Made by a program: the position numbers and the translations under genes
The notes under the pieces: model-generated
The model's database searches: none
What the model was told of the DNA's origin: nothing
The model's input: the letters and a program-made list of their open reading frames with translations, nothing else
Source: Comamonadaceae bacterium
GTDB lineage: Bacteria; Pseudomonadota; Gammaproteobacteria; Burkholderiales; Burkholderiaceae_C
Direction: 5' to 3'
Assembly (NCBI GenBank): GCA_027490925.1
Contig: JAIXXF010000033.1
Location: 1-64,000, forward strand
DNA length: 64,000 bases
Part shown: positions 1-64,000 of the stretch, one piece after another
How the letters are laid out: each line of letters starts with the position of its first letter
Numbering within the stretch: position 1 is the first letter of the stretch

Positions 1-1
1 C

Positions 2-1360
2 AACCTGCCCCTGAACGTGCTGGGTATTCTGTCCAACGAGTTGCTGTTGGCCATTCCGTTTTTCACCCTGATGGGCGCAATCCTAGAGAAGTGCGGCCTG
101 GCGGAAGACCTGCTTGACTCCATGGGCCAGTTGTTTGGTCCGGCGCGAGGCGGCTTGGGGTATGCGGTCATCGCGGTGGGGTTCATCCTTGGCGCGATCA
201 CCGGCACAGTGGCAGGCCAGGTGATCGCCATGGCCATGATCGCGCTGCCGGTGATGATGCGCTACGGCTACAACATGCGCTACGCCACCGGTGTGCTGGC
301 CGCATCGGGCACCATCACCCAACTGGTCCCCCCTTCGTTGGTGTTGGTGGTGATGGCTGATCAATTGGGCCGCTCGGTGGGGGACATGTACAAGGGTGCC
401 TGGGGTCCCTCGATCCTGCAGGTCCTGATTTTTGCGGTCTACACCTTCGCGCTGACAAAGTGGCGGCCTGCCGATTTGCCCGGGTTGCCGCCAGAGGCGC
501 GTTCGCTGCAGGGTTGGGCGCTCTGGAAGAAATGCTTGCGTGGCATCGTGCCCTCGGCCATTTTGATTTTCGCTGTGCTGGGGAGCATGGGTGGATTGCC
601 CGGCATCGGTACCGCCATTGCCACCCCCACCGAGGCTGGCGCGATGGGCGCTGTGGGCGCATTCATTCTGGCGGGCTTGCATCGTCGCCTGAGCTGGCCG
701 CTGTTGAAGGACACGCTGGCAGGCACCATGCGCATCACGGCGATGGTGGTGTTCATCCTGATCGGGTCGCGGGTGTTTTCGCTGGTGTTCCAAGGGGTGG
801 ACGGTGCCAAGTGGATCGAACACCTGCTGTCTGGTTTGCCCGGCGGACAGACCGGTTTTTTGATCGTCGTCAACGTCTTCGTTTTCTTTCTGGCGTTTTT
901 TCTCGACTTCTTTGAGATCGCCTTCATCATCTTGCCGCTGCTCGCGCCGGTCGCCGACAAGCTGGGCATCGACATGATCTGGTTCGGTGTGTTGCTGTGT
1001 GTGAACATGCAGACCAGCTTCATGCACCCGCCGTTTGGTTTTGCGCTGTTCTACCTGCGTGGCATTTCAGACACGTTGTTCAAGAACGGTTCACTGCCCA
1101 ACAAGGTGTTGTCCAAAGACATCTATTTGGGCGCCATTCCCTTTGTGCTGCTGCAGTTGTTGTTGGTCGTGATCGTGATTTTTGTACCGCAGACGGTCAC
1201 CGTGTTTTTGGATAAACCACCAGTGATCGATCTGGACAAGGTCGAGATGCCTGCGCCGGACCTGCCCGCACCAGCCGACGACCAAAGTCCGATGAACGAC
1301 TTGTTGCAACAGGCCGCGCCGTCACAGCCGCCCAACCCGGCGGGCAACGCCCCGCGCTGA
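2..1360 (+). CDS. TRAP transporter large permease (DctM family), 5' end outside window
   Basis: Inner-membrane large subunit of a tripartite ATP-independent periplasmic transporter, which imports an organic acid with a periplasmic binding protein driven by an ion gradient. The reading frame is open from base 2, before the first in-window start at 17, so the true start lies upstream. The protein is a series of hydrophobic helices with the family-typical segment GAITGTVAGQVIAMA near residue 55 and long membrane spans to about residue 395. An acidic, Pro/Ala-rich tail of about 50 residues follows the last helix. The small permease and binding protein should be upstream. Substrate cannot be told from sequence. 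Confidence 0.9.
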   Translation, partial: NLPLNVLGILSNELLLAIPFFTLMGAILEKCGLAEDLLDSMGQLFGPARGGLGYAVIAVGFILGAITGTVAGQVIAMAMIALPVMMRYGYNMRYATGVLAASGTITQLVPPSLVLVVMADQLGRSVGDMYKGAWGPSILQVLIFAVYTFALTKWRPADLPGLPPEARSLQGWALWKKCLRGIVPSAILIFAVLGSMGGLPGIGTAIATPTEAGAMGAVGAFILAGLHRRLSWPLLKDTLAGTMRITAMVVFILIGSRVFSLVFQGVDGAKWIEHLLSGLPGGQTGFLIVVNVFVFFLAFFLDFFEIAFIILPLLAPVADKLGIDMIWFGVLLCVNMQTSFMHPPFGFALFYLRGISDTLFKNGSLPNKVLSKDIYLGAIPFVLLQLLLVVIVIFVPQTVTVFLDKPPVIDLDKVEMPAPDLPAPADDQSPMNDLLQQAAPSQPPNPAGNAPR

Positions 1361-1361
1361 C

Positions 1362-1817
1362 GTGTCGTTGGCTGGACCTGAACAGGCAGTGGGCGGCCCG
1401 TCGTTCCCGTGGCTGGTCAAGCTGCTGGCCACCGGCCTGGTGGCGGTGGTGGTGTTTTGGGGCCAGCAAGCCGCGCGCACCTTGGCCCGGTCGGAACTCG
1501 GCTGGGGGGTGTACGCCACGGTGCTGGTCACAGGCGCGGTGGTGGTGTTTTGCTATGCGGTGGTGCTGTTCAGCCGAACTGAGGTGTGCACCAGCCACAT
1601 TCGCCAGCGCGGCCCTTGGCCCACCGAGGTGGCACTGGCGGACATCACCCAAGCCAAACTGATCGACTTGCCGGGACTGCGCTGGCTCATCGCGCCGCGC
1701 CTGATGGTGCGCGTCAAGGGTTGGGGCGCTTACACCTTCTATGCGGCCGAGCCACTGGTGATAGAGCGCTTCAAGGCCCTGGGCTTGGGGCAGCTGCCCA
1801 GGCGCCCGACGGTCTGA
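1362..1817 (+). CDS. small membrane protein with PH-like C-terminal domain, unknown function
   Basis: A 151-residue protein starting at a GTG one base after the TRAP permease stop, so it is probably co-transcribed. Two hydrophobic helices are visible, about residues 15-36 and 47-70. They are followed by a soluble beta-rich part of about 75 residues that resembles bacterial PH-like domains (charged, ending in a helix that begins VIERFKALG). I do not recognise a specific family. Its position behind the TRAP gene is the only functional hint and may mean nothing more than read-through. Confidence 0.6.
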   Translation: MSLAGPEQAVGGPSFPWLVKLLATGLVAVVVFWGQQAARTLARSELGWGVYATVLVTGAVVVFCYAVVLFSRTEVCTSHIRQRGPWPTEVALADITQAKLIDLPGLRWLIAPRLMVRVKGWGAYTFYAAEPLVIERFKALGLGQLPRRPTV

Positions 1818-1903
1818 GGGTGTCTGCGCAGGCGCCACCGATGGGCGGACGGGTTTGACAGCCAACCCGGCGCGCAGCGAGTGGGCGTGTTGAATAATCG
1901 CCC

Positions 1904-3187
1904 ATGGCCCACACCGACACTTTGCCCCCTGGCCTGACCGATACGCCCGCCGTACGCCGTGCTGGGCGGGACGCGCTGTCTCTGGCGCTGCTCGATGCGC
2001 GCAACCACACGCTCGACTTGATGGCCCAGTTGGGCGAGGCGCTGACCGATGTGCCCCCAGACATGGTGCCCCTGCCTCACCTGCCTTCGCCCTTGTGGCT
2101 GGCGGGCCGGGCTGGGTGGTTTCAAGAACGCTGGCTGGGCCGCAACCCACAGCGCCATCTGGGGCCTTTGTGCGACCCCACTGCTTTGCGCTTGGGCTCG
2201 ATTGAGCCAATGGCCGACGCCTGGTGGGAGGTGGACATGGTGTCGGCCTTTGAGATCGACGACCTGGCCCTGCCCGCGCCCGATCAGGTGCGCACTTACC
2301 TGCTCGACGTGCTGGAGAGCAGCCTGTCTTTGCTGGACACGACCGCTGAAACCGACCAGGCCTTGTATTTTTTCCGCCTCGCGCTGTTCCATGAGGACGC
2401 CTGTGGCGAGGCCATGGTCCAGGTGGCGCAGGCGTTTGGTGTTCCGCTCAAGCTGCACGCCAGCGGGTCGGCGGGTCTGGTGCTGCGCGAGCCCTTGCGC
2501 ATGCCCGCCACCCGCTGGACGATGGGCATGGCCTCCGACAGCGGCGTGGGCCAGGTTGCCCCGACAGGCTTTACTTTTGACAACGAAACCCCAGCGCACA
2601 TGGTGCACGTGCCCGAGTTTGAGATCGATGCCCAGCCGGTGAGTTGGGCGCAGTTTGTCGAGTTCGTGGACGACGGCGGTTACGACGACGCCAGCCACTG
2701 GCACCCAGACGGCTGGGCCTGGTTGCAGCAAGCGGTACTCGAAGAGGGGCGGCGCGCACCGCGCCATGTGGAACAGATCGGTGTGGCCAGCGGAGCGGTG
2801 CTGCAACAGCGGTTTGGTCAGCCGGTGCGGGTCGCGGGCCATCAACCGGTGGTGCATGTGACCTGGTGGGAGGCCGATGCCTGGTGCCGCTGGGCCGGGC
2901 GTCGCCTGCCGACCGAGGTGGAGTGGGAAGCGGCCGCCCACACCGCGGCCGGTCGGGGCTGGCGTTGGGGTGAGGTCTGGGAATGGACCGCCGGACATTT
3001 CCGGCCTTATCCGGGGTTCAGCGCGGGGCCCTGGGATGGCTACTCGGTGCCCTGGTTCGGCCGGGCGCGGACCCTGAGGGGGGCATCGTTCGCCACGCGT
3101 CAGCGCATGAAACACCCCAAGTACCGCGGCTTTGCCTTGCCGGAAGACGACACGCGCTTCGTGGGGTTTCGCTCGTGTGCGGTCTGA
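1904..3187 (+). CDS. EgtB/SenA-like sulfoxide/selenoxide-synthase family protein with degenerate metal site
   Basis: A 427-residue protein with the two-domain plan of EgtB and SenA, non-heme iron enzymes that join a Cys- or selenosugar-derived group to hercynine (ergothioneine or selenoneine synthesis). The DinB-like part covers about residues 20-190 and the FGE-sulfatase-like part about 205-425, ending with the family-typical RGASFATR and VGFRSC segments. The closest resemblance is to SenA (motifs GWFQERW and LFHED). In known enzymes three His bind iron: one in an xxHxxWFxE motif and two in HExxH. Here the first is Arg69, the second His163 is kept, and the third is Cys167. No senB (glycosyltransferase) or senC (SelD-like) gene lies nearby. 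It could be an inactive paralogue or an enzyme with changed chemistry. Confidence 0.75.
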   Translation: MAHTDTLPPGLTDTPAVRRAGRDALSLALLDARNHTLDLMAQLGEALTDVPPDMVPLPHLPSPLWLAGRAGWFQERWLGRNPQRHLGPLCDPTALRLGSIEPMADAWWEVDMVSAFEIDDLALPAPDQVRTYLLDVLESSLSLLDTTAETDQALYFFRLALFHEDACGEAMVQVAQAFGVPLKLHASGSAGLVLREPLRMPATRWTMGMASDSGVGQVAPTGFTFDNETPAHMVHVPEFEIDAQPVSWAQFVEFVDDGGYDDASHWHPDGWAWLQQAVLEEGRRAPRHVEQIGVASGAVLQQRFGQPVRVAGHQPVVHVTWWEADAWCRWAGRRLPTEVEWEAAAHTAAGRGWRWGEVWEWTAGHFRPYPGFSAGPWDGYSVPWFGRARTLRGASFATRQRMKHPKYRGFALPEDDTRFVGFRSCAV

Positions 3188-3208
3188 GTGTCCGCGGCCT
3201 CTCGGCGC

Positions 3209-4309
3209 TCAGGTCTTTTTCTTAAAGTGCCACCATGGCAGTTCTCGGCTGAGTGGCAGCACCTCGCCACTGCGTTGCGGCTGGTAGCCTGCGATGCCCG
3301 CCAGTTTGCGCTGCCAGGCGCTGTGCTTCAGCAACTTCAGCAGCACCTGGGTCGCGTCTTGTTGCAGCGCTGACTTGAGGCAGACCAGGTGGTACTGCTC
3401 CTCCAGCAGGGGTACGAAACCAAGCCCGCGGGTTTGGGCGGCCGACGCGATGCCGAGTCCGGCATCCGCCTCGCCGCTGGCCACCGTTTGGGCCACCGCC
3501 GAATGGGACGGCTCGGCCCGTTCATAACCCATGAGCCGGGCACCATCGACACCGGCCTCGCCAAGCAGTTCGTCCAGCAGCACCCGCGTGCCAGTGCCCA
3601 GGGTCCGGTTCACAAAGCGAACGCCGGGCCGCAGCAGGTCCTGCAGCTTGGTCAACTGCAGCGGGTTGCCGCGTGCGACGATCAAGCCTTGTTGTCGACG
3701 GGCGAAACCAATCACTTTGTGCAAACCAGGTTTGAGCAGCGGGCGGTAGGTGCGTGCGGTGCGGGAGTCTCGGCCCGGTTGTAGCCGGGTGTGGAAACCC
3801 GCCAGGCTGCAGCGGCCTTCGTTGAGCGCGCTGATTGCATCCACGCTGCCAGTGAAGCGCACGTCCAGGTACAGGGCCTGTGTGGCTGCGTGTTCACGCA
3901 GGGTGGTGAGTGCGTCGTCGTGGCTGGCGTAGAAGCTGAGCACGTGGGCGGCCGGGTCAAAGGCCACTGCGAAAGCACGCTCCAGGTCGGCCCGCAAGGC
4001 CTCGATTTGCGGAGCCAGTCGGGCTTGGGCTTGTCGCTCGGCCCACAGCAGCTTCTGGCCAAACTCACTCAATTTGGCGGACTGCCCTTTTTCCCAAACC
4101 AGCAATTCGTTGCCGAGCTGCTGTTCCCAGCGTTTGAGCTCGCCCCACACATGCCGGTAAGACAGATCAAGGTGGCGCGCGGCGGCGGAGATAGAACCGT
4201 GTTGTTGCACCGCTTGCAGGGTGTCGAGCAAAGGGTTACGGATCAGGGTCTGACCGGCCGCAGTCGCTTCCAGCGGCGACAACTCATAGCTCAAGTCAAT
4301 CTTATGCAC
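3209..4309 (-). CDS. ModE-type HTH regulator with periplasmic-binding-protein-like effector domain
   Basis: A 366-residue transcription factor starting at GTG. Residues about 25-110 form a LysR/ModE-like winged helix (GSISAAARHLDLSYRHVW). Residues about 120-345 resemble the PBP-like domain found next to molybdopterin proteins (segments TLGTGTRVLLDELL and GEADAGLGIASAA). The fold suggests binding of a small oxyanion or cofactor, and its divergent position 50 bp from tupB suggests that it controls tungstate uptake. This is inference from context. It lacks the two Mop/TOBE domains of true ModE, which is encoded separately at 10675. It converges on the EgtB-like gene, with only 21 bp between the stops. 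Confidence 0.75.
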   Translation of the reverse strand: MHKIDLSYELSPLEATAAGQTLIRNPLLDTLQAVQQHGSISAAARHLDLSYRHVWGELKRWEQQLGNELLVWEKGQSAKLSEFGQKLLWAERQAQARLAPQIEALRADLERAFAVAFDPAAHVLSFYASHDDALTTLREHAATQALYLDVRFTGSVDAISALNEGRCSLAGFHTRLQPGRDSRTARTYRPLLKPGLHKVIGFARRQQGLIVARGNPLQLTKLQDLLRPGVRFVNRTLGTGTRVLLDELLGEAGVDGARLMGYERAEPSHSAVAQTVASGEADAGLGIASAAQTRGLGFVPLLEEQYHLVCLKSALQQDATQVLLKLLKHSAWQRKLAGIAGYQPQRSGEVLPLSRELPWWHFKKKT

Positions 4310-4359
4310 GGCACTTCATATGGGCGGGGTATTGCAAGCTGCTTACGATACCTCAGCCC

Positions 4360-5088
4360 ATGAATTCACTGACCGACAGCGCCACCACCGCGCTGAATTT
4401 GATCGTCGCCTTCGATGGGCAATTGCTGGCCATCGTTGGGCGTTCGCTGACCGTCAGTGCTTTGGCCTTGTTGTTCGCCAGCGCCGGGGGCGTGGCGGTG
4501 GGTGCGTGGCTGGGTGTGGCGCGGTTCCGCGGCCGCGACGCGGTTTTGTCGGTGTTGAACACACTGCTGGCCTTGCCTTCGGTGGTGGTGGGCCTGGTGA
4601 TTTACCTGTTGTTGTCCCGCAGCGGCCCGTTGGGGTTTCTGGGGTGGTTGTTCTCATTGAAGGCCATGGTGTTGGCGCAAACGGTGCTGGTTTTGCCTGT
4701 GGTCATCGCGCTCACCCGGCAGTTGATCGACGACGCAGAGCGCGCGCACGGCGAACAGCTTCGGTCGCTGGGGGCATCCACCAGGGTGCGCAGTTTGCTG
4801 CTGGTTTGGGACGAGCGCTTCGCCCTGCTGACAGTATTGATCGCGGCTTTTGGTCGCGCGGTGTCTGAGGTGGGGGCGGTGATGGTGGTGGGCGGCAACA
4901 TCGACGGCTTCACCCGTGTCATGACCACCGCGATCGCGCTGGAGACCAGCAAGGGCGATTTGCCGTTGGCCCTCGCCTTGGGGCTGGTGCTGCTGGCGGT
5001 GGTGCTGGTGCTCAATGCCAGCGTCACGCTGCTGCAGCGCTGGCGCCGGGTGCGTGGCGAGGCAAGGGGGCCGTCGTGGGTGCCCTGA
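4360..5088 (+). CDS. tupB: tungstate ABC transporter permease TupB
   Basis: Inner-membrane permease of a tungstate (or molybdate) importer, 242 residues with about five or six membrane helices. The cytoplasmic loop binding the ATPase is visible around residues 125-165 (EQLRSLGAS). The segment GAVMVVGGNIDGFTRVMTTAIALE is typical of TupB/ModB-type permeases. It is the first gene of a coupled operon; tupC starts 13 bp before its end. No strong Shine-Dalgarno precedes the ATG, and an imperfect dyad spans the region just before it. Tungstate rather than molybdate is inferred from the TupA binding protein encoded two genes downstream. Confidence 0.88.
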   Translation: MNSLTDSATTALNLIVAFDGQLLAIVGRSLTVSALALLFASAGGVAVGAWLGVARFRGRDAVLSVLNTLLALPSVVVGLVIYLLLSRSGPLGFLGWLFSLKAMVLAQTVLVLPVVIALTRQLIDDAERAHGEQLRSLGASTRVRSLLLVWDERFALLTVLIAAFGRAVSEVGAVMVVGGNIDGFTRVMTTAIALETSKGDLPLALALGLVLLAVVLVLNASVTLLQRWRRVRGEARGPSWVP

Positions 5089-5765
5089 TCGAACTCCGTC
5101 AGGCGGGTGTGCGCTTTGGCCGGGTGCAAGCCCTCAGCGGTGTGGACTTGGTGGTGCATCGCGGTGAGCGGGTGGCGCTGATCGGTGGGAACGGCAGCGG
5201 CAAGAGCACCCTGTTGCGTTTGCTGCATGGCCTGTTGCGGCCTGACCAAGGTCAGCGCACAGTCGCGCCTGCGGCGCGGCAGGCCATGGTGTTCCAGCGC
5301 CCGCATATGTTGCGCCTGAGTGTGCTGACCCAGGTGGCCTTGGGTCCTTGGCTGGCGGGTACCGGCTGGGCCGAGGCCCAGCAGCGCGCCACCGTGGCAC
5401 TGGCCAAGGTGTCGCTGCAGGCCGAATCCGGGCGACTGGCCAGCAAACTGTCTGGGGGGCAGCAGCAGCGGGTCGCCCTGGCCCGAGCGTGGGCGCTGGC
5501 GCCCGACGTGCTGTTGCTGGACGAGCCCACCGCCAGCTTGGACCCCCACGCCAAGCGCGAGGTCGAGGGCCTGGTACAGGACTTCGCGGCGCACGGCATG
5601 ACCCTTGTCTTTGCCAGCCATCACCTCGGCCAAGTCAAGCGCTTGGCCACCCGCGTGGTGTACTTGGAACGTGGCCGGGTGCTGGCCGACCTGCCGGTCC
5701 ACGACTTTTTTCATGGCCCCCTGCCCGAGGCGGTCGATTTTTTCGTCAAAGGAGAGCTTTCATGA
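5076..5765 (+). CDS. tupC: tungstate ABC transporter ATP-binding protein TupC
   Basis: Cytoplasmic ATPase of the tungstate importer, 229 residues. Walker A is GGNGSGKST (about residues 34-42), the ABC signature LSGGQQQRVALARA (about 127-140) and Walker B VLLLDEPTASLD (about 147-158). There is no C-terminal TOBE domain, unlike the ModC at 8007. The GTG start at 5076 lies inside the end of tupB, and the TGA overlaps the tupA ATG, so translation is probably coupled throughout. Confidence 0.9.
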   Translation: MGALIELRQAGVRFGRVQALSGVDLVVHRGERVALIGGNGSGKSTLLRLLHGLLRPDQGQRTVAPAARQAMVFQRPHMLRLSVLTQVALGPWLAGTGWAEAQQRATVALAKVSLQAESGRLASKLSGGQQQRVALARAWALAPDVLLLDEPTASLDPHAKREVEGLVQDFAAHGMTLVFASHHLGQVKRLATRVVYLERGRVLADLPVHDFFHGPLPEAVDFFVKGELS

Positions 5766-6589
5766 TGGTTTCCAAGCGTTTCGGGCTTGTAGCCCTTTTC
5801 AAAACGGCCGCTGTAGCTACTGTTTTTGTAGCGTCTGCGGCGCTGCATGCGCAAAGCATCACCATGGCCTCCACCACCTCCACCGAACAGTCGGGCCTGT
5901 TTGGGCACCTGCTGCCAGAGTTCAAGAAGGCCAGCGGTGTGGACGTCAAGGTCGTCGCTCTGGGCACCGGTCAGGCCCTGGACATGGGCCGCCGGGGCGA
6001 CGCCGACGTGCTCTTTGTGCACGACCAGGTGGCAGAAGACAAACTCGTGGCCGATGGCTTTGGCATCAAGCGCCTGCCCGTCATGTACAACGACTTCGTG
6101 TTGGTCGGGCCCAAGAGCGACCCGGCGGGCGCCAAGGGCAACGACATCGTGGCAGCCCTCAAAAAGCTCTCTGGCGGTAACGCGAGTTTCGTCTCGCGCG
6201 GCGACAAGAGCGGCACCCACGCCGCTGAGCTGCGGTTCTGGCGCCAGGCGGGCGCAGAGTCCGCCAAAGGCAGTGGCTACAAAGAGTGTGGCTGCGGCAT
6301 GGGCCCGGCGCTGAACATTGCGTCGTCCGACAACGCCTATGTGCTGACCGACCGCGGCACCTGGCTGAGCTTCAAGAACCGGGGCGATTTGGTGGTGCTG
6401 GTGGAAGGTGACAACCGCCTGTTCAACCAGTACGGGGTGATCGCAGTCAATCCCGCCAAACACCCCCATGTCAAAGTGGCCGACGCGCAGAAATTCGTCG
6501 ACTGGGTGGTGTCGCCCACTGGCCAAGCCACCATCGCCAGCTACAAGATCGGTGGAGAGCAGTTGTTCTTCCCGAACGCCGCCAAGTGA
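5762..6589 (+). CDS. tupA: tungstate-binding periplasmic protein TupA
   Basis: Periplasmic solute-binding protein of the Tup system, 275 residues. A signal peptide covers about residues 1-30 with cleavage near LHAQ-S. The mature part begins with the TupA hallmark TTSTEQSGLF and continues with GTGQALDMGRRGDADVLFVH; these conserved Thr/Ser/Gly residues form the oxyanion site in the family. The start ATG at 5762 overlaps the tupC stop (ATGA) and has a good Shine-Dalgarno, AAAGGAGA, at 5748-5755. A second ATG follows at once. The hydrophobic core of the signal peptide is encoded by a copy of a dispersed ~51-bp repeat (5783-5833), which is unusual. Confidence 0.9.
   Translation: MMVSKRFGLVALFKTAAVATVFVASAALHAQSITMASTTSTEQSGLFGHLLPEFKKASGVDVKVVALGTGQALDMGRRGDADVLFVHDQVAEDKLVADGFGIKRLPVMYNDFVLVGPKSDPAGAKGNDIVAALKKLSGGNASFVSRGDKSGTHAAELRFWRQAGAESAKGSGYKECGCGMGPALNIASSDNAYVLTDRGTWLSFKNRGDLVVLVEGDNRLFNQYGVIAVNPAKHPHVKVADAQKFVDWVVSPTGQATIASYKIGGEQLFFPNAAK
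5783..5833. repeat. dispersed ~51-bp palindromic element inside tupA signal sequence
   Basis: GGGCTTGTAGCCC (5783-5795), then GCTGTAGCTACTG (from 5810) running to TTTTTGTAGCG at 5833: 51 bp with the same two modules as the copies at 14122, 20498, 46546 and 54941. Its length is 17 codons, so it keeps frame. It encodes the hydrophobic core of the TupA signal peptide. Confidence 0.6.
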
Positions 6590-7449
6590 TGCCGCGCCGG
6601 ACCGGCATGGTGGTGGCCGCTGGCGTTGCGTTCGGGGGGGCGACGCTGGCGCAAACCAGCCTGGGGGGCGCGCTGGGCGACGCCGTGCCCCCTGCCGCCG
6701 CGGGACCCAAGGCCGAGGCCCCCGCGGTGTCGGTTTATGCCGCAGGCAGTTTGCGGGAAGCCCTGACCGAGGTCGCCGCCGCCCACACCGCCCGCACGGG
6801 AACGCCCATCGCGCTGACCTTTGGGGCCTCTGGCCTGCTGCGTGAGCGCATCGAGCGGGGGGAGACCGCCATGGTGTTTGCATCGGCCGACACGCAGCAC
6901 CCCGAGCGTTTGGCGCGCAGCGGCGCATGGCAGTCGCCGCAGGTGTTCGTGCGCAACGCTTTGTGCGCTCTGACCGCGCCCACCGTGGCGGTCACGCCCG
7001 CCACCTTGTTGGACACCTTGCTGAGCCCTGGTCTGCGTTTGGGCACCTCCACCCCGGGTTCGGACCCGTCTGGTGACTACACCTGGGTCCTGTTTCGCAA
7101 GGCCGAGGCCCTGCAGCCGGGCGCGTTTGCGCGCTTGGACGCCAAAGCCATGAAGCTCACCGGCGCAGCCGATTCACCCAAAGCCCCGCCAGGGCAGGGA
7201 ACTTATGCATGGGTGATGTCCACCGGGCAGGCCGACCTGTTCATCACCTACTGCACCAACGCGGTGGCGGCCCAGCGGGAGGTGCCCGCGTTGGGCGTGA
7301 CCACCTTCGGGCCTGAACTCCAGGTGGCGGCTGCCTACGGACTGACCGTGCGTGCGGGCGCTGCGCCAGAAGCGGCGGCCTTCGCCCAATCGCTGTTGGC
7401 ACCCGCCACACAGCAGGTGTTTGCCAAACACGGGTTTGCAGCACCATGA
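6589..7449 (+). CDS. ModA-like orphan substrate-binding protein
   Basis: A 286-residue periplasmic binding protein of the molybdate-binding (ModA/WtpA-like) superfamily. An N-terminal signal-like segment covers about residues 1-25. It is followed by an Ala/Pro-rich stretch and the mature fold beginning SVYAAGSLREALTEVA, a typical ModA opening, with FGASGLLRERIERG as the second ligand-loop region. Its ATG shares one base with the tupA stop, and its own stop overlaps the next ATG, so it is the fourth gene of the tup operon. It has no dedicated permease or ATPase, so it may feed TupBC or act as a sensor or scavenger. Its ligand is not known; molybdate, tungstate or another oxyanion are all possible. 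Confidence 0.8.
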   Translation: MPRRTGMVVAAGVAFGGATLAQTSLGGALGDAVPPAAAGPKAEAPAVSVYAAGSLREALTEVAAAHTARTGTPIALTFGASGLLRERIERGETAMVFASADTQHPERLARSGAWQSPQVFVRNALCALTAPTVAVTPATLLDTLLSPGLRLGTSTPGSDPSGDYTWVLFRKAEALQPGAFARLDAKAMKLTGAADSPKAPPGQGTYAWVMSTGQADLFITYCTNAVAAQREVPALGVTTFGPELQVAAAYGLTVRAGAAPEAAAFAQSLLAPATQQVFAKHGFAAP

Positions 7450-8004
7450 AGCGCCGCCACTGGTTGGTGGTTGGCGCCCTGGCCACTACGACGGGGGCCG
7501 TCGGTGCATGGGCGGCGGGACCGGCCCCATCGCAGCCGGCGCCAGCCCAGGCGGGTGTGATTTTGAGCGTGGTGGGGGAGGTGGTGCAGCCGCTGGCATT
7601 GGGGCGCAACGACTTGCTGGCTTGGCCGCGCCAAACTTACAACGAAGACCGTCGCGTCGGCCAAGGTGGAAAAGAAGTCACCTTGGCGGTGCAATACCAG
7701 GGCGTACCGTTGCGTGAGCTGATCGAACGGGCCGGCCTCAAGCCTGACCGCCGTACGGTGCGCAGAGCGGTAGTCTTGCTCACCGCCCGTGACGGTTACC
7801 AAGCCAGCTACTCTTGGGGTGAGTTGTTCAACAGCCCTTTGGGCGACGGCGTGGTGGTGGTGCTGAGGCAGGGCAACGACGAACTGCTGGACACCGACGG
7901 TCTGCCCGGGCCTCAGGTCTCTGCAAGACCTGAGGCCCGGGCCGCGCCATGTGCGCTGGCTGCAACGGGTCGAGGTGATATTGCCCGTGGCCACAGCCCC
8001 CTGA
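7446..8004 (+). pseudogene. small periplasmic molybdopterin-oxidoreductase-fold protein, frameshifted near 3' end
   Basis: Fifth gene of the tup operon, overlapping the previous stop (ATGA). It encodes a signal peptide (about residues 1-25) followed by a short domain like the oxidoreductase molybdopterin-binding fold (ILSVVGEVVQPLALGRNDLL; ARDGYQASYSWGELFNSPLG). The frame stays correct to about 7904 and then reads through antisense to modC. Removing one G within 7908-7910 restores a C-terminus containing DLRPGPRHVRW and a stop at 8002-8004, giving about 185 residues, just before the convergent modC stop. The frameshift lies in the left arm of a perfect 17-bp hairpin (7904-7942). It is either a real mutation or a sequencing/assembly error at the hairpin. 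Confidence 0.75.
7904..7942. repeat. perfect 17-bp inverted repeat with 5-nt loop
   Basis: The left arm GCCCGGGCCTCAGGTCT (7904-7920) and right arm AGACCTGAGGCCCGGGC (7926-7942) are exactly complementary around the loop CTGCA. No T-run follows, so it does not look like a terminator. It lies inside the coding region of the small molybdopterin-fold gene and coincides with the frameshift there: without one G of the left arm the palindrome is imperfect and the frame is intact. Confidence 0.95.
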
Positions 8005-8006
8005 GC

Positions 8007-9092
8007 TCAACCAACCAGCGCCACCCCTTTCACCTGGGCATACACCTGCTTGCCCCGTGTCAGTGCCAGCGCGTCGGCCGATCTGGCGGTGATCCTCGCC
8101 AAAAGACGGGTGCCCCCCGCGTCCAGCCCAACCATGACCTGCCCTGGGCCATCGGGCGACAAGTCGGTCACCGTCACTGGCAATACGTTGAGGATGCTGG
8201 TCGCCGGGTGCTGCTCCAACGTCAGACTCACATCACGTGCCTGCACCCGCAGACGCACGCTGTGTCCCAGAGGCAGGCGGGCGCCACTGGCCTGGGTGAG
8301 CGTGAAGTGCCCGCCGGGAAATTCCGCGCGGCTCAAGTGGTAGTGCGTGTCGTGGCCGGTGATCCGCCCGGTGACAAGCGCACTCGCGGCATCGCCGTGC
8401 CCCAGCGGCAGGTCGAGCCGGGTGAGCAGGTCGCCAGTGTCGCCCTGGGCCACCACCTTCCCTTGGTCGAGCAGCACCAGGTGGTCTGCCAGCCGCACCA
8501 CCTCGTCAGGGGAGTGGGTCACATACACGATGGGGATGCTGAGTTCGTCATGCAGGCGCTGCAGGTACGGCAGGATCTCTTCTTTGCGTTTCACATCCAG
8601 CGCGGCCAAAGGCTCGTCCATCAGCAAAATGCGCGGGCTCGTCGCCAACGCCCGGGCGATGGCCACCCGCTGCCGCTCCCCGCCTGACAAGCTCTCGGGC
8701 ATGCGCTTCAGCAGATGCTCCAGCCCCAGCAAGGCCACCGCATGGTCCAGTGACACCTGGCGATGCGCCACCGGAATTCGGCACATGCCATACGCCAGGT
8801 TGCCCTGTACGTTGAGGTGGGAGAACAAGCTGGCTTCTTGAAACACGTACCCCAGGTCGCGTTGGTGGGTGGGCCTGAACACCCGCTGGCCGTCTTGCCA
8901 CACGTCGCCATTGACGCTCAAGTACCCGGTCGGTATTTCCTCCAACCCGGCCATGAGCCGAAGCACGGTGGTTTTGCCCGAGCCTGAGTGGCCAAAGAGC
9001 GCGGTCAACCCCTGACCCGGCAGAGCGAGGTCAACGTTGAGCGAGAAACCGCTTCGCGCCAGAGAGAAGCGTGCCAAGACCTGCCTACTCAT
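8007..9092 (-). CDS. modC: molybdate ABC transporter ATP-binding protein ModC
   Basis: ATPase of the high-affinity molybdate importer, 361 residues. Walker [10 protein letters not shown] (about 34-42), signature [15 protein letters not shown] (about 136-150) and Walker [13 protein letters not shown] (about 155-166) are intact. Residues about 290-358 form the TOBE/Mop-like domain typical of ModC, with repeats such as [14 protein letters not shown]. It overlaps modB by four bases (ATGA) and ends 2 bp from the stop of the convergent frameshifted gene. It is the last gene of modABC. Confidence 0.93.
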
Positions 9093-9772
9093 CCTTTTTC
9101 CCTGCGTTTGCCAGTGGGGTTGAAGGCGTAGAGGGCCAGCAGCACGGTGAATGAAAACACCAACATCACCGCTGCCAGCCGGTGCGCGTCGGCGTACTCC
9201 AGTGCTTCTACGTGGTCGTAAATTTGTACCGCCACGACCCGGGTCTCGTTCGGGATGTTGCCGCCCACCATCAGCACCACGCCGAACTCGCCCACGGTGT
9301 GGGCAAAACCCATCACCGCGGCGGTGAGGTAGCCGGGCTTCGCCAGGGGCAGTACCACACTGAAGAAGGTGTCTAACGGCGACGCCCGCAGCGTGGCTGC
9401 GGCTTCCATCGGCCGGTCACCCAGTGCCTCGAACGCATTCTGGATCGGCTGCACCACGAAGGGCAGCGAGTAGAAGACCGAAGCCACCAACAGGCCCCAA
9501 AAAGTGAAAGGCAACACCCCCAAGCCCAGTGACTGGGTGAGTTGCCCCACCGGGCCTTGAGGCCCCAGGCCCACCAGCAGGTAAAAGCCCAGCACAGAAG
9601 GCGGCAAGACGATGGGCAAGGCCACCACCGCACCGACGGGTCCTTTGACCCAGGAACGGGTGCGCGCCAACCACCACGCCAAAGGCGTGCCCAGCAACAG
9701 CAAGATCAGTGTGGTGAGCCCTGCCAGCCTCAGGGTGAGCCCTATCGCACCCAGATCGGACTCGCTCAGCAT
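9089..9772 (-). CDS. modB: molybdate ABC transporter permease ModB
   Basis: Inner-membrane permease of the molybdate importer, 227 residues with about five helices. The family segments [16 protein letters not shown] (about 50-65) and [20 protein letters not shown] (about 161-180) are present, with the ATPase-coupling loop between ([14 protein letters not shown]). It starts 4 bp after the modA stop and overlaps modC by four bases, so modABC is a single transcript on the minus strand. Confidence 0.93.
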
Positions 9773-9776
9773 GGCG

Positions 9777-10541
<765 letters not shown>

Positions 10542-10543
10542 TC

Positions 10544-10571
10544 ATCGGTATTTATTTGAGTATATAACGCT
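10544..10571. promoter_or_regulatory. ModE-box-like operator between modA and modE
   Basis: The dyad ATCGGTATTTA (10544-10554), 6-nt spacer, TATATAACGCT (10561-10571) has 8 of 11 positions complementary. It matches the known ModE operator pattern (CGnTATATA, 6-7 nt, TATATnACG). It sits 18 bp upstream of the modA start and about 100 bp upstream of modE, where a repressor would block modABC and possibly its own gene. Confidence 0.75.
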
Positions 10572-10674
10572 TACTCTGTCGACTGCTTTGCGCGGTGCGT
10601 GCGTGATGTGTCTTGGCCAGACAGCAAAATTGGCTGAGGCAAGTGAAGTTTTTGGCCTCTGTTATCTTCCCGGA

Positions 10675-11499
10675 ATGCGAATCAAGCGGCACTTACCTCT
10701 CTCAGGCAAGCTCGTTTTCGAGACCCCTGCAGGGGCAGTGTTGAGCGAAGCGCGCATTCGCTTGCTGGAAGCGATCGGCACGCATGGCTCTTTGAGCCGT
10801 GCAGCCAAAGATGTTCCGCTGTCCTACAAGGCTGCGTGGGACACGTTAGACGCGATGAATAGCCTGTCGGAGTTGCCACTGGTGGTGCGCACCACGGGGG
10901 GGCAACACGGCGGGGGCACTCAGCTCACGGCGCATGGCCGCCACATCGTCGCGCTGTACCGTGCGATGGAAAGCTCGCAACAGGACATCCTCAACCAATT
11001 GGCCGCAGCGCCGTTACAAAGCCAAGAAGCGCAGAAGAAAAACGCACTGCGAACCTTGATCCGGCGCATGTCGGTCAAAACCAGCGCGCGCAACCAGTTC
11101 GAAGGCCGGGTGGTGTCATTGGACGACGCAGCCGGTTTGGTCCATGTGGGTCTGGAACTGGCGGGTGCCGAGTCGATGGTGGCCTGTGTCACCAGTGGTT
11201 CGGTCCGCCACATGGGCTTGGTGCTTGGCGCACAGGCGCATGCGCTGGTCAAGGCACCGGCGGTATCGTTGACTTTGGCTGCGCCACGGCGACACGCCTC
11301 CCGCAACGCATTTCGTGGCCACTTGACCCATGTGAGCGCAGGTGAAAGCCGCACAGAAGCGACCCTGGTGACCGCGACAGGTCTCGCTGTGACCGCCAGC
11401 TTGCCCAATTCCTTGGCGGTCGCTCGCGGTGTCGCGAAGGGCCAGGAGGCTTGTGCCAGTTTTGCTTTTGACAGTGTGATTTTGGCGACGTTCGCCTGA
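10675..11499 (+). CDS. modE: molybdate-responsive transcriptional regulator ModE
   Basis: A 274-residue ModE. The N-terminal winged helix (about residues 1-115) has the family segment GSLSRAAKDVPLSYKAAWDTLDAMN followed by RTTGGQHGGGTQLTAHG. Two Mop domains follow (about 130-195 and 200-272), which bind molybdate at the dimer interface: ARNQFEGRVVSLDDAAGLVHV and ASRNAFRGHLTHV. The ATG at 10675 matches the usual ModE N-terminus; the frame is open further upstream but would run through modA and the operator. Divergent from modABC. Confidence 0.93.
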   Translation: MRIKRHLPLSGKLVFETPAGAVLSEARIRLLEAIGTHGSLSRAAKDVPLSYKAAWDTLDAMNSLSELPLVVRTTGGQHGGGTQLTAHGRHIVALYRAMESSQQDILNQLAAAPLQSQEAQKKNALRTLIRRMSVKTSARNQFEGRVVSLDDAAGLVHVGLELAGAESMVACVTSGSVRHMGLVLGAQAHALVKAPAVSLTLAAPRRHASRNAFRGHLTHVSAGESRTEATLVTATGLAVTASLPNSLAVARGVAKGQEACASFAFDSVILATFA

Positions 11500-11626
11500 C
11501 CCGGCCCAGTCATCCCAGGGCAGCACTCGGCACGGACCGTTTCGGCAACGCCCCGATGCATCAGGGCGTCCAGCCCGTATGCCCAGGTTGGCCGCGGGAC
11601 GGCGCCGGAGCAAGCGGTCTGAATGC

Positions 11627-12766
11627 TTACTTTTGCCGCGCCAGGCCCAGCTTGCGGTACACCGTGGCGCGGCTGATGCCCAGCTTGCGCGCGGCGGCCA
11701 TGACGTTGCCACGGGCCTCCTCCACCGCGCTTTTGATGAGCGCGATCTCAACGTCCTTGAGTGGCATGGCCACGTCGGTGTGGTCGTGCCGTGGCAGACG
11801 TTGGGCGCTTGTTTGTCCTGGTTCCAGGGCCAGAGCCTGCAGCCGCAGGCCTGTCCACAACGGCGCTTCGATCGGCGCCCCCCCTCGGCCTGCCGCGTCA
11901 AACAGCGACTCGAACGGCATGGCGAACAGGTCGCTGCAGTGCATGGAAGGGCCTTTGCGCGGCACCAAACGGGTGACCATTTGGCGGGCGATGCTATTGG
12001 CGCCCACCACCACGCCATCACGGTCCACGCAAACGAGGCCGTCGCCGTCGTCGCCCATTGCCCGGCCGGGCCAGTTCAAGCGAATCACCAGCGCGTGTGG
12101 GCGCTGCAGCACCATCGCGTTCTCAATGCTGAGAGCCGATTGCGCCACCAGATGCACCAGCTCGGGCCGTTCGGGTTGTTCGATGCCAGTCACGTCCAGC
12201 ATGCCTGCGCAGTGGCCGTCGGGGCCAAAGATGGGTGCGCCCGCGCAACTGTAGTAGCGCATATCGGTGTAGAAGTGCTCGCCCCGGTGCAGCCAAACCG
12301 GGTGCAGTTCTTTGAGTGCCGTGCTGATCGCGCTGGTGCCGACGCTGCGCTCGGACAGGTCCACACCCACCCGGGTGATCAGGCTGGCGCGACGGTCCAT
12401 CGGGTCGATGGGTCCGTTGGCACCCACCACCACACCGTCTGCGCTGGTGAGGATGGTGAAGTAGCGCATGTCGGCAATCGCGCGGCTGAGCTGCTCCAAC
12501 ACCGGACGACCGGCCTGCACTAGCAGTTCGTTCGCGTCCAGCGTGCGCTGCGCCTGCTCGGCGGGCAGCACGTCGAACGCCAAACGCTGGTTAGGGCTGC
12601 GGGAGCGGTCCAGGCAGCGCTGCCAGGATTCGGCGATCCATTCCCGCTGCTGTAACTCTGCCGAAACCATGTTCTGCGATGGTGCGTGCCCGTCCAACAG
12701 GGCCCGGCGCGCACGTTCGATCGCGGCCAGTCGGTCGGTGTCTTGTGCGGCGGCGAGATCGTTCAT
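11627..12766 (-). CDS. GAF-domain / Fis-type HTH regulator (AcoR-like, no AAA+ domain)
   Basis: About 379 residues from the ATG at 12766; an in-frame ATG at 12847 would add 27 poorly conserved residues. The N-terminal half resembles the sensor part of AcoR-type sigma54 activators (IAESWQRCLDRS, then a GAF domain about 75-220 with GAPIFGPDGHCAGMLDVTG). The C-terminus is a Fis-type helix-turn-helix (NVMAAARKLGISRATVYRKLG). The central AAA+ sigma54-interaction domain is absent, so it cannot drive sigma54 open-complex formation in the usual way. It is divergent from xdhC and may regulate it. Confidence 0.8.
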   Translation of the reverse strand: MNDLAAAQDTDRLAAIERARRALLDGHAPSQNMVSAELQQREWIAESWQRCLDRSRSPNQRLAFDVLPAEQAQRTLDANELLVQAGRPVLEQLSRAIADMRYFTILTSADGVVVGANGPIDPMDRRASLITRVGVDLSERSVGTSAISTALKELHPVWLHRGEHFYTDMRYYSCAGAPIFGPDGHCAGMLDVTGIEQPERPELVHLVAQSALSIENAMVLQRPHALVIRLNWPGRAMGDDGDGLVCVDRDGVVVGANSIARQMVTRLVPRKGPSMHCSDLFAMPFESLFDAAGRGGAPIEAPLWTGLRLQALALEPGQTSAQRLPRHDHTDVAMPLKDVEIALIKSAVEEARGNVMAAARKLGISRATVYRKLGLARQK

Positions 12767-12966
12767 GGGGTCGTGCGTTTGGCGCGCAATGCACCTTGTG
12801 TGATTTTGGTGCGTTTCTGGCCCTGCTGGGGGCTGCTCAGAGTGCATCTTCCCTAGGGTTTAGCCTAAGCTGAATCGGATGCGGCGAGCACCACTTGCAT
12901 GGCGGCACAACGGGATAATCGGTGCCGAGAACCCGCCCAAAACAATGGCGGCAGAGGACACAGGCG

Positions 12967-14046
12967 ATGGAAAATTTGGATGTGATGGTGCTGCGCACCC
13001 TGCGCGACTGGCGCCTGGCTGGCAAGCGCGGTCTATTGGCCACAGTGGTGCGGACCTGGGGGTCGTCCCCCCGGCCCGTGGGGTCCATCATGGCGTTGTG
13101 TGAAGACGGCGCGGTGGTGGGTTCGGTGTCGGGTGGCTGCATCGAAGACGACCTGATCTACCGGTTCACCCAGGCGTACGCGGGCAAGGACGCGGCCCAT
13201 GCCATTCCCTCGGGCGCGCCCGGTTTCGTCAAGTACGGCATCACCGCCGACGAGGCCCACCGCTTCGGTTTGCCCTGCGGCGGTACCCTGGAGCTCTTGC
13301 TGGAATACGACCCGTCGGCCGAGGCGCTCGCCGATTTGGTGCGCGCGCTGGAAGGCGGTCGTTTGATGCAACGTGTGGTGCGCCTCAGCGACGGCGAGGT
13401 GAGTTTGACCGAGGCACTCGCACCGGCGGAGCTGGCCGTGACCGACACGCAGCTGGTCAACACCTTCGGGCCCGAGTACCGCATGCTGCTAATTGGCGCG
13501 GGCCAGCTCACCGAATACTTGGCGACCATGGCCCTGTTCAGTGGCTTTTCGGTCACAGTGTGCGACCCGCGCGAGGAGTACCGTGGTGCTTGGTCGGTGC
13601 CCGGCGCCACGGTGGTGAGCGAGATGCCCGACGATGTCGTCACTGCGTTTCGGCCCGACCGACGCAGCTGCGTGGTGGCGTTGACGCACGACCCCAAGCT
13701 GGACGATCTGGCCTTGCTGGAGGCACTCAAAACCGATGCGTTCTACGTCGGCGCCATTGGTTCGCGTCGCAACAACGAAGCGCGCCAGGAACGCATGATC
13801 GAGCACTTCGAGCAGACCGAAGCGTCTCTTGTGCGGCTGCGCGGTCCAATCGGGATTTACATCGGCAGCAAGACACCGCCCGAGATCGCGGTCAGCGTGA
13901 TGGCCGAGATCCTGGCAGTGAAAAACAACGTCACGTTGCCGCGTGACATGCACGTCGCCCACGCCAAAAACGAACTCGCCATCAAAGCGAACGACCCCGG
14001 TGTGCTGGTGTGCGGTGTGCGCCGCGAGCCCGCCACCGCAGCTTGA
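12967..14046 (+). CDS. xdhC: XdhC-family molybdenum-cofactor insertion/maturation protein
   Basis: A 359-residue XdhC/CoxI-family protein; these bind molybdenum cofactor and help its sulfuration and insertion into xanthine dehydrogenase-type enzymes. The N-terminal XdhC/CoxI domain (about 10-80) has WGSSPRPVGSIMAL and VSGGCIEDDL; the segment FGLPCGGTLELLLEY follows. A Rossmann-like C-terminal domain begins LLIGAGQLTEYLATMA and includes YVGAIGSRRNNEARQERM. The ATG at 12967 is preceded by AGGA and fits the family start. No molybdenum hydroxylase gene is in the window, so the client is unknown. Confidence 0.88.
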   Translation: MENLDVMVLRTLRDWRLAGKRGLLATVVRTWGSSPRPVGSIMALCEDGAVVGSVSGGCIEDDLIYRFTQAYAGKDAAHAIPSGAPGFVKYGITADEAHRFGLPCGGTLELLLEYDPSAEALADLVRALEGGRLMQRVVRLSDGEVSLTEALAPAELAVTDTQLVNTFGPEYRMLLIGAGQLTEYLATMALFSGFSVTVCDPREEYRGAWSVPGATVVSEMPDDVVTAFRPDRRSCVVALTHDPKLDDLALLEALKTDAFYVGAIGSRRNNEARQERMIEHFEQTEASLVRLRGPIGIYIGSKTPPEIAVSVMAEILAVKNNVTLPRDMHVAHAKNELAIKANDPGVLVCGVRREPATAA

Positions 14047-14121
14047 GGGGTCTGCCAGGCGAGTGGAAATTCGGCCCGCTCGCCATGGTGAAACGTTTTC
14101 GATGGCTGTTGGTGAGAAAAA

Positions 14122-14172
14122 GGCTGTCAGCCCCCGTCGGAACTCAATTCATTGCTGCTTTTTTTGTAGCGC
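14122..14172. repeat. dispersed ~51-bp palindromic element, intergenic copy
   Basis: The module GGCTGTCAGCCC (14122-14133) is followed about 20 nt later by GCTGCTTTTTTTGTAGCGC (14154-14172). The same two-hairpin layout and length occur at 5783, 20498, 46546 and 54941. The 251 bp between xdhC and the next gene hold this element and no convincing coding sequence. Confidence 0.6.
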
Positions 14173-14297
14173 TTTTCTCGGTCGCTTTCACCAAGGTGGT
14201 GACGGGTGGTTGGATTCCCTTAGCGTTCAAACCTTTTTTCGGGCCCACTGGTACGCTTTCTGGCGCGGTGGCGTGACGCGCCGCAACGCGGGGTCTT

Positions 14298-14633
14298 TCA
14301 ATGGGTATCGCGCGGTGGCCGCATGGTGGAGGGTGGCGCCTTGCCCGACCGGTTGAACGGCTGGCCCTGTACCGTCAAGCCCGCATCGGAAAGTTGGCTG
14401 GCGGTGGCTGCCTTCACGCCGCGCACGCGGCGCATCAGGTCGGGCCAATCTTGAAACGGCGCGGCGTCCCGTTCCGCCAGCATCGCGCGCGAGAGCGCAG
14501 GCCCGATGCCACGGACGCCGTCCAACTCGGCGACCGTGGCGTGGTTGATTTCCACTGCTGCCGTGGGCAGCCACAGCATCGCCAGCACCGCGGAGCATGC
14601 CGCACGGCACATCGACAGGGGTTTGAGCCGCAT
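14298..14633 (-). CDS. ComEA-like helix-hairpin-helix DNA-binding protein
   Basis: A 111-residue protein with a Sec-like signal sequence (about 1-25, ending LPTAAVEINH) and a helix-hairpin-helix domain (about 28-85: NHATVAELDGVRGIGPALSRAML). This resembles secreted ComEA-type proteins that bind incoming DNA during transformation. Divergent from the glycosyltransferase gene, with only about 50 bp between starts. No other competence genes are nearby. Confidence 0.8.
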   Translation of the reverse strand: MRLKPLSMCRAACSAVLAMLWLPTAAVEINHATVAELDGVRGIGPALSRAMLAERDAAPFQDWPDLMRRVRGVKAATASQLSDAGLTVQGQPFNRSGKAPPSTMRPPRDTH

Positions 14634-14682
14634 GGAGGCATCCTTGTGCTGGGGCGGGGTGGCCGGTCCTTATACTCCTCGC

Positions 14683-15441
14683 ATGACCGTTGTGGATGAT
14701 ACGAACAAAGCCCGGCCCCGCTTGGTGATCTGCATGAAGTGGGGTACCAAGTACGGTCCCGAGTATGTGGACCGGCTCTACGGCATGGTGCGGCGCCACC
14801 TTTCTGGCCCGCTGCGCTTTGTGTGCCTGACCGACGACGCCACCGGGGTGCGACCCGAGGTGGAGTGCCTGCCGCTGCCCTACCTGAACCTGAGCCAGCC
14901 CGAGGGCCCAGAGCGGGCTTGGAAAAAGCTGACGATCTTCAACGAAAACCTGCATGGCCTCAGCGGCACTGCGCTGTTTCTGGACCTGGACATCGTCATC
15001 GTCGACAAAATCGACTGCTTTTTCGAGGCCCCAGGCGAGTTCCTGATCATCCACGACTGGAAGCGACCATGGCGCGTGACCGGCAATTCGTCGGTGTACC
15101 GTTTCGAGCTGCTGAAACACGGTGACGTGTTGAGCCACTTCATTGCCCACTTTGCCGACATCCGCCGCCAGCACCGCAACGAGCAGGCTTATCTGTCCGA
15201 GCACATGCACCAGCGCGGTTTGATGGGCTATTGGCCCGCGGACTGGTGTGTGAGCTTCAAGTACCACTGCATCCCGTCTTGGCCCACCAATTACTGGCGA
15301 GAGCCTGTATTTCCAGCCAATACCCGGATCGTGGTGTTCCATGGGGAGGTGAACCCCCCCGACGCCTTGGTGGGGCGGCGGAACCGGCGCTTCCGGTTCA
15401 TCCGCCCAGCGCGCTGGATCAGCCGTTTTTGGGTCGCCTGA
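14683..15441 (+). CDS. small GT-A-type glycosyltransferase-like protein
   Basis: A 252-residue soluble protein that looks like a short glycosyltransferase. It has an N-terminal nucleotide-sugar-binding pattern (LVICMKWGTKYGPEYVDRLY) and a DxD-like metal motif inside LFLDLDIVIVDKID (about residues 105-118), and no membrane helix. The product is not known; the gene stands alone, without polysaccharide or LPS genes around it. The ATG at 14683 was chosen because residues upstream in the open frame belong to the divergent HhH gene region. Confidence 0.65.
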   Translation: MTVVDDTNKARPRLVICMKWGTKYGPEYVDRLYGMVRRHLSGPLRFVCLTDDATGVRPEVECLPLPYLNLSQPEGPERAWKKLTIFNENLHGLSGTALFLDLDIVIVDKIDCFFEAPGEFLIIHDWKRPWRVTGNSSVYRFELLKHGDVLSHFIAHFADIRRQHRNEQAYLSEHMHQRGLMGYWPADWCVSFKYHCIPSWPTNYWREPVFPANTRIVVFHGEVNPPDALVGRRNRRFRFIRPARWISRFWVA

Positions 15442-15497
15442 GGGCCGCTGCAGCGACGGGTTTCAGGCGCAGGCCGACTTGGGACAGCCGCCCCAAG

Positions 15498-16655
15498 TCA
15501 CAACTCTTCCACCCGACGCGGCGGGTAGCTGTCCCACGCTTGGCAGCCCGGGCAATGCCAAAAATGCTGCTTGGCTTCGAATCCGCAGGCGGCGCAGCGG
15601 TAGCGCAGAAGGGGTTTGACCGCGTGGGCCAGCGCTTTTTGCACCTGGGGGTGGGCCTGTCCCGCCCCGGCCTTCTCACCCTCGATCCAGCGCGACGCAG
15701 CCACCAACGAGGGCTCGCGCTCAAGGTGCCGGGCGTACAGATGGCGCCCAGCGGTTGGGTCATTCCCTGCCATGTTGTGGAGCGACACCAGTGCCTCCAG
15801 CACATCTAGGGATGGCGATTGCCCATAGCTCGCGGTGAGCAGCGCTAGCGCTGATGCCCTCAGATCGGGCCTTTGTCCCAACTCGGCCAGCAGGCTGGCG
15901 GCCAAGGGCAGGGCATTCGGCGTGTGCTCGGTCAGAGCGCGCAAGGTCTCCAGGGCCGCGTCGGCCTGTCCGGTGGCGAGCTGTAGCCGCGCCAAATCGA
16001 TCCGCGGTCGGGGCGCCAGCGGGGCGGTCTGCACGGCTTCCAACAAACGCGCCAGTGCCGCATTGGGCTGTTGGCGGCTTTGCAGGGTGAGCGCTTCTTC
16101 GCACAGGTAGTGGGCTAGGCGTCCGTTGAACGCGCCCTGGCCAGAGCTTTCGAGCTTGACAGCAATCTCTGACGCGTGGGGCCAGTCGCGCGAGCGTTCG
16201 TAAATGGCCAGCAGGGCCAGCCGGGCTTGGGCCTCAAAGGGGGTCGACTCCAATTTGCGCAAAGCGTCTTCGGCGCGGTCCAGCAGACCCGCTTTAAGAA
16301 AGTCCAGTGCCAGGGCATGCTGGGCGCGCTCTCGGTCCATGCGGCCCAGATCGCCGCGTGACAGCAAATGTTCGTGTACCCGCACCGCGCGCTCGTACTC
16401 GCCTCGGCGGCGGAACAGGTTGCCCAGCGCGAAGTGCAGCTCGGAGGTGTCCGGGTCATTTTGCACCGCTTCGATGAAGGCATCGATCGCTTGGTCTTGC
16501 TGTTCGTTGAGCAGGAAGTTCAGGCCTTTGAAATAGGCTTTTGGCGCTTGGCGGTTGTCAATGCGCAACTGTCGAAAGTCCAACCGTGAAGCCAGCCAGC
16601 CCAGCACGAAGGCGAGTGGCAGCCCGAGCAGGATCCAGCTGAGGTCAAAGTCCAT
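15498..16655 (-). CDS. lapB: LapB (YciM) LPS assembly/regulation protein
   Basis: Membrane-anchored TPR protein, 385 residues, which in enterics links LPS synthesis to FtsH degradation of LpxC. An N-terminal helix (about 4-22) is followed by RLDFRQLRIDNRQAPKAYF and several TPR repeats to about residue 340. The C-terminal rubredoxin-like knuckle YRCAACGF...HCPGCQAWDS carries four Cys. The ATG at 16655 overlaps the end of lapA by 11 bp and matches the family N-terminus. Last gene of the gyrA-to-lapB run. Confidence 0.92.
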   Translation of the reverse strand: MDFDLSWILLGLPLAFVLGWLASRLDFRQLRIDNRQAPKAYFKGLNFLLNEQQDQAIDAFIEAVQNDPDTSELHFALGNLFRRRGEYERAVRVHEHLLSRGDLGRMDRERAQHALALDFLKAGLLDRAEDALRKLESTPFEAQARLALLAIYERSRDWPHASEIAVKLESSGQGAFNGRLAHYLCEEALTLQSRQQPNAALARLLEAVQTAPLAPRPRIDLARLQLATGQADAALETLRALTEHTPNALPLAASLLAELGQRPDLRASALALLTASYGQSPSLDVLEALVSLHNMAGNDPTAGRHLYARHLEREPSLVAASRWIEGEKAGAGQAHPQVQKALAHAVKPLLRYRCAACGFEAKQHFWHCPGCQAWDSYPPRRVEEL

Positions 16656-16962
16656 AGGGCGGCAGTGCAGCAGGCGGGTTGGGGGCGTGGACGGCAGTGG
16701 CAGCGCTGGAAGCGGTGTCTGCGGTTCGCGCCTTGCGTGCGGCCCGCCGGTGGGTCCACCAGCGCGGCACCATGCCCAGAACCCCAACCGCGACGCCCGC
16801 AGTGAATGCGGTCAACACCACCAACACCATCGGCGCGCGCCACTGCGTGCCAAAGAAAAAATGCAAGACGGTGTCTTGTTGGTTGTTCAGCGCGAAAGCG
16901 AACAGGGTAAAAAAAATGGCTGCCTTGAGTACCCACTCAAGCAGCCACATCAGGTGTTTCAT
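16645..16962 (-). CDS. lapA: LapA-domain inner-membrane protein
   Basis: A 105-residue protein with two membrane helices (about 8-25 and 40-65) separated by the LapA/YciS signature NNQQDTVLHFFFG. A Lys/Arg- and Ala/Pro-rich cytoplasmic tail follows. Paired with lapB as in many proteobacteria, overlapping it by 11 bp. Confidence 0.88.
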   Translation of the reverse strand: MKHLMWLLEWVLKAAIFFTLFAFALNNQQDTVLHFFFGTQWRAPMVLVVLTAFTAGVAVGVLGMVPRWWTHRRAARKARTADTASSAATAVHAPNPPAALPPYGL

Positions 16963-17000
16963 GCGGGTCCTTGGTGGCCCGCCTATTTTATCGGCATGTG

Positions 17001-17321
17001 CTATCGGCTGACTTTGAGCGCCTGCGCTTCCATTTCCTCGGTCCGCTGGTCCACCGCCTCGCGCAGGGCCTTGCCTGGCTTGAAGTGCGGCACCCGTTTT
17101 TCCGGGATGGCCACGCTCTCGCCCGACCGAGGGTTGCGCCCGATGCGGGGAGGGCGGTGGTTCACCGAGAAGCTGCCGAAGCCCCGGATCTCGATCCGGT
17201 GACCCCGAACCAGCGCGTCTCCCATGGCGTCAAGAATGGTCTTGATCGCGAATTCGGCGTCGCGGTGGGTGAGCTGGTTGAACTTGGCGGCCAGTTCCTC
17301 AACGAGGTCAGAACGCGTCAT
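17001..17321 (-). CDS. ihfB: integration host factor subunit beta
   Basis: DNA-bending histone-like protein, 106 residues, half of the IHF heterodimer. The DNABII signature is intact ([21 protein letters not shown], then a [18 protein letters not shown] arm). The ATG at 17321 gives the standard [10 protein letters not shown] start; the frame is open 15 codons further up without homology. It lies 66 bp after rpsA, the common order in beta- and gammaproteobacteria. Confidence 0.95.
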
Positions 17322-17387
17322 CTTTTCCTGGCAAGTGGGCGGGTCGAGCAGGTGGCATGGCCACATTGCATGACCCGCCCCACAAGG

Positions 17388-19076
17388 TCACTTGGAATCG
17401 TTGTTGTCCAGCTTGGCACGCAGCAATGCGCCCAGGCTGGTCGTGCCTGCGTTCTCGCGCGAAGATTGCTGGCTGAGGGTGGCCATCGCACCCTGCTCGT
17501 CAGCCATGTCCTTGGCCTTGATCGACAACTGGATGTTGCGCGTCTTGCGGTCGATGTTGACGACCACAGCGGTGACTTCGTCGCCTTCTTTCAGCACATT
17601 GCGCGCGTCTTCCACGCGGTCACGGCCGATCTCAGAGGCGCGCAGGTAGCCGATGATGTCTTCGCCCAGATCGATTTCAGCGCCGCGGGCGTCCACGGTC
17701 TTGACCTTGCCGGTCACGGTGGAGCCCTTGTCGTTGATGGTCGAGAAGGTGGTGAACGGGTCGCTGTCCAGCTGCTTGATGCCCAGGCTGATGCGTTCGC
17801 GGTCCACGTCCACGGCCAACACGATGGCCTCGACTTCTTGCCCCTTTTTGTAGTTGCGAACGGCGGCTTCGCCAGGCTCGTTCCAAGACAGGTCAGACAG
17901 GTGTACCAGGCCGTCGATGCCTGCTGCCAAGCCCACGAACACGCCGAAGTCGGTGATTGACTTGATCGGGCCCTTCACGCGGTCTCCACGCTTGGTTTCC
18001 TGGGCAAACTCTTGCCACGGGTTGGCCTTGCACTGCTTCATGCCCAGGCTGATGCGGCGCTTGTCTTCGTCGATTTCCAGGACCATGACTTCGACTTCGT
18101 CGCCCAATGTGACCAGCTTGGACGGGGCGATGTTCTTGTTGGTCCAGTCCATCTCGGACACGTGCACCAGGCCTTCGATGCCAGGTTCGAGTTCCACAAA
18201 CGCGCCGTAATCGGCGATGTTGGTGATCTTGCCGAACAAACGGGTGCTTTGGGGGTAACGGCGGTTCACGCCCATCCATGGGTCGTCGCCCATTTGCTTC
18301 AGACCCAACGACACGCGGTTCTTCTCGGTGTCGAATTTCAGGATCTTGGCGGTGATTTCCTGACCTGCTGTCACCACTTCAGACGGGTGACGGACGCGGC
18401 GCCAGGCCATGTCGGTGATGTGAAGCAGGCCGTCAATGCCGCCGAGATCCACAAACGCGCCGTATTCGGTGATGTTTTTGACCACGCCATGGACCACAGC
18501 GCCTTCGCGCAGGGTTTCCATCAGCTTGGCGCGTTCTTCGCCCATCGAGGCTTCGACCACGGCACGGCGCGACAACACGACGTTGTTGCGCTTGCGGTCG
18601 AGCTTGATGACCTTGAACTCCATGGTCTTGTTCTCGTAGGGAGACAAGTCCTTAATGGGGCGGGTGTCGATCAGCGAACCGGGCAAGAAGGCGCGGATGC
18701 CATTGACCAATACGGTCAGGCCACCTTTGACTTTTCCGCTGGTGGTGCCGGTCACGAATTCGCCGGTTTCCAGCGACTTCTCCAGGGACATCCACGAGGC
18801 CAGGCGCTTGGCCGTGTCGCGGCTGACGATGGTGTCGCCGTAGCCGTTTTCCATGGCCACGATGGCCACTGACACGAACTCACCGACCTGGACTTCGAGC
18901 TCGCCCTTGTCGCTTTTGAATTCAGCGATGGGCACATAGGCTTCAGATTTGAGACCGGCGTTCACGACCACAAAGCCGTGCTCGACGCGCACGACTTCGG
19001 CGGTGACAACCTCACCAATGCGGGTTTCGGAGTGCTGCTGCGACTCAGCAAACATCTCTGCAAAAGATTCAGACAT
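17388..19076 (-). CDS. rpsA: 30S ribosomal protein S1
   Basis: Six-S1-domain RNA-binding protein, 562 residues, that helps load mRNA onto the 30S subunit. Repeated S1 motifs are visible, for example [21 protein letters not shown], then [20 protein letters not shown] and [20 protein letters not shown]. The ATG at 19076 has a Shine-Dalgarno (AAGGAAAT) and gives the family start MSESFAEMF. The 198 bp between this gene and aroA/cmk probably hold its own promoter or leader. Confidence 0.97.
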
Positions 19077-19274
19077 GGATTTCCTTGACCGGCCAACAGG
19101 TTGACGGCCGCACGATTGCGGCTGTTTCAAAGGCTGGAGGCGACGGTTTGTTGCGGGGACACCGCGGTTACGTTGAACAACCACACCGCCAGTGCGCAAG
19201 CTTGCGCGGGAGGGAGCGGGGTGGACCTCTTGGACGCCATCTTTCAACGGCGGACGGCGGCGGATTCGCAGCGT

Positions 19275-21302
19275 TCAGTCTGGCGAAAACACCTGCCTGC
19301 TCTGCCACCAGTCCAACACCTGTGCGACCGAAGAGTCGATAGACAGCGAGGAGTTGTCCAGAAGCAAAGCGTCGTTGGCCGGTTTGAGTGGTGCCACGGT
19401 ACGGGACGAATCCCGCAGGTCGCGCGCTTTCAAATCAGCCAACAGCTCGTGGAGTGTAGCGGGAATGCCCTTTGAAATCAATTGCCGGTGGCGCCGCTCA
19501 GCCCGTTGTTGGGCCCCCGCGGTGAGGTAGACCTTCAGCGGGGCATCAGGGAAGATCACGGTGCCCATGTCGCGACCGTCGGCCACCAAGCCGGGCAGGC
19601 GGCGAAAACTGTGCTGCAAAGCAACCAAGGCATCCCGCACTTGCGGCAGGACCGACACCTTGGAGGCGTTCATGCCCGCCGACTCTGTGCGAATCTCGTC
19701 GCTGACGTCGTCGTGGCCCAGCCAGACCCGGTCGCCAATGAAGCGGACCGGCAAGCGCCGGGCGAAGTCGGCGATGGCGGTCTCGTGGTCAGCGTCGAGC
19801 GACCAGCCTTTGCGCAACGCCGCCAGGGCCGTCAAGCGGTACAACGCCCCGGAATCCAGGTAGTGGTACCCCAGGCGTGCGGCAAGCTCGGCTGCCAGTG
19901 TGCCCTTGCCCGATGCGGTGGGGCCGTCCACACAAATCACCGGAATGTCGCCCGTTCCAGTGTGGGCCAGAGAAAACAATGACTCGAAATAGTCGGGGAA
20001 GGTTTTACCGACGCACTGCGGGTCATGGATGCGAACCGGCAGTCGGGCTGGATTGAAAGCAGCGAGCGAGAAGCACATCGCGACGCGGTGGTCGTCGTAG
20101 GTGTGGATCGCGGCGGGCCGCCAGTGGTTGGCGGTGGCAGGTGGTGTGACGGCAATGAAATCGGCCCCTTCGTCCACAGTGGCGCCCAGCTTGCGCAGTT
20201 CGGTGGCCATGGCCGCAATGCGGTCGGTTTCTTTGACGCGCCAGCTCGCAATGTTGGTCAGCCGGGTGGTGCCATCGGCGTACAAGGCCATCACTGCCAG
20301 GGTCATGGCGGCATCTGGGATGTGGTTGCAGTCCAACTCAATTGCCCGCAGCGGCCAGCGGTCGCGGGTGACTTCCAGCCAATTGGGCCCACTGGTGACC
20401 CGGGCGCCCATGGCTGTGGCGGCGTCAATGAAACGGATGTCGCCCTGGATGGAATTGGCCCCCACACCCTGAATGGTGATGGTCTTTGGGGGTTTTTGGG
20501 CTTCAGCCCCTGTGGCGATTGCTCCCAGTGCTATGAAATAGCTAGCGGACGAGGCGTCGGCCTCCACGTGGATCTCGCCCGGTGAGCGGTAGCGGCTGCC
20601 CGCCGGAATGGTGAAGCGGCGCCAGCCGTCTCGCTGCACCTGCACACCAAAGCGTGCCAACAAGTTGAGGGTGATCTCGATGTAAGGCTTGGAGATCAGC
20701 TCGCTGGTGACGTCGATCAACACGTCTTGGGTCGCCACCAGGGGCAGCGCCATCAACAAGGCGGTCAAAAACTGGCTGGAGACGTCGCCCCGAACCGAAA
20801 TGGGCTGGCCCAGGCGCAGATGTGGTGGCTCGCCACCTCCCCCCAGCCGCAGGGGAGGGTAGCCGTGGACGCCCAGGTAGTCGATCCGGCAGCCGAGTTG
20901 GCGCAGCGCGTCGACCAAATCACCAATCGGGCGCTCGTGCATGCGGGGGACGCCGCTGAGTTCGAACTCGCCGCCCAGCACCGCCAGAGCCGCCGTGAGC
21001 GGGCGCATGGCGGTGCCCGCGTTGCCCATGAACAGCGCCGTGCTGCGGGGCTTCTTATGCGCCCCCAGCCCTGTGATGGTGGCGGTAGTGCCTTGGTGAT
21101 CGACCCCGCAGCCCAGGCGCGTGAGGGCCGCCAGCATGACCCGCGTGTCGTCCGAGTCGAGCAGGTCGTGGACTGTGGTTTGGCCGTCGCTCAAGGCCGC
21201 CATCAACAGCACACGGTTGGAAATGCTTTTAGAGCCCGGCAGGCGCAGGCTGCCAGCGGCACCGGTCAGCGGCGGGAGGTCGAGGAATTCGGTGCTGTAC
21301 AT
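19275..21302 (-). CDS. aroA-cmk: bifunctional EPSP synthase / cytidylate kinase (AroA-Cmk fusion)
   Basis: One 675-residue polypeptide. Residues about 1-440 are EPSP synthase of the shikimate pathway ([31 protein letters not shown]). Residues about 450-670 are CMP kinase (Walker A-like [42 protein letters not shown]). Such fusions are known in Burkholderiales. The ATG at 21302 gives the usual [12 protein letters not shown] start. The AroA part has about six extra residues after [11 protein letters not shown], inside a copy of the dispersed repeat (20498-20547). It follows tyrA and precedes rpsA. Confidence 0.93.
20498..20547. repeat. dispersed ~51-bp palindromic element inside aroA
   Basis: GGGCTTCAGCCC (20498-20509) and GCTCCCAGTGCTATGAAATAGC (to 20542, continuing TAGCG) reproduce the two-module layout seen at 5783, 14122 and 54941. 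On the coding strand it encodes part of the [17 protein letters not shown] region of EPSP synthase, where the protein is longer than usual. Confidence 0.6.
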
Positions 21303-21374
21303 CGGGCCGCGGGTTGGAAGGAGCAGGGGGAGGATGTGCGAGGCGTTGCTGCGGTGTCCGGGCAAGGCGGTTGG

Positions 21375-22256
21375 TCAGGGGGCGGGCTGTGCGCCGGGCA
21401 ATTGCCAGCCGCTGCGCGCATCACGTGCTTGGGCGATGGTTGCCTCCAGCTCGGTGCCTTGTTCTTGGGCGATGCAGGTTTCGAACGCGTGCAGCGCCGC
21501 GCGGAAAGCGGCCGACTGCCGCAGCACCTCTTGCCGATTGGCCAGCAAAATGTCCCGCCACACCCGCGGGTCGCTGGCCGCGATGCGGGTGAAATCCCTG
21601 AAGCCAGGCCCCGCCAAAGACAGCAACTCCGCCGCATTGTTTTGGGCCGATAGCCCGTTCATGTAAGCGAACGCCAACAGGTGTGGCAGGTGGCTGACGG
21701 CGGCGTAGGCCGCGTCGTGCGCCTCGGGAGACATCCTCAGCACGTGGGCTCCGAGGGCCGTCCAAACCGCTTCGGCCTTTTGGAGTTGCGTTTTGAAGGT
21801 TCGGTCTGTGGGGGTGAGGATGACCTGCCGGCCCAAGTACAGGTCTACATCGGCGTGGTCGATGCCTGCGCTTTCTTTCCCAGCGATCGGGTGTGCGGGC
21901 ACGAAGGAGCCAATCTTTTCGCGCAGGGCCTGGCGTGCGACGTTCACGACATCTCCCTTGGTGGAGCCCACGTCCATCACCAGCATATGCGGGGTAACCA
22001 AGTGGCGGATCGCTTTCAAGGTCGATTCCGTGGCCGCCACTGGCACGGCCAGCAGCACGAGGTCGGAGCCCGACACCGCCAGCAGGGCCGAAGGGGCTTC
22101 TAGATCGATCACGCCCAAGGCCTTGGCTTTCTCCACCGTCGAGGGCGATTTACTGTAGCCCACCACCCGCTTCACCAGGCCCGCGCGCTTGAGCGCGAGC
22201 GCGAACGAGCCACCCATCAGGCCGCAGCCGATCAGTCCCAGTTGTTCGTACATCAT
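21375..22256 (-). CDS. tyrA: prephenate dehydrogenase
   Basis: NAD(P)-dependent prephenate (or arogenate) dehydrogenase for tyrosine synthesis, 293 residues. The dinucleotide-binding motif GLIGCGLMGGSFALALK is at the N-terminus, with conserved HPIAGKESAGIDHA (about 115) and AVSHLPHLLAFAY (about 195). It lacks an ACT domain, so it is the short form. The start overlaps the pheA stop (ATGATG); either ATG (22256 or 22253) is possible. Unlike many Burkholderiales loci, no hisC lies between pheA and tyrA. Confidence 0.93.
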   Translation of the reverse strand: MMYEQLGLIGCGLMGGSFALALKRAGLVKRVVGYSKSPSTVEKAKALGVIDLEAPSALLAVSGSDLVLLAVPVAATESTLKAIRHLVTPHMLVMDVGSTKGDVVNVARQALREKIGSFVPAHPIAGKESAGIDHADVDLYLGRQVILTPTDRTFKTQLQKAEAVWTALGAHVLRMSPEAHDAAYAAVSHLPHLLAFAYMNGLSAQNNAAELLSLAGPGFRDFTRIAASDPRVWRDILLANRQEVLRQSAAFRAALHAFETCIAQEQGTELEATIAQARDARSGWQLPGAQPAP

Positions 22257-23335
22257 TTGCTGGCGGGGTAGGTTCCCAATACCTTGAAGAACGCGCTGCG
22301 TTCCTGGAGGCCGTTCAAAGCGGCTGCCACGTTGGGCGTGGCGGGGTGGCCTTGCAGGTCGATGTAAAAGTAATACTCCCATTGGCCCGATCGGGCCGGC
22401 CGAGACTCGAAACGCGTCATAGACACCCCATGCGCCTTCAGCGGCACCAGCAGGTCATGCACAGCGCCCGGTTGGTTGGGCACAGACACAATCACACTGG
22501 TGCAGTCGCTGCCAGAGGGCGCGGGCGGGGCGAGCGTGTGGGGCAGGCAGACCACCACGAATCGCGTGCGGTTGAATGCGTCGTCCTGGATGGCGTGGGC
22601 CGCCGTGTGCAAACCGAACGCGCTGCCCGCCCGCTCGCTGGCGATTCCGGCCCAAGCCGGTTGGGTACTGGCCAGCCGAGCACCCTCGGCGTTGCTGGCG
22701 GCGGCACGGCGCTCGGCATGGGGCAAGTGCGCATTGAGCCAGCCCTGGCACTGCGCCAGCGCTTGAGGGTGTGCAATGACCGTTTCAATGCCTTCGAGCG
22801 AGTTGCTCAAACGCAGCAGGTGGTGGCGCACCAGCAAGCTGGTTTCTGCCACGATGTGCAGTGGCGAAGTGAGAAACAAGTCGAGGGAGCGGGAGACCAT
22901 GCCCTCGGTGGAATTCTCCACCGGCACCACGCCGAATTGCGCGTTGCCCGCCGCGGTGGCGCGGAACACTTCGTCGATGCTGGCACAGGGCACGTGCTCA
23001 ATGCTGCTGCCAAAAAACTGGACCGCCGCCTGCTCGCTGAAGGTGCCAACCGGCCCCAAATAGGCCACCCGTTGCGGTGCTTCCAAAGCGCGGCAGGCCG
23101 ACATCACCTCCCGCCAGATGCTGGCGATGCCCTCCGGCCTGAGCGGCCCGCCGTTGAAGGCTTGAAGGCGCTGGATGACTTGGGCCTCGCGCTCCGGACG
23201 GAATACAGGAGAGCCTTCGGCTCGCTTGACCTCTCCCACCTCGTGGGCCAACCCCGCGCGGCGATTCAACAGCGTCAGCAGTTCTTGATCCAGCGCGTCG
23301 ATTGCAACGCGCAGCTCTGGCAGTGTGCGGCTCAT
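22253..23335 (-). CDS. pheA: bifunctional chorismate mutase / prephenate dehydratase
   Basis: Phenylalanine-pathway enzyme, 360 residues. The AroQ-type chorismate mutase covers about 1-90 (LRVAIDALDQELLTLLNRRA). Prephenate dehydratase covers about 92-270 (VAYLGPVGTFSEQAA; VPVENSTEGMV; NRTRFVVV). The ACT regulatory domain covers about 285-355 with the Phe-binding ESRP motif. It starts 13 bp after the gyrA stop at ATG 23335; serC, often found here, is missing. Confidence 0.95.
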   Translation of the reverse strand: MSRTLPELRVAIDALDQELLTLLNRRAGLAHEVGEVKRAEGSPVFRPEREAQVIQRLQAFNGGPLRPEGIASIWREVMSACRALEAPQRVAYLGPVGTFSEQAAVQFFGSSIEHVPCASIDEVFRATAAGNAQFGVVPVENSTEGMVSRSLDLFLTSPLHIVAETSLLVRHHLLRLSNSLEGIETVIAHPQALAQCQGWLNAHLPHAERRAAASNAEGARLASTQPAWAGIASERAGSAFGLHTAAHAIQDDAFNRTRFVVVCLPHTLAPPAPSGSDCTSVIVSVPNQPGAVHDLLVPLKAHGVSMTRFESRPARSGQWEYYFYIDLQGHPATPNVAAALNGLQERSAFFKVLGTYPASK

Positions 23336-23348
23336 GGGGGTGGCGCGA

Positions 23349-25997
23349 TCAGGCGTCGCCAATATCCGTCGGGACATCACCCGTGTCGGCGTCCAGTTGG
23401 CCCAGCACCGCATTCGCGTCGTTCTCGACAACGCGCTGCAAGCCACTGAGCTGGGCCCCTTCGTCCAGCGCCATGAGTTTCACCCCTTGGGTGGCCCGGC
23501 CCAGCTCGCGAATTTCGCCGACCCGGGTGCGGACCAGCACGCCTTTGTCGGTAATGAGCATGATCTCGTCGTCGGCGTGTACGAGCGTGGCGGCAACGAC
23601 CTTGCCATTGCGCTCGCTTTGCTGGATCGCGATCATGCCCTTCGTACCACGGCCGTGACGGGTGTATTCGGTGATGGGGGTGCGTTTGCCGTAACCATGT
23701 TGGGTGGCGGTCAACACGCTTTGCTGTTCGTCCTCGGCGACCAGCATGGCGATCACGCTCTGGCCCTCCTCGATGGTCATGCCGCGCACGCCACGCGCGT
23801 TGCGGCCCATGGGGCGCACGTCGTTTTCATCAAAGCGGACCGCTTTGCCACCATCGCTGAACAGCATCACATCGTGCTGGCCATCGGTCAGCGCGGCGCC
23901 AATCAGGAAGTCTCCCTCGTCCAGGTCGACCGCGATGATGCCTGCCTTGCGCGGATTGCTGAACTCGTTCAGAGGGGTTTTCTTCACTGTGCCCATGGAG
24001 GTGGCCATGAACACGCACCGGTCGGCAGGGAAGGTGCGGTTGGAACCGGTCAACGGCAGCACCACGTTGATTTTTTCGCCCTCGGCCAGCGGGAACATGT
24101 TGACGATGGGTCGTCCCCGCGAGCCGCGCGACCCGGTCGGGGCTTCCCACACTTTCAACCAGTACAAGCGGCCGCGGTTGGAGAAGCACAAAATGTAGTC
24201 GTGCGTGTTGGCGATGAAGAGCTGGTCGATCCAGTCGTCTTCTTTGGTGGCGGTGGCCTGCTTGCCGCGCCCGCCGCGTTTCTGCGCGCGGTACTCGCTC
24301 AAAGGCTGACTTTTGATGTACCCGCTGTGGCTGAGTGTGACCACCATGTCGGTGGGTGTGATCAGGTCTTCTGTGCTGAGGTCGTATGAGCTGTGTTCGA
24401 TCACGCTGCGGCGTGCGCCCAGCTTGGTCTGACCGAACTCTTGCTTGATGTGGCCCAGCTCGTCACCGATGATTGCCGAGACCCGTTCGGGCCGCGCGAG
24501 GATGTCGAGCAAGTCGTCGATCTCGGCCATGACTTCTTTGTATTCAGCAACGATCTTGTCTTGCTCCAGTCCTGTCAGGCGTTGTAAGCGCATCTGCAGG
24601 ATTTCTTGAGCTTGGGTGTCGCTGAGTCTGTACAGCCCATCACTGCCCATGCCGAACTCGCGCTCTAACCCGTCTGGACGGTAATCGTCGGCGTTGACCA
24701 CACCGCCATCGCTCCGAGCCCGGGTCAGCATTTCACGTACCAGTTGGCTGTCCCAGGGGCGGTTCATCAGCGCTGCCTTGGCCACAGGCGGCGTGGGCGC
24801 GTTGCGAATGATGGCGATGAACTCGTCGATGTTGGCCAGGGCAACAGCCAGGCCCTCCAGAACGTGCCCTCGTTCACGGGCTTTGCGCAGGGTGAACACC
24901 GTGCGGCGGGTCACCACCTCGCGCCGGTGTTTCAAGAAGACCTGTAGCAGGTCTTTCAGGTTGCACAACCTCGGCTGGCCGTCGACCAAAGCCACCATGT
25001 TGACGCCAAAGCTGTCCTGCAGCTGGGTCTGCTTGTAAAGGTTGTTCAGCACCACTTCGGGCACCTCGCCGCGCTTGAGTTCGATGACCAAGCGCATGCC
25101 CGATTTGTCTGACTCGTCCTGGATGTGGCTGATGCCCTCGATTTTCTTTTCGTGCACCAGCTCGGCCATGCGCTCTTGGAGCGTCTTTTTGTTGACCTGG
25201 TAAGGCAGCTCATCGACGATGATGGCTTGCCGCTGGCCGCGGTCAATGTCTTCAAAGTGGCATTTCGCCCGCATCACCACACGGCCTCGCCCAGTGCGGT
25301 ACCCGTCCTTCACCCCATTGATGCCGTAGATGATCCCTGCGGTCGGGAAGTCAGGCGCTGGGATGATCTCCATCAATTCGTCGATGCTGGCTTCTGGGTT
25401 GCGCAGCAGGTGCAGGCAGGCGTCCACCACCTCATTCAGGTTGTGTGGCGGGATGTTGGTCGCCATGCCGACAGCGATACCGCCGGATCCATTGACCAGC
25501 AGGTTGGGGAAGCGGGCGGGCATCACCAACGGCTCTTTTTCGCTGCCGTCGTAGTTCGGGCCGAAGTCGACCGTTTCCTTGTCCAAGTCGCCCAACAGTT
25601 CGTGGGCGATCTTGGCCAGGCGGATCTCGGTGTAGCGCATGGCGGCGGCGTTGTCACCATCGACCGAGCCGAAGTTGCCTTGGCCGTCGACCAACAAGTG
25701 GCGCATGGAAAAGTCCTGCGCCATGCGAACGATGGTGTCGTAAACCGACTGATCCCCGTGCGGGTGGTATTTGCCGATCACGTCGCCGACGATGCGGGCC
25801 GACTTTTTGTAAGGTCGGTTCCAGTCGTTGCTCAACTCGTGCATGGCATACAGCACACGGCGATGCACTGGCTTGAGACCGTCTCGCGCGTCCGGCAGGG
25901 CCCGGCCCACGATCACGCTCATCGCGTAATCGAGGTAACTGCGCCGCATCTCCTCTTCAAGGCTGATCGGCAGGGTTTCTTTGGCGAACTGGGTCAT
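23349..25997 (-). CDS. gyrA: DNA gyrase subunit A
   Basis: Breakage-reunion subunit of DNA gyrase, 882 residues. The N-terminal domain has the active-site region with catalytic Tyr ([15 protein letters not shown]), and the C-terminal part holds the six-bladed DNA-wrapping repeats, including the GyrA box region RAQKRGGRG. The quinolone-resistance-determining region reads [13 protein letters not shown], so the position equivalent to E. coli Ser83 is Gln and Asp87 is kept. It heads the minus-strand run gyrA-pheA-tyrA-aroA/cmk. Confidence 0.97.
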
Positions 25998-26235
25998 GCG
26001 GACAATGTTTCTTAACGGACGTAGCCCACCATTTTAGGCTCGCCCCCACTGGCCGTTGGTTGTCGCTCAGGCGCAACAACCCCGCATGATTAGCCCCCGT
26101 GCGGCGACAACGCCCGCGCAATGACCATCCCGTCACAATGCCTATGGCACAATAAACCTCAACGGGGCTTGTGATGGTCACCTGACCCGTAAAAAATTCG
26201 CAGCGAGTCTGCGGCCTTTCCCCTTGAGGAGAACC

Positions 26236-26922
26236 ATGAAGAAACTCAATAAAGTGGCGATGATGTTTGCCGCAGCGGCACTCGCGACCGCAGCTGGCGC
26301 TCAAACCAAGGTTACCGCTGCAAACGGTGGCGCCACCGTGGACAACTGGGTCAACGGCACAAGCGAGCTCGTGTGGAAAAACGGCACCAACGAACTCTGC
26401 TGGCGCGACGCCAACTGGACACCCGCCACGGCCGCCAAAGGTTGTGACGGTGCGTTGGCTGCTCCAGCTGCCCCGGCGCCTGCCCCGGCACCCGCCAAGC
26501 CTGCCCCAGCGCCTGCCGCGGCAGCACCCGCAGCCGCAGTGGTGGCAGCCCCCCCCGTTGCCACCAAAGTGACCTACGCTGCGGACGCTTTCTTTGACTT
26601 TGACAAGGCCGTGTTGAAGCCTGAGGGCAAAGCCAAGCTGGACGACTTGGTCAGCAAGATCAAAGGCATCAACCTGGAAGTCATCATTGCCGTGGGCCAC
26701 ACCGACTCCGTGGGCAGCGACGACTACAACCAGAAACTGTCGATCCGCCGCTCGGAAGCTGTGAAGGCGTATTTGGTGTCGACCGGCGTTGAGAAGAACC
26801 GCGTCTACACCGAAGGCAAGGGCGAGAAGCAGCCCATCGCTGACAACAAAACATCCGAAGGCCGCGCCAAGAACCGCCGCGTGGAAATCGAAGTGGTGGG
26901 CACACGCGCTGCTGCGAAATAA
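26236..26922 (+). CDS. ompA: OmpA-family outer-membrane protein
   Basis: A 228-residue secreted protein. It has a signal peptide (about 1-23, AAGAQ-T), a short N-terminal region with two Cys (NELCWRDANW and AAKGCDG), an Ala/Pro-rich linker (about 76-108) and a C-terminal OmpA peptidoglycan-binding domain (VGHTDSVGSDDYNQKLSIRR; GRAKNRRVEIE). It is too short for the eight-stranded OmpA barrel, so it is the compact form common upstream of gyrA in this group. The ATG at 26236 has GAGGAGA at 26225-26231. A strong terminator follows. Confidence 0.9.
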   Translation: MKKLNKVAMMFAAAALATAAGAQTKVTAANGGATVDNWVNGTSELVWKNGTNELCWRDANWTPATAAKGCDGALAAPAAPAPAPAPAKPAPAPAAAAPAAAVVAAPPVATKVTYAADAFFDFDKAVLKPEGKAKLDDLVSKIKGINLEVIIAVGHTDSVGSDDYNQKLSIRRSEAVKAYLVSTGVEKNRVYTEGKGEKQPIADNKTSEGRAKNRRVEIEVVGTRAAAK

Positions 26923-26941
26923 GCAGCTCGCGCTGCTTATG

Positions 26942-26969
26942 AAAAACCCCGCCTTGGCGGGGTTTTTTT
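26942..26969. terminator. bidirectional intrinsic terminator after ompA
   Basis: AAAAACCCCGCC, loop TT, GGCGGGGTTTTTTT: a 12-bp uninterrupted stem with a T-run on the plus strand and a matching A-run. It can end ompA rightward and the phoH transcript coming from the right. Confidence 0.93.
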
Positions 26970-27130
26970 ATGGGTCTTTGTGTTTAGACTTTTATTCGGC
27001 TGTCCGACTGTTTGGTGCCATGTGAACGCGGGCGTGAAATGTGACTCCCTGACGAGCACCAACGTTTGTCTATGCGAATAAACGCCTGGTGCCTATGGGG
27101 CCTTGACGCCGGCGGTCCTGAAAGGTCAGG

Positions 27131-28783
27131 TCACAAGACCTCGCTGGCAAAGTCGGCCAATCGGGATCGTTCGCCTCTGGCCAAGGTGATGTGTCCACTG
27201 TGGGGCCAACCCTTGAACTTGTCGACCGCGAAAGTCAGGCCTGACGAGCCTTCGGTCAAATAGGGTGTGTCGATTTGCGCCAGATTTCCCATGCAAATGA
27301 TCTTGGTGCCTGGCCCGGCACGGGTGATCAGCGTTTTGATCTGCTTGGGGGTCAGGTTTTGCGCTTCGTCGATGATCACGTATTTGTTTAGAAACGTGCG
27401 CCCCCGCATGAAGTTCATGCTTTTGATCTTGATGCGCGAACGAATCAGTTCGTTCGTTGCCGCACGGCCCCATTCGCCCGAAGACGTTTCGGTTTTGCCC
27501 AGCACTTCCAAATTGTCGTCGAGCGCCCCCATCCACGGTCCCATTTTTTCTTCTTCTGTGCCCGGCAGGAAGCCGATGTCTTCGCCCACCGACACTGTCG
27601 CACGGGTCACGATGATCTCGGTGTAGCGCCTGTCGTCCAGCACTTGGGTCAGTCCGCTGGCCAAAGCCATCAGCGTTTTGCCAGTCCCAGCGGTTCCTGT
27701 CAAAGTGACAAAGTCGATCTCTGGGTCCGTCAGCAAGTTCATCGCGAAGTTTTGTTCGCGGTTGCGCGTGGTCACCCCCCAAACTGCGTTCTTCAGATGG
27801 TTGAAGTCTTTCAAAGTTCTAAGGACCGCGGTCTTGGCCCGGATCTCGGTGACCTTGGCATACAAAGACGGCTCGCCAGGGGCCTCGAAGTAAACGAACT
27901 GGTTGATCAGCAAGCTGGGCACGACTGGGCCAGTGATGCGGTAAAAAGTGTGGCTTCCTTGCTGCCAACTCTCCACCGTTTTTCCATGTTTGTCCCAAAA
28001 ATCAGACGGTAGAGCGAGCGCACCTGAGTAAAGCAGGTCACCATCTTCCAGCGTCTTGTCGTTCTGGTAGTCTTCTGCCGCTAAGCCCAAGGCCCGCGAC
28101 TTGACCCGCATGTTGATGTCTTTCGACACCAGAACCACCTCGCGCGGCGCGTGTTGTTGCCGCAAGGCTTCCACCACCCCCAGAATCTGGTTGTCGGCTT
28201 TGCCTTGAGGCAGGCTGGTCGGCAGGGTGTAGCTCAGCGACTGGGTTTGAAAAAACAGCCGCCCCCCCACCCCGCTGTGACCAATGGCGTCCAACTTCAG
28301 TCCGGCGCCAATGTCTGCACCCGGGACACCTGCCAGAGCATCGAGCGTGCGGCTGGTTTGACGGGCGTTGCGGGCCACCTCTGTCATGCCTTTTTTGTGC
28401 CCGTCCAATTCTTCCAGCACGATCATCGGCAGGTAAATGTCGTGCTCTTCAAATCGGAACAAACACATCGGATCGTGCATCAGCACGTTGGTGTCGAGTA
28501 CGAACAGTTTCGGTGGACCCGCAGGGCGATTGCGCCTGGCGCGTGGGCTGGATGCCGGTACGTCTGCCCTGCGGCTTGGCGGCGTGACCGGCTCGGTCGC
28601 AGGCCCTTCTTTCGTGCTGCGTGATTCAACCGCGCGGTCGGTCTCGTCAGCGGCTGGCACAGCTGGCAGTGGTGCCGCCGCCGTCAGACGGCGGGCGGAT
28701 TTGGCAACGGTCCGAACAGGTGCTTCCAGGGCTTCGGGCGCCAACAAGGCGGCGCGTTTGGTGGGCGCGGGGGGCAATGGCAT
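27131..28783 (-). CDS. PIN-PhoH family ATPase/ribonuclease-like protein
   Basis: A 550-residue PhoH2-type protein. A PIN nuclease domain covers about residues 92-235 (KLFVLDTNVLMHDP; VLEELDGHKKG). A PhoH ATPase domain covers about 330-545 with Walker A LTGTAGTGKT and Walker B YVIIDEAQNLTP. Family members are thought to act as RNA helicase/nucleases. The first ~90 residues are Ala/Pro/Arg-rich low-complexity sequence; the ATG at 28783 is the first available, and a shorter start is possible. Confidence 0.9.
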   Translation of the reverse strand: MPLPPAPTKRAALLAPEALEAPVRTVAKSARRLTAAAPLPAVPAADETDRAVESRSTKEGPATEPVTPPSRRADVPASSPRARRNRPAGPPKLFVLDTNVLMHDPMCLFRFEEHDIYLPMIVLEELDGHKKGMTEVARNARQTSRTLDALAGVPGADIGAGLKLDAIGHSGVGGRLFFQTQSLSYTLPTSLPQGKADNQILGVVEALRQQHAPREVVLVSKDINMRVKSRALGLAAEDYQNDKTLEDGDLLYSGALALPSDFWDKHGKTVESWQQGSHTFYRITGPVVPSLLINQFVYFEAPGEPSLYAKVTEIRAKTAVLRTLKDFNHLKNAVWGVTTRNREQNFAMNLLTDPEIDFVTLTGTAGTGKTLMALASGLTQVLDDRRYTEIIVTRATVSVGEDIGFLPGTEEEKMGPWMGALDDNLEVLGKTETSSGEWGRAATNELIRSRIKIKSMNFMRGRTFLNKYVIIDEAQNLTPKQIKTLITRAGPGTKIICMGNLAQIDTPYLTEGSSGLTFAVDKFKGWPHSGHITLARGERSRLADFASEVL

Positions 28784-28842
28784 ATGGGCTGGCGCTCAGG
28801 CTAGGCGTTGACGGGAGGGGTGGTGGTTCGCCGCTGGGGCAT

Positions 28843-28874
28843 AAAAAAAGCCGCCCGGTGACCTGGGCGGCTTT
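28843..28874 (-). terminator. intrinsic terminator downstream of bcp
   Basis: On the minus strand GCCGCCC, 8-nt loop, GGGCGGC (28850-28871), then a run of seven T (28843-28849). It lies between the bcp stop and the phoH start, so it ends the bcp transcript. Confidence 0.85.
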
Positions 28875-29001
28875 CGTCAAGGGCTGCGTGGATCGCGGTC
28901 CGGTGCATCGGTTCATTATGCATGACGGTTTTTGTACCGAAATACACAGATGGTGACCAGTGGCGTCGGCCCGTACGGGGCGGCCGTGCCACGCGCAGGC
29001 A

Positions 29002-29481
29002 TTAGGCGGTGGCCTTTTTGAGGGCTTTCACTGCCTTCAGAACATCGTCCACATGCCCGGGCACTTTCAAGCCGCGCCATTCCTCGGCCAGGGTGCCGTC
29101 CGGTGCGATCAAGAACGTGCTGCGCTCGATGCCTTTGACCTTTTTGCCATACATGATTTTGTTCTTCACCACCCCAAACATGTGGCACATCTTCTCTTCG
29201 GTGTCGGCAATCAATTCAAAGGGCAATTCCAGCTTGGCTTTGAAGTCGTCGTGCGACTTCATGTTGTCGCGCGACACGCCAAACACAGTGGCACCCGCTT
29301 TGACAAAGTCTTTGTACTTGTCACGGAACTGCATGGCTTCCGTGGTGCAGCCAGGCGTGTTGTCTTTGGGGTAGAAGTACAACACCACGACCTTGCCAAG
29401 GTGCGTCTGGTTGGACACCTTGACGCCACTGGTCGCGTTGGCTTCGAATTCTGGGATAGGCTTGTTGACAACGATCGCCAT
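29002..29481 (-). CDS. bcp: Bcp/PrxQ-type thiol peroxidase
   Basis: Cytoplasmic peroxiredoxin, 159 residues, reducing H2O2 and organic hydroperoxides. The peroxidatic Cys45 sits in YPKDNTPGCTTEAM. The resolving Cys found at position 50 in E. coli Bcp is Met here; Cys99 (EKMCHMF) is the only other Cys in the region, so recycling may differ. The ATG at 29481 gives the standard N-terminus (MAIVVNKPIPEFEA). Confidence 0.92.
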   Translation of the reverse strand: MAIVVNKPIPEFEANATSGVKVSNQTHLGKVVVLYFYPKDNTPGCTTEAMQFRDKYKDFVKAGATVFGVSRDNMKSHDDFKAKLELPFELIADTEEKMCHMFGVVKNKIMYGKKVKGIERSTFLIAPDGTLAEEWRGLKVPGHVDDVLKAVKALKKATA

Positions 29482-29568
29482 AAGGTACTTGTCTCTCGTG
29501 ACAGGGTGGGTCGTGGGCGTGGCTGAGACAGCCAGACCGCAACCCACAATTTTACCTTGAATCGCTTT

Positions 29569-29952
29569 TCAGGCGGCTTCGGGCGTCTCCAGCACCAGCG
29601 CCGCCACCACGTTGCGCCCCTCGCTGGCCAGAATGTTGTACGTCCTGCAAGCGGCTTGGGTGTCCATGGTCTCCAAGCCCACGCGCTGCCCCATCAGGCC
29701 GCGAAGCCACGCGGGCGGCGGGAAACGCAGTTTCTTGCCGCTCCCGAAAATCACCAGTTCGGCGCCCAGGGTGGTCAGTTGTGCGAAATGGGATTCCGAC
29801 AAACCGTCAAAGCTGGTGCAGCACCAGTCGATCAGTTGGCCATGCGCGCCCACGATCACGCTGTGGGTGATCTTTTCGCCGTTGACACCCACCCAGTCCG
29901 GCCCGTAGGCGGCGATGGTTTGGACGTCTGATTTGTCGGGCTGCAGCTTCAT
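29569..29952 (-). CDS. Mth938-like domain protein
   Basis: A 127-residue protein of the Mth938-like/NDUFAF3 family, small cytoplasmic proteins of unclear role in bacteria. The family pattern is visible in ITHSVIVGAHGQLIDW and ELVIFGSGKKLRFPPP, and the GLETMDTQAACRTYNIL segment near the C-terminus is typical. Divergent from the alaA-like gene with a 99-bp gap. Confidence 0.85.
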   Translation of the reverse strand: MKLQPDKSDVQTIAAYGPDWVGVNGEKITHSVIVGAHGQLIDWCCTSFDGLSESHFAQLTTLGAELVIFGSGKKLRFPPPAWLRGLMGQRVGLETMDTQAACRTYNILASEGRNVVAALVLETPEAA

Positions 29953-30051
29953 GGTGCGTGTGCGGTTGGAATCCAGTGGACTGCACCGGGACAGGGCAGA
30001 ACTGTGGTCAAATTATAGGTTTCGCCTGCGCAGAGCGCCCTCGGAGGGACA

Positions 30052-31281
30052 TTGAAAACCATTCAGAAATCCGCCAAGCTGGCCAACGTTTGTTACGACA
30101 TCCGCGGGCCGATCATGGACCGCGCTCGCCAGATGGAAGAAGATGGTCAGAAGATCATCAAGCTCAACATCGGCAACCTGGCGGTTTTTGGTTTTGATTC
30201 GCCGGAAGAGATCCAGCAGGACATGATCCGCAACCTGCCGAATTCGGCAGGTTATTCGGACAGCAAAGGCATCTTCGCGGCGCGCAAGGCGGTCATGCAC
30301 TACACCCAAGAGCAGGGCATCAAGGGCGTGACGCTGGACGACATTTATTTGGGCAATGGCGCCAGTGAATTGATTGTGATGGCGACCAACGGTCTGTTAG
30401 ACCAAGGCGATGAACTGCTGCTCCCGGCGCCCGACTACCCGCTGTGGACGGCAGCGGCCAGCTTGTCTGGCGGGACGCCAGTGCACTACACCTGCGATGA
30501 GGCCAATGGCTGGATGCCGGACCTGGATGACATTCGCTCGCGGGTGACGCCGCGCACTAAGGGCATCGTCGTCATCAACCCCAACAACCCGACGGGTGTG
30601 TTGTATTCGGACGAGTTGCTCCTTGGCATTGTGGAAATCGCCCGCGAGCATGGCCTTGTTATCTTGGCCGACGAGGTCTATGACAAGGTCTTGTACGACG
30701 GCGTGAAGCACACCGCGATCGGCTCGTTGAGTGATGACGTACTGACGCTCACCTTCAACTCGCTGTCCAAGAGTTACCGTTCCTGCGGCTACCGTGCCGG
30801 GTGGATGGTTGTGTCGGGCGAGAAGAAGCACGCCCGTGACTACATCGAGGGCTTGAACATGCTCTCCAACATGCGGTTGTGTGCCAACGTGCCGGGGCAG
30901 TGGGCGATCCAGACGGCGCTGGGCGGCTACCAAAGCATCAACGACTTGGTCAATGAAGGCGGTCGCTTGCGCCGGCAACGCGACTTGGCTTACGAACTCA
31001 TCACCGCGATCCCAGGAGTGAGTTGTGTGAAGCCCAGCGCGGCACTGTACATGTTCCCCAAGCTGGACCCAAAGATGTACCCGATCCAGGACGACCAGCA
31101 GTTCTTCTTGGAACTGCTGCAGGAAACCCGGGTGATGTTGGTGCAGGGCACCGGGTTCAACTGGCCAGAGCCTGACCACTTCCGCATCGTGTTCCTGCCG
31201 CATGAAGACGACTTGCGCGAGGCCATCCAGCGCATCGCCAAGTTCCTGGAAAGCTATAGAAAACGCAGCGGCACCGCCTGA
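30052..31281 (+). CDS. alaA: AlaA-like pyridoxal-phosphate aminotransferase
   Basis: Class I/II aminotransferase, 409 residues, closest in style to AlaA (glutamate-pyruvate transaminase). The PLP Lys lies in NSLSKSYRSCGYRAGW (about 240-256). Also present are INPNNPTGVLY, ADEVYDKVLYDG and GGYQSINDLVNEGGRLRRQ. TTG start at 30052 with a strong Shine-Dalgarno, GGAGGGA, 4 bp upstream. It precedes hom and thrC, an arrangement that joins alanine and threonine synthesis. The last codons overlap a repeat-like string (31253-31270). Confidence 0.88.
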   Translation: MKTIQKSAKLANVCYDIRGPIMDRARQMEEDGQKIIKLNIGNLAVFGFDSPEEIQQDMIRNLPNSAGYSDSKGIFAARKAVMHYTQEQGIKGVTLDDIYLGNGASELIVMATNGLLDQGDELLLPAPDYPLWTAAASLSGGTPVHYTCDEANGWMPDLDDIRSRVTPRTKGIVVINPNNPTGVLYSDELLLGIVEIAREHGLVILADEVYDKVLYDGVKHTAIGSLSDDVLTLTFNSLSKSYRSCGYRAGWMVVSGEKKHARDYIEGLNMLSNMRLCANVPGQWAIQTALGGYQSINDLVNEGGRLRRQRDLAYELITAIPGVSCVKPSAALYMFPKLDPKMYPIQDDQQFFLELLQETRVMLVQGTGFNWPEPDHFRIVFLPHEDDLREAIQRIAKFLESYRKRSGTA

Positions 31282-31320
31282 TTTAACAAGGGCCAGCGCC
31301 CGATTTGAACTGAAAGCAGC

Positions 31321-32655
31321 ATGAAATCCATCCAAGTTGGCCTGCTCGGCATTGGCACCGTGGGCAGCGGCACATACAACGTGCTGCGCCGCAATCAGCA
31401 AGAGATCCAGCGCCGTGCTGGTCGTGGCATCGAAGTCACCATGGTGGCCGACCTGGACGTCGACCGCGCGAAGGCCCTGGTCGGGCCAGGTGTGGCGGTG
31501 GTGAATGACGCGCGTGCGGTCATCGCCAACCCCGACATCGACATCGTGGTCGAGCTGATCGGCGGTTACGGGATCGCCAAAGCGTTAGTGTTGGAGGCCA
31601 TTGAGGCTGGCAAGCACGTGGTGACCGCCAACAAGGCCTTGCTGGCCGTCCATGGCACTGAGATTTTTGCAGCCGCCCACCGCAAGGGCGTGATGGTTGC
31701 TTTTGAAGCGGCGGTGGCTGGTGGCATTCCCATCATCAAGGCCTTGCGCGAAGGACTGACCGCCAACCGCATCCAGTGGGTGGCGGGCATCATCAACGGC
31801 ACCACCAACTTCATCTTGTCCGAAATGCGTGACAAAGGCCTCGACTTTTCTGTGGTACTTCAAGAAGCGCAGCGCTTGGGCTACGCCGAGGCCGATCCCA
31901 CCTTTGACATTGAAGGCGTGGACGCGGCGCACAAAGCGACCCTCATGAGCGCCATCGCATTCGGGATCCCGGTGCAGTTCGACAAGGCCTATGTTGAGGG
32001 CATCACCCGGCTGGGCGCCCAGGACATTCAGTATGCCGAACAGCTGGGCTACCGCATCAAGCTGTTGGGCATCGCCAAACGCCGGTCCAGTGGGATTGAG
32101 CTGCGTGTACACCCGAGCCTGGTGCCGGCCAAGCGCCTGATCGCCAACGTGGAAGGCGCGATGAACGCGGTGATGGTGCATGGCGATGCCGTGGGGACCA
32201 CGTTGTATTACGGCAAAGGCGCTGGCAGCGAGCCCACCGCCAGCGCCGTGATCGCGGACCTGGTGGACATCACCCGCCTGCACACCGCCGACACCGCCCA
32301 GCGCGTGCCGCACTTGGCCTTCCAACCCGATGCCATTTCTTTCAATGAAGGCGACTTGCCGGTGCTGCCCATGAGCGAGGTGGTGACCAGTTATTACCTG
32401 CGCCTTCGGGTGGCCGACCAGGCGGGTGTGCTGGCCAAGGTGACCGGCATCCTGGCCGATGCGGGCATCAGCATCGATGCAGTGATTCAGCGCGAGGCCG
32501 ATGAGGTGGGGGGTGAGGGCTCGACGCAAACCGATCTCATCATCCTCACGCACGATTGTGTGGAGGCGCAAATGGACGCTGCCATCGCTCACATGCAAGC
32601 CCTGCCGACGGTCTTGACCGCAATCACCCGCATCCGCAAGGAAGAACTGGCGTGA
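31321..32655 (+). CDS. hom: homoserine dehydrogenase
   Basis: NAD(P)H-dependent reduction of aspartate semialdehyde to homoserine, 444 residues. The nucleotide-binding motif GLLGIGTVGSGTYNVL is at the N-terminus. Catalytic-domain segments GKHVVTANKALLA and AGIINGTTNFILSEM are clear, and the C-terminal ACT domain (about 350-440) suggests feedback control by threonine. No aspartokinase is fused. The stop overlaps the thrC start (GTGA). Confidence 0.96.
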   Translation: MKSIQVGLLGIGTVGSGTYNVLRRNQQEIQRRAGRGIEVTMVADLDVDRAKALVGPGVAVVNDARAVIANPDIDIVVELIGGYGIAKALVLEAIEAGKHVVTANKALLAVHGTEIFAAAHRKGVMVAFEAAVAGGIPIIKALREGLTANRIQWVAGIINGTTNFILSEMRDKGLDFSVVLQEAQRLGYAEADPTFDIEGVDAAHKATLMSAIAFGIPVQFDKAYVEGITRLGAQDIQYAEQLGYRIKLLGIAKRRSSGIELRVHPSLVPAKRLIANVEGAMNAVMVHGDAVGTTLYYGKGAGSEPTASAVIADLVDITRLHTADTAQRVPHLAFQPDAISFNEGDLPVLPMSEVVTSYYLRLRVADQAGVLAKVTGILADAGISIDAVIQREADEVGGEGSTQTDLIILTHDCVEAQMDAAIAHMQALPTVLTAITRIRKEELA

Positions 32656-34067
32656 AGTACCTGAGCACCCGAGGTCATCCTGACCGCCGCCGTTTTTGCG
32701 AAATCCTTTTGGAGGGGCTGGCGCCAGACGGCGGCTTGTACCTCCCCGAGTTTTACCCGCAAGTGGACGATGCCACGTTGACCCGTTGGCGAGGTCTGGC
32801 CTACGCCGACCTCGCGTTTGAGGTACTGTCTCTATACATCGACGACATTCCCAGCGGCGATTTGCGCGACCTGTGCCGCAAGACCTACACCGAAGCGGTG
32901 TTTGGCACTCCGGCCATTGTGCCGCTCCAGCCGCTTCAACCAGGGTTGTACCTCGAAGCCCTGTCCAACGGCCCGACCCTGGCCTTCAAAGACATGGCCA
33001 TGCAGCTGCTTGGCAACCTGTTTGAGTACGAACTGGGTCGGCGCGGCGAAGAGCTCAACATCTTGGGCGCCACCTCGGGCGACACCGGCAGTGCGGCGGA
33101 GTACGCGATGAGGGGCAAGCGCGGGGTGCGCGTGTTCATGACCTCGCCACATGGCCGAATGAGCCCGTTCCAGCAGGCGCAGATGTTCAGTCTGCAGGAC
33201 GAGAACATCCACAACATCGCCATCGAAGGCGTGTTCGACGACTGCCAGGACATCGTCAAAGCCGTTTCGAACGACCTGGACTTCAAACGGCGGTACAAGA
33301 TCGGCACGGTCAATTCCATCAATTGGGCGCGGTTGATGGCGCAGGTGGTGTACTACTTCGCGGGTTATTTCCAAGCCACCACGCACAACGGCCAGCGGGT
33401 GAGCTTCACGGTGCCGAGCGGCAATTTTGGCAACATCTGCGCAGGTCACGTGGCGCGCATGATGGGATTGCCCATTGCCCACCTCGTGGCTGCCACCAAC
33501 GAGAACGACGTGCTCGACGAGTTCTTCCGCACCGGTACCTACCGGGTGCGCGCCAGTGCCGACACGTTCGAGACCTCCAGCCCCTCGATGGACATTTCCA
33601 AGGCCAGCAACTTCGAGCGTTTCGTGTTCGACCTGTTGGGACGTGACGCCCACCGCACCGCCAGTCTGTTCGGTCCCACCCTGTCTGGCCACGGGCGCTT
33701 TGACCTGGGCAGTGACCCCGCTTTTCCCGAGGCGGCCAGCCGTTATGGTTTCTTGAGCGGAAAAAGCACCCACGTCAATCGGCTGGACACGATCCGCGAT
33801 ACCTTCAACCGCTTTGGCGTGGTGGTGGACACCCACACCGCCGACGGCATCAAGGTCGCACGCGAACACCTGAAGCCAGGCACGCCCATGGTGGTGCTGG
33901 AAACCGCGCTGCCGATCAAGTTCGCCGCCACCATTGTGGAAGCACTGGGCCGCGAGCCCAGCCGTCCCGCCAAGTTCGAAGGCATTGAAGCCTTGCCCAA
34001 GCGGGTCCAGGTGATGCCGTCGGACGCCGACCGGGTCAAGGCCTACATCACCGCCCACTGCCCGTGA
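32652..34067 (+). CDS. thrC: threonine synthase
   Basis: PLP enzyme converting O-phosphohomoserine to threonine, 471 residues. The PLP Lys is in GPTLAFKDMAMQLLGN (about residue 112), with the phosphate-binding region ATSGDTGSAAEYA and the SGNFGNICAG segment. The GTG start at 32652 overlaps the hom stop and gives the family N-terminus MKYLSTRG. Operon with hom. Confidence 0.96.
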   Translation: MKYLSTRGHPDRRRFCEILLEGLAPDGGLYLPEFYPQVDDATLTRWRGLAYADLAFEVLSLYIDDIPSGDLRDLCRKTYTEAVFGTPAIVPLQPLQPGLYLEALSNGPTLAFKDMAMQLLGNLFEYELGRRGEELNILGATSGDTGSAAEYAMRGKRGVRVFMTSPHGRMSPFQQAQMFSLQDENIHNIAIEGVFDDCQDIVKAVSNDLDFKRRYKIGTVNSINWARLMAQVVYYFAGYFQATTHNGQRVSFTVPSGNFGNICAGHVARMMGLPIAHLVAATNENDVLDEFFRTGTYRVRASADTFETSSPSMDISKASNFERFVFDLLGRDAHRTASLFGPTLSGHGRFDLGSDPAFPEAASRYGFLSGKSTHVNRLDTIRDTFNRFGVVVDTHTADGIKVAREHLKPGTPMVVLETALPIKFAATIVEALGREPSRPAKFEGIEALPKRVQVMPSDADRVKAYITAHCP

Positions 34068-34077
34068 AGGGCCTGGC

Positions 34078-34611
34078 ATGAACGTCGTCGGCTTCGCGGG
34101 CTACTCGGGTTCCGGCAAAACCACACTGGTGGAGGCGCTGATTCCCCAGCTCAAGCGGCGGGGGCTCCGTGTGTCTGTGGTGAAGCACGCGCACCACAGT
34201 TTTGACATCGATCATGCGGGCAAAGACACCCGGCGCCACCGAGAAGCGGGGGCCTTTGAGGTGGTGGTTGCCTCCGACCGACGTTTGGCGTTGGTTCGGG
34301 AGTTCGAGCAGCCCTCGCAACCCACTGTGCACCATCTGATCGCCGAACTGTACGGTGGGGTGGATTGGGTGCTGGTGGAAGGCTTCAAGGCCAGCGACCT
34401 GCTCAAGGTCGAGGTCTGGCGCGCAAGTGCGGGGCAGCCGGTGCGGTACCCAGACGACGATTTCGTGGTGGCCATCGCGACCGATTCACCCCATCTGATG
34501 CCGCACGCCACTCTGCGCCCGGTGTTGGACTTGAACGACCCCGATGCGCTGGCCCAATGGCTGGTGGACAATCAAGACCGCTTCGCATACAGACAAGACC
34601 AGTACGCATGA
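34078..34611 (+). CDS. mobB: molybdopterin-guanine dinucleotide biosynthesis protein MobB
   Basis: GTP-binding P-loop protein, 177 residues, accessory to MobA in forming the guanine dinucleotide cofactor. P-loop GYSGSGKTTLVEALI (about 8-22), then VVKHAHHSFDIDHAGKDT and DWVLVEGFK, all typical. It starts 10 bp after thrC, and its stop overlaps moeA (ATGA). No mobA is in view. Confidence 0.93.
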   Translation: MNVVGFAGYSGSGKTTLVEALIPQLKRRGLRVSVVKHAHHSFDIDHAGKDTRRHREAGAFEVVVASDRRLALVREFEQPSQPTVHHLIAELYGGVDWVLVEGFKASDLLKVEVWRASAGQPVRYPDDDFVVAIATDSPHLMPHATLRPVLDLNDPDALAQWLVDNQDRFAYRQDQYA

Positions 34612-35891
34612 CCGCCGCCCCGCCGACTGCTGCACCCCACGCCGCGCCCCGCGCACCGCTCAAGCCGCTCGACAATGCCTTGGCCGAGTTGCTGGCCTTC
34701 GCCCACCCTTTGACAAGCCGGGACACCGTGTCCACTTTTGACGCCGACGGACGCGTGTTGGCGCAAGACGTGGTGTCCGCACTGCAGGTACCTCCGCAGG
34801 ACAACAGCGCCATGGACGGTTATGCGTTGCGTTGTGAGGACTGGCAGGCGGGGCGGCCACTGGCGGTCTCCCAGCGCATTCCAGCAGGCAGCCATGGGTT
34901 GCCGTTGCAACCGGGCACCGCAGCGCGCATCTTCACGGGGGCACCCGTACCGGCCGGTGCCAACGCCATCGTGATGCAGGAAGACTGTGCGCTGTTGGCC
35001 ACCGAGCCCGATGCTTCCGCGCGCATCGTAGTCAAGCAAGACCCACAGCCCGGGCAGTGGATCCGGCGGGCAGGGGAGGACATCGCCCAGGGCGCTGTCG
35101 TGTTGAACCGCGGTACCCGCTTGGGGCCTGCGGCGCTGGGATTGGCCGCCAGCATTGGCCTGGCGCAACTGCAGGTGGTGGCCAAGCCACGCGTGGCGCT
35201 GTTCTCCACTGGGGACGAGCTGGTCATGCCGGGTGATGTGCCACCAGCGCAAATGCCCCCGGGCGCGATCTACAACTCCAACCGGTTTTTCTTGCGGGCA
35301 TTGCTGTTGCGCGCGGGGTGTGAGGTGACCGACCTCGGCATCGTGCCTGACCGGCTGGAAGCCACTGTGGCGGCGCTGCGCAGTGCCAGTGAACGCCATG
35401 ACCTGATTCTGACCAGCGGAGGCGTGTCGGTGGGCGAAGAAGACCACATCAAGCCCGCGGTGCAGTCGCTGGGCGAACTCAACCTGTGGCAAATCGCTAT
35501 GAAGCCGGGTAAGCCCTTTGCTTATGGCCGGCTTGGCCATGGCGAGGGTATAGCGCACTTCATTGGCCTGCCGGGCAACCCGGTGTCCAGCTTCGTCACT
35601 TTCATGCTGTTGGTGCGGCCATTTTTGCTGAGGCTGCAGGGGATGAATGAAGTTGCTCCTAAAGCAATAGCGCTCAGGGCAGATTTCGCGTGGCCCAAAC
35701 CGGATAAACGTCGGGAGTTCCTGCGTGTGCGTCGAAACTCGGCGGGGGGCGTCGATTTGTTTGCCAACCAAAGCTCCGGTGTGTTGACGTCTGCCGTGTG
35801 GGGCGACGGTGTGGTGGACAACCCGCCGGGCCAGGCAATCGCCCCAGGCGACCTGGTGCATTACATCCCTTTCAACGAATTGCAGTCATGA
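34608..35891 (+). CDS. moeA: molybdopterin molybdenumtransferase MoeA
   Basis: Inserts molybdenum into molybdopterin-adenylate, 427 residues. Key segments are PPQDNSAMDGYALR, GAPVPAGANAIVMQED, the MoCF motif with SGGVSVGEEDHIKPAVQSLG and FIGLPGNPVSSFVTF. The ATG at 34608 overlaps mobB by four bases, and the TGA overlaps moaD. A divergent copy of the ~51-bp repeat (35630-35672) runs through the variable linker before the last domain. Confidence 0.95.
   Translation: MTAAPPTAAPHAAPRAPLKPLDNALAELLAFAHPLTSRDTVSTFDADGRVLAQDVVSALQVPPQDNSAMDGYALRCEDWQAGRPLAVSQRIPAGSHGLPLQPGTAARIFTGAPVPAGANAIVMQEDCALLATEPDASARIVVKQDPQPGQWIRRAGEDIAQGAVVLNRGTRLGPAALGLAASIGLAQLQVVAKPRVALFSTGDELVMPGDVPPAQMPPGAIYNSNRFFLRALLLRAGCEVTDLGIVPDRLEATVAALRSASERHDLILTSGGVSVGEEDHIKPAVQSLGELNLWQIAMKPGKPFAYGRLGHGEGIAHFIGLPGNPVSSFVTFMLLVRPFLLRLQGMNEVAPKAIALRADFAWPKPDKRREFLRVRRNSAGGVDLFANQSSGVLTSAVWGDGVVDNPPGQAIAPGDLVHYIPFNELQS
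35630..35672. repeat. possible divergent copy of the dispersed palindromic element inside moeA
   Basis: GAGGCTGCAG followed about 20 nt later by GTTGCTCCTAAAGCAATAGC matches the spacing and the second module of the 20498 copy, but the first module is decayed. It falls in a variable region of MoeA. The case is weak. Confidence 0.35.
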
Positions 35892-36139
35892 ACATCACCG
35901 TCAAGTACTTCGCGTCCATACGCGAGCTGATCGGCCAAGGCAGCGAGCTGGTCGACACCCGCGCGGCGACGTTGCAGGCCCTGCGCGACGAACTGATTGG
36001 CCGCGGCGGTGTTTATGCCGAGGCGCTGGCCCGTGGCAACGCGGTGCGTGTGGCCATGAACCAGGTCATGAGCGCCGAGACCGCCGCCCTGGTGGACGGC
36101 GCAGAGGTCGCATTTTTCCCGCCTGTCACGGGAGGGTGA
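35888..36139 (+). CDS. moaD: molybdopterin synthase small subunit MoaD
   Basis: Ubiquitin-fold sulfur carrier, 83 residues, ending in the required Gly-Gly (FFPPVTGG) that is thiocarboxylated. Start MNITVKYFASIRELIG. It overlaps the moeA stop (ATGA) and is followed 2 bp later by moaE. Confidence 0.95.
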   Translation: MNITVKYFASIRELIGQGSELVDTRAATLQALRDELIGRGGVYAEALARGNAVRVAMNQVMSAETAALVDGAEVAFFPPVTGG

Positions 36140-36141
36140 AC

Positions 36142-36618
36142 ATGCACAGCCCACGCGTCGCCATCCAGACCCAGGACTTCAATGTCGCCGACGAGATCGC
36201 GGCCTTGCGCCAGGCCCACCGGCAGGTCGGCGCGGTTTGCAGTTTCATCGGCACCGTGCGCGACCGAAACGAAGGCAGCGACGTGCGCACCATGGAGCTG
36301 GAGCACTACCCCGGCATGACCGAGAAGTCGATCGAAGCCATGATTGACGAAGCGTTTGGCCGCTTCGACATTTTTGGCGCCCGCGTCATCCACCGGGTCG
36401 GCTTGCTGCTGCCGCTTGACCAAATTGTGTTGGTCGCCGTGACCTCGGCCCACCGTGGTGAGAGCTTCCAGGCCTGCGAATTTCTGATGGACTACCTGAA
36501 AACCCAGGCGCCATTCTGGAAGAAAGAAGACACGCCAGAAGGCGCCCGCTGGGTGGACGCGCGGGTGAGCGATGACGCGGCTCTGGCGCGCTGGGGGATC
36601 ACCGCCCACAACGGCTGA
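36142..36618 (+). CDS. moaE: molybdopterin synthase catalytic subunit MoaE
   Basis: Large subunit of molybdopterin synthase, 158 residues, which transfers sulfur from MoaD to precursor Z. Conserved segments are GAVCSFIGTVRDRNEG, LEHYPGMTEKSIEAM, VTSAHRGESFQACEF and the catalytic Lys region APFWKKEDTPEG. The start at 36142 has GGAGG at 36131-36135. Last gene of the hom-thrC-mobB-moeA-moaDE run. Confidence 0.95.
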   Translation: MHSPRVAIQTQDFNVADEIAALRQAHRQVGAVCSFIGTVRDRNEGSDVRTMELEHYPGMTEKSIEAMIDEAFGRFDIFGARVIHRVGLLLPLDQIVLVAVTSAHRGESFQACEFLMDYLKTQAPFWKKEDTPEGARWVDARVSDDAALARWGITAHNG

Positions 36619-36657
36619 GAAAGCGCGGGAGTCAGCCCGAAGCGCGGTGACTTTCTC
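36617..36657. terminator. possible hairpin between convergent moaE and 36678 gene
   Basis: GAGAAAG-CGCG (36617-36627) pairs with CGCG (36643-36646) and CTTTCTC (36651-36657), with a 4-nt bulge. There is no good T-run. It may be a factor-assisted terminator between the two convergent genes. Confidence 0.35.
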
Positions 36658-36677
36658 CCTGGCGGCGCTGTTGCGCG

Positions 36678-37244
36678 TCAGTTCAGGAACAGGGGCTTGG
36701 GAATGTCCAGAGCCGCCAGCGGGTCTGAAGCGGAGCCACCCGACAAGCCACCGGGCATGGTGATCGGCCATTCCGACACACCGATGGCGGTCTCCAGCAG
36801 GTGCATGAAGCCATGCATCAATTCCGACGCCACAGCGATTTTGAAACCCCTTGCCGCGTTCCCGTCGTTCAGTTTCTCGTCGAAAGCGATTTCGAGCTTG
36901 CCCCCGGCCAGCGGGGTGAGCCGGACCTCAGTGACCAGCAGTGGCTTGGCCCCCAGTGGCAGCACCGATGAATTGCCTTTGTAGGGGGTTTTGAAGTCCG
37001 CTTTCTGCAGCACTTCGTCCTTTTTGAACTCTGAGAACAGCTGTTTGCTGGCATCGCTTTGGTCGGCCAGCACGGCGTCGCTGGCGTCCAGCGCCATCAC
37101 CACTTTGTGCAAGTGGGGCACCAACCCGCGGGTCATGCGCTGGGTCAGCCACAGGCGCAGTTCTTCTCCTGTGGTGGCGCTGATCCGCACCAGCAAGCGG
37201 TCTTGCTCTTTGCTGTAGATGACCGAGAGTTGATGAATGTCCAT
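36678..37244 (-). CDS. conserved-looking hypothetical protein
   Basis: A 188-residue soluble protein, no signal or membrane helix. It begins MDIHQLSVIYSKEQDRLLVR and has a middle beta-rich part (LLVTEVRLTPLAGGKLEIAFDE) and a Gly/Ser-rich C-terminus. I do not recognise a domain. Codon use looks like real coding, and it stands alone between convergent moaE and divergent clpB. Confidence 0.7.
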   Translation of the reverse strand: MDIHQLSVIYSKEQDRLLVRISATTGEELRLWLTQRMTRGLVPHLHKVVMALDASDAVLADQSDASKQLFSEFKKDEVLQKADFKTPYKGNSSVLPLGAKPLLVTEVRLTPLAGGKLEIAFDEKLNDGNAARGFKIAVASELMHGFMHLLETAIGVSEWPITMPGGLSGGSASDPLAALDIPKPLFLN

Positions 37245-37289
37245 TTCTTCATTCTAGGCCGCTTCGTTTGGGCTGCCGACAGGCGTGGG

Positions 37290-37314
37290 CTTGAACTCGC
37301 CCTTCCTGCCCACA
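37290..37314 (+). promoter_or_regulatory. sigma32-like heat-shock promoter of clpB
   Basis: CTTGAA (37290-37295), 13-nt spacer, CCCACA (37309-37314) resembles the sigma32 consensus CTTGAA-N13-17-CCCCAT. It lies 26 bp before the clpB start at 37340, in the right orientation, and clpB is a classical sigma32 target. Confidence 0.6.
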
Positions 37315-37339
37315 GTTGGGGGTCAACAGGAGAAACGCC

Positions 37340-39946
<2,607 letters not shown>

Positions 39947-39963
39947 CTGCTCCCGGCAAGAGT

Positions 39964-39998
39964 AAAAAAAGCCGCTGGCCCCTATGAGGGGCAGCGGC
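39964..39998 (-). terminator. intrinsic terminator downstream of cytochrome c gene
   Basis: On the minus strand an 11-12-bp GC-rich stem (39971-39998) with a 5-nt loop and one bulged base, followed by seven T (39964-39970). It lies just past the cytochrome stop, between it and the convergent clpB. Confidence 0.85.
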
Positions 39999-40021
39999 CT
40001 TGGCTCAGGGCCAGGAGTTGT

Positions 40022-40330
40022 TCACTTCTTCTGGGCCAGAATCCAGGTCACCAGTTTGGTGGCGTCGGCTTCGCTCACCTGGGTGTTGGCAGGCATGGGG
40101 ATGGCACCCCACACACCGCCACCGCCTTTTTGCACCTTCAGGGCCAGTTGCTTCACCGCGTCTTTTTGACCGGCGTATTTGGCCGCGATGTCTTGGAACG
40201 AAGGACCCACCAGCTTTTTGTCCGCCGCATGGCAGGCGAGGCAGTTCTTGTCGGTGGCGAGTTTCTGATCGGCCAGGGCGGGGCCCGACAAGATGGCCAG
40301 GGCAGCAAGGGTGAACACGGCGCGTTGCAT
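40022..40330 (-). CDS. c551-type periplasmic cytochrome c
   Basis: A 102-residue class I cytochrome c with a signal peptide (about 1-20, ALA-D). The haem site is CLACH (about 30-34) and the likely axial Met is in GAIPMPANTQVSE. This size and motif fit cytochrome c551/c552 electron carriers. It stands alone. The partner oxidase or reductase cannot be inferred. Confidence 0.92.
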   Translation of the reverse strand: MQRAVFTLAALAILSGPALADQKLATDKNCLACHAADKKLVGPSFQDIAAKYAGQKDAVKQLALKVQKGGGGVWGAIPMPANTQVSEADATKLVTWILAQKK

Positions 40331-40436
40331 GAGGACCTTTCAGGTTGTTGCTGTAAGCTCAACGAGAGTGTAGCCACGCCGGTTGACCGACGCTGTGGCG
40401 TTCGGTTGAAGAGGCGGTTTTGTCCGAGGGGGTGGT

Positions 40437-40688
40437 ATGTGGTTTTTGGTGGCCGGTGTGCTCTTTTTGGCACTCAAGTACCTGGAGGTCGGCTGGCTGG
40501 CCGGTGTCACCTGGTGGTGGGTGCTTTTGCCGCTGGGGCTGGCTTTTTTCTACTGGGAACTGGTTGACCCTTATTGGGGCATCAGTAAAAAACGCGCGGT
40601 TCGTCAGATGGAAGAGCGCAAGCAGGCGCGAATTGACAAACAGCGCGAGGCGCTCTACCCCCACCTTCGCAAAGGCCGTCGCCGCTGA
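40437..40688 (+). CDS. small Trp-rich membrane protein (TIGR04438-like)
   Basis: An 83-residue protein with two hydrophobic helices rich in Trp (MWFLVAGVLFLALKY; VTWWWVLLPLGLAFFYWELV) and a Lys/Arg/Gln-rich cytoplasmic tail. This matches the small Trp-rich family known from Burkholderiales (function unknown). The start at 40437 is preceded by GAGGGGG. Confidence 0.82.
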   Translation: MWFLVAGVLFLALKYLEVGWLAGVTWWWVLLPLGLAFFYWELVDPYWGISKKRAVRQMEERKQARIDKQREALYPHLRKGRRR

Positions 40689-40745
40689 CAGCCGCGACCG
40701 CCCCGCCACTTGGCGGGGCAGCGGACGGTGCCAAACACCCCCCTC

Positions 40746-42440
40746 TCAGTAGGCGTCGAGGACCGCGCCTTTGCTGGCGCTGGACGCATTGAACGCGAAC
40801 TTGGCCTGCACGCCGCGGGTGTAGCGGGGCGCAGGCGGTGTCCATCCTGCGCGGCGCTTGGCGAGCTCTTCGTCGCTCACGTTGAGCTGCAGCAACAACT
40901 GGCGCGAGTCGATGGTGATGCTGTCGCCCTCTTGCACAAAAGCAATGGTGCCGCCCACCGCCGCTTCCGGTGCCACGTGGCCCACCACCATGCCCCAGGT
41001 GCCGCCAGAGAAGCGGCCATCGGTGATGAGGCCCACGCTTTCGCCCAAGCCCGCACCGATGAGTGCGCCGGTGGGTGCCAGCATTTCGGGCATGCCTGGG
41101 CCACCTTTGGGACCCAGGTAGCGCAACACCATCACGTCACCCGCTTGGATCTTGCCATCCAATATCGCTTTGAGTGCCGACTGCTCGTCGTCGAAACAGC
41201 GTGCCGGGCCGGTCATGACCGGGTTTTTCAGGCCGGTGATTTTGGCGACGCAGCCTTCTGGCGACAGGTTGCCTTTCAAGATGGCGAGGTGACCTTGGGC
41301 GTAAATGGGTCGGTCAATCGGGCGGATCACGTCCTGGTCGGCGCGCGGCACATCGGGCACGTCTTTGAGTGTTTCAGCCACGGTTTGGCCAGAGATGGTC
41401 AAACAATCGCCGTGCAACAGGCCAGCGTTGAGCAATACCTTCATCACCTGTGGGATGCCGCCCGCACGGTGCAGGTCCACCGCCAAGTATTTGCCGCTGG
41501 GCTTGAGGTCGCACAGCACCGGGGTGCGTTGGCGGATGCGCTCGAAGTCGTCAATGTCCCACTCCACACCCGCGCAGTGCGCGATGGCCAGGAAGTGCAG
41601 CACCGCGTTGGTGGAGCCCCCGGTGGCCATGATGACCGCCACCGCGTTCTCGATGGCCTTTTTGGTCACGATGTCGCGCGGCTTGATGTCTTTCTTGATG
41701 GCTTCGATCAAGACCTTGGCTGATTCCTTGGCCGAGTTCATTTTCTCGTCGTGTGGGTTGGCCATTGTGCTGGAGTAGGGCAGCGACACGCCAAGGGCCT
41801 CGAAGGCGCTGGACATGGTGTTGGCGGTGTACATGCCACCGCAAGAGCCGGTGCCTGGGATGGCTCGCTTCTCGATTTCCAGCAGGTCCTCGTCGCTCAG
41901 GTGGCCGGCAGCGTTTTGGCCCACGGCCTCGAACACGCTGACGATGTTGAGGTCTTGGACTTTGTAGCGGCCCGGCAGGATGGTGCCGCCGTACACATAG
42001 ATAGCAGGCACGTTCGCGCGCAGCATGCCCATCAGGCCGCCTGGCATGTTCTTGTCGCAGCCGCCAACCACTACCACGCCGTCCATCCACTGACCTTGCA
42101 CGCAGGTTTCCACGCAGTCAGAAATCACTTCGCGGCTCACCAGCGAGTACTTCATGCCTTCCGTGCCCATGGCCATGCCGTCGGAGATGGTGGGTGTACC
42201 AAAAATTTGTGCGTTGCCGCCAGCCTCTTCGATGCCCGCCACCGCGGCATCGGCCAATTTTTGCAGGCCAGAGTTGCAAGGCGTGATGGTGCTGTGGCCG
42301 TTGGCCACACCAACCATCGGCTTTTTGAAGTCGCCTTGTTCGTAGCCCATGGCGTAGTACATGGAGCGGTTGGGGGCGCGCGACTTGCCCTCGGTGATGT
42401 GGGCGCTGCGGGCGTTGATCTTGATGGTCTTGATGTCCAT
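40746..42440 (-). CDS. ilvD: dihydroxy-acid dehydratase
   Basis: Iron-sulfur dehydratase of branched-chain amino acid synthesis, 564 residues. The three cluster Cys are in TPCNSG (about 55), [10 protein letters not shown] (about 127) and [13 protein letters not shown] (about 200). The ATG at 42440 gives the standard start; the frame is open 29 codons further up without homology. Divergent from a LysR-type regulator gene. Confidence 0.96.
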
Positions 42441-42507
42441 GGGGGCCTTCAGGTCGGTATGGGTAAATCTCAGGCAAAAGTATGCGCCGGATGGCATTGC
42501 GACTCCA

Positions 42508-42535
42508 ATATATCTTTGTTCATCCATTGATATGC
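42508..42535. promoter_or_regulatory. possible LysR-type operator between ilvD and lysR gene
   Basis: ATATC (42510-42514) and GATAT (42529-42533) form a 5-bp dyad with a 14-nt spacer in an AT-rich patch of the 102-bp divergent intergenic region. This resembles LysR-type sites (T-N11-A core). Confidence 0.35.
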
Positions 42536-42542
42536 TTTACGT

Positions 42543-43460
42543 ATGAATGACGTGTGGATCGAATTGCGCCTGTGGCGCCAGTTCGTGGCGGTGGCCGAGG
42601 AACTGCACTTCGGCCGCGCCGCGGCCCGGCTGCACATGACCCAGCCGCCCTTGACCCAGGCCATCGCCGCACTGGAAGGTCTGCTCGGTGTGCGGCTGTT
42701 CGACCGCACCAAGCGCAGCGTGCGCCTCACATCCGCTGGGGCCGCTTTGTTGCCCAGCGCGCAGGACCTGCTGGCCCGTGCACGCGAGCTGCCGGTGCGG
42801 GCGCGGGCGGCGGCGGCGGGGGAGTTGGGGCGGCTTCGTCTGGCCTTTGTGTCCACCGTGGGTTTTTCGCACTTGCCAGAATGGGTGCGTTTGTTCCGTA
42901 CGCAGTTCCCAGACGTGAAGATCGAATTGGTCGAGGCCACGGGAGACGTGCAACTGGCCGCATTGCAGGCGGGTCAGGTGGACGCCGGGTTCGTGCTCCA
43001 TGCCCCAGGTTTCACGCCTGCTGGCCTGAACCACCTGCGGGTGGCGAGCGAACCCTTGATACTGGCCTTGCCAGACGCCCACCCCCTGGCAGTCAGCGGC
43101 GAGCTGCGCTTGTCCGATGTGCTGGCCCAGCCACTGGTGATGTTTCCGCGGCACATCGCGCCGTCGTTACACGACGCGGTGTTTGCGGTGTACCACGGTG
43201 CGGGCCGGTTGCCGGTGGTGACGCAAGAGGCGATCCAGATGCAAACCATTGTGAACCTGGTGTCGGCTGGTTTGGGTGTGGCTTGGGTACCCGAGAGCGT
43301 GCGCCAGTTCCAGCGGCCTGGCGTGCGATACCGCGAGGTCAAGGCGGGGCGAGGTGCGGCGTGGTGCGAGACCAGCTTGGTGTGGGTGGACGCCGACAAG
43401 GTGCCCGCGCTGGCCCGCTTTTTGGCCTTTGTCAAGACGCAGATCACGCCCGAGCGATGA
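42543..43460 (+). CDS. LysR-family transcriptional regulator
   Basis: A 305-residue LysR regulator. The N-terminal winged helix (about 5-65) has ELHFGRAAARLHMTQPPLTQAIAALE. The C-terminal periplasmic-binding-like effector domain (about 92-295) begins RLRLAFVSTVGFSHLPEWV. Divergent from ilvD with a dyad in the shared control region, so control of ilvD is possible. The effector is unknown. Confidence 0.9.
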   Translation: MNDVWIELRLWRQFVAVAEELHFGRAAARLHMTQPPLTQAIAALEGLLGVRLFDRTKRSVRLTSAGAALLPSAQDLLARARELPVRARAAAAGELGRLRLAFVSTVGFSHLPEWVRLFRTQFPDVKIELVEATGDVQLAALQAGQVDAGFVLHAPGFTPAGLNHLRVASEPLILALPDAHPLAVSGELRLSDVLAQPLVMFPRHIAPSLHDAVFAVYHGAGRLPVVTQEAIQMQTIVNLVSAGLGVAWVPESVRQFQRPGVRYREVKAGRGAAWCETSLVWVDADKVPALARFLAFVKTQITPER

Positions 43461-43505
43461 GGGCGTTTTCCGTCGGCGGCGGCCCACCGCGAGGGGTGGG
43501 CTCAC

Positions 43506-45518
43506 TCAGGCGGCGCTGGCCTTGCGCGCGGGGCGGGTGCGGTAGAACTGCATGGGCACCGCTTGCAGCTCTTGTTTGCGCTGCTCTTTGACCGCGGTCT
43601 TCATGCGCCCGACCACGTGCATTTCACAGGGCTTGCAATCGAAGCGCAGGGTGAGTTTCTCTTTGCCGTTGACCAAGGTGAGCGGCTCGGCCTTGATGGT
43701 GCCTTGCACGCCGGTCACGCCTTTGGCCTGCTTGGGGCACAGGCTCAATGAAAAGCGCACGCAGTGCTTGGTGATCATCAGGCTGACCTCACCGTCTTCT
43801 TCGTGGCTTTCGTACGCTGCGCCGATCACTTTCACACCGTGGCGGGCGTAGAAGTCATGGGCTTTTTGGTTGTAGACGTTGGCCAGGTAGGTCAGCGTGT
43901 CCTCGGGGTAGGCCACAGGTGGCTCCACCGCTGGCGCGCGCGCCGGCCGCACCCAGGCGGCTGCGCGGGCGGATTCCAATGCCGCCACCGCGTCGCGGCG
44001 CAGCGCGTTCAGCGCCGAGGCGGGCACAAAGCGGTTGGCGACCTCGGCGACATCCACTGCGTGGGCGCTGAACACGGTGTTGCCCAACTTGTTCAGGGTG
44101 ACGCAGAGGTGACGGGCGTTTTGCGCAGTGTCTTGCGCCGTCTGGTGGGGCAGCTCGGTGTTGGCGCTGCCTTGGTGCCCGTCTTCATCGGTCAGATCCA
44201 GCCGCAGGCCATTGGGGGCGGGCTTGAGCGCCATCCACAGGCCGATGCGCCGGTCGCTGGACTTCTTTTCCAGGGTGCGGACCCAGGCCATGTCCCGGTT
44301 GCGGTTGACCTCGGTGCCGCGCCGCAGGTCGCGCAGCCCGGCGATGGGGTCTTTGGGGAACACACGCCAGCGGCCAACGGCGCCGGGGGAGGTGGGCTCC
44401 GCGCGGTTGATTTGCAGCCCGACCAGTTCCTTTTGCAGGTCGTAGTAGCACAGTCCGTCGCCGTTGTGCAGCAGCACGCTGGGGTCGGCGGTTTCCAGTT
44501 CCACCGAGTCGGCGTTGACCTGGGTGACCCAGCCGATGGCTTGGCCAGGGTTTTTCGGCGTGTCAAAAGCGCCGATGTCTTCTTTTCGGCCTTGGACGAA
44601 GTAATCGGTGAACTCGCGGTTGAAGTTTTGTTGGGGGTCCGGCGTGAAGGTGAAGGTGGTGCGACCGCTGGACGCCCGGGCGAGGGGGTCGTTGCTGGAC
44701 TCGCGCGCCTCGATCAGCTCGTCGAGCAGGCGGCGGTAGTGGGCGGTGATGTTCTTCACATACCCCATGTCTTTGTAGCGGCCTTCGATCTTGAAGCTGC
44801 GCACACCGGCGTCGACCAGTGCGGCCAAGTTGGCGCTCTGGTTGTTGTCTTTCATGCTCAGCACATGTTTGTCGTGCGCGACGAAGCGGCCTTGGTCGTC
44901 CACCACTTGGTAGGGCAAGCGGCAGGCTTGGCTGCAGTCGCCTCGGTTGGCGCTGCGGCCAGTGTGGGCATGGCTGACATAGCACTGGCCGCTGTAAGCG
45001 ACGCACAGCGCCCCGTGCACAAAAAACTCGAGCGTGCAGCGCGCAGGGTCGATCGCGGCCCGGATGGCCGCGATCTGCTGCACTGTGAGTTCTCGCGCCA
45101 GCACGATCTGGTTCAGGCCCACGTCTTGCAAAAAGCGGGCTTTCTCGGGTGTGCGGATGTCTGTCTGCGTGCTCGCGTGCAGTTGGATGGGGGGCAGGTC
45201 CAGTTCCAGCAGGCCCATGTCTTGAACGATCAGCGCATCCACCCCGGCCTCGTACAACTGGTGAACCTGACGGCGCACGGGTTCGAGCTCGTCGTCACGC
45301 AGGATGGTGTTGAGCGTCACGAACACCCGGCTGTGGAACCGGTGCGCGTGGCGCACCAGGCGTTCAATGTCGGTCACGCTGTTGGCGGCGGTGGCCCGTG
45401 CGCCGAAAGCCGGGCCACCGATGTAGACGGCGTCGGCCCCGTGGTTCACGGCCTCGATGCCGATGTCGGCGTCGCGCGCGGGGGACAGCAGTTCAAGCTG
45501 GTGTGGGAGGAGCGCCAT
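43506..45518 (-). CDS. rlhA: U32-family protein, RlhA-like 23S rRNA hydroxylase
   Basis: A 670-residue U32 peptidase-family protein. The PROSITE-type U32 signature is present ([19 protein letters not shown], about 170-188), with two more Cys in [11 protein letters not shown]; these four Cys are thought to hold an Fe-S cluster. Length and C-terminal extension fit E. coli RlhA (YdcP), which hydroxylates C2501 of 23S rRNA. The ATG at 45518 was chosen because upstream codons show no conservation. Divergent from lgt. Confidence 0.85.
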
Positions 45519-45586
45519 GGTGTGATTATCCCGCGGAGCGTCGGCGTGGCGCGCCCGCGCCATGGGCGCCGTGCACAATAGCCGCC

Positions 45587-46408
45587 ATGTTGACCCATCC
45601 CCACATCGACCCCGTGGCGCTGCAGCTCGGGCCGGTCGCGATTCACTGGTACGGGCTGACCTATCTGGTCGCGTTCGGTCTGTTTTACTTCCTGGCTACG
45701 CGGCGCCTGGCACATCCCAACTTCGCGGCCCTGCACGGCGATCAGGCCTGTTCGCGCCAGATGGTCGAGGATCTCTTGTTCTTTGGCGTGGTGGGCGTGA
45801 TCGTCGGCGGGCGGCTGGGTTACTGCCTTTTTTACAAGCCGGGCCACTATCTGCAGCACCCGCTGGAGGTGCTGGCGGTGTGGCAGGGTGGCATGAGTTT
45901 TCATGGCGGAATGCTGGGCGTGTTTGCAGCGCTGCTGTGGTACGCCCGCAGTCGCCAGCGACCCTGGCTGCAACTGACAGACTTCATCGCGCCCTGTGTG
46001 CCGCTGGGCTTGGCATCTGGCCGAATTGGCAACTTCATCAATGGCGAACTGTGGGGGCGCTTCGCCCCCCCCGACCTGCCCTGGGGCATGGTGTTCCCCG
46101 GCAGCGGCTCGATGCTGGCCCGCCACCCGTCTCAGGTTTACCAATTCCTGCTGGAGGGCGTGCTGCTCTTCGTGCTGCTGTGGCTGTACGCGCGCAAACC
46201 CCGGCGGATGGGACAGGTGTCAGGGGCTTTTTTGGTCGGCTACGGCGGCTTCCGGTTCATCGCGGAATACTTTCGCGAACCAGACGCGTTCCTTGGCCTG
46301 TTGGCCTGGGGCTGGAGCATGGGCCAGTGGCTGTGCGTGCCCATGCTGCTGGCGGGCGTGGCACTGTGGCGCTGGGGGACGGTGCGCGGCCGGACCGTGG
46401 GGGCGTGA
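45587..46408 (+). CDS. lgt: prolipoprotein diacylglyceryl transferase
   Basis: Inner-membrane enzyme, 273 residues, about seven helices, adding diacylglycerol to the lipobox Cys of prolipoproteins. The Lgt signature [13 protein letters not shown] (about 141-153) and [12 protein letters not shown] are intact, with the catalytic His in [11 protein letters not shown] (about 103). Confidence 0.95.
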
Positions 46409-46519
46409 GCGCCTTCTCTGGGTCAGCCGATCGGGCGATGTTGCGTACCCGCTGCCAGAAGGAAAAAGTGCCCATCGCTGAAGAGTGACTTGAAATCCCC
46501 AAAAATCGGCCTGGGGGCC

Positions 46520-46544
46520 ACGTTTGGCGAATTCCAAACGTTTT
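46520..46544 (+). terminator. intrinsic terminator downstream of lgt
   Basis: ACGTTTGG (46520-46527), loop CGAATT, CCAAACGT (46534-46541), then TTT. Perfect 8-bp stem with a short T-run, between lgt and the next gene. Confidence 0.65.
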
Positions 46545-46545
46545 A

Positions 46546-46595
46546 GTCGGTAAGCCCCCGCCGATATTTGATCTTTCGCTATAAAAAACAGAGCG
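46546..46595. repeat. dispersed ~51-bp palindromic element, intergenic copy
   Basis: GTAAGCCCCC followed by GCTATAAAAAACAGAGCG (46578-46595) with the same spacing as the 54941 and 14122 copies; its 3' half is nearly identical to that at 54974-54991. It lies just upstream of the Bug-protein gene and may overlap its promoter. Confidence 0.5.
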
Positions 46596-46634
46596 GGCAA
46601 AGACCTGTCAACCACACCACATAGGAGACCCACC

Positions 46635-47636
46635 ATGACCCACGACGACAACCCAACTTTCAGCGCCACCCGACGCGCCCTGCTGTGTGGCGGTGCTGCC
46701 CTTGGCATCGGGCTGCAGCCGTTGGCGGCCTGGGCGCAGGCCTGGCCGAACAAGCCTGTGACCTTGGTTGTGCCGTTCCCGGCCGGGGGCGGCACCGACG
46801 CGTTCGCGCGCCCGTTATCGGCGCAGTTTGCGCGGGTGGTGGGCAAGCAATTGGTGATCGACAACCGGGGCGGGGCAGGCGGTACCTTGGGTGCAGGCAT
46901 CGCGGCCAAGGCCCCCGCCGACGGCTACACGCTGTTCATGGGCGCGGTGCACCACGCGATCGCACCGTCGATGTACCCCAAGCTTGACTACGACTTGGAG
47001 AAAGACTTCGTCCCGCTGATGCTCGTGGCCAACGTGCCGCAGGTACTGGTGGTCAACCCCAAACGGGTACCCGGTGATTTCAAGGCTTTTCTGACCCAGC
47101 TGCGCCAGGGCCCCGGGCAGTTCAACTACGGCTCTGCCGGTGCGGGTACCTCGCACCACTTGGCGGGGGAGTTGTTCAAGCAGCAGACCAAAACCTTCAT
47201 CACCCACATCCCGTACCGGGGCGCGGGGCCCGCACTGCAAGACCTGATCGCTGGCAACGTGGACATGATGTTCGATGGCCTGGGTTCGTCGGCCGCGCAC
47301 ATCAAGGGCGGCCGCATCAAAGCGTTGATGGTCTCTGGCAACCAGCGCAACCCAGCGTTCCCAGACGTGCCCAGCGCCGCAGAGGTCGGCCTGCCAGAGT
47401 ACACCGTCACCACCTGGTACGGGCTTTGGGCGCCCAAAGGCACCCCGGCCGATGTGCAGGCACGCATCATCGACGAGATGCGGCGCACACTGACCAGCGA
47501 CGAGTTGAAGGCGAGCTGGGCCAACAACGGGGCCGAGTTCGGCAACCTCACCCCAGCGCAGTTCGGTGGCTTTGTCGGCGGCGAGATCAAGCGCTGGGCC
47601 GCGGTGGTCAAAGCTTCTGGCGCCAAACTCGACTGA
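46635..47636 (+). CDS. Bug/TctC-family periplasmic solute-binding protein
   Basis: A 333-residue tripartite-tricarboxylate-type binding protein, an extremely expanded family in Burkholderiales. The signal peptide (about 1-35) carries a twin-Arg start (SATRRALLCGG), so Tat export is possible. Mature motifs are WPNKPVTLVVPFPAGGGTDA and GAGTSHHLAGELFK. No TctAB membrane genes are nearby; it sits before an enoyl-CoA hydratase and a malonyl-CoA synthetase, so the ligand may be a dicarboxylate such as malonate. Confidence 0.9.
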   Translation: MTHDDNPTFSATRRALLCGGAALGIGLQPLAAWAQAWPNKPVTLVVPFPAGGGTDAFARPLSAQFARVVGKQLVIDNRGGAGGTLGAGIAAKAPADGYTLFMGAVHHAIAPSMYPKLDYDLEKDFVPLMLVANVPQVLVVNPKRVPGDFKAFLTQLRQGPGQFNYGSAGAGTSHHLAGELFKQQTKTFITHIPYRGAGPALQDLIAGNVDMMFDGLGSSAAHIKGGRIKALMVSGNQRNPAFPDVPSAAEVGLPEYTVTTWYGLWAPKGTPADVQARIIDEMRRTLTSDELKASWANNGAEFGNLTPAQFGGFVGGEIKRWAAVVKASGAKLD

Positions 47637-47655
47637 CCCGCGAAGGATGACACCG

Positions 47656-48444
47656 ATGCTGCCAGAGCAGGGGGTCGCCGCAGACGGTGAGGTGCGTGTC
47701 GTTCACGACGGGCCCCTGGCTTGGGTGACCCTGTCTCACCCGGGAAAACTCAATGCGATGTCGCGCGCCATGTGGCGCCACTTGCGCGAGGTGTTCACCG
47801 CGCTGCCCACCGTGGAAGGCTTGCGCTGCGTGGTGTTGCGGGGCGAGGGCGGGCATTTTTGTGCGGGTGGCGACATCTCGGAGTACCCCGGCTTTCGCTA
47901 CGCACCCGACAGCTTGCGCGCGTTCCACGAAGGCGATGTGTGGGGCGGGCTGCAAGCCATTCTGGACTGCGACGTGCCAGTGGTGGCCCAGATCGAAGGC
48001 GCTTGCATGGGCGCGGGGGTGGAAATTTCCGCATGCTGCGACCTGCGCATCGCGGGCCAATCGGCCAAGTTTGGCGCACCCATCGCCAAGCTCGGGTTCC
48101 CCATGGCCCCGCGAGAGGCCGCGTTGGTGGCAGGTGCCGTGGGCGCTGCCACCGCCCGCGAGATGCTGTTGGAGGCGGCGGTCTTCGGGGCCGACTCGAT
48201 GCAGCAACGCGGCTTTTTGAACCGGGTGCTCGCAGACGCCGAAGTGGCCCACGAGGCCGCCGCCACCGCCCGCCGCATTGCGGCCCTGGCCCCGCAGGCC
48301 GCGCGCCTGAACAAGCAAACCCTCCGCCGCCTCGCCGCCAGCACCGTGGTGCCTGCCGACGCCTACGCCTACGCCGACAGCGAGGAGCACCGCGAGGGCA
48401 TTTCCGCCTTTTTGGGCAAACGGCGGCCGTCGTTCACGCTTTGA
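47656..48444 (+). CDS. enoyl-CoA hydratase/isomerase family protein
   Basis: A 262-residue crotonase-fold protein. The oxyanion-hole segments are GGHFCAGGDISEY (about 65-77) and EGACMGAGVEISACCDLRI (about 110-128). The classical catalytic Glu pair is not obvious, so the reaction (hydration, isomerisation or decarboxylation) is open. The start at 47656 has GAAGGA 8 bp upstream; ATG 47647 is the alternative. Between a Bug gene and matB-like gene. Confidence 0.85.
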   Translation: MLPEQGVAADGEVRVVHDGPLAWVTLSHPGKLNAMSRAMWRHLREVFTALPTVEGLRCVVLRGEGGHFCAGGDISEYPGFRYAPDSLRAFHEGDVWGGLQAILDCDVPVVAQIEGACMGAGVEISACCDLRIAGQSAKFGAPIAKLGFPMAPREAALVAGAVGAATAREMLLEAAVFGADSMQQRGFLNRVLADAEVAHEAAATARRIAALAPQAARLNKQTLRRLAASTVVPADAYAYADSEEHREGISAFLGKRRPSFTL

Positions 48445-48477
48445 ACCTCGCCCTTATCACCCAGTGGCTCACCCACC

Positions 48478-50010
48478 ATGACCCAGTACAACCTTTACGC
48501 CGCCTTGCGCGCCGCCTTTCCTGCAGACCTCGATTCGACCGCGGTGGAGACCACCGGTACGGCGGGCGAGCCGTTGCTCTACACGTGGCGCGACCTTGAT
48601 CGCGGCAGCGCAATGATCGCCAACTTGCTGGCCGCGCTGGAGCTGCCACCGGGTGTGCGAATTGCGGTGCAGGTCGACAAGTCGGTCGAAGCCATGATGC
48701 TCTACCTCGCCACCCTGCGGGCGGGCCATGTGTTCTTGCCGCTCAACACCGCCTACCAAAGCGGCGAGATCGGTTACTTCATCGACAACGCCGAACCCGC
48801 GGTCGTGGTGTGCACCCCGAACAACTTTGGCTGGGTCAGCAAGATCGCCTTCACCGCAGGCACCCGGCACGTGTTCACCCTGGGCGACGACCGCAGCGGT
48901 TCCCTGTTGCAGCGCGCGGCACTGTGCCCCGATGACCAGGTGCCAGTGGAGCGGGCCGCCGACGATCTGGCCGCCATCCTCTACACCAGCGGCACCACGG
49001 GCCGCAGCAAGGGCGCGATGCTCACACACGGCAACTTGTTGTCCAACGCGCAGGTGCTGCAGCAGGTCTGGGGCTGGGTGCCGGGCGATGTGCTGATCCA
49101 CGCCTTGCCCATCTTCCATGTGCATGGGTTGTTCGTGGCCATCCACGGCGCGCTGCTCAACGGCAGCAAGATGATTTGGTTCGCCAAGTTCGACCCCCAG
49201 GCGGTGCTGCAGGCCATGCCGCGCGCCAGCGTGTTCATGGGGGTGCCCACCCTTTACGTGCGGCTGCTGCAGGAGCCTGGCCTCAACCCGGCGGTGGCCG
49301 GGAACATGCGCCTGTTCATTGCCGGTTCTGCACCGCTGCTCATCGAGACATTCCAAGCCTGGCAGCGCCGAACCGGGCACACGATCTTGGAACGCTATGG
49401 CATGAGCGAGACCATCATGTTGACCTCCAACCCCTACACCGGCGGGGAACGGCGTGGCGGTACGGTGGGTTTCCCGTTGCCTGGTGTGCAGCTGCGGGTG
49501 CGTAACGAACAGGGCGTCGGTTGCGCGGTGAACGAGATCGGCGGGATCGAGGTCAAGGGCCCCAATGTGTTCAAAGGCTACTGGCGCATGCCAGAGAAAA
49601 CCGCCGAAGAGTTCACCCAAGACCTGTTCTTCAAAACCGGTGATGTGGGCAAGGTGGACGCGCAGGGCTATGTCACCATCGTGGGCCGCAGCAAAGACCT
49701 GATCATCAGTGGTGGCTACAACGTGTACCCCGCCGAGATCGAAGGCGTGATCAACGACTTCCCCGGCGTGGCCGAGAGCGCGGTGGTGGGGGTGCCCCAT
49801 CCCGACTTTGGCGAGGTGGGCGTGGCGGTGGTGGTGGCCAAGCTCGGTGCGGCGTTGGACGGCACGGCCATGCTGGCCCACCTGAAGACCACGCTGGCGA
49901 ACTTCAAAGTGCCCAAGCGGGTGGACGTGGTGACCGATTTGCCCCGCAACACCATGGGCAAGGTGCAAAAAAACCTGCTGCGCGAGGCCTACAAGCACCT
50001 GTTTGCATGA
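48478..50010 (+). CDS. malonyl-CoA synthetase-like acyl-CoA ligase (MatB-type)
   Basis: AMP-forming acyl-CoA synthetase, 510 residues. The ATP motif YTSGTTGRSKGAMLTHGN (about 173-190) and adenylation core ILERYGMSETIML (about 302-314) are present. The Asp-containing TGDVG and C-terminal hinge GRSKDLIISGGYNVYPAEIE are intact, and the catalytic Lys is in NTMGKVQKN. Resemblance is to malonyl-CoA synthetase MatB; the specific substrate is inferred. Probably one transcript with the Bug and hydratase genes, forming a dicarboxylate activation module. Confidence 0.82.
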   Translation: MTQYNLYAALRAAFPADLDSTAVETTGTAGEPLLYTWRDLDRGSAMIANLLAALELPPGVRIAVQVDKSVEAMMLYLATLRAGHVFLPLNTAYQSGEIGYFIDNAEPAVVVCTPNNFGWVSKIAFTAGTRHVFTLGDDRSGSLLQRAALCPDDQVPVERAADDLAAILYTSGTTGRSKGAMLTHGNLLSNAQVLQQVWGWVPGDVLIHALPIFHVHGLFVAIHGALLNGSKMIWFAKFDPQAVLQAMPRASVFMGVPTLYVRLLQEPGLNPAVAGNMRLFIAGSAPLLIETFQAWQRRTGHTILERYGMSETIMLTSNPYTGGERRGGTVGFPLPGVQLRVRNEQGVGCAVNEIGGIEVKGPNVFKGYWRMPEKTAEEFTQDLFFKTGDVGKVDAQGYVTIVGRSKDLIISGGYNVYPAEIEGVINDFPGVAESAVVGVPHPDFGEVGVAVVVAKLGAALDGTAMLAHLKTTLANFKVPKRVDVVTDLPRNTMGKVQKNLLREAYKHLFA

Positions 50011-50054
50011 GGTCGCCCCTGTGTGGCCGGACCTGGAGCGTGCGATCCTGCAGA

Positions 50055-50873
50055 TCAGACCGTCGTCAGGCCCTTGTAGAGCATGTAGGCGGCCAGCAGG
50101 TACAAGATGCTAGCGAACACCCGCTTGAGCTTTTTGACCGGTAGTTTGTGCGCCACCTTGGCGCCCAGCGGTGCGGTCAGCACGCTGCAGCTGGCGATCA
50201 CCCCCAGCGCGGGCAGCCAGATGTAGCCAAACGAGTACGGTGGCAGGTCTTGAACGCCTTGTCCGCTGATCGCATAACCCAGCACATTGGCCAGTGCGAT
50301 CGGAAAACCCAGCGCCGCGCTGGTGGCGACCGCGTGGTGGATGGCCACGTTGCACCAGGTCATGAACGGCACGCTGACGAAGCCGCCGCCCGCACCCACC
50401 AGACCCGATAAAAACCCGATCACGCCACCAGCCGCCAGTTGCCCCGGCACGCCGGGCATTTGCCGGGTGGGCGCAGGCTTTTTGTCCAAGAACATCTGGG
50501 TGGCCGAGAAGCTCACAAAGGCAGCGAAGAACAGCGCGAGCCACGAGCCCTTGAGGACGGCGAACACGCCCAGGCTGCCGACCATGCTGCCCAGCACAAT
50601 TCCTGGCGCCAGCCCCTTGACCAGATTCCAGCGCACTGCGCCTCGGCGGTGGTGGGCGCGCACGCTGGAAATCGAGGTGAAGATGATGGTCGCCATGGAG
50701 GTCGCGATCGCCATCTTGACCGCCAGGTCGGGCGCGACACCCCGACCCGACACGATGAAGGTGATGAAGGGCACCATCAACATGCCGCCCCCGATACCCA
50801 ACAGGCCAGCGAGGAAGCCGCTGCCCAGTCCGAGCAGCGCGAGTTCAACGATCAGGATCGGGTCAAAAGGCAT
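50055..50873 (-). CDS. TauE/SafE-family sulfite/sulfonate exporter-like permease
   Basis: A 272-residue membrane protein with about eight helices and two related halves, each starting with a Gly-rich motif (GSGFLAGLLGIGGGMLMVPF; GFLSGLVGAGGGFVSVPFM). This is the TauE/SafE pattern. The ATG at 50873 is preferred because codons further up are Pro-rich, and the open frame continues into the 6S RNA gene. Substrate unknown. Confidence 0.88.
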   Translation of the reverse strand: MPFDPILIVELALLGLGSGFLAGLLGIGGGMLMVPFITFIVSGRGVAPDLAVKMAIATSMATIIFTSISSVRAHHRRGAVRWNLVKGLAPGIVLGSMVGSLGVFAVLKGSWLALFFAAFVSFSATQMFLDKKPAPTRQMPGVPGQLAAGGVIGFLSGLVGAGGGFVSVPFMTWCNVAIHHAVATSAALGFPIALANVLGYAISGQGVQDLPPYSFGYIWLPALGVIASCSVLTAPLGAKVAHKLPVKKLKRVFASILYLLAAYMLYKGLTTV

Positions 50874-50937
50874 GGGGTTGGGCGCTGGCGAGGGCAGCGC
50901 AGGTGGCTGTATGAGTGGCTGGGCGAGGGGTGGGGGT

Positions 50938-51110
50938 GTCTGCGGTCGCCACCGAGCCGTCATCCTGAACGCAGGGTTCAGGTGGGCGAGGGCAGCCAGA
51001 CTTCGGGTTCATCTGACGCGAGATGATCACACCCGTCGGGCGATGTACCAAGCCCGTGCTCTAAGAGCATTGGTTCAAGGAAATATAAAGCCCAGCATGC
51101 GACCGCAGAC
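50938..51110 (-). ncRNA. ssrS: 6S RNA (ssrS)
   Basis: About 173 nt on the minus strand, immediately downstream of zapA, the classic ssrS location. The ends GTCTGCGGTCGC (51110-51099) and GCGACCGCAGAC (50949-50938) form a perfect 12-bp closing stem. A -10 box TACAAT (51122-51117) lies 7 bp before the proposed 5' G. The interior contains further short helices, such as TCATCT/AGATGA. 6S RNA binds sigma70-RNA polymerase in stationary phase. The call rests on synteny, closing stem and promoter; the central bubble was not modelled. Confidence 0.82.
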
Positions 51111-51116
51111 CGAGCC

Positions 51117-51122
51117 ATTGTA
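51117..51122 (-). promoter_or_regulatory. -10 element of the 6S RNA promoter
   Basis: TACAAT on the minus strand, 6 nt before the first paired G of the 6S closing stem. The -35 region falls in the end of zapA and is a poor match, so the promoter may depend mostly on the -10. Confidence 0.55.
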
Positions 51123-51147
51123 GGCTTTGCCCACGCGCCGCATGGGC

Positions 51148-51504
51148 TCACAGCAACCGCCCGTCTTCGCCCAGCACTTGGTCCAGGCGGGCGATCAGCT
51201 GGGTCAGGCGCGGGTCGGCCTCGACGGGGTTGGCCGATGGCGCTGTCGTTGGGGTGTCTGCTTCCGAAGTGGGTGTGTTGTGTCGCACAGCGGGACCGCC
51301 GGGCGCGGGCTCAGGCACCTCGAACGCGAGGTTCAGCGCCGCCAGCACCGCGATGCGGTCGCGCGCCTTGACCTTGCCCGCATCGCGGATCTTGCACATC
51401 GCGGTGTCCACTTTTTCCACCGCGTCGAGCAGTTTGCCGTCGCCGCCTTCGGGGCAGCCCAGCAGGTAGCTCTGTCCCATGATTTGCACTTCGAGCTGTT
51501 TCAT
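51148..51504 (-). CDS. zapA: cell division protein ZapA
   Basis: FtsZ-ring crosslinking protein, 118 residues. The ZapA N-terminus is clear (KQLEVQIMGQSYLLGCPEGG), followed by a helical coiled-coil region with ARDRIAVLAALNLAFE. A Pro/Ala-rich linker and a terminal helix (about 95-118) form an extension compared with E. coli ZapA. It overlaps the zapB-like gene by four bases and is followed by 6S RNA. Confidence 0.92.
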   Translation of the reverse strand: MKQLEVQIMGQSYLLGCPEGGDGKLLDAVEKVDTAMCKIRDAGKVKARDRIAVLAALNLAFEVPEPAPGGPAVRHNTPTSEADTPTTAPSANPVEADPRLTQLIARLDQVLGEDGRLL

Positions 51505-51722
51505 GCTGGGTCCTTGGGCGCCGTGTCACTGGGCAGCTTGTCCAGCAGGGCCTCGACCCGGCCACGCGCGGCGTTGAGCCTAGACTGCAGGGCGTCGCGT
51601 TCCTGGAGGGCGGCCTCCAGCCGCGCGTTCAACAAGTCGTTGGTGCGTTGCAGTTCTTCGTAGCGCACCAACAGGCGTTCCACCCGGTCAGCGATTTGGT
51701 CGATTTGTTCGGATTGCAGCAT
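51501..51722 (-). CDS. ZapB-like coiled-coil protein (TIGR02449-like)
   Basis: A 73-residue protein that is nearly all heptad-type coiled coil (IDQIADRVERLLVRYEELQ; LEAALQERDALQSRLNAAR). It precedes zapA with a four-base overlap, so it is a likely ZapA partner at the division ring. Confidence 0.82.
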   Translation of the reverse strand: MLQSEQIDQIADRVERLLVRYEELQRTNDLLNARLEAALQERDALQSRLNAARGRVEALLDKLPSDTAPKDPA

Positions 51723-51774
51723 GTTTCAAGTCATTTTAGGGGTGGTGTGGGGAATGCCCTCTAAAATGGTGGTG

Positions 51775-52003
51775 TTGGTGCTCGCGGTGTGGTTCACATG
51801 CCGCAGTTCAACGGGAAGCAGGGGGGAAGGCCATCGAGGTCAACCTAACCTGCGCTGCCCCCGCAACGGTAAGTGGACGAGACGGGCCACGGCCACACGC
51901 CAAACCCGAATCCGCTGACATCCATGCCACTGGTCGGGCCATTCCAAAAATGGCCCGGCTGGGAAGGCGATGCCAGTCGCTCCACCAGCCCGGATACCGG
52001 CCA
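51775..52003 (+). promoter_or_regulatory. cobalamin (AdoCbl) riboswitch
   Basis: Upstream of btuB. Core motifs are in order: AACGGGAA (51810-51817), CTGCCCCCGCAACGGTAA (51855-51872), the B12-box part GCCACTG (51926-51932), GGGAAGGC (51961-51968) and GCCCGGATACCGGCC (51988-52002). A hairpin GGGCCATT-loop-AATGGCCC lies between. It should shut off the downstream cobalamin uptake and salvage genes when cobalamin is plentiful. The 370 bp between zapB-like and btuB hold this element, with no gene. Confidence 0.95.
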
Positions 52004-52092
52004 ACATAGCGGTCGTGCGCCCCGAGCGTGCGGTCTTGACGCCCATGCACCGGCGGGGAAGCCGGTGAGGGTCCATCACTGGTTGAACTTTC

Positions 52093-53943
52093 ATGTTGTT
52101 TCGCACCCGCGCGGTTCTGCGCACTGGCCATTTGGTCCCTGTTTCTGTGGTCCTGTCTGCCATGGTTTTCTCGTCGTTCACAACCCCGCTGGGCGCCCAA
52201 ACCCCAGCCCCGCGCTTGTCAGAGACGGTCATCACCGCGACGCGCACCGCCACCCGCGTGGACGAGCTCGTCAGCGACGTGACGGTGGTGGACCGCGCCG
52301 CGATCGAGGCGTCGACTGCGCGCTCATTGAGTGAGTTGCTGGCCCGCCAAGCGGGCGTGCAGGTGGGGTCGAACGGTGGTTTGGGAAAGCTCTCATCGGT
52401 GTTCATCCGAGGCAGCGAGAGCCGACACACCATTTTGCTGATCGATGGTGTGCGCTTTGGCTCGGCCACCACTGGCGCGCCCAATTTCGACAACATTCCG
52501 GTGGACATGATCGAGCGGATCGAAGTGCTTAAAGGCCCAGCCTCGGCCCTCTACGGCAGCGAGGGCGTGGGCGGCGTGGTTCAGGTGTTCACCCGGCGCG
52601 GCGCGGCGGGCTACGCACCCTACGCCACCGCCACGGTGGGCAGTGAGTCGCACCTGACCCTGGCGGCGGGTGCGTCGGGCGGCGGGGGTGGGTTGCAATA
52701 CGCCTTTGGTGTGCAAAAACTGCGTGAGAAGGGCTTTTCGTCCACCAACCCCAAAGCGCTGTTCGGCAATTTCAACCCCGACCGCGACAGCTTCAAGCAG
52801 GAATCGGTGTCGGGCTCGATCACCCAACAACTGGCGTCGGACTGGTCGGTACATGCCAGTTTGTTGCATGCCGACGGTGCGACCGAGGGCGACGACGGCC
52901 CAGGCCGCCAAACCATCACCGACATCCGCACCCAGGTGGTCAGCCTCGGGCTCAAGGGCCGGGTGGTCACTGGGTGGGACACCGAGTGGCGGGTCAGCAC
53001 CAGCGCTGACGAGGCCAACGCGGTGGTGTCGGCCTTTCCCGGTGCGTTCAACACCCGGCAGAACGAATTCGCCTGGCAAAACAACGTGACCACACCGATC
53101 GGGGTGGTGGTCGCGGGTCTGGAGCGGCGCGAGCAGCGGGTGGACTCGGACACGCCCTACGACGTGACCGAGCGCGCGATCAACTCCGGTTTCCTGGGGC
53201 TGAGCGGCAGCCGCGCGGGCCACAGCTGGCAAGCCAACGTACGGCGGGACAGCAACTCCCAGTTCGGCAGCAGCAACACCTTCTTCGCGGGCTACGCTTA
53301 CCAGCTGTCCCCGGCCTGGCGCGCGCAGCTCGGCCACGGCACCAGTTTTGTGGCGCCGTCGTTCAACCAGTTGTATTTCCCCAACTTCGGCAACCCCAGC
53401 CTGTTGCCAGAGCGTGGACGCAACACCGATGTGGGGGTGGCCTACACCCAGGGCATGCACGAGTGGAAGCTGGTGCGGTTTGACAACAAAATCCGCGGCT
53501 TCATCACCAACACCACCATCGCGGCCAACATCCCGCGCGCCCGCATCGACGGCTGGACCCTGTCGCACGACGGCCGATTCGATCGGCTGCACCTGCGAGG
53601 CGCAGTGGACGTGCTGGACCCTCGCAACCAACTGACGGGCCGCCTGCTGCCGCGCCGCGCCGAGCGGCAGTTCAACCTGTCGGGCGACTACACGGTCGGC
53701 CCGTGGCAATACGGCACCGCCCTGTTGTACGTGGGCGACCGCTTCGACGACGCGGCCAACACCCCGGCCCGTGCGCTGCCCAGTTTCCTGACGGTCGACC
53801 TGAACGCGGCGTATACGCTGAGCAAAGCCTGGAAGTTGCAGGCCTCGCTCAACAACCTGACCGACCGACAGTACGAAACGGCCTACGGCTTTAACCAGCC
53901 CGGCCGCTCTGTCTACCTCACGCTGCGTTACACGCCGAAGTGA
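52093..53943 (+). CDS. btuB: TonB-dependent cobalamin receptor BtuB
   Basis: Outer-membrane corrinoid transporter, 616 residues. The signal peptide covers about 1-35 (LGAQ-T) with a TonB-box-like ETVITATRT (about 44-52). The plug domain has VFIRGSESRHTILLIDGVRFG, and a 22-stranded barrel follows to YLTLRYTPK. The BtuB assignment is strengthened by the riboswitch just upstream and the B12 genes downstream. The terminal residue is Lys rather than the common aromatic, a small oddity. Confidence 0.93.
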   Translation: MLFRTRAVLRTGHLVPVSVVLSAMVFSSFTTPLGAQTPAPRLSETVITATRTATRVDELVSDVTVVDRAAIEASTARSLSELLARQAGVQVGSNGGLGKLSSVFIRGSESRHTILLIDGVRFGSATTGAPNFDNIPVDMIERIEVLKGPASALYGSEGVGGVVQVFTRRGAAGYAPYATATVGSESHLTLAAGASGGGGGLQYAFGVQKLREKGFSSTNPKALFGNFNPDRDSFKQESVSGSITQQLASDWSVHASLLHADGATEGDDGPGRQTITDIRTQVVSLGLKGRVVTGWDTEWRVSTSADEANAVVSAFPGAFNTRQNEFAWQNNVTTPIGVVVAGLERREQRVDSDTPYDVTERAINSGFLGLSGSRAGHSWQANVRRDSNSQFGSSNTFFAGYAYQLSPAWRAQLGHGTSFVAPSFNQLYFPNFGNPSLLPERGRNTDVGVAYTQGMHEWKLVRFDNKIRGFITNTTIAANIPRARIDGWTLSHDGRFDRLHLRGAVDVLDPRNQLTGRLLPRRAERQFNLSGDYTVGPWQYGTALLYVGDRFDDAANTPARALPSFLTVDLNAAYTLSKAWKLQASLNNLTDRQYETAYGFNQPGRSVYLTLRYTPK

Positions 53944-53983
53944 GCGCGACCTTGTCCTTCCCCCGCGCCGACCCGACCACCCC

Positions 53984-54802
53984 ATGACCGAACGCTTCGC
54001 TTTCCCGAGCGGTCCGCAGCGCATCGTTTGCCTGACGGAAGAAACCACCGAGTGGCTTTACCTGTTGGGGGAAGAAACGCGCATCGTCGGCATTTCTGGC
54101 TACACAGTCCGGCCCCGGCGTGCACGGGATGAGAAGCCCAAAGTCAGTGCGTTCTTGAGCGCCAAGATCGACAAGATCCTCGCGCTGCAACCCGATTGCG
54201 TGTTCGGTTTCTCCGACCTGCAGGCCGACATCGCGTCGGCACTGATCCGCCACGGTGTCCAGGTGACGGTGTTCAACCAGCGCAGCGTGACCGAGATCTT
54301 CAGCATGCTGTGCCAGGTGGCGGCCATGGTCGGCCAGGCCGAACGCGGACTGGCCTTGCTGGCCGACATGCGCGAAGGGCTCGCCAAGATCCAGGACGCG
54401 GCCGCCGCCTTGCCCCGGAGACCCCGCATCTACTTTGAAGAGTGGGACGAGCCGCACATCAGCGCCATCGCCTGGGTGTCAGAGTTGATGGGCATTGCCG
54501 GTGGTGACGACTGCTTCCCGGAGCTGGCCAAGGAGTCGCTGGGTAAGCACCGCATCATCGCCAGCGGCGACGAGGTGGTGCGGCGTGCGCCCGACATCAT
54601 CGTTGGCTCTTGGTGCGGCAAGAAATTCCGCGCCGAGAAGGTGGCGGCTCGGGCGGGTTGGGAGAACGTGCCCGCTGTCAAGAACCGGCAGCTGTTCGAG
54701 GTCAAGTCCGCCGACATCTTGCAGCCTGGGCCCGCCGCCCTCACCGATGGCGTGACACAACTGCACCACATCGTCATGAACTGGGCGCGCGACCATGCGT
54801 GA
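53984..54802 (+). CDS. cobalamin-binding-like protein of the BtuF/helical-backbone family without signal peptide
   Basis: A 272-residue protein of the metal/cobalamin-receptor fold (PQRIVCLTEETTEWLYLLGE; ILALQPDCVFGFSDLQADIA). Unlike the next gene, it has no signal peptide or lipobox: the N-terminus MTERFAFPSG is polar, so it should be cytoplasmic. EEWDEPHISAIAWVSELM and GKKFRAEKVAARAGW are features seen in such stand-alone proteins. It is in the riboswitch-controlled operon, so a role in holding or handing over corrinoid inside the cell is a guess. Confidence 0.78.
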   Translation: MTERFAFPSGPQRIVCLTEETTEWLYLLGEETRIVGISGYTVRPRRARDEKPKVSAFLSAKIDKILALQPDCVFGFSDLQADIASALIRHGVQVTVFNQRSVTEIFSMLCQVAAMVGQAERGLALLADMREGLAKIQDAAAALPRRPRIYFEEWDEPHISAIAWVSELMGIAGGDDCFPELAKESLGKHRIIASGDEVVRRAPDIIVGSWCGKKFRAEKVAARAGWENVPAVKNRQLFEVKSADILQPGPAALTDGVTQLHHIVMNWARDHA

Positions 54803-54940
54803 TGCGCCCGTCACGCCGCGTGCGCCGTGGCATGTCATGACACGGCCGCGCCGAGCGGTGGGGAGGGTATTTTGAATTCACAGCCCGATCACACCAAAAA
54901 CGGCCAATGGGACGTTTTGACGGCCATTCACAAGGCAGAC

Positions 54941-54991
54941 AGCCCTTTAGCCCAGGTCGGTTCTGACGTTGGCGCTATAAAAAACGCAGCG
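54941..54991. repeat. dispersed ~51-bp palindromic element upstream of btuF
   Basis: AGCCCTTTAGCCC (54941-54953), then GCGCTATAAAAAACGCAGCG (54972-54991). The 3' module matches those at 46578 and 31253 (GCTATAnAAAACGCAGCG). It lies inside the open frame before the likely btuF start. Confidence 0.55.
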
Positions 54992-55003
54992 AGTGGCAAC
55001 GCC

Positions 55004-56011
55004 ATGCATGCAGGGCACACGGGGCACGCAGGGTACGCGGTACAACCGGTCGGCGGACCCGTCCCGCTGTCGGTTGGCGCCCCGCGTTTGGCGCTTTGGC
55101 GGTGGGCGGCCTTCGGTGGGGCGGTTTGGGTGTGGGCTTGGATGGCTCTGTTGCCGAGCGCGGCGCAGGCGGCTGGGCCGCAAGGGGCGCAGAGCAGCGC
55201 GGTGCAGGTCACCGATGACCGTGGCGTCACCGTCACATTGCCGCAGGTGCCGCAGCGTGTGGTGAGCCTCTTGCCGTCGCTCACCGAAAGCGTCTGCGAG
55301 TTGGGTCAGTGCCACCGCCTTATCGGGGTGGACCGGTATTCCAACTGGCCCGAGGCGGTGACCCGATTGCCACAAATGGGCGGCGGGCTGGACCCGAACG
55401 TCGAAGCCGTTGTGGCAAGCAAGCCCGACGTCGTGTTACTGGCCACCGCATCCCGCGCCAGCGCCCGGTTGGAGGCGCTGGGCGTGAAGGTGGTGGCGTT
55501 GGAGCCACGCAGCCATGCCGATGTGCAACGGGTCATGCTGACCTTGGGTGCGTTGTTGGCCGTACCGGACGCCGCCCGTGTGTGGCGGACCATCGACTCG
55601 GCCGTGTCGGCCGCCGCGCAGTCATTGCCGCCCCGCGCCAAGGGCACCCGGGTGTACTTTGAAGTCAGCCGCGCGCCCTATGGCGCGGGGACCTCGTCGT
55701 TCATTGGCGAGACCCTGAGCCGTTTGGGGGTGGCCAACATCATCCCGCCCGAGTTGGGGCCTTTCCCCAAGCTCAACCCCGAGTTCGTGGTGCGCGCCAA
55801 CCCCGACCTCATCATGGTCGGGGCGCGCAACGCCGAAGGCATGGCCCAGCGCCCCGGCTGGGACCGTGTCCGCGCGGTGCGCGAGCAGCGCGTGTGTGTG
55901 TTCTCCAGCGAGCAGTCCGACGTGCTGGTGCGGGCCGGTCCCCGCATGGCGGAGGCCGCCCGCATGATGGCGCAGTGCTTGGCCGACAAGACCGCAGGCC
56001 TGCGCCCATGA
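55004..56011 (+). CDS. btuF: periplasmic cobalamin-binding protein BtuF
   Basis: Binding protein of the BtuCDF importer, about 335 residues from ATG 55004. A membrane segment (LALWRWAAFGGAVWVWAWM) ends in a cleavage site AAQA-A at about residues 55-58. The mature fold begins QVTDDRGVTVTLPQVPQRVV with LLPSLTESVCELG, typical of BtuF/FecB-type receptors. The frame is open to ATG 54827, but that extension is encoded largely by a dispersed repeat and looks non-conserved. The stop overlaps btuC (ATGA). Confidence 0.87.
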   Translation: MHAGHTGHAGYAVQPVGGPVPLSVGAPRLALWRWAAFGGAVWVWAWMALLPSAAQAAGPQGAQSSAVQVTDDRGVTVTLPQVPQRVVSLLPSLTESVCELGQCHRLIGVDRYSNWPEAVTRLPQMGGGLDPNVEAVVASKPDVVLLATASRASARLEALGVKVVALEPRSHADVQRVMLTLGALLAVPDAARVWRTIDSAVSAAAQSLPPRAKGTRVYFEVSRAPYGAGTSSFIGETLSRLGVANIIPPELGPFPKLNPEFVVRANPDLIMVGARNAEGMAQRPGWDRVRAVREQRVCVFSSEQSDVLVRAGPRMAEAARMMAQCLADKTAGLRP

Positions 56012-57054
56012 CGCCGCCCACCCCCCAAGTTGGTCGCTCAACCGGCTCACCCCTCGCGCTGTGCGTGCCCAGGGTGCTGGTGGCGGCCTTGCTGTGCCTC
56101 GGCGCTGCACTGGTGCTGCTGGGCGCCGGGGTGGGCAGCACCGGCATGCAGAGTGTGCTGAACGCTTGGCACGACCCGTTGGCCTGGCAAATCGTGTGGG
56201 ACATCCGGCTGCCGCGCACGCTGGGCGCATGGGCGGCCGGTGCCCTTTTGGGTCTGGCGGGCGCGGTGGCCCAAGGCTTGTTCCGTAACCCGTTGGCCGA
56301 CCCGTATTTGCTCGGCAGCGCCTCGGGCGCGTCTCTGGGCGTGGCTGTGGCCCTGCTGTTGTGGGGCGTGTCGGCGGCGGCCACGCCTTGGTTGGTACGC
56401 CTGGGCTTGACTGGTGCCGCCTTTGTGGGCGCCATTGGCGGCGTGCTGCTCACGCTGGTCTTGGCGCGTGGCGTGCAGCACACCCTGCGGCTGCTGCTGG
56501 CCGGTGTGGTCGTGGGTTTTGTGCTGGGCGCCGTGAAAGAACTGATCGGGCTCGCCGCGCCCGACATCTTGTCGGCCATGCAGGCGTTCAATTTGGGCAG
56601 CACCGGTTTTGTGGGCTGGAGCGCTTGCCTGTTGATGGCGGCGGTGTGGGGCATTTGCCAAACCGCTGCTTGGGGTGCGTCGCGGGTACTGGACGCGTTG
56701 TCGCTGGGCGAGGCCACCGCCCACAGCCTGGGCGTGCCCGTGGTGTCGATGCGCGCGGGCTTGATCGTGTTGCTGGCGCTGGCCACTGGCACCGCCGTGG
56801 CCCAGACGGGCTTGATCGCGTTCGTTGGTCTGGCCGCACCGCATTTGGCGCGCAGCTTGGTCAAAACCACCCACGCTTGCCTGCTGCTGCTGGCCAGCCT
56901 GCTGGGTGGTGCGTTGCTTCTGGCGGCCGACATTTTGGCGCGCTGGGTGCTGGCCCCGCAGGAGTTGCCTGTCGGCGTCCTCACCGCCGTGTTGGGAGGC
57001 GGCTACTTGTTGGTGCTGATGCACCGGCGCGGCAGCCCGGGGGGGCAGGTGTGA
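56008..57054 (+). CDS. btuC: cobalamin ABC transporter permease BtuC (FecCD family)
   Basis: A 348-residue permease with about ten helices. FecCD hallmarks are DIRLPRTLGAWAAGALLGLAG, RNPLADPYLLGSASGASLG and GLIAFVGLAAPHLAR. It overlaps btuF and btuD by four bases each. Cobalamin is inferred from the riboswitch and neighbours; the family also imports ferric siderophores and haem. Confidence 0.9.
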   Translation: MTPPTPQVGRSTGSPLALCVPRVLVAALLCLGAALVLLGAGVGSTGMQSVLNAWHDPLAWQIVWDIRLPRTLGAWAAGALLGLAGAVAQGLFRNPLADPYLLGSASGASLGVAVALLLWGVSAAATPWLVRLGLTGAAFVGAIGGVLLTLVLARGVQHTLRLLLAGVVVGFVLGAVKELIGLAAPDILSAMQAFNLGSTGFVGWSACLLMAAVWGICQTAAWGASRVLDALSLGEATAHSLGVPVVSMRAGLIVLLALATGTAVAQTGLIAFVGLAAPHLARSLVKTTHACLLLLASLLGGALLLAADILARWVLAPQELPVGVLTAVLGGGYLLVLMHRRGSPGGQV

Positions 57055-57818
57055 GCCGCACCGCGTTGCGCACCGAGGACCTGCGGGTCAAGATGGGCCC
57101 ATGTGAGGTGTTGCACGGCATCCACCTGAATCTGCCTGCGGGCCGGTGGACCAGCATCGTGGGGCCGAACGGCGCGGGCAAGTCCACGTTGCTCAAAGGC
57201 TTGGCGGGGCTGTGGCCATCCACCGGTCAGGTGTGGCTGAACGAGCGCCCGTGGCCCGAGTGGTCTGCCCGTCAACGTGCGCAGTGTGTGTCATGGCTGG
57301 GGCAAAACGAGTCCGCCGCAGACGACTTGCGGGTGCACGACGTGGTCATGCTGGGCCGCCTGCCGCACCAAGCGTGGCTGGCCCCGCCCAGCCCCGCCGA
57401 CCACGCCGCCGTGGAGCGCGCGTTGCGGACCACCCAGGCATGGGAATGGCGTGAGCGGCCGCTGGGCCAGCTCTCAGGCGGGGAACGCCAGCGCGTGCTG
57501 TTGGCGCGTGCGCTGGCGGTCGAGGCCGAGTTGCTGCTGATGGACGAGCCTCTGGCCAACCTCGACCCGCCGCACCAAGTCGATTGGCTGCACACGGTGC
57601 GCGCGCTGGTGGCGCAAGGCCGCACCGTTGTGAGCGTGCTGCACGAGTTGTCGCTGGCGCTGCAGGCCGACGATGTGCTGGTCATGGACCGCGGCCACGT
57701 GACCCATGTGGGCCCGTCGGGCGACCCCTCCACCCACGCCGCCATCACCGGCGTGTTCGGTCAGCGCATCGCCATCCTTCCGCTGGCTGGCCAGTGGGTC
57801 GCCGTGCCGCGGCTTTGA
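57051..57818 (+). CDS. btuD: cobalamin ABC transporter ATP-binding protein BtuD
   Basis: A 255-residue ABC ATPase. Walker A GPNGAGKST (about 38-46), signature [15 protein letters not shown] (about 139-153) and Walker [13 protein letters not shown] (about 159-170) are intact. The GTG start at 57051 overlaps the btuC stop (GTGA). It completes BtuCDF. Confidence 0.9.
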   Translation: MSRTALRTEDLRVKMGPCEVLHGIHLNLPAGRWTSIVGPNGAGKSTLLKGLAGLWPSTGQVWLNERPWPEWSARQRAQCVSWLGQNESAADDLRVHDVVMLGRLPHQAWLAPPSPADHAAVERALRTTQAWEWRERPLGQLSGGERQRVLLARALAVEAELLLMDEPLANLDPPHQVDWLHTVRALVAQGRTVVSVLHELSLALQADDVLVMDRGHVTHVGPSGDPSTHAAITGVFGQRIAILPLAGQWVAVPRL

Positions 57819-57851
57819 CTGACACCCGCTGATCCGTAAAACCCCCACACC

Positions 57852-58433
57852 ATGCAGATCGAAACCCCTCCCACCCAACGGCCCGCGGACCCGCCCGGCG
57901 GCGAGCGCCGCGGGCTGGTCATCGTCCACACCGGTGACGGCAAGGGCAAAAGCACCGCCGCCTTCGGGTTGGCCTTGCGCGCCCACGGGCGTCACCATGT
58001 GCATGGCAAGGCGGTCAAGATTTTTCAGTTCATGAAGGTGCCAAGCGCCCGGTTCGGCGAGCACCGCATGTTCGAGCAGATCGGCATCCCCATCGTTGGG
58101 CTGGGTGACGGGTTCAGCTGGAAAAGCCAAGACCTGGCGCGTTCGGCGCAACTGGCCCGCGACGGCTGGGAACGCGCCCAGGCCGAGGTGCTGAATGGCG
58201 ACAACTTCCTGGTGGTTCTGGACGAGATCACCTACCCGCTGATTTATGGCTGGCTACCGCTCGACCGGGTCCTGCTGGCCCTGAGTCAGCGCCCCAGGCA
58301 TGTGCATGTGGTGCTGACCGGACGCCGTTGTCCACCAGAGATCGTGACCATGGCCGACACCGTCACCGAGATGACCAAGATCAAGCACGCGTTCAACGCG
58401 GGCGTCCCGGCACAGCGCGGCATCGAAGACTGA
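57852..58433 (+). CDS. cobO: cob(I)yrinic acid a,c-diamide adenosyltransferase
   Basis: CobO/BtuR-type enzyme, 193 residues, adenosylating the corrinoid cobalt. P-loop HTGDGKGKSTAAFGLALRAHG (about 26-46), LVVLDEITYPLIYG (about 121-134) and VVLTGRRCPPEI are conserved. First of three cobalamin-assembly genes after the transporter, consistent with salvage of imported corrinoids. Confidence 0.95.
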   Translation: MQIETPPTQRPADPPGGERRGLVIVHTGDGKGKSTAAFGLALRAHGRHHVHGKAVKIFQFMKVPSARFGEHRMFEQIGIPIVGLGDGFSWKSQDLARSAQLARDGWERAQAEVLNGDNFLVVLDEITYPLIYGWLPLDRVLLALSQRPRHVHVVLTGRRCPPEIVTMADTVTEMTKIKHAFNAGVPAQRGIED

Positions 58434-58495
58434 CCCCCGTTGCCCTTTTGGCCGGTGCCCTTTTCTCTGTTGCCCCTTGATCGATTGACCACCGC

Positions 58496-59962
58496 ATGAC
58501 TCACCCCCCCACCCGAGCCCGCGCCGTCATGGTGCTGGGCACCACCAGCGGTGCTGGCAAGAGCTGGCTCACCACCGCACTGTGCCGCTGGTACGCCCGC
58601 CAGGGCCTCCAGGTCGCGCCCTACAAGGCTCAGAACATGAGCAACAACGCCCGCGTGGTGGCGGGCGGTGAGATCGGCAGCGCGCAGTACTTTCAGGCGC
58701 TGGCCGCCAACGCAGTGCCCGACGTGCGCATGAACCCGCTGCTGCTCAAACCCGAGGCCGACACCCGCAGCCAGGTGGTGCTGCTGGGCCAGGTGGACGA
58801 GGCCTTGTCGCGCATGGCGTGGCGTGGCCGCAGCGCGTCGGTGTGGCCGGTGGTGGCCCAGGCGCTGGACGAGTTGATGGCCGAGAACGATGTGGTGGTG
58901 ATAGAAGGCGCTGGCTCCCCGGCCGAGATCAACCTCAAAGACAGCGACATCGTCAACATGCGCACCGCCTTGCACGCCCGCGCCCGCTGCCTGTTGGTGA
59001 CCGACATTGACCGGGGCGGTGCGTTTGCCCACCTCTACGGCACCTGGGCTATGCTGCCACCGGAGGAGCAGGCCCTGATCCACGGCTTTGTGCTCAACAA
59101 GTTTCGTGGCGACGCGGCGTTGCTCGCCCCCGGGCCACAGATGTTGCAGGACCTGACCGGTGTGCCCACGGTGGCCACGTTGCCGATGTGGTGGCAACAC
59201 GGCCTGCCCGAAGAAGACGGTGTGTTTGACGACCGCAGCACCGCCGCTGGCCGCACGGTGCACACCACCGTCGCCATCGTCGCCTACCCCCGCATCAGCA
59301 ACCTGGACGAGTTCCAGCCGCTCAAAAACGTCCCGGGTGTGCGGGTGAAGTGGGTGCGCCACCCGGCCGAGCTGGCCGGGGCCGACTGGGTGGTGTTGCC
59401 CGGCTCCAAACACACCAGCAGCGACTTGGCTTGGCTGCGTGCGCAGGGCCTGGACCAGGCCGTCACCGCCCATGCCCAACGCGGTGGTCAGGTACTGGGC
59501 ATTTGCGGTGGCCTGCAGATGCTGGGCGAGGCCTTGATTGACCCGTATGGCATCGACGGCAACGGACCAGGCCTGGGCCTGCTGCCTCTGGCGACCGTGT
59601 TCGAGCCCCAAAAAACCGTGCGCCACTGGCAGGGTGCTTTTGGCACCCTGGTTGGCCATTGGACCGCGCTCTCGGGTGTCTCTGCGGCCGGGTACGAAAT
59701 TCATCACGGGCAGACCGCGCAACACCCGGCCCTGGCCGCCGCTGGCGACGTGGCCGTGGAGGTCCTGCAAGGCCTCGGCTGGCAAAACGGCGCAGGCAAC
59801 GTGCTGGGGGTTTACGTGCACGGGCTGTTTGAAGACAGCCGGGTGCTTGCCGCGTTGTTCGGCGCGCAAGCGCCCAGTCTGAACAGCGTGTTTGACGGGC
59901 TGGCCGATTTCGTCCACACCCACATGGGGCCCGGCGTGCTCCACCGCCTGGTCCAAGATTGA
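58496..59962 (+). CDS. cobQ: cobyric acid synthase
   Basis: Glutamine-dependent amidase, 488 residues. The N-terminal P-loop-like domain has MVLGTTSGAGKSWLTTALC and APYKAQNMSNNA. The C-terminal class I amidotransferase has the Cys nucleophile in LGICGGLQMLGE (about 331) and His in YEIHHGQTAQ (about 403). It amidates adenosylcobyrinic acid a,c-diamide at four positions. Confidence 0.95.
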   Translation: MTHPPTRARAVMVLGTTSGAGKSWLTTALCRWYARQGLQVAPYKAQNMSNNARVVAGGEIGSAQYFQALAANAVPDVRMNPLLLKPEADTRSQVVLLGQVDEALSRMAWRGRSASVWPVVAQALDELMAENDVVVIEGAGSPAEINLKDSDIVNMRTALHARARCLLVTDIDRGGAFAHLYGTWAMLPPEEQALIHGFVLNKFRGDAALLAPGPQMLQDLTGVPTVATLPMWWQHGLPEEDGVFDDRSTAAGRTVHTTVAIVAYPRISNLDEFQPLKNVPGVRVKWVRHPAELAGADWVVLPGSKHTSSDLAWLRAQGLDQAVTAHAQRGGQVLGICGGLQMLGEALIDPYGIDGNGPGLGLLPLATVFEPQKTVRHWQGAFGTLVGHWTALSGVSAAGYEIHHGQTAQHPALAAAGDVAVEVLQGLGWQNGAGNVLGVYVHGLFEDSRVLAALFGAQAPSLNSVFDGLADFVHTHMGPGVLHRLVQD

Positions 59963-59971
59963 ACCCTGCCC

Positions 59972-61012
59972 ATGACCCCTCTGGTCCCCGCCATCGATGA
60001 CCTGCACCAGCCCGAGCTGGCCCAGCGCCTGCGCGCGCTGCTGAACAACAAGACCAAGCCCGTCGGCTCGCTCGGTCGGCTGGAAGGCCTGGCCGAAAGA
60101 ATTGGGCTTGTCTTGGGCACGGCGTCGCCGCGCCTAACGGCCCCCCAGCTGGTGGTGTTCGCCGCCGACCATGGCCTGGCCGCGCAAGGCGTGTCGGCCT
60201 ACCCGAGCGACGTGACCTGGCAGATGGTGGAGAACTTCCTCGCCGGTGGCGCTGCCGTGAGCGTGTTGGCGCGCCAGCATGGCCTGGAGCTCACGGTGGT
60301 CGACTGCGGCGTGAACCACGACTTCGCCCCGCGTGATGGCCTGCGCGTGTGCAAGGTGGCCCATGGCACCGCCGACGCGTCTTTGGGCCCCGCCATGACC
60401 GCCGCCCAGTGCCAGCAGGCGTTGAACAACGGCGTCCATCTGGTCAAGCAACTGCCCGGCAACGCCTTGCTGCTGGGTGAGATGGGCATTGGCAACACCT
60501 CGGCCGCGTCGCTGTTGTTGGCGCGCCTTGGTGGGTTGGACGCTGCGGAGGTGACCGGTGCAGGCACCGGGCTGGACGCCCCTGGCATGGCGCGCAAGAC
60601 CGAGGTGCTGCAGCGCGTGCTGGCCCGCCATGCCGGTGCCCAGCGGCCGCTGGACGCGCTGGCCGCGTTCGGTGGTTTCGAGATCGCCACCATGGTGGGC
60701 GCGGTCCTGCAGGCGGCGGCCGAGCGCCGGGTGGTGGTGGTGGACGGCTTCATCGCCAGCGCTGCGGCGCTGGTGGCCAGCCGCCTGGCCCCCGCGGTGT
60801 TGCAGCGCTGCGTGTTCGCGCACCGGTCGGGCGAGCGCGGCCATGCCTGCATGCTCGCCCTGCTGGGGGCTGAGCCGCTGCTGGATTTGGGTCTGCGCCT
60901 GGGTGAAGGCTCTGGCGCAGCCCTGGCCTGGCCGCTGTTGGTGTCGGCTTGCGCGGTGCTCAATGAGATGGCCAGTTTTGATGCCGCCGGTGTCTCCCGC
61001 AGCCCAGCCTAG
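59972..61012 (+). CDS. cobT: nicotinate-nucleotide-dimethylbenzimidazole phosphoribosyltransferase
   Basis: Lower-ligand activation enzyme, 346 residues. The N-terminal [38 protein letters not shown] and [16 protein letters not shown] segments, and the catalytic Glu near the C-terminus (about 318, [12 protein letters not shown]), are all as in CobT. It starts 9 bp after cobQ. The remaining nucleotide-loop genes (cobS, cobU, cbiB/cobD) are not in the window. Confidence 0.95.
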
Positions 61013-61202
61013 CTGGGTTCCTGGCCGGTCAGGGGGGCATGGCAAAATGCACGGCCTGCTAAGGCAACGTCTGCCGAATGGCACAGCCTGCGGGCCATGT
61101 TGGCCGCGAGTGTGCCGCGTCCCGTGTCAAGCTGCGAGTCAAGACGCCCACCGTCAAACCCCATGGGGCAGGGCGCTTCACCACCAATTTCCAGGAGTGT
61201 TT

Positions 61203-62282
61203 ATGGGTTCCACCGAAGTGCAAGCAATGGCCGCCGTTCAGCAGGCTGAACAACAAGCGAAGGCCGCCCCTTGGACGGTCGCGGCGGTGGAGGCCCTCAT
61301 GGCTTTGCCCCTGCCCGAGCTGATGCACCGCGCCCAAACCGTGCACCGCGCCCACTTCGACCCCCTGGAAGTGGAGTTCGCCACGCTGCTGTCGGTCAAA
61401 ACCGGCGGCTGCCCTGAAGACTGCTCCTACTGCCCGCAAGCGGCCCGCTATGACACCGGCGTGGAAGCCACCAAACTCATGGACCCGGCCGACGTGCTGG
61501 CCGCCGCGCGCGCCGCCAAGCAGGCCGGTGCCACCCGGTTTTGCATGGGCGCGGCCTGGCGCGCCCCCAAAGACCGCGACATTGAGAAGGTGAGTGAACT
61601 GGTGCGTGGCGTGAAGGCGCTGGGTCTGGAGACCTGCGGCACCCTGGGCATGCTGGAAGAAGGCCAGGCCCAAGCGCTGGCAGATGCCGGGCTGGACTAC
61701 TACAACCACAACCTCGACACCGCGCCCGAGTTCTACGGCCAGATCATCACCACCCGCGAATACCAAGACCGGCTGGACACGCTGGGCCATGTGCGCAGCG
61801 CGGGCATGAAGGTCTGCTGCGGTGGCATTGTGGGCATGGGCGAAGGCCGCCGCCAGCGCGCCGCGCTCATCGCACAACTGGCCAATCTCAACCCCTACCC
61901 CGAGTCGGTGCCCATCAACCACCTGGTGAAAGTGGAGGGCACGCCCCTGGCCGATCAGCCCGACCTGGACCCTATGGAGTTCGTGCGCACCATCGCTGTG
62001 GCCCGCATCACCATGCCCACCGCGCGCGTGCGTCTGTCCGCGGGACGCCGCGAAATGGGCGAAGCCGTGCAAACGCTCTGTTTCCTGGCTGGCGCCAACT
62101 CTATTTTCTACGGCGACAAACTGCTCACCACGGACAACCCCGAGTCCATGGACGACGTGGCGCTGATGAACAAGCTCGGCATGCACCCGCGGGGTGGCCA
62201 GTTGCCCGAAGTGGCCCCCGCCGCCACCGGCACCAGCTGCGCCAAGCCCATCGCCACCCCAGGCGGCTGTGGCTGCAACTGA
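61203..62282 (+). CDS. bioB: biotin synthase
   Basis: Radical SAM enzyme, 359 residues, inserting sulfur into dethiobiotin. The SAM-cluster motif is CPEDCSYC (CxxxCxxC, about residues 69-76). [12 protein letters not shown] and [23 protein letters not shown] carry the conserved Asn, Asp and Arg of the auxiliary cluster region. The start at 61203 has CAGGAGTG at 61192-61199. The 190 bp upstream show no clear BirA operator. It ends in a Cys-rich GGCGCN. Confidence 0.96.
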
Positions 62283-62482
62283 CACCGCCAGCGCCGTACG
62301 GCGACCGCGTTGACGTCGGCCCACAGGGTGAACCTGTGGGCCGTTTTGCTTTGCTCGCTCTGCAAGCGCTTGGACCTGACGCTCGAGGGGCAATCTCTGT
62401 GCGCCAGCCGGTTGTGTGCCTCGCGCAATGTGTCTATCCTGAACCACCGCCCAACCACGGGCCCACGAGACTGGAGGCACCC

Positions 62483-62920
62483 ATGTACAAGCGCATTTTG
62501 TTGGCTTACAACGGTTCTGAAGCGGGGCAAAAGGCGTTGCTGGATTGTCGAGACTTGGCGCAATGGGCTGGGGCGGAGCTGCATCTGGTGGCGGTGATGC
62601 CCATCATGTTGGGGGTGGTGGGCCTGGAGGGTGCGGTGTACGACCCCAGCCTGGCCGAACGCGAGCGCGCGGCCTACCAGGGGGTGTTGAACGAAGGTGT
62701 GCGCCGCCTGGCGGCAGCGGGGCACACAGCGCAAGGGCAGGTGCTGGCGGGGGAAACGATTGACGAGATCACCCAGCACGCGAAGAAGATCCAAGCCGAT
62801 CTGATCGTGGTGGGGCACCGCCACCTGGACCATTGGGCCGCCCGCTGGTGGAAAGGCTCGGTGTCCAAGGCATTGATCGAGCACGCGCCGTGCAGCGTGC
62901 TGGTGGTCATCACCCATTGA
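62483..62920 (+). CDS. universal stress protein A-family protein
   Basis: A 145-residue UspA-fold protein (YKRILLAYNGSEAGQKAL; ADLIVVGHRHLDHWAARWWK). The usual ATP motif G-x2-G-x9-G-[ST] is changed: the second Gly is His (GHRH), while GSVSKALIEHAPCSVLVV is kept, so ATP binding is doubtful. The start at 62483 has GGAGG at 62473-62477. Monocistronic by appearance. Confidence 0.88.
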   Translation: MYKRILLAYNGSEAGQKALLDCRDLAQWAGAELHLVAVMPIMLGVVGLEGAVYDPSLAERERAAYQGVLNEGVRRLAAAGHTAQGQVLAGETIDEITQHAKKIQADLIVVGHRHLDHWAARWWKGSVSKALIEHAPCSVLVVITH

Positions 62921-63050
62921 GGCCAGTGCATGGGCCTGGGTGACCGGGTTGAGCGAAGGCGTTGGCCGCACCGCCACCATGGTGCGCCCCAGCCAACACA
63001 CTCGGGTGGGGCGGTTGAAACGCCCAACCGCCTGATTCAACGCGTTTGAT

Positions 63051-63689
63051 TCAAGCGGCTTTGTTTTTGGCTTTGAAACCGCAGTGCGCCGCCACAGTGC
63101 ACTGCCCGCACAGCGGCTTGCGAGCCTGGCACACGTAGCGGCCATGCAAGATCAGCCAGTGGTGCGCGTCCACCAGGTAAGCGGGCGGGATGCGCTTCAT
63201 CAGCTTCGCTTCCACCGCCAGGGGCGTTTTGCCCGGCGCCAGCCCCGTGCGGTTGCCAAGCCGAAAAACGTGGGTGTCCACCGCCATGGTGGGCTCGCCA
63301 AAGGCCACATTCAGCACAACATTGGCGGTTTTGCGGCCCACGCCGGGCAGGGCCTCCAGCGCCTCGCGCTGTCGGGGCACCTCGCCGCCGTGCTGGGCCA
63401 CCAAGATGCGGCAGGTTTCCAGCAGGTGCTTGGCCGTGCTGCGGTACAGACCAATGGTTTTGATGTGTTGTTCCAGCCCTGCCAGGCCCAGCGCCAGGAT
63501 TTTCTGCGGTGTGCCTGCCACCGGGAACAGACGGCGGGTGGCCTTGTTCACGCCCACGTCGGTGGCTTGGGCGCTCAGCAACACGGCGGCCAAAAGCTCA
63601 AACACGGTGGTGTATTCCAGCTCGGTATTGGGCTGCGGGTTGGCGGCTTTCAGGGTGGCAAAAAAAGCTTCGATCTGATCGCGTTTCAT
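63051..63689 (-). CDS. nth: endonuclease III
   Basis: DNA glycosylase/AP lyase for oxidised pyrimidines, 212 residues. The helix-hairpin-helix with catalytic Lys is LPGVGRKTANVVLNV (about 114-128) and the catalytic Asp is in AVDTHVFRLGNR (about 136-147). The [4Fe-4S] loop has four Cys (VCQARKPLCGQCTVAAHC, about 186-203). Confidence 0.96.
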   Translation of the reverse strand: MKRDQIEAFFATLKAANPQPNTELEYTTVFELLAAVLLSAQATDVGVNKATRRLFPVAGTPQKILALGLAGLEQHIKTIGLYRSTAKHLLETCRILVAQHGGEVPRQREALEALPGVGRKTANVVLNVAFGEPTMAVDTHVFRLGNRTGLAPGKTPLAVEAKLMKRIPPAYLVDAHHWLILHGRYVCQARKPLCGQCTVAAHCGFKAKNKAA

Positions 63690-63759
63690 CGGGGTGTCTG
63701 CAGAGGTGTTGCCGCCATTCTCGCGGCATTCCGAGTGCGCAGTTGGCTAACATCGCGGC

Positions 63760-64000
63760 ATGCAAGATTTCAAGCGCGTTCTACGCAGGTGGGGGTTGGT
63801 GGTGGTGGTGGGCGGTGCCGCATGGCTGGTGGGCTGCGCGGCTGCACCGCAAGCGCCCGCCCCCCCCTTGCCGCGCCCCAAACTGGTGGTGCTGTTGGTG
63901 GTGGACGGCCTGCCGCAGCGCCAGATGTTGGCCTACCGCGACCAGCTCGCGCCCGATGGCTTGGCCCGTTTCCTCGACCGTGGCAGTTGGTTTGCCAATG
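63760..64000 (+). CDS. alkaline-phosphatase-family lipoprotein, 3' end outside window
   Basis: The first 80 codons are in view. A hydrophobic signal sequence ends in a lipobox, LVGC-A, at about residue 26. It is followed by a Pro-rich stretch and LVVLLVVDGLPQRQML, the typical metal-binding start of alkaline phosphatase/phosphodiesterase-family enzymes (Asp first ligand). Likely a periplasmic lipid-anchored phosphatase. Confidence 0.8.
   Translation, partial: MQDFKRVLRRWGLVVVVGGAAWLVGCAAAPQAPAPPLPRPKLVVLLVVDGLPQRQMLAYRDQLAPDGLARFLDRGSWFAN

Follow-up and report, generated by a model that had tools for sequence, protein, structure and literature searches.

A probably inactive selenoneine synthase homolog of the SenA2 lineage, retained under purifying selection in a Comamonadaceae bacterium

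The analyzed window, a stretch of 64,000 nucleotides from a Comamonadaceae bacterium, contains a gene for a homolog of the selenoneine synthase SenA, and the locus raises the question of whether its product is still an enzyme and, if not, why it is kept. The gene starts with ATG and encodes a protein of 427 aa composed of a DinB-like helical domain and an FGE-like domain (Table 1). The top curated model for this protein is NCBIfam NF041186 (SenA), with a score of 394.6 bits that is below the 420-bit cut-off, followed by TIGR03440 (EgtB) with 211.1 bits, which is below the 360-bit cut-off. By sequence, the PDB structures that it matches best are two of SenA, 8k5i and 8ryz (E about 1e-83). An AlphaFold2 model of moderate quality (pLDDT 70.4, pTM 0.67) is structurally nearest to SenA with hercynine (8k5j; Z 35.8, rmsd 2.7, 43% identity over 385 aligned residues). 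The closest structure after SenA is OvsA, the selenoxide synthase of ovoselenol synthesis (8u41, 8u42, 8ux5; Z 28.8), an active enzyme that the window protein matches less well than SenA; EgtB shares the fold superfamily (4x8b; Z 27.2). In this model, the two-domain fold of V. paradoxus SenA (8k5i, 8k5j, 8ryz) is retained.

Table 1. Features of the window at the SenA2-type gene and its neighbors
Feature	Position	Strand	Basis or remark
TRAP transporter DctM	17..1360	+	domain search
151-aa reading frame between dctM and the SenA2 gene	1362-1817		no Pfam match
SenA2-type protein, active site lost	1904..3187	+	427 aa; curated models, structures, AF2
Codon 69, CGG = Arg, replaces metal His (MthEgtB His51)	2108..2110	+	sequence, structure alignment
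Codon 110, GTG = Val, replaces SenA-invariant Ser	2231..2233	+	sequence, row comparison
Codon 163, CAT = His, sole metal His kept (MthEgtB His134)	2390..2392	+	sequence, alignment
Codon 167, TGT = Cys, replaces metal His (MthEgtB His138)	2402..2404	+	sequence, alignment
Codon 377, TGG = Trp, replaces catalytic Tyr (MthEgtB Tyr377)	3032..3034	+	sequence, alignment
Codon 409, GGC = Gly, replaces hercynine-site Asn	3128..3130	+	sequence, alignment, 8ux5
LysR-type HTH + PBP-domain regulator	3209..4309	-	domain search
ABC permease, TupB by place	4360..5088	+	domain search, locus comparison
ABC ATPase, TupC by place	5076..5765	+	domain search, locus comparison
TupA-like tungstate-binding protein	5762..6589	+	249 bits to NF041772, below 400-bit cut-off

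In contrast to the fold, most of the active site of SenA is gone. Arg69, His163, and Cys167 were aligned by HMMER with His52, His135, and His139 of the M. thermoresistibile EgtB chain in 4x8b (positions counted by hand and offset by one from the published numbering), which correspond to the iron ligands His51, His134, and His138. The SenA structures 8k5i and 8ryz have His in all three metal places. A preliminary description of this DNA had reported the two replaced histidines and the retained one, and both the codons and the alignment bear it out; three further losses had escaped it. Trp377 occupies the place of M. thermoresistibile EgtB Tyr377 (chain position 378), whose replacement by Phe dramatically reduces the sulfoxide synthase activity according to a review (PMC10903977). 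Val110 replaces a Ser that is invariant across 18 rows of SenA proper, and Gly409 falls in the alignment at the place of the Q430N substitution of OvsA, which together with M401Y and A431F defines a hercynine-binding variant (title of 8ux5). Arg69 and Cys167 are neither a chance change nor a read error, because an orthologue from the same genus with 83% identity (G169), present in a separate record, has both changes; a third member of the genus (G054) combines His69 with Cys167. Neither the model score, nor the three-histidine iron site, nor Tyr377 together with Asn409 places the window protein within SenA, and both its score and the loss of the metal histidines and Tyr377 separate it from EgtB.

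A search of 200 genomes of the family with the window protein gave matches in 158 genomes, many of them to other EgtB-like proteins; loci of the type studied here were taken from 74 genomes, with weaker or partial rows (e.g., G056, G083, G041, and G094) left out of all counts. In a quick tree built with masked metal columns, 84 rows separate into a clade of 18 senB-linked rows (SenA proper) and a clade of 66 rows that includes the window protein and that we named SenA2 (each clade with SH-aLRT 100). The grouping of the window protein with SenA2, apart from SenA proper, was obtained in both quick trees that were built (SH-aLRT 100). All three metal histidines are present in 18/18 rows of SenA proper, whereas the 66 SenA2 rows comprise 17 with three histidines and 49 without. 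A scan of named genomes was restricted to the 80 top-ranking of at least 562 relatives, many from Polaromonas and Rhodoferax and others from Curvibacter, Hylemonella, Ramlibacter, and Comamonadaceae, and these loci are therefore biased to close relatives. Merging of identical cores reduced 164 rows to 154 for paired tests and left 162 rows in a larger tree with 25 active-site columns masked; like the first tree, it is a quick search, and rows L046, L047, and L106 lie on very long branches.

The active site of SenA2 is kept or lost in an all-or-none manner, and its states fall into three classes. Among 144 rows, 61 are intact (Tyr377, Ser110, and three histidines kept), 70 lack Tyr377 and Ser110 along with one or more of the metal histidines, and 13 lack Tyr377 and Ser110 with all three histidines still in place; no other combination of these states was found among them. 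In all, 83 rows lack Tyr377 and Ser110, including 2 that are gapped at position 377 and were scored as lacking Tyr. On the 162-row tree, the Tyr377 state must have changed at least 11 times and the metal state 16 times, and the rows without Tyr377 form 17 maximal clades, one clade of copies with a lost site reaching 37 rows. As judged from the 13 intermediate rows, the loss of Tyr377 and Ser110 seems to precede that of the histidines. In paired tests on starred branches, the median p was 0.125 for metal vs. Tyr377 and 0.25 for senB vs. metal, in the same direction as the counts and with too few branches for significance. We consider it quite probable that the window gene encodes a selenoneine synthase of SenA2 descent that is catalytically dead and retained for some other job; its inactivity is deduced from the loss of the active-site residues, and SenA2 copies with such losses are called dead below. 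The earlier reading of the gene as a SenA paralogue with a lost iron site agrees with the tree, the alignments, and the same change in the sister species.

Close intact counterparts of the window protein were found in Polaromonas and Hylemonella (L112, L126, and L140; 57-60% identity). They have in common with it the lineage, the locus, and SenA2-specific residues, and differ by a full active site and by scores of 510-514 bits to the SenA model. Their locus bears on the origin of the window gene. By tblastn, neither senB nor selD nor egtD gave a hit in the 12 kb at the start of the window or in 17 kb around the gene of the sister genome. The preliminary remark that no senB or senC gene is near was accurate for the stretch tested, but it is misleading on origin, as a three-histidine SenA2 gene lies within 3.5 kb of senB, usually along with selD, in 26 loci, mostly from Polaromonas, of the named set (80 loci, the top-ranking of at least 562). 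Where the piece is long enough, the gene order is dxs, dctP, dctM, selD, senB, senA2, regulator, tupB, tupC, and tupA, individual loci lacking one or another gene. The right half of the window locus is the same as in the Polaromonas-type loci, and selD and senB are missing, which makes it most likely, as judged from gene order, that the window gene descended from a working selenoneine cluster at the same place. The 151-aa reading frame upstream of the gene has relatives with 40-46% identity near dctM in a few loci.

Domain annotation of the neighbors corroborated the described setting of the gene between a TRAP transporter and a tungstate island, and a component of tungstate or molybdate handling could be imagined from the downstream tupBCA genes. 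Where the flanking sequence sufficed (41 metal-lost loci), tup genes are located within 6 kb downstream in 13, as compared with 0/13 loci of SenA proper, and SenA2 and tupA occur together in 56/200 genomes (Fisher p 1e-4, ancestry uncorrected). The same 41 loci are linked more often with dctM upstream (20/41) and with dxs (21/41), so the tup linkage appears to be general synteny. In addition, of the 53 genomes with a metal-lost copy, 38 have tupA and 15 have neither tupA nor senB. The tungstate neighborhood looks like old inherited synteny that does not define the role of the protein, and we regard a function in tungstate handling as extremely improbable. The TupA-like proteins of this family score at most 253.5 bits against NF041772 (cut-off 400), so that none of the 200 genomes passes, with 122 showing a match. 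No paper linking selenoneine with tungstate was found in the literature searched.

The state of the SenA2 active site depends on the state of the pathway. All 29 SenA2 rows in which senB was seen in the sequence read have an intact site; a further 32 intact rows show no senB in the sequence read, short contigs being among them. At the genome level, where senB was counted as lacking if nothing exceeded the 300-bit cut-off of TIGR04348 and where some genomes are incomplete, 10 of the 74 genomes have an intact SenA2, and senB over the cut-off is present in all 10, with no second SenA locus detected in them at E up to 1e-25. In three of these genomes senB adjoins the SenA2 gene (G005, G045, and G101), in six it is located elsewhere in a group of egtD, senB, and selD without senA (G027, G002, G014, G145, G115, and G130), and the last one (G040) has senB and selD with no senA on the piece read. 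The remaining 64 genomes, with a non-intact SenA2, fall into two groups: senB does not reach the cut-off in 34, and the other 30 have it together with a separate SenA locus, which was read directly in 17 of the 30 and detected by search only, its active-site residues unread, in 13. The difference in senB presence between intact and non-intact genomes has a Fisher p of 0.0014 (ancestry uncorrected). The window genome belongs to the class with senB and a separate SenA locus, since senB is accompanied on its contig C21 by egtD, a senA with an intact site (465.9 bits), and a selD fusion, and the sister genome G169 has the same dead SenA2 and no senB over the cut-off.

Several features of these sen genes are worth recording. 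In the egtD-senB-selD groups without senA (L202, L203, L204, L205, L207, and L208), the only SenA found is the SenA2 elsewhere in the genome, and such genomes seem to be supplied with SenA from the SenA2 locus. The selD gene of the sen cluster in the window genome (L031:9848-12151) is fused to an N-terminal oxidoreductase domain (TIGR03169), and this fusion is matched over its whole length only in L048 and L099 among the 18 SenA-proper loci. The window genome also has another senB, with 67% identity to that of C21, at the very start of contig C9 (L191:240-1190), with no match to SenA2, selD, or egtD in the 16 kb read.

The loss of the old site could also mean that the pocket has been remodeled for a different reaction, in which a metal may or may not be bound by His163 and further residues. 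The replacements do recur: Trp377 is seen in 11 of the 17 Tyr377-less clades although the change from Tyr takes two base changes, and Pro110 and Arg167 are found repeatedly as well. Moreover, His69 and His163 are kept in 50 (76%) and 55 (83%) of 66 metal-lost rows, respectively, which exceeds most active-site columns, so that weak metal binding by these proteins is possible. Against a rebuilt enzyme, position 167 is very mixed (R23 H17 L7 V5 Q5 C3 I3 S1 W1 A1 in 66 sequences from 66 genomes), and the columns of Asn61, Glu66, His115, and Asn409 vary among the metal-lost rows. We looked through the SenA2 columns for a new invariant His, Cys, Asp, or Glu and found none special to dead rows in the DinB domain, His included; as a property of the clade, the suggested new metal site is not supported. 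Glu164 and Asp165 are conserved in SenA2 but mark no replacement site, because intact SenA2 have them equally and SenA proper mostly does. FGE uses a Cys pair; an FGE-type copper site was not seen, the conserved Cys328 and Cys425 being also common in SenA proper (18/18 and 14/18, respectively). Overall, a neofunctionalised enzyme seems unlikely.

Binding of a selenium or sulfur histidine betaine, also proposed from the preliminary reading, fares worse. A sensor or binding protein for selenoneine, hercynine, or a related betaine would accord with the SenA fold, with descent from a hercynine-binding enzyme, and with the presence of Tyr380 and Phe410 in the window protein. However, the hercynine-site Asn409, which is Gly here, is gone in 92% of the 66 metal-lost rows and kept in 8%, and senB does not reach the cut-off in 28 of the 53 genomes that carry a metal-lost copy. 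We hold such a role to be very unlikely.

The dead copies have nevertheless been kept under purifying selection. Between the window gene and its sister orthologue, both with Arg69 and Cys167, dS is 0.92 and dN 0.105, giving a dN/dS of 0.113, which is within the range of six neighbor genes of the same pair (0.083-0.163). Five other dead pairs gave 0.080, 0.085, 0.189, 0.284, and 0.285, four intact senB-linked pairs 0.070-0.154, one intact pair without adjoining senB 0.177, and a pair with three histidines and no Tyr377 0.117. These values bear on whether the gene is in the last stage of decay, following loss or duplication of the pathway. Such decay would fit the association of loss with pathway redundancy or absence and the two dead pairs near 0.28, which are above the intact pairs; but the full ranges, 0.08-0.29 for six dead pairs and 0.07-0.18 for five intact ones, are all well under 1, no internal stops occur in any of the rows listed from the 200-genome search, and one dead clade comprises 37 rows. 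Terminal decay is, in our judgment, scarcely credible. The picture of a retained pseudoenzyme, with the catalytic residues gone from a preserved SenA fold and constraint persisting after the loss, agrees better with these values.

The constraint is unevenly distributed along the protein. In the window pair, the C-terminal half (dN 0.084, dS 1.02) is more constrained than the helical half (dN 0.130, dS 0.84). Ninety columns that are invariant, or have a single exception, across SenA proper and senB-linked SenA2 are kept at a median of 95% in the 66 metal-lost rows, whereas Tyr377, Ser110, and His167 are kept in none of them, the loss of His167 being part of the criterion by which these rows were selected. 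Another 65 columns, invariant in senB-linked SenA2 and shared by less than half of SenA proper, are kept at a median of 80%. Twenty-one of these 65 are preserved in at least 94% of the metal-lost rows (e.g., Ser26, Leu27, Asn34, Asp257, Arg283, Arg284, Val299, Arg309, Gly352, and Asp416); they persist after the chemistry has presumably been lost and are not needed for SenA chemistry as such, because SenA proper lacks them. A list of 23 SenA2-specific positions chosen on mostly dead rows is partly circular, whereas the 65 columns were defined from senB-linked rows only. EgtB shares some of the SenA2-specific residues, e.g., Asp31 and Asn34 of the DARN segment, so the set is partly ancestral scaffold, and, as the SenA2-specific invariants are kept unevenly, the constraint on dead copies is partial.

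The sequences show that SenA2 serves as the pathway SenA at the dxs-dctP-dctM-selD-senB-senA2-regulator-tupBCA locus, as it still does in Polaromonas, and that none of the sampled genomes that lack senB or have another SenA has an intact SenA2; its state changed many times on the tree, and the scaffold remains under purifying selection. From this we propose the following course of events. Tyr377 and Ser110 would go first, then His167, Asn409, and the other histidines. A surviving SenA2 would no longer bind iron or hercynine in the old way and would act without catalysis, as a binding or scaffold protein, probably by way of its better conserved FGE-like half. More tentatively, and with some doubt on our part, SenA2 may have been bifunctional from the start, combining selenoneine synthesis with a second, metal-independent scaffold job that was kept by approximately 11 lineages as they discarded the selenium chemistry, often converging on Trp at the catalytic Tyr. 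If so, the second job would be a cellular function of a selenium-pathway protein for which nobody has looked. The repeated loss of the iron site in a retained protein provides a natural gradation, from the intact site through loss of Tyr and of one His to loss of two, in which the role of a selenium enzyme besides its chemistry can be asked about.

Our survey of the literature, which lay mostly outside subscription journals, returned nothing on point about inactive SenA or EgtB paralogues. In a plasmid collection, 118 records match the window protein, all with less than 60% identity and one covering 80% of the query. A putative pseudoenzyme branch of the SenA fold affects annotation. Six metal-lost relatives were scored with NF041186, and four of them (L129, L143, L178, and L077; 424-467 bits) are above 420 and would be named selenoneine synthase in spite of the lost metal His, the other two being below (401 and 343). 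The cut-off therefore does not separate live from dead proteins, and the capacity for selenoneine synthesis is unreadable from the SenA score alone.
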